Part shown: positions 1-20,592 of the stretch, one piece after another
Position numbering within the stretch: position 1 is the stretch's first letter
Layout of the letters: the number at the start of each line of letters is the position of its first letter
Virus record (IMG/VR): IMGVR_UViG_3300042449_000200
Coordinates: 1 to 20,592 of that record
From: a virus
Length of the DNA stretch: 20,592 bases
Direction: 5' to 3' (one strand)
Program-made: the position numbers and the translations under genes
Notes under the pieces: generated by a model
Seen by the model: only the letters and a program-made list of their open reading frames with translations
Database searches by the model: none
What the model was told of the DNA's origin: nothing

Positions 1-376
1 CTTGCAAGATGGTATTCATAGAAGCAGGTGTTACCACGCCATTTTGCGATAGCACACCCGCTACATTCCCACCCGCATCGTAATAAATAGTAGGCGTGCC
101 TTGGATATTAGGCGCTGCGCCCGTTAGTCCGGCTGTGTCTACAGATACCTGTGGAGCACCGTAAGTAGCCTCCATTGCGGCTTGCATTTGTACTTTCTCT
201 GCTTCTTTTTGGCTAAGCCCCGCATCCATTGCGGCGTAGTAAATATCCATCAACCGCATATCTTCTGCTGTTGGCTCGTACCCGCCACCATGCAAGCGCA
301 TAGAGCGTCCACCGACTACGCTACCACGCTGCTGAAATGCGCCTAGCGGCAACATACTATCGTGTTTGTATCTCAT
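1..376 (-). CDS. Partial phage protein of unknown function (N-terminal 125 residues)
   Basis: The frame opens at the ATG ending at 376 and stays open to the left edge, so only the N-terminal 125 residues are seen. The start overlaps the stop of the upstream acetyltransferase gene as ATGA, which suggests translational coupling. The product begins MRYKHDSMLPLGAFQQRG. It has a charged, helix-prone stretch at about residues 35-70 and then a Gly/Ala/Thr-rich part. I see no recognised motif, signal peptide or membrane segment. Its place after terminase and portal in the late direction makes a virion or head-assembly role plausible, but that is inferred from position only. Confidence 0.75.
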   Translation of the reverse strand, partial: MRYKHDSMLPLGAFQQRGSVVGGRSMRLHGGGYEPTAEDMRLMDIYYAAMDAGLSQKEAEKVQMQAAMEATYGAPQVSVDTAGLTGAAPNIQGTPTIYYDAGGNVAGVLSQNGVVTPASMNTILQ

Positions 377-819
377 GCAATCACCTTAGTGAAATTCTTT
401 TCGTAATTCGTGTAGCCTAAAGACTCTATTAAGCCCGTGTGGTCGTGATCTACTTTGCAGCTAATCATCACCCGTTTAACATCGGCATTACGCAATACAT
501 TTTCTGCGTACTTAAACATTCCCTTGCCAATGCCGTTACCCCTGTACTCAGGATCAACGTAATACCAATCCTCTTTTGCTATCCTGTAGCCTTTGTGCCG
601 GATGTGGTCAGCAATAAAGAATCCGATCCATCCGACAAGTTTGCCATCAACTCGGCAAGTAATTAGCCTGTAAGAGTGTTTTGCAACTGAGTACCTGCGC
701 CAATCTATATCTAGCTCGGTATCAGGGAAAGCATTTACTTCCGCATGGTGCTTAATAGCTAGTGGCAATAACTCGTCCACTATGTCCTCAATATGCTCAA
801 CCTTTAGGGATGGCTTCAT
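373..819 (-). CDS. GNAT-family N-acetyltransferase
   Basis: A 148-residue protein with the GNAT fold signature. The acetyl-CoA pyrophosphate-binding motif RGNGIGK lies at residues 93-99, preceded by the beta-strand WYYVDPEY. The C-terminal LIESLGYTNYEKNF resembles the GNAT motif B region. Enzymes of this family move an acetyl group from acetyl-CoA to an amine on a protein or small molecule, and the substrate cannot be read from sequence. Length is normal for a single-domain GNAT. It sits 3 bp after the portal stop and overlaps the next gene by ATGA, so it belongs to the late structural operon. Similar stand-alone acetyltransferases occur beside portal genes in other phages, perhaps modifying virion or host proteins. 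Confidence 0.88.
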   Translation of the reverse strand: MKPSLKVEHIEDIVDELLPLAIKHHAEVNAFPDTELDIDWRRYSVAKHSYRLITCRVDGKLVGWIGFFIADHIRHKGYRIAKEDWYYVDPEYRGNGIGKGMFKYAENVLRNADVKRVMISCKVDHDHTGLIESLGYTNYEKNFTKVIA

Positions 820-822
820 TCC

Positions 823-2898
823 TTATACGCTGCGGATGTTTGCGCTAGTAACAATGCCAGCGCTTAACTCTGCGGCTTTTAGCTGAATCTCAGCCTCTAG
901 CTCACGAGCCTTAAGCGCCATTTGTGCCTCTGTCTTTTCCCGCATTAACTGAATCTCTGCGGCTGCTTTCTCACGCTGCAACTGAATGTCAGCCATAGCC
1001 TTCTGTTGTGCTGCCTGTACATCTGCCTGTGCTTTCTGTTGGGCAATCTGAATCTGTGCTTGTGATTGCTGAATCAGAGCGGCTGTAGTTGGGTCAGGCT
1101 GTGGTTGCTTAGGTTGTGCAAGTTGCGCCTCAATCTCAGGAGTAATCTCCTTAAAGAACTCTGCGCTGTCTGTGAACCCTGCCGCCTCGATAAACCGACC
1201 TAGCGTGCCACGATACTGTCCGACAGATACTAGCGGGTTGTTAGGACCGAACTGCTGCAAGATTGCCTCTTGTTTAGCAAGAACCATCTGCAACATAGTC
1301 ATCTGCTCGGCTTTCGAGCCTGTCCCTAAACCTACCGAAATGTCTACATCGTACTGATTCGACCACTCACGAGGGTCTACAGGCACATACTTGCCACGCA
1401 AACGCATAACAGTAGGCTTGTCCTGATACTTACAAAGTAGCTGTAGGATGCCTTGGAACAGGGTTTTAACGCCTGTCTCGGCAAAGATACGAGCCACTAG
1501 CTCTAGCTTGCCACCTGCCGCAGCGGTAGACGCAGCAACAGCCGCAGCCGTGACATTTTGCAACACATCGGGGTTTAACCCTTGTTGCATATCCGATACG
1601 CCTGTGCGCTTAGCTTGTGCGTCATCCAAGTATTGCAACATTGGAAACGCTTGGGCGATAACGCTTGGCACTTGCATGGGTACGACTGCGTTTGGAGATT
1701 TCATGCGAACCACGCCACCAGGCGTAACGGTCAGCAAGTCATCCAAGTTAACCTGACCCTCTACAGCACCGACTCGGGCGTTGTTAGACAGGTAAAGGTT
1801 ATCTAGCATCTGACGGACAACAGTAGACTTAATCAACTGAATGTCCATACTGCGGTCTGCCAACGATTCACCAAAGAACTTATGTGGAATCGGGATAGGG
1901 CAGAGCGAGTGGAACGGGTTGTAATCTGTTGCTACGTTGCTTAGGATGTCTGAACCTGCGTAGAATATCTGACGCAACTCAGCGATACCGTCACCGTCAT
2001 AGTCTGTCATAAGATAGGCTTCGTACACCTCAATCTCTTGCATACTATGGTCAAGTGATGCCTCTTCGTCCGGCTGCTCACCTCGGCTGTATCGTGCCAA
2101 TCGCTCGTCTGTGAAACTCAGGTCGTTATAAGACGGTAAGTTTTCCACAATCTCAGGGTCAAAGCCCATTGCGATAAGGTCTGAACGTGGCAACAGCTTA
2201 CGATGTGCAACAAACGGACTGTCAGCAATTGATCTTGCACGCTTGCTGATTAGGAACTCTTCGGGCGGCACATTCTCTACCTTGACTGCGCCATGTTGTG
2301 TACGTTTTGAGACAATTACATCATTTGTCTGCATAACGATAGGCTGACCATCCATGCCTATCTCTTCTACTATTGTGGTGTCCTGAGCTACAACCTCACG
2401 GCTACCGTCCGACATTAGGAGCATCAACTCCTCGTCTGTCAGCCCACGGTATTCCTCTTTGGTTACATCTTCCTTGACATCCCAATAGCACTTAACCACG
2501 CCATTCTTTTGCAGGAGAGCGTCTTTAAACCAGTTATGCAGGATCGTAAAGCCTGGGTTCTGCGAGTAAAACACCCAATTACAGTAATCCGTAGCTTGCT
2601 TAGCGCCTTCCTCATCGCCTGGTCCTTTTGGCTCAAAGCGGACAATATCATCCGACTGAGTAAAGACACGCACGAGTTGTGGCAGAGCGCCATCTATAGC
2701 CTCTGCAACCTCACCCGTGACGATCTGACTGCGACCATCTACCTCGTTGCCATACGGCTGACGTAGGTAGTATTCAAGGGCTTTGGTTCTCGCTTCCGTT
2801 GTCTCTGTGTCCAGATACCCGATTGCGTTGTCGATTTCGTTTTCCAGAATCGACTTCAGTTTCCCATCGTCCATACATTTCCTCAAGCGCTTGAACAC
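823..2898 (-). CDS. Portal protein, P22-like
   Basis: A 691-residue product matching the P22 gp1-type portal family. These proteins form the dodecameric ring at the capsid vertex through which terminase pumps DNA. Recognisable parts are the N-terminal region with QIVTGEVAEAIDGALPQLVR (about 59-78) and ALLQKNGVVKCYWD (about 128-141), the central KRTQHGAVKVENVPPEEFLI block, and the PHKFFGESLADRSMDIQLIKS region. From about residue 595 the C-terminus is a long Gln/Ala/Lys/Glu-rich coiled coil, the likely counterpart of the P22 portal barrel. Start: the first ATG is at 2898, but an ATG eight codons later (2874) is also possible. The N-terminus overlaps a 61-aa frame (2774-2959). Located just after TerL in the late direction. 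Confidence 0.95.
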   Translation of the reverse strand: MFKRLRKCMDDGKLKSILENEIDNAIGYLDTETTEARTKALEYYLRQPYGNEVDGRSQIVTGEVAEAIDGALPQLVRVFTQSDDIVRFEPKGPGDEEGAKQATDYCNWVFYSQNPGFTILHNWFKDALLQKNGVVKCYWDVKEDVTKEEYRGLTDEELMLLMSDGSREVVAQDTTIVEEIGMDGQPIVMQTNDVIVSKRTQHGAVKVENVPPEEFLISKRARSIADSPFVAHRKLLPRSDLIAMGFDPEIVENLPSYNDLSFTDERLARYSRGEQPDEEASLDHSMQEIEVYEAYLMTDYDGDGIAELRQIFYAGSDILSNVATDYNPFHSLCPIPIPHKFFGESLADRSMDIQLIKSTVVRQMLDNLYLSNNARVGAVEGQVNLDDLLTVTPGGVVRMKSPNAVVPMQVPSVIAQAFPMLQYLDDAQAKRTGVSDMQQGLNPDVLQNVTAAAVAASTAAAGGKLELVARIFAETGVKTLFQGILQLLCKYQDKPTVMRLRGKYVPVDPREWSNQYDVDISVGLGTGSKAEQMTMLQMVLAKQEAILQQFGPNNPLVSVGQYRGTLGRFIEAAGFTDSAEFFKEITPEIEAQLAQPKQPQPDPTTAALIQQSQAQIQIAQQKAQADVQAAQQKAMADIQLQREKAAAEIQLMREKTEAQMALKARELEAEIQLKAAELSAGIVTSANIRSV

Positions 2899-2959
2899 GC
2901 CTTAATAAATTATCGTACTCTTCACGAGTTACCGGATTGCCTCGGCGTTCTACTAACAT
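2774..2959 (-). CDS. Small coiled-coil ORF between terminase and portal, overlapping the portal start
   Basis: A 61-codon frame whose ATG abuts the TerL stop (2960). Its first 28 residues (MLVERRGNPVTREEYDNLLR and following VQALEE) look like a real short helical protein and fill the only gap between terL and portal. The remaining half lies in an alternative frame of the portal N-terminus, is Arg/Asn-rich and looks non-biological. It may be a genuine short protein with a 125-bp overlap, or only its N-terminus may be conserved, with translation feeding into the portal start. I have not recognised a family with certainty. Confidence 0.5.
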   Translation of the reverse strand: MLVERRGNPVTREEYDNLLRRVQALEEMYGRWETEVDSGKRNRQRNRVSGHRDNGSENQSP

Positions 2960-4231
2960 TTAGACCACCCACTTAGTATTAACAATGATAGGCTTACCCC
3001 ATCCTGAGCCTCGTTCGTCCATACCCACCGCTAAGTAGCGGAAAGCATCTGAACCGTGGCTCGACCAATCGTGCAAAGGCTTGTCGAAAAACACTTGTCT
3101 CTTTTCGTCAAACTCTCGCCTATAGTTACGCAAACAATCCAATCCCTGCTTAACCTGTGGCACATTGAAATAACACCTCGGCAGAAGCCTTCTAACGGCT
3201 TGTATGCCATCATCTACGCCTAGCCTACCCACTACCGTACAGTCTAGCCCAGCCTCTTGTAGAACCTCTAAACGGCTCTTGCCTGTGCCTAGCTCTCTGA
3301 CCTGTACATCGTGCGGCAATAACTGAGGCGCTTTGTGCCATCCTCGATTAGTCAACTCCCGAACGTACCAATCTAGACCTTGCCCATGATTCTCTATGTA
3401 ATCCATGAGCCTTACTTCGTTATTAGCCAACTGAGCGACCCAGATAGATGTACTGTCACCCATGCCCAAGTCCCACGCAACAAATGTCTTGCAAAGGTCA
3501 TCACGCTCTATCTTGTGGTATCTACCCTCTGATTCTAAGCCATTCAAGATTTGACCGTAGTAGCTTCCCTCTACACTTGCTGAGAAACTACACTCGAACT
3601 CTTGGTTGTACTTATCCTCGCCCATCTCACGCTTGGCGGCTTCTAGCTCAGACTCAAGTACAAGTTTGGTCTGGCTCGCCTTAAACTCAAGCATCTTCCA
3701 GTTAGGCTCTACCTCTGCCCTATCCCGCAGGTCTTTAAAGTGGTTCTGACCTTTAGGTGTGCCGATAAACATTGCCCAGCTTTGGGGAGCACGATCCGCT
3801 AAGGCAGGTCTGACAATCTCATTCCATATCTTAGGGTTTTGGTCTGCAATCTCATCTAAGATCACGCCATCAAAATACTGTCCACGCAAGCTATCAGGGT
3901 TATCAGACCCGTATAACTGTATGCGCCTATCCCAAAAGTCTACACGCATCTCGGCAATGTTAGCCTCTGCGCCTAGTGGTCTTGTGTAGTGCAACAAGTA
4001 ATCCCACGCCACCCGCTTAGCCTGAGAGTATGTAGGTGCAATATATGCAAACCTTGGACGCTCTCTATCGCACTCGATAGCAGACTTAATTAGCTGATTG
4101 ATAGCCGATACTGTCTTGCCCATCCTACGATGCGCTACAACCACCACAAAGCGGTTAGACTCCATCGCCTTGTGTATCTCTAACTGTGGCTCTCGTGGTG
4201 CGTAGGGAATTACGATTTCTCGTTCTGCCAC
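2960..4231 (-). CDS. terL: Terminase large subunit (ATPase-nuclease packaging motor)
   Basis: A 423-residue packaging motor. The N-terminal ATPase has Walker A AHRRMGKT at 33-40, Walker B GVILDEIAD at about 122-130 (Glu acting in ATP hydrolysis) and a coupling-motif-like MFIGTPKG at about 164-171. The C-terminal RNase H-like nuclease shows VAWDLGMGDSTS at about 251-262, with a first catalytic Asp, and a terminal Asp in SSHGSDAFRY near residue 395. This is the usual terminase layout and a normal length for shorter TerL proteins. It cuts concatemeric DNA and drives it through the portal encoded immediately downstream. The 22-bp overlap with the small-subunit gene upstream supports the pairing. 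Late gene on the minus strand. Confidence 0.96.
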   Translation of the reverse strand: MAEREIVIPYAPREPQLEIHKAMESNRFVVVVAHRRMGKTVSAINQLIKSAIECDRERPRFAYIAPTYSQAKRVAWDYLLHYTRPLGAEANIAEMRVDFWDRRIQLYGSDNPDSLRGQYFDGVILDEIADQNPKIWNEIVRPALADRAPQSWAMFIGTPKGQNHFKDLRDRAEVEPNWKMLEFKASQTKLVLESELEAAKREMGEDKYNQEFECSFSASVEGSYYGQILNGLESEGRYHKIERDDLCKTFVAWDLGMGDSTSIWVAQLANNEVRLMDYIENHGQGLDWYVRELTNRGWHKAPQLLPHDVQVRELGTGKSRLEVLQEAGLDCTVVGRLGVDDGIQAVRRLLPRCYFNVPQVKQGLDCLRNYRREFDEKRQVFFDKPLHDWSSHGSDAFRYLAVGMDERGSGWGKPIIVNTKWVV

Positions 4232-4500
4232 CGGATTACCGCCTGTATTGGTCCACCATCTTCTCCGCTTACTTGTAGCGGTAGGAGCTTAGGATAAATG
4301 GTTGCCCAAAATGCACGCTCGTTTGTCGGGTCTTCCTGCGCCCATGCTACAAGTCTTTCAGCGCCACCTAGCTTATCAGCGGCAATAGCAATTGCCTCCT
4401 TAGCAGAGGTTGTGGTGCGGTTTAACGCACCCTTTGGTCTACCTTTGCCCGCATTGGGAGGCATACGCTTTTCTGTAACACTACCTATTTTACTGTCCAT
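4210..4500 (-). CDS. terS: Terminase small subunit-like DNA-packaging protein
   Basis: A 96-residue basic protein with GKGRPKGALNRTT at about 19-31, then a helical region (SAKEAIAIAADKLGGAERLVAWAQED) and AFWATIYPKLLPLQV. This arrangement is typical of short phage proteins encoded immediately before terL that are annotated as small terminase subunits. Such proteins recognise the packaging site and recruit TerL. The stop overlaps the terL start by 22 bp. An AGGA-type ribosome-binding site lies 5 nt before the ATG at 4500; an internal ATG at codon 13 is an alternative. The assignment rests on family resemblance and gene order. A catalytic motif is not expected. Confidence 0.75.
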   Translation of the reverse strand: MDSKIGSVTEKRMPPNAGKGRPKGALNRTTTSAKEAIAIAADKLGGAERLVAWAQEDPTNERAFWATIYPKLLPLQVSGEDGGPIQAVIRWQNEKS

Positions 4501-4534
4501 ACGATTCCTAATGGGTCATCGTGTTAAATACAAT

Positions 4535-4825
4535 TTAGCTTTTATTACGCTTTGTAATGGCTTTAGCTTTTGCCTTTGCGTCTACTTTGGAACTTGCACC
4601 CCAAGCGTTTAGACTAAGTAACAATCTAGTAGGTTTACCGTCTTTGTATTCCGGTCCGTCATTACTCCCCATGCGAGCTAAGAACGATGCCCGTCTAGGA
4701 TTGTCACCAGACTTAACTGGAGGCTTAAGGTTCATACCCTCAGCCTTTGCACTAGCCCTACCTTTAGCGTTCAATCCGCCTTTAGGGTTTTGCCCTTCTT
4801 TACGAGCATAGGCTGGAGTTTTCAT
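4535..4825 (-). CDS. Conserved small phage protein, DUF6321-like
   Basis: A 96-residue, very basic protein with an N-terminal block (KTPAYARKEGQNPKGGLNAK), an internal SGDNPRRASFLARMG and a C-terminal TRLLLSLNAWGASSK. This combination recurs in phages of aquatic bacteria and matches what I recall as DUF6321. The function is unknown. The high Lys/Arg/Gly content suggests DNA or capsid-interior association (inference). The ATG at 4825 overlaps the stop of the upstream 47-aa gene as ATGA, so the two are probably translationally coupled. It lies directly upstream of the terminase genes in the late operon. Confidence 0.82.
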   Translation of the reverse strand: MKTPAYARKEGQNPKGGLNAKGRASAKAEGMNLKPPVKSGDNPRRASFLARMGSNDGPEYKDGKPTRLLLSLNAWGASSKVDAKAKAKAITKRNKS

Positions 4826-4965
4826 TTCTTTTTAGCCGTTTTAGCGGCTTTCTTGAAGTCTTTAGCACTAGGTGCTGCCTTGCTACCCACCTTGTTCATC
4901 TTCTCGCCTGATCCGGCTGCAATGCGCTTTTGTTTGGCATTGATATTTGCGTAGAGACCTTTCAT
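4822..4965 (-). CDS. 47-aa Lys/Ala-rich small phage protein
   Basis: A short frame bounded by ATGA overlaps on both sides: its ATG at 4965 with the stop of the Cys-rich gene, and its TGA at 4822-4824 with the next ATG. The product begins MKGLYANINAKQKRIAAGSG and ends AAKTAKKK. It has no Cys and only one short hydrophobic stretch, and it is strongly basic. The pattern MKGLYANI-x-AK-x-x-RIAAGSGEKM appears in other phages next to DUF6321-type proteins (recalled, not searched). Function unknown. The tight coupling makes it a believable gene despite its length. Confidence 0.75.
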   Translation of the reverse strand: MKGLYANINAKQKRIAAGSGEKMNKVGSKAAPSAKDFKKAAKTAKKK

Positions 4966-5402
4966 TCGTCATCTTCCCGTTCGTACTCTACCTTTGCCAT
5001 TGCAACAGTATTGCGCTGTCTTTCGGTAGGAATTTTAGTAATAGGACCGCCGTAAAGCCATGAACGGCACGTTCTGTCAGCCGCACATTTGAACTCGAAC
5101 AACTCGCAATATCCCAAGTCCGCAGCGTCTACGATTGCCTCGTATTCCTCGCCGCCTTCGCCTGAACCCATGCCGTTAACAATACAGTCTAACATTTTAG
5201 GAGTTACGATAAACGCAGCACAGTTACCGCAGCGCATTGTCTTAGCCTCGTCCTCTGTCGTGTTCCATTCTTTAGCACGTTCAGCCCAAAACTCGGTATC
5301 TTCGTAGTCTGGGTTTGCAGGACCGTAGCCTACATTCTTAAATGCCCAATCCCGATTCTTGAGATTTAGCTTTACGTCTTGAGTGGATGCGGGACATTCC
5401 AT
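4962..5402 (-). CDS. Cysteine-rich conserved phage protein, possible metal or Fe-S binder
   Basis: A 146-residue acidic protein with spaced cysteines: C3 (MECPAS), a C-x2-C in RCGNCAAF near residues 58-61, and single or paired Cys in MLDCIV, GYCELFEFKC and RTCRSW. Several are followed by aromatic residues, reminiscent of small metal-binding or HiPIP-like folds. I recall homologous late-operon proteins in phages of aquatic bacteria, always of unknown function. The TAATG junction upstream and ATGA downstream place it in the tightly coupled cassette of small proteins. Zn or Fe-S ligation is inferred from cysteine spacing only. Confidence 0.8.
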   Translation of the reverse strand: MECPASTQDVKLNLKNRDWAFKNVGYGPANPDYEDTEFWAERAKEWNTTEDEAKTMRCGNCAAFIVTPKMLDCIVNGMGSGEGGEEYEAIVDAADLGYCELFEFKCAADRTCRSWLYGGPITKIPTERQRNTVAMAKVEYEREDDE

Positions 5403-5578
5403 TAGTACATCCCCGTCTCTTCTTTCTTTAGCTGCTTTTTGTAGCCATTGCCGGACTTCTTGTCCTCAGCCATGTACTCCTTAGCTACCTTGCTAGGGAT
5501 ACCGACTTTCTTGGCAAACTTAGGGGACTTCGCCGCGGCTTGCATAAACTGCGCTTGGGCTTTTGAGACTGATGGCAT
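5402..5578 (-). CDS. 58-aa basic phage protein with PSVSKAQ-type N-terminus
   Basis: The product begins MPSVSKAQAQFMQAAAKSPK and continues FAKKVGIPSKVAKEYM before a Lys-rich tail. Short proteins and domain tails with MP-S-x-S-K-x-Q-x-x-FM followed by a K(V)GIP-x-x-VAKE-like block are common in tailed phages, usually near head genes. The function is not established. Both ends show one-base TAATG overlaps with neighbours (start at 5578 with the glycosyltransferase stop; stop at 5402-5404 with the next ATG), which strongly supports it being translated. No cysteine or membrane segment is present. Confidence 0.75.
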   Translation of the reverse strand: MPSVSKAQAQFMQAAAKSPKFAKKVGIPSKVAKEYMAEDKKSGNGYKKQLKKEETGMY

Positions 5579-6231
5579 TACTCTTTCTCCTCTATCGCTT
5601 CAGCCATATAGAGGCTGTCGTATATCTTGCGGGTTGATCCCCAAAACTGTTTAGCAAAGATGTGTCCCTCTCCCTTGTATTCCTGACCCGTAAAGTGCCG
5701 TGGGATAAAGTAATGGGATGGGTAGATGGTTAGCCCGTATTGGAAACGCTGCCAAATGTCCGTAAGCCTTTGCGGTCCGACTGTCTGCCAAGCAGGTCTG
5801 TCTGTGACGGTTTGCTCGGCGTGAATATCTTCGATAATTTGTCCAATGAAAGGACTGCTCTTTTGCGCTGCAAGGTAGCCAGCCGCCAATAGTCCAGGGC
5901 GTGCATGCTCATTCTCCCAACAAGTAAACTCGTTAGCTTGCAACATCCAGTCCGGTATGGGCTTGACGCAGATACTATCCGCATCCACCGCAAACCCGCC
6001 ATGCTCGTACAGTATCTCGTACCGCATAAGGTCAGCTACACCGTTTAGCTCTACCTTCCACATATCCTGTAAGTGTTTGGCATTGCGCCACGAGGTCTTT
6101 ACTAAATCCTCGTTGCCCCAAACTTTAATATCCCAATCAGGATTGTGATTGCGCCAAGTATCAATACAATTATCAGGTCGTTTAGATTCATCGCCTACCC
6201 AAACTATGTGTAGTTTCTTAGGTATCACCAT
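5578..6231 (-). CDS. Glycosyltransferase, GT32/OCH1-like (DXD sugar transferase)
   Basis: A 217-residue protein with the hallmarks of GT32-type sugar transferases: an N-terminal IPKKLHIVWVGD strand, the helix DLMRYEILYEHGG (about 67-79), and the metal/nucleotide-sugar-binding DXD in VDADS (82-86). The family transfers a sugar from a nucleotide donor to a glycan or protein acceptor. It follows a second glycosyltransferase gene with a 7-bp overlap, so the two are probably co-translated and may act in sequence. In a phage the likely roles are decorating virion proteins, altering host surface polysaccharide to block superinfection, or modifying DNA bases. The sequence does not choose between these. 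No signal peptide or membrane anchor is seen, so it is cytoplasmic. Confidence 0.85.
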   Translation of the reverse strand: MVIPKKLHIVWVGDESKRPDNCIDTWRNHNPDWDIKVWGNEDLVKTSWRNAKHLQDMWKVELNGVADLMRYEILYEHGGFAVDADSICVKPIPDWMLQANEFTCWENEHARPGLLAAGYLAAQKSSPFIGQIIEDIHAEQTVTDRPAWQTVGPQRLTDIWQRFQYGLTIYPSHYFIPRHFTGQEYKGEGHIFAKQFWGSTRKIYDSLYMAEAIEEKE

Positions 6232-6830
6232 ACACCTTGTCGTTTCATGTCCCGTATTTCCTCCGTCTTGGCTCGTGCGTTAACCGTAGCTAACGAACCA
6301 ACAGGGCGGCTGTAGAAATATCGAGGTGTCATATCAAACTTGACGGATGCACCAGCCTTGCGTAAATCTAACCAAAGCGCCCAATCCTCCCATCCGACAT
6401 TACGGTATGGGTGCTTGAGCAACAATTCTCGTTTTACAGCAGAGGACACAACAAGCGGGTTTTGAGCGTTTATTTCTAAAGCCACGTCCCATGTATAGGG
6501 ATCGGGATTCATGCGCCCACCGCCCTCTATATCAAGCGTAAAGCCTATTATGTCGTGGACACCATCCACACCATCGAAATAGTGTGTGTAAGGTACATCG
6601 TCTATGTCCGAACACGATACATAATCGCCCGTAGCTACTTGGATACCTGCGTTCCTAGCTAGACCTGCGTGCCTAGTCGTATTGATAACGACCCTGTGCT
6701 CTGTGTCTAACGGCCTGTCAGACACGATAATAATCTCAGGTTTACCGGAGATTGCGGTAGCGGCTTGTAGCCATTGCTTACCGTATGTCTCCCAGTAATT
6801 GCCCCAACATATCGTTACGATTGTGTGCAT
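6225..6830 (-). CDS. Glycosyltransferase, GT-A fold (GT2-like)
   Basis: Starting at the ATG at 6830 the protein is 201 residues: MHTIVTICWGNYWETYGKQW, then a Rossmann-like strand EIIIVSDRP, and ARNAGIQVATGDYVSCSDIDD, which combines the GT2 ARN-x-G helix with an acidic SDIDD (DXD-equivalent). The later WEDWALWLDLRKAG resembles the ED acceptor-side motif of GT2 enzymes. I prefer 6830 to an upstream in-frame start at 6866 because GGGGA lies 7 nt before it and the extra residues have no family character. That Shine-Dalgarno sits inside a hairpin followed by a T-run (6831-6854). It pairs with the GT32-like gene. Confidence 0.8.
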   Translation of the reverse strand: MHTIVTICWGNYWETYGKQWLQAATAISGKPEIIIVSDRPLDTEHRVVINTTRHAGLARNAGIQVATGDYVSCSDIDDVPYTHYFDGVDGVHDIIGFTLDIEGGGRMNPDPYTWDVALEINAQNPLVVSSAVKRELLLKHPYRNVGWEDWALWLDLRKAGASVKFDMTPRYFYSRPVGSLATVNARAKTEEIRDMKRQGVW

Positions 6831-6854
6831 AAAAAAATCCCCACAAAAGTGAGG
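6831..6854 (-). terminator. Terminator-like hairpin with U-tract overlapping the GT2 ribosome-binding site
   Basis: On the minus strand CCTCAC-TTTT-GTGGGG forms a 6-bp stem (one G-U) followed immediately by ATTTTTTT. This is the form of a weak intrinsic terminator. The second stem arm contains the GGGGA Shine-Dalgarno of the gene starting at 6830. It could lower transcription from the upstream 52-aa gene or hide the ribosome-binding site when the RNA folds. Confidence 0.5.
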
Positions 6855-6913
6855 ATAAAGAACCAAGGAGATTGAGGCACGTTTTCAGAAAACACTACCC
6901 CGCACAAATGATA

Positions 6914-7072
6914 CTATTTTTTGCTTTTAGGCGCAAGTTGTTTGCATTCTTGTTGTTTTTCAGCAAATACAGACTTGTACAAGTTACCGCCTATTAGGGA
7001 TGGTTTCCTGAGAATCTCCATAGCACCCTGCCGGATCGGTAGTTGGTCGATAGTAAATCCTTTGTATTCCAT
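6914..7072 (-). CDS. 52-aa small phage protein, first gene of the leftward operon
   Basis: The ATG at 7072 is preceded by GGAGA with about 6 nt spacing. The product starts MEYKGFTIDQLPIRQGAMEI and ends with a Lys-rich tail. An in-frame start further upstream (7177) exists but lacks support: the added residues look like non-coding translation and the ribosome-binding site is at 7072. No known domain was recognised. The YKGFTI beginning is common in small phage proteins of unknown role. It is the gene nearest the control region on this strand, so it would be the first translated from a leftward late promoter. Confidence 0.6.
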   Translation of the reverse strand: MEYKGFTIDQLPIRQGAMEILRKPSLIGGNLYKSVFAEKQQECKQLAPKSKK

Positions 7073-7175
7073 TGTTGTCTCCAAAATTAGGTGTGGGTTT
7101 CCATAAAGCAGGATTACGAAATCGAATGGGTGAAGAGTGCGAGCGCCCGCCAAGATGCTCATGTTTTTCATACCC

Positions 7176-7196
7176 ACTAAGCCGCTAACGCTTAGT
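7176..7196. repeat. 7-bp perfect inverted repeat (ACTAAGC/GCTTAGT)
   Basis: ACTAAGC at 7176-7182 and GCTTAGT at 7190-7196 flank CGCTAAC. It lies upstream of the leftward gene at 6914-7072 and could be an operator or an RNA hairpin in the late leader. The loop holds one copy of the CTAAC motif that recurs through this region. Confidence 0.45.
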
Positions 7197-7425
7197 ACCC
7201 ACGCAATGAATGTACCACAGGATAACTAACAGTTTTTACTATCGCTAACCCTAGTATTGTTAGTGTGCATTATTTCTAGTGATAGTACCCCTACCCTTAT
7301 ACCCACCCACCGTAGAGACTGTGGGAAGATATAAATCCTTTACGACAGAACTCTGCTTGTTAGCTAACGGAGAGTCATTCCGCCCACCCCCGAATCCCGA
7401 TAATCTGCGTGCTTACTATCGTTAG
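7185..7425. repeat. Cluster of CTAAC/GTTAG motifs, including a perfect 10-bp palindrome
   Basis: CTAAC occurs at 7185-7189, 7226-7230, 7245-7249 and 7364-7368. Its complement GTTAG occurs at 7259-7263, 7359-7363 and 7421-7425. Two of these form the perfect palindrome GTTAGCTAAC (7359-7368). A longer unit, TTACTATCG-N-TA, is repeated at 7236-7247 and 7413-7424, and TAGTACCC is repeated at 7193-7200 and 7283-7290. Seven copies in 240 bp upstream of the late operon suggest binding sites for a phage regulator (inference). Confidence 0.45.
7238..7286. repeat. Inverted repeat ACTATCGCTA ... TAGTGATAGT
   Basis: Arms at 7238-7247 and 7277-7286 match at 9 of 10 positions. Between them CTAAC (7245-7249) and GTTAG (7259-7263) form a smaller nested pair. 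As RNA this could form a two-level hairpin in the late leader; as DNA it could be a dyad operator. Confidence 0.4.
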
Positions 7426-7454
7426 GCATTTCTGCTGCTCGGCGTACTGGTTTT

Positions 7455-7470
7455 AGTTGGTTTCCCAACT
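7455..7470. repeat. 6-bp hairpin AGTTGG-TTTC-CCAACT
   Basis: A perfect 6-bp stem with a 4-nt loop. There is no T-tract after it on either strand, so it is not a typical intrinsic terminator. A TATATA box (7476-7481) lies just to the right, and a poor -35-like TTAGTT 17 bp before it makes a weak rightward promoter conceivable. Confidence 0.3.
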
Positions 7471-7606
7471 CTGTCTATATACATTTCCCTTACGGTACTT
7501 TGTCGTGCGGGTCACACGGGAGGCACTTTGCCAGGCATCATTACTATGTTTCCTTCCACGCCACCCATTTAGGTGCTTTTTATCGTATGGAGTACGGGTA
7601 GGCTAC

Positions 7607-7706
7607 AAAACAAAAAACCCTACTGAGACAGGCTTTAGGCTTGGTTGCCGCATATAGGGATGCTAGGACATCTTCTACAGCTTTGACGAAGCCTACCTCA
7701 GTAGGG
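7607..7706 (-). ncRNA. Candidate structured RNA: 10-bp closing stem, branched interior, U-tract end
   Basis: CCCTACTGAG (7618-7627) and CTCAGTAGGG (7697-7706) are a perfect 10-bp inverted repeat 69 nt apart. The interior holds GGC/GCC, GCAT/ATGC (7650-7653 with 7660-7663) and GCTT/AAGC (7680-7683 with 7689-7692). GGCTT (7631-7635) can alternatively pair with AAGCC (7689-7693), extending the main stem. On the minus strand the closing stem is followed by TTTTTT-G-TTTT, as in a transcript with an intrinsic-terminator end. Strand is therefore called minus, but the same fold exists in the plus-strand leader of the early operon. A minus-strand reading frame across it (7580-7804) is probably spurious. 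Possibilities are a regulatory or immunity-type RNA, an antitermination element, or simply a terminator. Confidence 0.4.
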
Positions 7707-7770
7707 ATTCTCCGTTTTCCTAGAACTACCAATGGGTTACCAATCCACCAGATATAGAGATTATACACGA

Positions 7771-7822
7771 AATCGGTAAATAACCGGTAGGAAACCGGTA
7801 GCAAACCGGTAATTTATCGGTA
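7771..7822. repeat. Five iterons (AAYCGGTA) at exact 11-bp spacing
   Basis: Units begin at 7771 (AATCGGTA), 7782, 7793 and 7804 (AACCGGTA each) and 7815 (TATCGGTA), with 3-nt spacers. The 11-bp period puts every unit on nearly the same DNA face, as expected for cooperative binding of a repeat-recognising protein. The three inner copies have the ACCGGT palindromic core; the outer two have ATCGGT. They lie beside an AT-rich dyad and 87 bp before the first early gene, fitting an operator array or an iteron-type origin. Confidence 0.75.
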
Positions 7823-7842
7823 TTAGGGAAAACACCTAGTGT

Positions 7843-7867
7843 ACATTTGCAATAAAATGTATACAAT
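7843..7867 (+). promoter_or_regulatory. Dyad operator with candidate early-promoter -10 box
   Basis: ACATTT (7843-7848) and AAATGT (7855-7860) are a perfect 6-bp dyad, extended by GT/AC on each side if a 2-nt bulge is allowed. TACAAT at 7862-7867 (or TATACA at 7860-7865) is a fair -10 element. No good -35 sits 17 bp upstream, so the promoter may need an activator, perhaps one bound at the adjacent iterons. The following ATTTTTTACAT makes the area AT-rich and easily melted. Confidence 0.4.
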
Positions 7868-7908
7868 TTTTTACATGGCACTAACGCCACAACTTTTTTG
7901 GAGGTCAC

Positions 7909-8097
7909 ATGGTTGACTTTACTTTCCTAGCTTCAGACTTCAACTCCACAGAAATTACTGTGGTTGCTAATACGCAAGATGCCAAGCAGTATTTGGCAGA
8001 GCGTTACGGAGTTGGCTGTGTCTCCTTGAATGTTCGTAAGTCAGCAGCTCCTGAATTTGCTGATAGCTTTGAGTTTCAAGGTTTAAGTTATAACTAA
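7909..8097 (+). CDS. 62-aa first early protein, unknown function
   Basis: The start ATG has a strong ribosome-binding site (GGAGG, 4 nt spacing). The protein begins MVDFTFLASDFNSTEITVVA and has an alternating hydrophobic/polar pattern suggesting a small mixed alpha/beta fold. It has one Cys and no membrane segment or known motif. As the first gene after the control region it would be expressed immediately after infection. Small first-transcribed phage proteins often target host functions, but nothing in this sequence identifies a target. Confidence 0.72.
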   Translation: MVDFTFLASDFNSTEITVVANTQDAKQYLAERYGVGCVSLNVRKSAAPEFADSFEFQGLSYN

Positions 8098-8100
8098 AAA

Positions 8101-8116
8101 TAGGGCGAAAGCCCTA
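8101..8116 (+). other. Intercistronic GAAA-tetraloop hairpin
   Basis: TAGGGC-GAAA-GCCCTA forms a perfect 6-bp stem with a stable GNRA-type loop. It lies 4 nt after one stop and directly before the CAGGAG ribosome-binding site of the next gene. There is no T-tract, so termination is unlikely. It may be an RNA-stability or processing element. A similar TAGGG/CCCTA hairpin lies at 11547-11561. Confidence 0.5.
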
Positions 8117-8128
8117 CAGGAGATAACA

Positions 8129-8371
8129 ATGTACGACTACGAGCTACCTATGTATATCCAGACCGATACGGATGACGAACAGCCTTGTGTTGTGGGCGTA
8201 TCTGTCCACGAGCATATCCCGTCCTGCGGAAGTGATTGCGGGATTCTTAAGTACGCCTACGACATTCTGGATACGGACGGTAATGTGCGTAAGGACTGGA
8301 ATAAGTTTGATACTAGAGCGTTTGCAAAGTATGTGCATTATCAACTTGAGATAGCAATGGGGGATAAATGA
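8129..8371 (+). CDS. 80-aa acidic early protein, unknown function
   Basis: The ATG at 8129 follows AGGAG with about 7 nt spacing, just after the hairpin at 8101-8116. The product is acidic, starting MYDYELPMYIQTDTDDEQPC, with three cysteines, two of them in SCGSDCG. No family was recognised. The stop overlaps the methyltransferase start as ATGA, so its translation is probably coupled to the methylase. Such pairing would allow a role linked to DNA modification or host defence evasion, but this is speculative. Confidence 0.72.
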   Translation: MYDYELPMYIQTDTDDEQPCVVGVSVHEHIPSCGSDCGILKYAYDILDTDGNVRKDWNKFDTRAFAKYVHYQLEIAMGDK

Positions 8372-9456
8372 ATAAGATTATATTTGGTGATTGCAGAGAA
8401 ACGATGCGTCAGTTGGCGAGCGAAGGCGTGAAGGTGCAAATGTGCGTGACATCTCCTCCTTATTATGGGTTGAGAGATTATGGGACATCAAATTGGGAGG
8501 GTGGAGATCCTGATTGCAAACATTCAATTTCAATGCCAACCAAGTGGAATGATCCTAAGCGTGGAAATTCTGTCTTGCGTCCTGAAGTATCCCACCGTGG
8601 CGGAGATGCTTCGCACTGTCACTTATGCGGCGCAAAAAGAATTGATTTGCAGATTGGGCTTGAGGAAACGCCAGAGCAATATATCGAGGCGATGGTTGAG
8701 GTGTTTCGATGCGTCAAAGACATTTTGGCGGATGACGGTGTGTTGTGGGTAAACATTGGCGATAGTTATGCAATGGCTTCTATGCGGGGAGAAAATTCAA
8801 AATTTTCAGGTCAAGTTGGCGCACACAAAGGTTATGAAAATGGGAGTGTTAAATTAGGAAAAAGATCAATCCCATTTGGTATAAAAGCAAAAGACTTAAT
8901 CGGCATACCTTGGATGCTTGCTTTTGCTTTAAGGGCTAACGGTTGGTATCTGCGGCAGGATATTATTTGGCATAAACCTAACCCTATGCCTGAGTCCGTA
9001 CAAGACCGTTGCACTAAAGCGCATGAGTACATCTTTTTGTTGTCGAAATCACCCAAATACTTTTACGACAACGAAGCGATTAAAGTTCCTGTTAAAGAGG
9101 ACTGGGGAACACGGGACAGAACGAATGGTAAGTATCATAACGATGGGACTGGTCTACAACCCCATAGCGGCTTGGAAAAGTCTTACGACATGGCAAACAA
9201 GCGGTCGGTATGGTCGGTTAATACAAAACCGTATACCGGAGCACACTTTGCTGTATTCCCAGAGGAATTGATTGAGCCATGCGTACTATCTGGCAGTCGT
9301 GTTGGAGACATAGTGTTTGATCCATTCATGGGAAGCGGCACAACAGCTCAAGTTGCACAAAAACTTGGCAGGAAGTATCTTGGCTGCGAGCTAAACGAAG
9401 ATTACAAAACATTACAAGACAAACGACTTGCTCAACAATCTTTGGAGTTAGTATGA
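8368..9456 (+). CDS. Site-specific DNA methyltransferase, beta class (N4-cytosine or N6-adenine)
   Basis: A 362-residue SAM-dependent amino-methyltransferase. The catalytic motif IV TSPPYYG is at 28-34 and the SAM-binding motif I DPFMGSGTT at about 328-336. Catalytic region first and SAM-binding region last is the beta-class order. S-P-P-Y is the form most often seen in N4-cytosine enzymes, whereas adenine enzymes usually have D/N-P-P-Y, so N4-C is favoured but not certain. An insert with C50, H52 and C-x2-C at 84-87 could bind zinc. No restriction endonuclease gene accompanies it, so it probably acts as an orphan methylase protecting phage DNA from host restriction. Its central part is richer in A/T than its neighbours. 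ATGA overlaps at both ends. Confidence 0.92.
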   Translation: MNKIIFGDCRETMRQLASEGVKVQMCVTSPPYYGLRDYGTSNWEGGDPDCKHSISMPTKWNDPKRGNSVLRPEVSHRGGDASHCHLCGAKRIDLQIGLEETPEQYIEAMVEVFRCVKDILADDGVLWVNIGDSYAMASMRGENSKFSGQVGAHKGYENGSVKLGKRSIPFGIKAKDLIGIPWMLAFALRANGWYLRQDIIWHKPNPMPESVQDRCTKAHEYIFLLSKSPKYFYDNEAIKVPVKEDWGTRDRTNGKYHNDGTGLQPHSGLEKSYDMANKRSVWSVNTKPYTGAHFAVFPEELIEPCVLSGSRVGDIVFDPFMGSGTTAQVAQKLGRKYLGCELNEDYKTLQDKRLAQQSLELV

Positions 9457-9902
9457 AAAACGACACAACAATATCTATCCGCATACCATCCGAGATACGC
9501 CAACAGCTAGAAGACCTAGCAGCAGAGAACTGCCGCAGCTTAGGCGGTCAGGCTTTGCATTTCCTAAAGTTATCCCTAAGTAACATAAATGTTACCTCCG
9601 AGCCAAAAAGTATCCTAAAAGATACAAAGCCAAAAGTATTACGCCCGCATGATGTAGCACCGCAAACATGGTTGGATTACATGGAAGTCCGCAGGGCTAA
9701 GAAGTCTCCCATTACCGAGTCAGCTATCAACCAACTACGGGCAGAGGCAGACAAGGCAGGATGGTCTCTAAACGAGGCTGTAATGGAGTGCTGTAGTAGA
9801 GGGTGGCTAGGCTTTAAGGCTGAGTGGGTAAACAAGGCGGGTAAGCAACAGGCACTAGAGAACTCTAACCAACAAGCTGCGGAGGCTTTCATAAATGGTT
9901 GA
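9453..9902 (+). CDS. Ribbon-helix-helix plus replication-type DNA-binding protein
   Basis: The 149 residues show two parts. Residues 1-40 (TTISIRIPSEIRQQLEDLAA and following) fit a ribbon-helix-helix strand and two helices, a fold that usually binds short repeated operators as dimers. Residues about 72-125 contain TWLDYMEVRRAKKSPITESA and a CCSRGWLGFKAEW ending, a pattern I know from phage replication-initiation/DnaT-like C-terminal domains that contact ssDNA or help load helicase. It is coupled by ATGA to the methylase upstream and overlaps the next gene by 8 bp. It is the best local candidate for binding the iterons at 7771-7822 (inference). Confidence 0.75.
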   Translation: MKNDTTISIRIPSEIRQQLEDLAAENCRSLGGQALHFLKLSLSNINVTSEPKSILKDTKPKVLRPHDVAPQTWLDYMEVRRAKKSPITESAINQLRAEADKAGWSLNEAVMECCSRGWLGFKAEWVNKAGKQQALENSNQQAAEAFING

Positions 9903-10491
9903 CGAAGATAAAAAAGAGTTTGCACAGTTTATGGGCGGTATGTTTGCGGTCTACGGCAAGGAAGTTAGCACCATGCTATTGCGTATATGGTTTGAGGCTC
10001 TGCGCCAGTATGACCTGAAAGCCGTAAAGGATGCACTAGCTCGCCATCTGCTTAACCCTGATAACGGTCAATTCCTACCTAAACCTGCGGATGTTGTAAA
10101 ACTTATCGGTGGTACTAATATTGATACTGCCCTGCAAGCATGGTCGCTCGTAGACAAAGCCATCCGCTCTGTCGGTACATACCAAACCGTACAGTTTGCA
10201 GACCCGATTATCCACAGGGTCATACAAGACATGGGTGGGTGGGTGCATCTTGGCAAGAAAGAGGAAGACGAGTGGGCGTTTGTGGCTAAGGAGTTTCAGA
10301 CCCGCTACAGGGGCTTAAAGACCACAGGAGCGCCGATTGACGCACCACAGGTACTTACGGGTATCACAGACCAACAAAACGCTCTAGCGGGCGTTAATTT
10401 CAAATCCAAGCCAATCCTGATAGGACACCGAAATGACACCATCCGCACGCTCGATAGCACACATGAAGTCGCTCGGTTATCAGGTAGCTAA
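9895..10491 (+). CDS. DUF6475-like phage replication-associated protein (possible helicase loader)
   Basis: A 198-residue protein with the recognisable order FAQFMGGMFAVYGKEVSTML, then WFEALRQYDLKAVKDAL, then NPDNGQFLPKPADVVKLI, and later DPIIHRVIQDMGGWVHL. These features match phage proteins I recall as DUF6475. Members sit beside replication-initiator genes, and the helical N-terminus with FLPKPADV resembles phage helicase-loader or replisome-recruiting proteins. No Walker motif is visible, so it is not an AAA+ loader. It partly overlaps both neighbours. Recruitment of host DnaB is inferred from context. The phage encodes no polymerase or helicase in this operon. Confidence 0.75.
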   Translation: MVDEDKKEFAQFMGGMFAVYGKEVSTMLLRIWFEALRQYDLKAVKDALARHLLNPDNGQFLPKPADVVKLIGGTNIDTALQAWSLVDKAIRSVGTYQTVQFADPIIHRVIQDMGGWVHLGKKEEDEWAFVAKEFQTRYRGLKTTGAPIDAPQVLTGITDQQNALAGVNFKSKPILIGHRNDTIRTLDSTHEVARLSGS

Positions 10492-10741
10492 CTGCGACCA
10501 TTACAACTATTTCACCAAGCGTAGGCATGATCTGTACGGATGTATCGACCTACTTTGCATTGGCAACGGAGAGACTGTTGCCGTACAGGTTACAAGTAAA
10601 TCCAATATGTCTAGCAGGATTAAGAAGATTGAGGCGAGTGATGCTTTCCCTGAGATGCTACGGTCAGGATGGCGGGTGCTAGTACAGGGTTGGTTTAAAG
10701 CGTCTAATGGTAGATACCAAATGAAGGAGTTTGAATTTTGA
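10433..10741 (+). CDS. PD-(D/E)XK-like small nuclease-fold protein (VRR-NUC/resolvase-like)
   Basis: A 102-residue protein with a nuclease-fold core: a helical N-terminus (SARSIAHMKSLGYQVA), a His/Arg stretch, LYGCIDLLCIGNGE with an active-site-position Asp at about 39, and the strand VAVQVTSKSN. In active enzymes this last strand carries (D/E)-x-K; here Gln occupies the acidic position and the lysine is displaced, so catalysis is doubtful or uses altered chemistry. Small phage proteins of this type are encoded beside replication genes and may be Holliday-junction or branched-DNA nucleases. It overlaps the previous gene by 59 bp and the next by ATGA-type coupling. Confidence 0.65.
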   Translation: MTPSARSIAHMKSLGYQVANCDHYNYFTKRRHDLYGCIDLLCIGNGETVAVQVTSKSNMSSRIKKIEASDAFPEMLRSGWRVLVQGWFKASNGRYQMKEFEF

Positions 10742-11541
10742 ATCCATATCTCATAACTGAACCAACTTGTATTAGCTTCTCTGGCGGCAGAACATCGGCA
10801 TATATGCTAAAGAAAGTCTTAGAAGCTGGGGGGGGGCAATTGCCTGACCAAGCAATAGTTTGTTTTGCCAATACAGGTAAAGAGGATGCTGCAACTTTGC
10901 AATTTGTACATGATTGTGAAACAAATTGGAATGTAAAAATCAATTGGCTAGAATTTTTACCTGATAACCCAAAATACAAAATAGTTGATTTCAGCACAGC
11001 TAGTAGAAATGGAGAACCATTTGAGCAATTGATTAACAAAAAGAAATATTTGCCTAATACTTTTGCTAGATTCTGTACAACAGAACTAAAAATCATTCCA
11101 ATAGAAAGATTTATGGCATCTTTAGGCTATGAAGATTTTGTTACCTTTGTTGGTATTCGTGCGGATGAGCCACGCAGAGTAGCAAAAATGAAAAATAACA
11201 AATCAATTAAAGAAACACCGCTTGCAACAGACAAAGTAACAACAAAAGATGTTTTAGACTTTTGGGACAACCAGTCTTTTAATTTGCAAACAGTAACGGT
11301 TAATGGGAATTCTTTATTAAGTAATTGTGATTTATGTTTTTTAAAAAAGGCAAATCATCTTGTTTCTTTAATTAGAGACAACCCCAACAGAGCTATATGG
11401 TGGGCTGAACAAGAAAAGATCATAGGGGCAAGATTTAACCAAGCACACCCAAGTTATGCGGATATGCTGACATTCAATGAGAAGCAAAATGGGTTTTTGT
11501 TTGAGAATGAGGAAACAATTGCCTGTTTTTGCGGAGATTAG
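10738..11541 (+). CDS. PAPS reductase-like enzyme (PP-loop sulfur/nucleotide transferase family)
   Basis: A 267-residue adenine-nucleotide alpha-hydrolase family member. The PP-loop SFSGGRTS is at 13-20, followed by VCFANTGKED (41-50) and VGIRADEPRRV (138-148). Cysteines C113, C197, C200, C263 and C265 could bind an Fe-S cluster. The family includes PAPS/APS reductases and the DndC-type enzymes of DNA phosphorothioation. Phage versions of this form are widespread but their substrate is not settled. Assimilatory sulfate reduction, sulfur donation to nucleic acids and nucleotide signalling are all possible. The gene is clearly richer in A/T than its neighbours, suggesting recent acquisition, and it contains a nine-G run (10828-10836) encoding G31-G33. 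Confidence 0.88.
   Translation: MNPYLITEPTCISFSGGRTSAYMLKKVLEAGGGQLPDQAIVCFANTGKEDAATLQFVHDCETNWNVKINWLEFLPDNPKYKIVDFSTASRNGEPFEQLINKKKYLPNTFARFCTTELKIIPIERFMASLGYEDFVTFVGIRADEPRRVAKMKNNKSIKETPLATDKVTTKDVLDFWDNQSFNLQTVTVNGNSLLSNCDLCFLKKANHLVSLIRDNPNRAIWWAEQEKIIGARFNQAHPSYADMLTFNEKQNGFLFENEETIACFCGD
10828..10836 (+). repeat. Nine-G homopolymer tract inside the PAPS-reductase-like gene
   Basis: Nine consecutive G encode three Gly codons (residues 31-33) just after the PP-loop. Such tracts slip readily during replication. A one-base change would shift the frame near the N-terminus and abolish the enzyme. As given, the frame is intact. Confidence 0.85.
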
Positions 11542-11546
11542 TCTAT

Positions 11547-11561
11547 TAGGGAAAGTCCCTA
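11547..11561 (+). other. Intercistronic hairpin TAGGGA-AAG-TCCCTA
   Basis: A perfect 6-bp stem with a 3-nt loop lies 5 nt after the stop of the PAPS-reductase-like gene. No T-tract follows. It resembles the hairpin at 8101-8116 in sequence and placement. The stretch 11542-11617 otherwise holds only the ribosome-binding site of the next small gene. Confidence 0.45.
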
Positions 11562-11617
11562 TATACGCATAAAAGACACAGATTTACAGTTATATCACTT
11601 TACCAAGGAGCTAGACC

Positions 11618-11704
11618 ATGAAAACAATAGAACTTTACGATGCAGGAATCTACATAATTGCCGCTTTTGCCTTTGGCGCACTTTTAGTACTGGAGCTGCT
11701 ATGA
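11618..11704 (+). CDS. 28-aa single-span membrane microprotein
   Basis: The ATG is preceded by AAGGAG with 7 nt spacing and the stop overlaps the next start as ATGA, both good signs of translation. The peptide has a short polar start (MKTIELYDAG) and then one hydrophobic segment at about 11-28 (IYIIAAFAFGALLVLELL). It would be a minimal inner-membrane peptide. Function is unknown. Tiny membrane peptides in early operons can affect host membrane enzymes or superinfection, but nothing specific is visible here. Confidence 0.6.
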   Translation: MKTIELYDAGIYIIAAFAFGALLVLELL

Positions 11705-11913
11705 ACCTAGAAACCAATGTCCGCATTGTCCAAGCGTTCTCAGACGGTAAATACCCGATCCGTGACGCAGAATTCTGGGCTGAGCACATGAGCGATAAGC
11801 ACTTTGTTATGGACTTGCTTAAGACCATCTCCGAGGCTTACTACAGTCCTGACCCTGCAATTGGCGAGATGTTAGACAAAATAGAAGCACGAATCTACAA
11901 GGTGGCAAAATGA
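11701..11913 (+). CDS. 70-aa acidic early protein, unknown function
   Basis: The protein begins MNLETNVRIVQAFSDGKYPI and is mostly helical in character, with no Cys, membrane segment or catalytic motif. It is joined by ATGA overlaps to the membrane peptide upstream and the ERF gene downstream, so it belongs to the recombination block. It may be an accessory of the ERF/YqaJ system, but I do not recognise the family. Confidence 0.72.
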   Translation: MNLETNVRIVQAFSDGKYPIRDAEFWAEHMSDKHFVMDLLKTISEAYYSPDPAIGEMLDKIEARIYKVAK

Positions 11914-12467
11914 AAGCAATAGCACAAGCATTTGTTAAGGCAAAACGAGAGTTTGCCCCAGCACTTAAAACATCCGTTAACCCTCACTTCCGTAGCAAGT
12001 ATGCCGATCTAGCCGCTTGCTTGGAGGCTGTAAACGATGCTCTCCTTAATAACGGTATTGCCGTGTATCAAGAGACTTCTATGTGCGATAACGGAGTAGT
12101 TGTAGAAACCGTATTTCTGCATGAGTCAGGCGAGATGCTTAAAGGCGGTATGTTGCACGTTCCGGCTAGCAAGCAAGACCCACAGGGCTACGGCTCGGCG
12201 CTTTCGTATGCAAGGCGCTATAGCATTATGGCAGCGTGCGGTATTGCGGGGGAAGATGATGACGGTAACGCAGCGTCCAGGCAGAAACCTACGGCAGACG
12301 TAGAAGTAGCCGTTAAAGCTATCCAATCAGCCGTAGACTTAGATTCACTCAAGACCCACTTTTCAGGCGCTGTAAAACTGTTTAAAGGCGATACAGAGGC
12401 ATTTGCAAAGGTCAATGCAGCTAAGGATGCTCGTAAGGCTGAACTGTTAGCAAAGGTGGCAGAATGA
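11910..12467 (+). CDS. erf: ERF-family single-strand annealing recombinase
   Basis: A 185-residue protein with strong ERF signatures: FVKAKREFAPALKTSVNPHF (8-27), then SKYADLAACLEAV, the central DPQGYGSALSYARRYSIMA (about 90-108) and the short acidic GEDDDGNAA. ERF proteins form rings that anneal complementary ssDNA and provide RecA-independent recombination and genome circularisation, as in P22. The C-terminal third (about 130-185) is a helical, charged tail that varies between members. It is paired by ATGA with a lambda-exonuclease-type gene and followed by an SSB-like gene, which together make a complete two-component recombination module. Confidence 0.93.
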   Translation: MKAIAQAFVKAKREFAPALKTSVNPHFRSKYADLAACLEAVNDALLNNGIAVYQETSMCDNGVVVETVFLHESGEMLKGGMLHVPASKQDPQGYGSALSYARRYSIMAACGIAGEDDDGNAASRQKPTADVEVAVKAIQSAVDLDSLKTHFSGAVKLFKGDTEAFAKVNAAKDARKAELLAKVAE

Positions 12468-13069
12468 TCGAGCAAGGCAGTCCCGAGTGGCTTGCCTTGC
12501 GTGCTGGCAAAGTCACTGCCTCCAAGGTATCGGATGTAATGTCCTCCATTACAACAGCAGGGTATCGCAATTACCTTGCTGACCTAGTGGTAGAGCGGCT
12601 TACGGGAAACAAAACCGAGTCGTTTACCAATGCTGCTATGCAATGGGGAGTTGACCAAGAGCCTCTAGCTCGTGCTGAATACGAGGTTAAGACGGGTAGC
12701 TTTGTAGACCAAGTTGCCTTTGTTGAGCACCAAACTATCCCTATGTTTGGGTGCTCGCCGGACGGGTTGGTGGGCGAGGACGGGCTTATTGAGATTAAGT
12801 GTCCCAACACGGCTACGCATATAGATTATGTTATGCAGGACAAAGTACCCACAAAGTACATCCCGCAGATTCAATGCCAACTAGCAGTTACAGGTCGGAA
12901 GTGGTGTGATTTCGTAAGTTTTGACCCAAGATTGCCGGATGGTTTACAAATGCTGATTGTCCGTGTTGACAGGGACGATGAGTATATCGAGAAGTTGCAA
13001 GACCGTGTAGTTAAGTTTTTAGACGAAGTAAATAGCGCCGTTAACGGCTTAAAGGAAAAAATGAAATGA
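12464..13069 (+). CDS. YqaJ/lambda-type 5'-3' exonuclease
   Basis: A 201-residue PD-(D/E)XK exonuclease of the YqaJ viral recombinase family. The N-terminal GSPEWLALR (5-13) is diagnostic. WGVDQEPLARAEYE (about 61-74) supplies a conserved Glu. The catalytic triad lies in GCSPDGLVGEDGLIEIKCP, with D100, E110 and K112. YIPQIQCQL (about 132-140) is the following conserved Gln helix. The enzyme resects double-strand ends to give 3' ssDNA for the ERF annealing protein encoded just upstream. Length is typical. The start overlaps the ERF stop as ATGA, and its own stop overlaps the SSB-like gene in the same way. Confidence 0.94.
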   Translation: MIEQGSPEWLALRAGKVTASKVSDVMSSITTAGYRNYLADLVVERLTGNKTESFTNAAMQWGVDQEPLARAEYEVKTGSFVDQVAFVEHQTIPMFGCSPDGLVGEDGLIEIKCPNTATHIDYVMQDKVPTKYIPQIQCQLAVTGRKWCDFVSFDPRLPDGLQMLIVRVDRDDEYIEKLQDRVVKFLDEVNSAVNGLKEKMK

Positions 13070-13314
13070 GTATCGCTTACGAAGTAATGGCTAGTACCGG
13101 ATCGTACACAGACAAGAATGGTGCTGAGAAGCGCCGTTGGCTAAAGTGTGGGATTGTTATGAACACCAAGACAGGCGGTCTAGCACTCAAGCTAGAGGCT
13201 ATTCCTGTAGGGTCAGACGGTTGGTTTAGCCTGTTTGAGCCTAAGGCTAAGGACGAGCAGCCACGGCAGCGCCAGGCAAGCATTGCAGACGAACCAGATG
13301 ATGCACCGTTTTAA
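13066..13314 (+). CDS. Small phage single-stranded DNA-binding protein (acidic-tip SSB-like)
   Basis: An 82-residue protein with an OB-like N-terminal half (YEVMASTGSYTDKNGAEKRR, then LKCGIVM and GLALKLEAIPVG) and a C-terminal tail DEPDDAPF. That tail matches the acidic tip of bacterial SSB, which normally ends DDIPF and recruits partner enzymes. Similar short proteins occur in phage recombination modules. Directly after ERF and the YqaJ exonuclease with an ATGA overlap, it would protect resected ssDNA and hand it to ERF. It is shorter than cellular SSB, consistent with the phage family. Confidence 0.78.
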   Translation: MSIAYEVMASTGSYTDKNGAEKRRWLKCGIVMNTKTGGLALKLEAIPVGSDGWFSLFEPKAKDEQPRQRQASIADEPDDAPF

Positions 13315-13324
13315 GGGGTAGACC

Positions 13325-13468
13325 ATGAGCCATTGGCTAATCGCAGCGACCGGAGTTGCCTACCTATGGGTAAGTATTGAGCAATTCCACAAAGGCAATA
13401 TGAGTACCGGAATGGTTTGGGCAGGTTATGCGTTTAGTCAAATCGGCTTGTGGAGGCTTGCATCGTGA
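13325..13468 (+). CDS. 47-aa membrane-associated small protein
   Basis: The frame starts at the ATG at 13325 after GGGGTAGACC and ends at TGA 13466-13468, overlapping the next GTG start. The peptide begins MSHWLIAATGVAYLWVSIEQ and has two hydrophobic stretches (about 4-17 and 29-43) separated by a polar turn, suggesting a small hairpin membrane protein. Trp and Gly are frequent. No family was recognised. Its placement between SSB and DUF3310 genes gives no clear functional link. Confidence 0.6.
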   Translation: MSHWLIAATGVAYLWVSIEQFHKGNMSTGMVWAGYAFSQIGLWRLAS

Positions 13469-13695
13469 GTGCTAACGACAAACAGGTAGGCGGCACGCAT
13501 TACAGGCTAACTATTGAGCCGTGGGATTACATTATCCAAAACAATCTTGGTTATTTAGAGGGAAATATAATCAAATATGTAACCCGCTATAAGGGTAAAC
13601 ACGGGGTAGAAGATTTACAAAAAGCTAGGCATTATCTTGATAAGTTAATAGAGACACTTACGGAAGATGAATCATGGACAAAGCAGACAAAATAA
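13465..13695 (+). CDS. DUF3310 (SaV-like) protein
   Basis: The best start is GTG at 13465: GGAGG lies 8 nt upstream and GTGA overlaps the previous stop. It gives a 77-residue product beginning (f)MSANDKQVGGTHYR. The family hallmarks are VGGTHY, IEPWDYIIQNNLGYLEGNI (about 16-34), KYVTRYKGK and the ending EDLQKARHYLDKLIE. DUF3310 proteins are very common in phage early regions and in phage nucleotide/primase fusions; the biochemical role is not settled. An in-frame GTG at 13450 is possible but lacks a ribosome-binding site. It overlaps the next gene by 22 bp. Confidence 0.88.
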   Translation: MSANDKQVGGTHYRLTIEPWDYIIQNNLGYLEGNIIKYVTRYKGKHGVEDLQKARHYLDKLIETLTEDESWTKQTK

Positions 13696-13859
13696 AGATG
13701 GCTTTGGAATTCCTGCAAATGGGTAGCAAGCTAGACATTAAGTCAGCTATTACGGTTTTGCAGTCTATCCGTGATTCGGACGATGTGTGTGTGTCCTGTA
13801 TCAGCCCTCGGGAGTGCGAGTTTAACGACCGCTGCCAAAAGGGTGATAAGTTGAGATGA
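13674..13859 (+). CDS. 61-aa small protein with C-terminal cysteines
   Basis: The ATG at 13674 lies inside the end of the DUF3310 gene (22-bp overlap) and the stop overlaps the next ATG as ATGA. The N-terminal 35 residues are helical (MDKADKIKMALEFLQMGSKL). The C-terminus has CVSCISPRECEFNDRC: C-x2-C, then two more Cys, a possible small zinc knuckle. No family was recognised. Confidence 0.6.
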   Translation: MDKADKIKMALEFLQMGSKLDIKSAITVLQSIRDSDDVCVSCISPRECEFNDRCQKGDKLR

Positions 13860-13993
13860 AAACCTCTGAGATGCAGGAATTGTTAGGAGGATGCAGAGAA
13901 TTTATTGCGATTCTGTGTGATGAATTTGAGCTTGAATATCCACTAGAACTGTTTGCGGAAATTGCCGTAGCGTTAGGCGAGACAAATGATTAA
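13856..13993 (+). CDS. 45-aa acidic small protein
   Basis: The frame starts by ATGA coupling at 13856 and ends at TAA 13991-13993, 8 bp into the next gene. The peptide starts MKTSEMQELLGGCREFIAIL and continues CDEFELEYPLELFAEIAVAL. It is acidic, amphipathic and mostly helical. No motif is visible. Both overlaps and the codon-level compactness favour a real gene, but the length leaves doubt. Confidence 0.5.
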   Translation: MKTSEMQELLGGCREFIAILCDEFELEYPLELFAEIAVALGETND

Positions 13994-14207
13994 GAATACC
14001 CATCCGTTGTGCTTTGACAGTTTGGCGCAATATACCTTGTGGAAAGCAGCCGCTAGGCAGAGTAACCCAGGCGGCTCGCATATCTGCGCTGACTGTACAC
14101 CGGAGTATCAGGCGAAGATGATAAAAGACCAAAGATGCGAAAAACCTTTGGCGAGGTTTATCCGTGAAGATGGTGAGATGGTGGGGAAAGCCAAATGGAG
14201 AGAGTAA
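13986..14207 (+). CDS. 73-aa putative zinc-binding early protein
   Basis: A basic protein beginning MIKNTHPLCFDSLAQYTLWK, with HICADCTPEYQAKM in the middle and RCEKP after it. C-x2-C plus the nearby His and a further Cys suggest a single zinc site. Similar short proteins (an HPLCF-type start followed by ICADCTP) occur in proteobacterial phages next to NinB-type genes, as here; the function is unknown. The stop overlaps the ninB start by 13 bp. Confidence 0.68.
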   Translation: MIKNTHPLCFDSLAQYTLWKAAARQSNPGGSHICADCTPEYQAKMIKDQRCEKPLARFIREDGEMVGKAKWRE

Positions 14208-14554
14208 AGTTTACCCTTACCGCAGACAGGTCTAGGGTTAAGCACATTATAGACATATCACCCGATGGGTGGGTTGTAGAGGTGCGAGAGCCTAGCCGTA
14301 CAAAGGATCAGAACGCCTTGTATTGGGCTACCTTGCACGACCTGTCGGAGAATGTAAAGATAGACGGTAAGCAGTATTTGGCTACCGTTTGGCATAAATA
14401 CTTTAAGGAAAGATTCCTGCCTGGGCGCATCATAGAGCTACCCTACGGGCATATTGTGGAAGCAGAGCCTAGTACGGCAGACCTTACGAAAGAGCAGTTT
14501 AGCGAGTTTATAGAGCAGGTCATGGCGTTTTATCATTTGAACAAGGAAGAGTAA
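14195..14554 (+). CDS. ninB: NinB-family recombination protein
   Basis: A 119-residue protein with NinB features: a beta-rich N-terminus (VKFTLTADRSRVKHIIDISP), then VVEVREPSRTKDQNALYWA (about 28-46), and a C-terminal QFSEFIEQVMAFYH. The REPxRTxxQNxxYWA block is the recognisable core. NinB (lambda Orf) binds ssDNA and SSB and replaces RecFOR functions in loading recombinase, so it fits with the ERF, exonuclease and SSB-like genes upstream. Length is slightly shorter than lambda Orf. It overlaps the upstream gene by 13 bp and the next by a one-base TAATG. Confidence 0.87.
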   Translation: MERVKFTLTADRSRVKHIIDISPDGWVVEVREPSRTKDQNALYWATLHDLSENVKIDGKQYLATVWHKYFKERFLPGRIIELPYGHIVEAEPSTADLTKEQFSEFIEQVMAFYHLNKEE

Positions 14555-14700
14555 TGAAAACAATACTAGCCATTGCGCTAATAGTATCCAGCACCACAGT
14601 CTACGCTCGGTGCTTTTCGTCTACCTTTGTAAACGGCTACAAGGTAACTGTGTGTACAACTTGCTGCACACCAACAGGATGTATGACAAGCTGCCTATGA
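14554..14700 (+). CDS. 48-aa secreted cysteine-rich microprotein
   Basis: The TAATG start junction couples it to ninB, with GGAAGAG as ribosome-binding site. Residues 1-18 (MKTILAIALIVSSTTVYA) are a clear Sec signal peptide: a Lys near the start, a hydrophobic core and a V-x-A cleavage site. The mature part of about 30 residues starts RCFSSTFVNG and has six cysteines (C20, C34, C37, C38, C43, C47), so it should form a disulfide-rich periplasmic or secreted peptide after host DsbA oxidation. No transmembrane segment remains after cleavage and there is no lipobox. The stop overlaps the next start as ATGA. Function unknown; periplasmic inhibition or superinfection exclusion are guesses. Confidence 0.7.
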   Translation: MKTILAIALIVSSTTVYARCFSSTFVNGYKVTVCTTCCTPTGCMTSCL

Positions 14701-15029
14701 CACACAATACTTACTCTATGGTGCTCAAGGTTGTTACGGAACAAAGCCCCATAAACTCCGAATCCGTAGCTAGGAACTTTGAGCTTGCACCAGGGCATAT
14801 ACAGCAAATCCTGCGTAACTTGCACCAAGCGAGACTTATATATGTAAAGGAGTACCGTCCTGACAAGCGTAATTGCTTGCGCCCTTGGTATGCGGCAGGG
14901 GACGAGATGGATGCTGAGAAGCCTCCTGTTAAGTACGCTACGGAGCGCAGAAAGGAAAGACTGTTAGCAGCTAAGCAACCATTTACCCCACGCAGGGATG
15001 TAGCCTCGGTATGGATGACGCACCTATAG
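14697..15029 (+). CDS. Winged-helix DNA-binding protein
   Basis: The ATG at 14697 overlaps the previous stop as ATGA, giving a 110-residue protein. Longer in-frame starts at 14610 and 14679 run back through the Cys-rich gene and are less likely. Residues 5-55 have the winged-helix pattern: helix YSMVLKVVTE, SINSE-type turn (INSESVARNF), recognition helix APGHIQQILRNLHQARL and a beta wing IYVKEYR. The C-terminal half is basic and probably disordered. It is likely a phage transcription factor of the early-late switch or a repressor of early genes. The next gene overlaps its end by 19 bp. Confidence 0.65.
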   Translation: MTHNTYSMVLKVVTEQSPINSESVARNFELAPGHIQQILRNLHQARLIYVKEYRPDKRNCLRPWYAAGDEMDAEKPPVKYATERRKERLLAAKQPFTPRRDVASVWMTHL

Positions 15030-15211
15030 ATACTTGGTCGGAGGAGTGGCGGCTAGAGTGCGAGGCACGCCATGTATTAGGTCTAAAGGACAAAAAGTCT
15101 CGTACTGCCTACTTAGGCAGAATTAGAACTAAACGTGGCGATCAAGCCGCAGAAGTATTAGAGGGAGCTGTGCATCGTGCGTGGAAACTATCGAAACAAG
15201 AAACTGCTTGA
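15011..15211 (+). CDS. 66-aa helical phage protein, DUF7696-like
   Basis: The protein contains WSEEWRLECEARHVLGL, then KSRTAYLGRIRTKRGDQAAE and VLEGAVHRAW. Short phage proteins with a W-x-x-ECEARxVL start, an R-x-x-YL-x-x-I/V-x-x-RG middle and a terminal W are common near NinB and HNH genes, and I believe this matches DUF7696 (recalled, not searched). Function unknown. It overlaps both neighbours (19 bp and 35 bp), typical of this compact block. Confidence 0.65.
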   Translation: MDDAPIDTWSEEWRLECEARHVLGLKDKKSRTAYLGRIRTKRGDQAAEVLEGAVHRAWKLSKQETA

Positions 15212-15470
15212 GGTTGTCAGACAGTCACCCTGTCAGCATTGCGGAGCAGAGGACGGAACAGTAATTTCAGCTCATAGCAATTGGTCGGAAGATGGTAAGG
15301 GTATGGGGATTAAGGCTCACGACTACAAGATAGCAGCATTGTGCTTTAGGTGTCATTCAGAGCTAGACCAAGGTAAAACTATGACTAAAGACGAACGTAA
15401 ACAAATGTGGCAAAATGCACACAATTCTACTATCGCTTGGCTGTTTACCTCGGGGAAGATAAAGCTATGA
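15177..15470 (+). CDS. HNH-like nuclease, YbcO/DUF1364-type
   Basis: The start is GTG at 15177, with a GGGAGC-type ribosome-binding site about 8 nt before it. Its 97 residues hold a treble-clef/His-Me finger: SPCQHCG (about 17-23) and LCFRCH (about 55-60) give two C-x2-C pairs for zinc; ISAHSNWSEDGKGMGIKAHD lies between them, and the CH-x-x-LD ending follows. This matches the YbcO-like structure-specific nucleases found in nin-type regions of lambdoid phages. A role in processing recombination intermediates is inferred. The stop overlaps the next ATG as ATGA. Confidence 0.78.
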   Translation: MRGNYRNKKLLEVVRQSPCQHCGAEDGTVISAHSNWSEDGKGMGIKAHDYKIAALCFRCHSELDQGKTMTKDERKQMWQNAHNSTIAWLFTSGKIKL

Positions 15471-15841
15471 GCTTAAAAGACAGGCTTGTTAACTGGTCGT
15501 TTGCTATGCAGGGTGCTACTGGTCCACAGCCAGATAACCATTGCAGGTCTGCCGAACGTATGTATACGCCTGAGACGGGATCGGTTTGGGATGAAGAGCC
15601 GGAGGATAAGATTGAGCCGGATGTGCTCGATGCTAACTTAGTAGAGATAGCCGTGTGTGGATTGCGTACCGATTTGCGTACCGTTGTAAAAGCACGCTAT
15701 ATTAGTTTTCCGTACCACAACATAAATCATGTGGCGCACTTTGTAAGAATGTCACCAAAAAAGTTTACAAACAACTTGGAAGAAGCACACCGCAGACTAT
15801 CCAAGAAACTAGGAGAGCACGATGGAAGCACAACTACTTAA
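15467..15841 (+). CDS. Q-like antitermination/late gene regulator
   Basis: The ATG at 15467 (ATGA overlap, GGGGAAG upstream) gives 124 residues. A start at 15407 would add a tail translated from the HNH gene and is rejected. The N-terminal half has MSLKDRLVNWSFAMQG and NHCRSAERMYTP, as in the short phage antitermination Q family. Residues about 55-115 resemble sigma-70 region 4/HTH: ARYISFPYHNINHVAHFVRM then SPKKFTNNLEEAHRRLSKKL. Q-type proteins bind RNA polymerase at a late promoter and allow read-through of terminators. Its position near the end of the early operon is where lambda has Q, so it should switch on the leftward late unit starting in 7073-7908. Confidence 0.72.
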   Translation: MSLKDRLVNWSFAMQGATGPQPDNHCRSAERMYTPETGSVWDEEPEDKIEPDVLDANLVEIAVCGLRTDLRTVVKARYISFPYHNINHVAHFVRMSPKKFTNNLEEAHRRLSKKLGEHDGSTTT

Positions 15842-15989
15842 CCCTGAATTCGTCTACACACCAATCGGCACTTGTATTACTAAGCGCTGGCGTTTGCAAG
15901 GATGGATTCCTGCGAGTGAAGACCCCGAGATTATTGCCAAGTGGCAAAAGATTCAGGCGTTATCAGCCAGGACTACTTTAGTTTCTTGA
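15822..15989 (+). CDS. 55-aa conserved small phage protein, last early gene
   Basis: The ATG at 15822 has AGGAG 6 nt upstream. The peptide contains NPEFVYTPIGTCITKRWRLQ and GWIPASEDPEI. Short proteins with an F-x-Y-x-P-x(3-5)-T-x-I start and a GW-x-P-S-(E)-D motif are common in phages of Proteobacteria, with unknown role. It ends the rightward operon and overlaps the Rz stop region on the opposite strand by 17 bp. No terminator is visible here. Confidence 0.68.
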   Translation: MEAQLLNPEFVYTPIGTCITKRWRLQGWIPASEDPEIIAKWQKIQALSARTTLVS

Positions 15990-16479
15990 CCCATTCGTAA
16001 CAGGCGGCTGCGTAAGCGGCTGCTTCATCTGCCCTGCGGGACTCGTTAAGAAGAAATCCCGAAGCCTGATCTGAAAGTCTTGCGCCGGAGGTGGCGTTGT
16101 TAGGATTGCCGGAGGTATCGGGTTTGCCGGACACGGAGCAACTATTGGTGGCGTAACGGTCGTACAACCCTGCATACTCACTAGCAAGCCTGAGATTATC
16201 AGAAAATAGATCATCGAGCTTTTTGCGGTTTTCAACATGGCTTACCTCTATCTCTTGCGCTAACTTGGCGTTATTACGCTCAGTTTCAATTAACTTATCC
16301 ACGGCTTGACGCAATGCAATATTAGCCTCGTTTTGCATCTTGCCTACCATAGCCTCGTGCTTATTGTTTTTGTACTCTGCGGTCAGATACCATCCTGAAG
16401 CCGATCCTAGACCAAATGCTAGGACAATAGCTACAAGCGTAGAGTTAAGGTTTGTTAGCAGGTTTAATATGTATGTCAT
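15973..16479 (-). CDS. Rz: i-spanin (Rz-like inner-membrane lysis protein)
   Basis: A 168-residue protein from the ATG at 16479; a TTG at 16491 would add four residues. An N-terminal membrane anchor (about 14-32, LVAIVLAFGLGSASGW) is followed by a long charged coiled coil (AMVGKMQNEANIALRQAVDK and beyond) and a polar C-terminus ending WVKKLK. That topology, last position in the lysis cassette and the embedded lipoprotein gene identify it as the inner-membrane spanin. It pairs with Rz1 through the periplasm and fuses inner and outer membranes in the last lysis step. It overlaps the holin end by about 35 bp. Confidence 0.88.
   Translation of the reverse strand: MTYILNLLTNLNSTLVAIVLAFGLGSASGWYLTAEYKNNKHEAMVGKMQNEANIALRQAVDKLIETERNNAKLAQEIEVSHVENRKKLDDLFSDNLRLASEYAGLYDRYATNSCSVSGKPDTSGNPNNATSGARLSDQASGFLLNESRRADEAAAYAAACYEWVKKLK
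15978..16238 (-). CDS. Rz1: o-spanin (Rz1-like outer-membrane lipoprotein), nested inside Rz
   Basis: An 86-residue frame entirely within Rz in another reading frame, the lambda Rz/Rz1 arrangement. It begins with a signal peptide (MLKTAKSSMIYFLIISGLLV), ends the signal with MQGC and uses C25 as the likely lipidated residue. The lipobox is slightly atypical (Met-Gln-Gly-Cys) but acceptable. The mature part is proline-rich (TPPIVAPCPANPIPP, TTPPPAQ), typical of Rz1. It is anchored in the outer membrane and binds the Rz coiled coil C-terminus. Its presence indicates a Gram-negative host. Confidence 0.88.
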   Translation of the reverse strand: MLKTAKSSMIYFLIISGLLVSMQGCTTVTPPIVAPCPANPIPPAILTTPPPAQDFQIRLRDFFLTSPAGQMKQPLTQPPVTNGSRN

Positions 16480-16684
16480 CGTATGTCGCAAACCCTATAT
16501 AAGCCGCTACTACAGCCCCTACAAACCCGTAGAAAGGTAGGGCAATCTGCCCCAATGTAGCCGATTCTGTAGCCAAGATAAGCAAGGGAAAGAATAGCCC
16601 GCCTAACATGGATAGCCAAGCCATCTTGCGCCGATTGCGCCAGCGGTCAGTATCCGGTAAGGTCGATTGAGGCGTATCTTGCAT
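16445..16684 (-). CDS. Putative holin with two transmembrane segments
   Basis: From the ATG at 16684 the product is 79 residues: a charged N-terminus (TDRWRNRRK) then two hydrophobic segments, about 21-39 (MAWLSMLGGLFFPLLILAT) and 46-66 (QIALPFYGFVGAVVAAYIGF), and a short polar tail. This topology between endolysin and spanins matches phage holins, which form holes letting the endolysin reach the cell wall. A start at 16717 would add residues that are only an alternative frame of the endolysin gene. It overlaps the endolysin by 38 bp and Rz by about 35 bp. Confidence 0.75.
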   Translation of the reverse strand: MQDTPQSTLPDTDRWRNRRKMAWLSMLGGLFFPLLILATESATLGQIALPFYGFVGAVVAAYIGFATYDDIHIKPANKP

Positions 16685-17147
16685 TTCCTGCCATCCGGTT
16701 AATCCAACCTTTCCCAAAGTGCTCCCATGTACTGTTAACCGTGTAAAAGTTTAGGCGGTCTGCCATCATCTTAAAAACGGTTCTCGTGACATTAGACGCA
16801 TTTGTTTTAGAAAGGGTCTCGTTACCTACACTTCCGTCAGGAACAGCGCCTACGGCTTTCTGAAGCCATTTAGCGGCATTACCTGCGCCGTGGTTCACAC
16901 AGCCATCAAAGAATTGGTATGCAATAGGGAACGGCATCTCGCCGCACCTATTCTTATCCCAAAAGGCACGCTTGTAGATAACTATCGCCTCGTTCCGGTT
17001 CATGGTCTTCATGTCACCATGAAAGCCATTCTCTCGTGCTGTGCCGATAGTTACACCCCAATTAGTCTCGCCGCCCAAATCTTCCTTGATATTGGCGTAA
17101 CCGCCCTCATGTCCCAAGACTCGCTCGATAGCTATGTCAAAACTCAT
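16647..17147 (-). CDS. Endolysin, GH108 N-acetylmuramidase
   Basis: A 166-residue muramidase. The GH108 pattern is complete: LGHEGGY with catalytic Glu near residue 14, DLGGETNWGVTIG (23-35), KRAFWDKNRC and a C-terminal peptidoglycan-binding-like domain with WLQKAVGAVPDGSVGNET (about 94-111). It cleaves glycan strands of peptidoglycan. There is no signal peptide or membrane anchor, so export should need the holin encoded next. Its ATG overlaps the stop of the metallophosphoesterase gene as ATGA. Confidence 0.93.
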   Translation of the reverse strand: MSFDIAIERVLGHEGGYANIKEDLGGETNWGVTIGTARENGFHGDMKTMNRNEAIVIYKRAFWDKNRCGEMPFPIAYQFFDGCVNHGAGNAAKWLQKAVGAVPDGSVGNETLSKTNASNVTRTVFKMMADRLNFYTVNSTWEHFGKGWINRMAGNARYASIDLTGY

Positions 17148-18184
17148 TTTTTCTTACGCTTCCATTTAACAAAGTCTGCGCCCTCAAACGGGTCCCAAAA
17201 CACTTTAACCATGTCTGGGTGGTCTTGAGGTAGATCAGGGTTGATAACTGTCATACAAGCAGGGGATAGAGATTGATCCCTAAACCCACGCTCTTTTGCG
17301 TAACTGTCAAAAATCTTGTACGAGGCTACTTGGATAGCATGGCATACCTTGCCTGTAGACGGGTCTTTGATCAACCCATAACCGGAGGTGTGTTTGTGTC
17401 CACTAATCATAATGTGGTCACGCATACCCATCTGCGCTGCTTTCATCTGCCCGTGTGTAGGATTCCATTGTGAATGTCCGGCAAAGTCATGCCGAGCATT
17501 AACGATAATTTCCCGCTTGTTTGGAAAGCGTAGACCGATACGGCACTCGCTTGACTGATACAGGGTATTAGACTGCTTGCTAATCCACTTAATAGGGTCG
17601 CTAGAGCCTGACCACGCATCGTGATTACCGCCGATCATATACAGCCATCTCGTGCGCTGAATGAACCACTCGGCTAGTTTCCATGCCTGATCTGCGGAGG
17701 TGCTTTGGTGGGCATAGAGCCTCGCTAAGCGTCCAACCCAGTTGTTAGTGGTATCGCCTACGTTAGCACCCCAAATGCCCTCTTGGTGCGTTAAATCACC
17801 GTGTTGGCGTATTGCGTCTAGGTCTGTACCGTCATCGTCCACATGAGGGTCTCCAAAGTGGAGAATCCCGATCACGCCTGGGATGTGTACCTTTATCGGA
17901 ATAAGTTTGGTAGCCTCTTGGTGTCGCTTTTTCTTTTCAAACTGCTTAATCCGGTGCTCAACCAATTCGTCTATATCTATGTCATCGTCCGGCAGGTTAG
18001 ATACCGTGAACTCAGCCTTAGATGTAGCGCCATTAGGAAAACGCATCTTGTAGGTGTTTATCCTAGATGCGAGAGTGGTAACAGGAATCTTTAGAGCATT
18101 TGCCGCAGCTTGTTTACTAGGAGAATCTTGTAAAGCGTTCCAAGCCTCGACAAGCAACTTATCTGCTATGGGTGGTGTTGGCAT
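17144..18184 (-). CDS. Metallophosphoesterase with N-terminal helix-turn-helix
   Basis: A 346-residue calcineurin-like phosphoesterase. Motifs in order: GDPHVD (111-116, D-x-H), VGD (about 142-144), GGNHD (175-179), a His in NARHDF (about 221) and SGHKHTSG (261-268, G-H-x-H). All standard metal ligands for a dinuclear site are present. Residues about 8-45 (SPSKQAAANALKIPVTTLAS) form a helix-turn-helix, followed by a charged, coiled-coil-like linker (about 70-95). The combination suggests DNA-guided nuclease or phosphatase activity, e.g. Mre11/SbcD-like, but substrate is unknown. It lies between lysis-region genes and is translationally coupled to the endolysin, an unexpected position for a DNA enzyme. 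Confidence 0.88.
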   Translation of the reverse strand: MPTPPIADKLLVEAWNALQDSPSKQAAANALKIPVTTLASRINTYKMRFPNGATSKAEFTVSNLPDDDIDIDELVEHRIKQFEKKKRHQEATKLIPIKVHIPGVIGILHFGDPHVDDDGTDLDAIRQHGDLTHQEGIWGANVGDTTNNWVGRLARLYAHQSTSADQAWKLAEWFIQRTRWLYMIGGNHDAWSGSSDPIKWISKQSNTLYQSSECRIGLRFPNKREIIVNARHDFAGHSQWNPTHGQMKAAQMGMRDHIMISGHKHTSGYGLIKDPSTGKVCHAIQVASYKIFDSYAKERGFRDQSLSPACMTVINPDLPQDHPDMVKVFWDPFEGADFVKWKRKKK

Positions 18185-18191
18185 ATAGCCC

Positions 18192-18434
18192 TCAAGTTTT
18201 TAGATCACCTAGCTTGGTAATCTTTTGAATCATCCCTTTTGGAATGAAGATAAGGTTAGCGCAATCCTCGGGAAACCAAGTTTGTGCAAGCATCACGCCT
18301 TTCTTATTCTGCTTAACGAGAAACCCTGTAGACCAACAAGGCTCTGCGGTAATCTCTGCCTTTTCCCCAAACATCCATCCGTCTAGGTGGTATGCGTCTA
18401 TCCATTTGACTATCACTAGCTTGGGGCTTTTCAT
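18192..18434 (-). CDS. 80-aa small phage protein, SH3-like composition
   Basis: The protein begins MKSPKLVIVKWIDAYHLDGW and shows alternating strands: CWSTGFLVKQNKKGVMLAQT and a final LIFIPKGMIQKITKL. Phage proteins with this V-x-W-x-D-A opening, a C-x-S/T-x-G-x-L-V middle and a terminal IPKGMI motif are common and small, probably beta-barrel folds, of unknown role. It lies 7 bp before the metallophosphoesterase start. Confidence 0.7.
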   Translation of the reverse strand: MKSPKLVIVKWIDAYHLDGWMFGEKAEITAEPCWSTGFLVKQNKKGVMLAQTWFPEDCANLIFIPKGMIQKITKLGDLKT

Positions 18435-18442
18435 GTTTAATC

Positions 18443-18667
18443 CTATGGTTTAAACCGTTCATACAGAGCTACTATCACCGCCCCTAACCCTGCTACCCAT
18501 AGGATAGGTTTAGCAACTTTAGCGATCCAATCAAGAACTAGAAACGCACCCTTGGCTGCTCCAAAGGCGCTTACTACTTCTGCTGTACTCTCGGTTAACC
18601 TGTCTACCTTTACTTCTACTGCCACTAAGCGGTCATATATCTCTCGGTGTGTAACATCTTTTTCCAT
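18443..18667 (-). CDS. 74-aa coiled-coil plus C-terminal membrane anchor protein (XhlA/holin-like)
   Basis: Residues 1-34 form a heptad-rich helix (REIYDRLVAVEVKVDRLTES). A hydrophobic region follows at about 38-68, including the segment VAKPILWVAGLGAVIVALYE. This N-terminal coiled coil with C-terminal membrane span resembles hemolysin XhlA and similar holin accessory proteins. With the two-span holin at 16445-16684 it may act as a second holin or holin regulator. It is preceded by a hairpin with T-run (18682-18701). Confidence 0.65.
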   Translation of the reverse strand: MEKDVTHREIYDRLVAVEVKVDRLTESTAEVVSAFGAAKGAFLVLDWIAKVAKPILWVAGLGAVIVALYERFKP

Positions 18668-18681
18668 TGTCAGCTCGCAAG

Positions 18682-18701
18682 AAAAACCCGCCGTAGCGGG
18701 T
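18682..18701 (-). terminator. Intrinsic terminator-like hairpin upstream of the XhlA-like gene
   Basis: On the minus strand ACCCGC-TACG-GCGGGT makes a perfect 6-bp, GC-rich stem with a stable tetraloop, followed by TTTTC. It lies in the 57-bp gap between 18725-19003 and 18443-18667. In the late transcript it would reduce downstream lysis-gene expression unless antiterminated, e.g. by the Q-like protein. Confidence 0.7.
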
Positions 18702-18724
18702 ATTTATAACATATATTTAATACA

Positions 18725-19003
18725 CTACATTACAAAACACAGGACAATAGATAAGATACTTACAGCTATTACCGGAAAGAGTAAATCTAGTTTAGCGTCT
18801 AAACTCCAGCGCCAAATGTCTAAAGCCTCGTAACCGTTTAGCTTGCTAGGATCGCCTAGTTTGTATTCCCGCTGAGCGTGTTCCCGACCTACAAACACGC
18901 CTATAGCAAACAAAGCACCCGCCAAAATGTTGCCAGATAGTCCGACAACAAGTAGGCAGAGTGCTGCTGCTATACCCGCATGGGTAAAGTTGGTTTGGTT
19001 CAT
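18725..19003 (-). CDS. 92-aa membrane protein of the tail/lysis region
   Basis: The start at 19003 overlaps the upstream stop as ATGA, giving 92 residues. A longer frame to 19045 is not supported. There are two N-terminal hydrophobic segments (about 7-22 and 24-39) and one C-terminal (about 73-91), with the soluble linker FVGREHAQREYKLGD between. The GREHAQ-E(Y) motif followed by a WDxKSLLD-like WSLDAKLDLL block recurs in small phage membrane proteins near lysis genes. It may be holin-related; no direct evidence. Confidence 0.7.
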   Translation of the reverse strand: MNQTNFTHAGIAAALCLLVVGLSGNILAGALFAIGVFVGREHAQREYKLGDPSKLNGYEALDIWRWSLDAKLDLLFPVIAVSILSIVLCFVM

Positions 19004-19335
19004 GTAGCTAAAGCATCGGAAGCAGCTTCCTCTGGTGCTACCCAAGGCAAAGGCTGTGGTTGTGGAGCAGGAATAGCCGCTTGTGCAATTAGCGCATCTA
19101 CTTCGGCTTCCATAGCTGTTACACGGTCAGCGCCTAGAGCGTCTTTAGTCCACGCTACAGCCATATCTTGCGTTATATCAGCGTAGGGTGTGAACTTAGA
19201 GGCATCTGCGGGCAAGAGGTTGACCGAGTAAGTCACCGATTGACCGGATTCAGCGATAGTGAAATTCGACATTACTGCCGTTTCTGGCTCTGGAACATTA
19301 AGTGTTGAGAGCGAGTTGATTGTCCATACTTTCAT
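19000..19335 (-). CDS. Tail-region accessory protein, DUF7936-like
   Basis: A 111-residue protein starting MKVWTINSLSTLNVPEPETA, followed by VMSNFTIAESGQSVTYSVNL, a YADITQDMAVAWTKDALG block and a Pro-rich tail (APQPQPLPW). This beginning and the Pro-Trp ending are familiar from phage proteins encoded just after tail fibres; I recall the name DUF7936. A role as a small tail-associated or fibre-assembly protein is inferred from position. It is coupled by ATGA to the next membrane protein. Confidence 0.75.
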   Translation of the reverse strand: MKVWTINSLSTLNVPEPETAVMSNFTIAESGQSVTYSVNLLPADASKFTPYADITQDMAVAWTKDALGADRVTAMEAEVDALIAQAAIPAPQPQPLPWVAPEEAASDALAT

Positions 19336-19514
19336 AGTTGCACCTGTGGGATTGGGGTTACGGGGGCTTGCGTAATCGCAGCCGCATCTGATTGTTGCTT
19401 GATCTTTTGCATCAACAAAAATGCACCCGATTTTGATGGTAACTCGCCCAGAACTTGCTGAATGAAGTTAATTTCTTCGGGGGCGAGGCTAAGGGGGATT
19501 GCTTGTTCGTTCAA
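19332..19514 (-). CDS. 60-aa small protein after the tail fibre, TTG start
   Basis: The likely start is TTG at 19514, with AAGGAG 7 nt upstream. The product starts (f)MNEQAIPLSLAPEEINFIQQ, then VLGELPSKSGAFLLMQKIKQ and an Ala/Pro-rich tail. It is a typical short helical protein found after phage tail-fibre genes; one possibility is a fibre-associated chaperone. Its stop overlaps the next gene by ATGA-type coupling. Confidence 0.72.
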   Translation of the reverse strand: MNEQAIPLSLAPEEINFIQQVLGELPSKSGAFLLMQKIKQQSDAAAITQAPVTPIPQVQL

Positions 19515-19528
19515 TTTAAAACTCCTTG

Positions 19529-20592
19529 TTAACCCACTAAAAGTCTACGGGTTGTGCCACCAGCGTCTTTGATTGTAATGTATCCGGCTTGGGCAATGAT
19601 GCCCGCTGTGTATGTGCCGAATGACAATACGCCTGTGCCTTTTGGAACTAATTTAATATCTAAATTGGTGTCTGCACCAGCGGCATAAATAACAGGACTT
19701 GACCCCGTTGCAGCTCCCGTTGGCTGCAAATAATTTACCGAAGATACGGTATGGTCAATAACGAACTGTGTGCCGCCGCCTGTAGAAAATACGTGTTGAC
19801 CTGTGCTTTTTGATGTGTATGCTATAGAAATAGCGGCATCAGAACCTTGCGCTGAAAACGTAGGTGCAACACCCGTAGCACCACCCGTTACCTGTAAATA
19901 ATTAACAGCGGAGGCTGTGTGGGCTACATAAAACTGAAAGTTGCCAGCCGTTCCTGTGTTAAAAATATGCCCAAATGTACCCTTAGACAGATATTGCGAA
20001 TGAATGTTTGTATCAGAACCAGCGGCTTGTAAATATGGGCTTTGTCCTGTAGCGCCACCAGTGACGTTGTAATAATTCACCGAACTAGCAACAGGCGTGA
20101 CACGCAGGGATTCTGCGCCGGGAGCTGCGCCTAGGGAGATTGTTCCTGTGCTTCCAATCCGAATCCGCTCAGTATCGTTTGTAGCAAATGCAAAGTTACC
20201 GTTACTCTTGTTATTAAGCTCGGCAGCACCGCTACTGTACGCAATCATAAGAATTGCGCCAGTCAAACTAGAGCGAGCATTACCGTTAACAGCCATGTAT
20301 CCTGCTGCGCCAGAGCCACCACTTATTAGAGCAACAGCATCTCCTGCAGAGTTGGATACTTGCAAGGCTTGTGCTGGAGTAGTTGTACCAATACCTACCT
20401 TACCCGCAAAGTAGTTATCAGCCGTACCAGCAGCGTAGAAGTTCCAACGACCTGTGCCAGAGGCTATGTTGCCGTAGAAGCCGTAGTTGTTGGTTGCGCC
20501 TGTGAGGGTAGATTCTGCAACAAAACCAAATTGACTTGTTACTGTGCCAGTAAAAGTACCTTGCGTAGCGTATGTGTAATATAAGGCAGGAA
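19529..20592 (-). CDS. Tail fibre / receptor-binding protein, partial (N-terminus beyond window)
   Basis: The frame is open from the right edge to TAA at 19529, at least 353 residues, and the N-terminus is missing. It is Gly/Ser/Thr/Ala-rich with low Cys, as in beta-structured fibres. [21 protein letters not shown] segment is a hallmark of phage tail-fibre and adhesin proteins from aquatic phages. Further on are three repeats of about 56-58 residues beginning SSVNYYN, SAVNYLQ and SSVNYLQ, each continuing V/P-TG-x-ATG-x-(S/A)P and then an LSKGT/TSKSTG/VPKGTG turn. No peptidase-type chaperone is seen at the end ([10 protein letters not shown]). It should bind the host receptor. Confidence 0.88.

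Follow-up and report, generated by a model that had tools for sequence, protein, structure and literature searches.

A phased array of five short repeats (positions 7771–7822, + strand), found in a 20,592-base viral record that was analyzed as a whole and is here called the window, appears on balance to be an exchangeable operator cassette lying upstream of the early promoter in the phage's central control region. This reading comes from sequence comparison. Phased operator arrays are already known; in this case near-identical phages swap the whole array for unrelated sequence at one site and keep the same replication proteins. The exchange dissociates the array from its most obvious candidate binder, the one that a reading of the sequence alone would pick.

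The repeat array and its non-random period

The array comprises five WAYCGGTA units, read directly from the letters, that start at 7771, 7782, 7793, 7804, and 7815 with an exact 11-bp period. The first unit is AATCGGTA, units 2–4 are AACCGGTA with the palindromic core ACCGGT, and the fifth, TATCGGTA, starts with TA, not AA. The self-match at period 11 over the best 44 bp was 32/44, compared with at most 26 in 200 dinucleotide shuffles, and a further 40 shuffles scanned over periods 7–25 likewise gave at most 26. Five of the six AYCGGTA sites on the + strand of the window are located inside the array, and TRF picked it up independently. The five units at an exact 11-bp period described in an earlier note on this DNA are thus real. 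The spacers (AAT, GGA, GCA, and ATT) are not alike, and the array is therefore not a plain recent tandem duplication.

Layout of the central control region

The window record is probably a fragment. The array is positioned within ~730 bp of apparently non-coding DNA, with leftward late genes (terminase, portal, and others) to its left and rightward early genes to its right, the latter encoding a methylase, a ribbon-helix-helix (RHH) protein with an O-like part, DUF6475, ERF, YqaJ, NinB, and HNH proteins. Among named phages, Methylophilales phage Venkman (65%) and the unassigned podovirus MW202481 (63%) had the nearest terminases, and from these relatives freshwater Betaproteobacteria would be the hosts of the window phage. 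A DNA search of named phages for the control region itself returned nothing useful. The first early ORF (7909–8097, + strand, 62 aa) is absent from relatives or replaced in them by unrelated small ORFs.

A rightward early promoter, TGTACA-16-TACAAT (7840–7867, + strand), is sigma-70-like with three mismatches; relatives of most array types retain it in somewhat varied form. Counted from a predicted transcription start near 7874, the centres of the array units are at approximately −55 to −99. The ACATTT (7843–7848)/AAATGT (7855–7860) dyad falls within this promoter, with the T-run just after it. Both elements, which the earlier note had taken for a melting region, are present, but no melting region is needed because the promoter explains them. 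In the leftward direction, a TATAAT −10 box (7760–7765, − strand) is conserved in nearly all relatives. This promoter, with its start taken near 7753, has no recognizable −35 element, and array unit 2 occupies that place; the array covers approximately −20 to −66 of this leftward RNA promoter.

Between the array and the early promoter is TTAGGGAAAACACCTA (7823–7838, + strand; hereafter the TTAGGG motif), an imperfect dyad that adjoins the array, closely precedes the early promoter, and lies at approximately −44. It recurs in viral contigs, where many unrelated phages (e.g., L163, L178, L189, and L199) carry it ahead of their early promoters. A search of ~85,000 species genomes (GTDB) gave only seven matches, which is chance level, and the motif was rejected as a cellular-genome element; being common in viral contigs and at chance level in cellular genomes, it appears to be phage-specific. 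In other phages it is often found beside an apparent Cro-like gene, and its spacing to the −35 element is not the same in L163 as in the window, the difference being about one helix turn. A second, degenerate copy is located inside the early operon of the window (11544–11559), and an exact copy of TTAGGGAAAACACC is found at position 3022 of L063.

Exchange of the array among close relatives

Loci were gathered via the RHH/O-like protein, the DUF6475 protein, the flanking motif, and the promoter. The contigs compared are metagenomic fragments, several of them cut near the array, and some array types have few relatives (CAG: one phage). The variable segment is bounded by a conserved left flank, ATTATACAC, whose complement contains TATAAT, and a conserved right flank, TTAGGGAAAACACCTAG, followed by the early promoter and often then by TACATGGCACTAACGCC. 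Depending on the relative, the flanks enclose ACCGGTA five or six times, ATCAGTA five times, a dyad, other repeats, or nearly nothing. The 53-bp insert is identical in the window, L034, and L063, and L024 is nearly the window itself. L032 carries a 64-bp segment of six units, and L104 a 53-bp segment of ATCAGTA units in which the change is concerted across the units. In L012 the segment is 202 bp long with the array still next to the right-hand motif. L106 and L247 have a 53-bp dyad with AATCCCA and TGGGATT (54 bp in L228), L120 and L192 have other repeats over 215 and 353 bp, respectively, and L158–160, L122, and L205 have a short AT-rich stretch. The dyad or other repeats replace the array at the same site in L106, L111, L119, L251, L120, and L107, and L112 bears a further variant without the TTAGGGAAAACACC motif. 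The RNA module upstream of the array is also exchanged, being of type A or type B. Across most of the early and late sequence that they have in common, L111 and the window share 93–96% DNA identity.

Where the array occurs in relatives, the 11-bp phase is conserved (L012, L014, L070, L034, L063, and, with six units, L032), a check that the earlier note had proposed. The note's view of a phased array ahead of the early operon is supported, and the array is probably bound by protein. The repeats are located directly upstream of a promoter, and other phages show them in the same orientation. Since L012 keeps the array on the early-promoter side despite the extra DNA on the RNA side, this promoter is the likelier target. 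Some relatives have no array, so the array is not essential to the promoter.

Candidate binding proteins

The protein encoded at 9453–9902 (+ strand), which the earlier note had put forward as the leading candidate binder, was characterized by profile matches, fold search, and comparison as an RHH (Arc/Mnt-like) and replication-initiation-O-like protein. Its N-terminus scored 20.3 bits against Pfam Arc, just below the cut-off of 20.4, and matched Mnt with E = 0.009; a fold search on a moderate model returned Arc with a probability of 0.98 but an E of 0.92. The C-terminal part is O-like (phrog_678). RHH dimers such as those of Arc, Mnt, and ParR of R1 bind short words ~11 bp apart, and the fusion of such a domain to an O-like initiator part would suit a protein whose dimers sit on the units and either repress the early promoter or open an adjacent origin. 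However, RHH residues 1–48 are identical in phages with CGG arrays (window, L012, L024, and L113), with the dyad (L106, L108, L109, and L111), and with TTTTCCG (L107). The CAG phage L104 differs at one residue (47), and the same change is found in the CGG phages L116 and L034; the repeat word therefore does not change together with the RHH reading strand. The same protein is also present in close relatives without the array, and no RHH relatives were found beside the CCGGTA arrays of other phages. The constancy of residues 1–48 across array types makes this protein an improbable reader of the array, contrary to the earlier proposal, and its presence in array-less relatives indicates that it does not need the array in order to work and that the array is not its obligatory origin. 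The array resembles the Arc/Mnt operators and R1 parC in having short, promoter-adjacent words spaced ~11 bp along a single face of the helix, but differs from them in that the RHH protein of the window phage is constant while the array changes or is absent. Unlike at R1 parC, no partition ATPase or motor was found next to the window array.

No early protein in the comparison varied in step with the array type. The Q-like ORF (likely start 15467) was rejected as a follower, with only two changes and one end residue distinguishing the window from L111. The winged-helix ORF at 14610–15029 was rejected with 60% identity in the CGG phages L032 and L034 and 88% in dyad phages, the methylase because it is absent from those two CGG phages, and an 80-aa ORF because it did not match the array type. 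The Q-like ORF was also considered as a lambda-Q homologue, in which case the leftward RNA would be a 6S/tR′-like leader, and this was rejected as it had no Pfam or PDB match; its structure model (pLDDT 43) was too poor for use.

That no phage protein compared follows the array type is in keeping with a host tandem-binding regulator, for example of the PhoB/OmpR type, which would read the array and tie early transcription to the state of the host. Response regulators of this type bind 11-bp direct repeats, and the 7-bp word with a 4-bp spacer, together with the position of one unit at the leftward −35 place, is pho-box-like. The array nevertheless differs from a pho box in its word, its palindromic core, and its five units, and no phage response regulator was seen. 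Three exact array units were found in 0/401 genomes of one Burkholderiales family, which may not be the host's. We regard a host regulator as rather unlikely; the operator reading includes a host-encoded binder as one of its cases, and our confidence in the two therefore overlaps.

Phased arrays in other phages and the question of a replication origin

CCGGTA arrays with an 11-bp period occur in ~100 viral contigs from many unrelated lineages. Those of L056 (with TTAGGGTAAACACC), L005, L017, and L018 have the same orientation, with a promoter just downstream. Promoter-like sites with at most two mismatches were found in 4/30 stretches downstream of arrays versus 0.8% of random stretches. The two terminase relatives among named phages also carry phased arrays between operons. 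Venkman (L262, MT375522.1) has an 11-bp array of the TCTAGAGG type, then ATAACAGATAAGATAAGA, at two intergenic places (~6325–6362 and 38094–38148), and MW202481 has ATTGTAA units with a 10-bp period.

The L008 group has late genes in common with the window. A 96-aa basic protein of the window (4535–4825, − strand), which matches PHROG families without known function, is 80–86% identical in these phages, whose portal is only ~41% identical. Immediately after the primase-helicase-like gene, the L008 group carries AAACCGGTA four times, an inverted copy, and dispersed copies, with one single TTATCCACA box and one pair of them; DnaA boxes are present, and the locus looks like an origin. In L016, L076, and L103 of this group, all copies, including the distant and inverted ones, have changed from AAACCGGTA to AATCCGGTA. 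Because tandem slippage cannot alter distant inverted copies, the simplest explanation is a reader that acts in trans. This coherent change also bears on the view that the window array is a non-functional slippage product at a recombination hot spot. A copy number of five or six and a freely exchanged site would fit slippage, but the core is kept while the spacers differ and the 53-bp segment is identical in otherwise diverged phages, and we consider this explanation very improbable.

The L008 group is also the reason that an origin stays a rival reading, since its CCGGTA iterons lie beside DnaA boxes. By analogy, the window array could form all or part of an iteron-type replication origin at which a replication protein other than the RHH/O-like one binds. 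The array of L037, 44 bp from a DnaA box, is consistent with this, as is the position of the window array next to AT-rich DNA at a skew minimum. Like iteron plasmids and lambda-type ori, the window has direct repeats in tandem, close to AT-rich DNA and to genes for replication; unlike them, its units are 11 bp rather than ~20 bp apart. No DnaA box was found within 300 bp of the site in the window, L104, or L111, in contrast to the L008 group and L037. The array is missing from close relatives that share the window's replication genes, as in L106, L111, and L119, which have the same initiator. The cumulative GC-skew minimum at ~7.95 kb, a measure that the earlier note had proposed as a check for an origin, is real and coincides with the switch in gene direction, but it persists at the homologous place in relatives where the array is absent and is thus uninformative. 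An origin at the array is, in our judgement, unlikely for the window phage. The earlier note had offered an early-operon operator or the replication origin; the array does precede the early operon, and the operator part is favoured, whereas an obligatory origin is unsupported for this phage.

A structured RNA beside the array

A structured non-coding RNA, termed type A, is encoded from ~7600 to 7753 (− strand), with its own promoter. It was recognized by its fold (z = −4.3), conserved core, and pairing, and ends in a terminator (CCCTACTGAG/CTCAGTAGGG then TTTTTT). A search for its core, GCGGCAACCAAGCCTAAAGC, gave 82 stretches of viral DNA (e.g., L005:365–533, L268, L283, and L319) and 0/401 genomes of one Burkholderiales family. 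In the window, a 5′ segment, CTAGGA, is complementary to the hairpin loop TCCTAG. The two elements are complementary over 6–7 nt in nearly all of 56 distinct sequences, which have 35 helix sequences and are thus hypervariable; the mean complementary length was 5.9, versus at most 4.9 in 300 permutations.

Type A RNA of the window and 12 further contigs had no match in Rfam, neither to the C4 covariance model nor to any other sRNA family. An RNA of a different type in L056 (1958–2048) matched C4 with 31.4 bits (E 5e-4), below the gathering score of 45. This sub-threshold match to C4 antisense RNA comes right after the CCGGTA array, TTAGGGTAAACACC motif, and promoter of L056, at the same place as the type A RNA.

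Betaproteobacteria-1 RNA (RF02932) was located directly beyond type B RNA in L251 (3336–3454), L205 (6681–6798), L012 (346–464), L063 (92–209), and L107 (1–83), which locates these RNAs in the control regions of phages. Other RNA-like elements that recur, GGGTTAGCGCC ... CACTGCTTTATGTGAGC and CACGCATGGGGATTG ... CCCCAGCCGTG, occur in series with type A RNA in the upstream stretches of L271, L276, L293, L312, L316, L333, L337, and L005, which suggests strings of small structured RNAs there.

Proposed mode of action and meaning for the phages

As an exchangeable operator, the array would act through a dimeric protein that binds each ACCGGT-like unit, with adjacent dimers touching on one helix face and so binding cooperatively. 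The bound complex may determine how strong the early promoter is, and perhaps the opposed RNA promoter too. The RHH protein at 9453–9902 is probably not the binder, which may instead be a host regulator or a different protein of the phage.

More tentatively, the region may be a hot spot of regulator exchange, at which phages without a visible CI-type repressor would trade whole operator cassettes together with neighbouring structured RNAs that bear hypervariable self-complementary tags. If this is true, the hot spot would give each lineage its own control specificity, as the immunity regions of temperate phages do. The type A RNA family, which is widespread among viral contigs, offers another element open to testing, and the relatives provide natural promoter swaps from which to learn what controls early genes in these abundant, little-studied freshwater phages.
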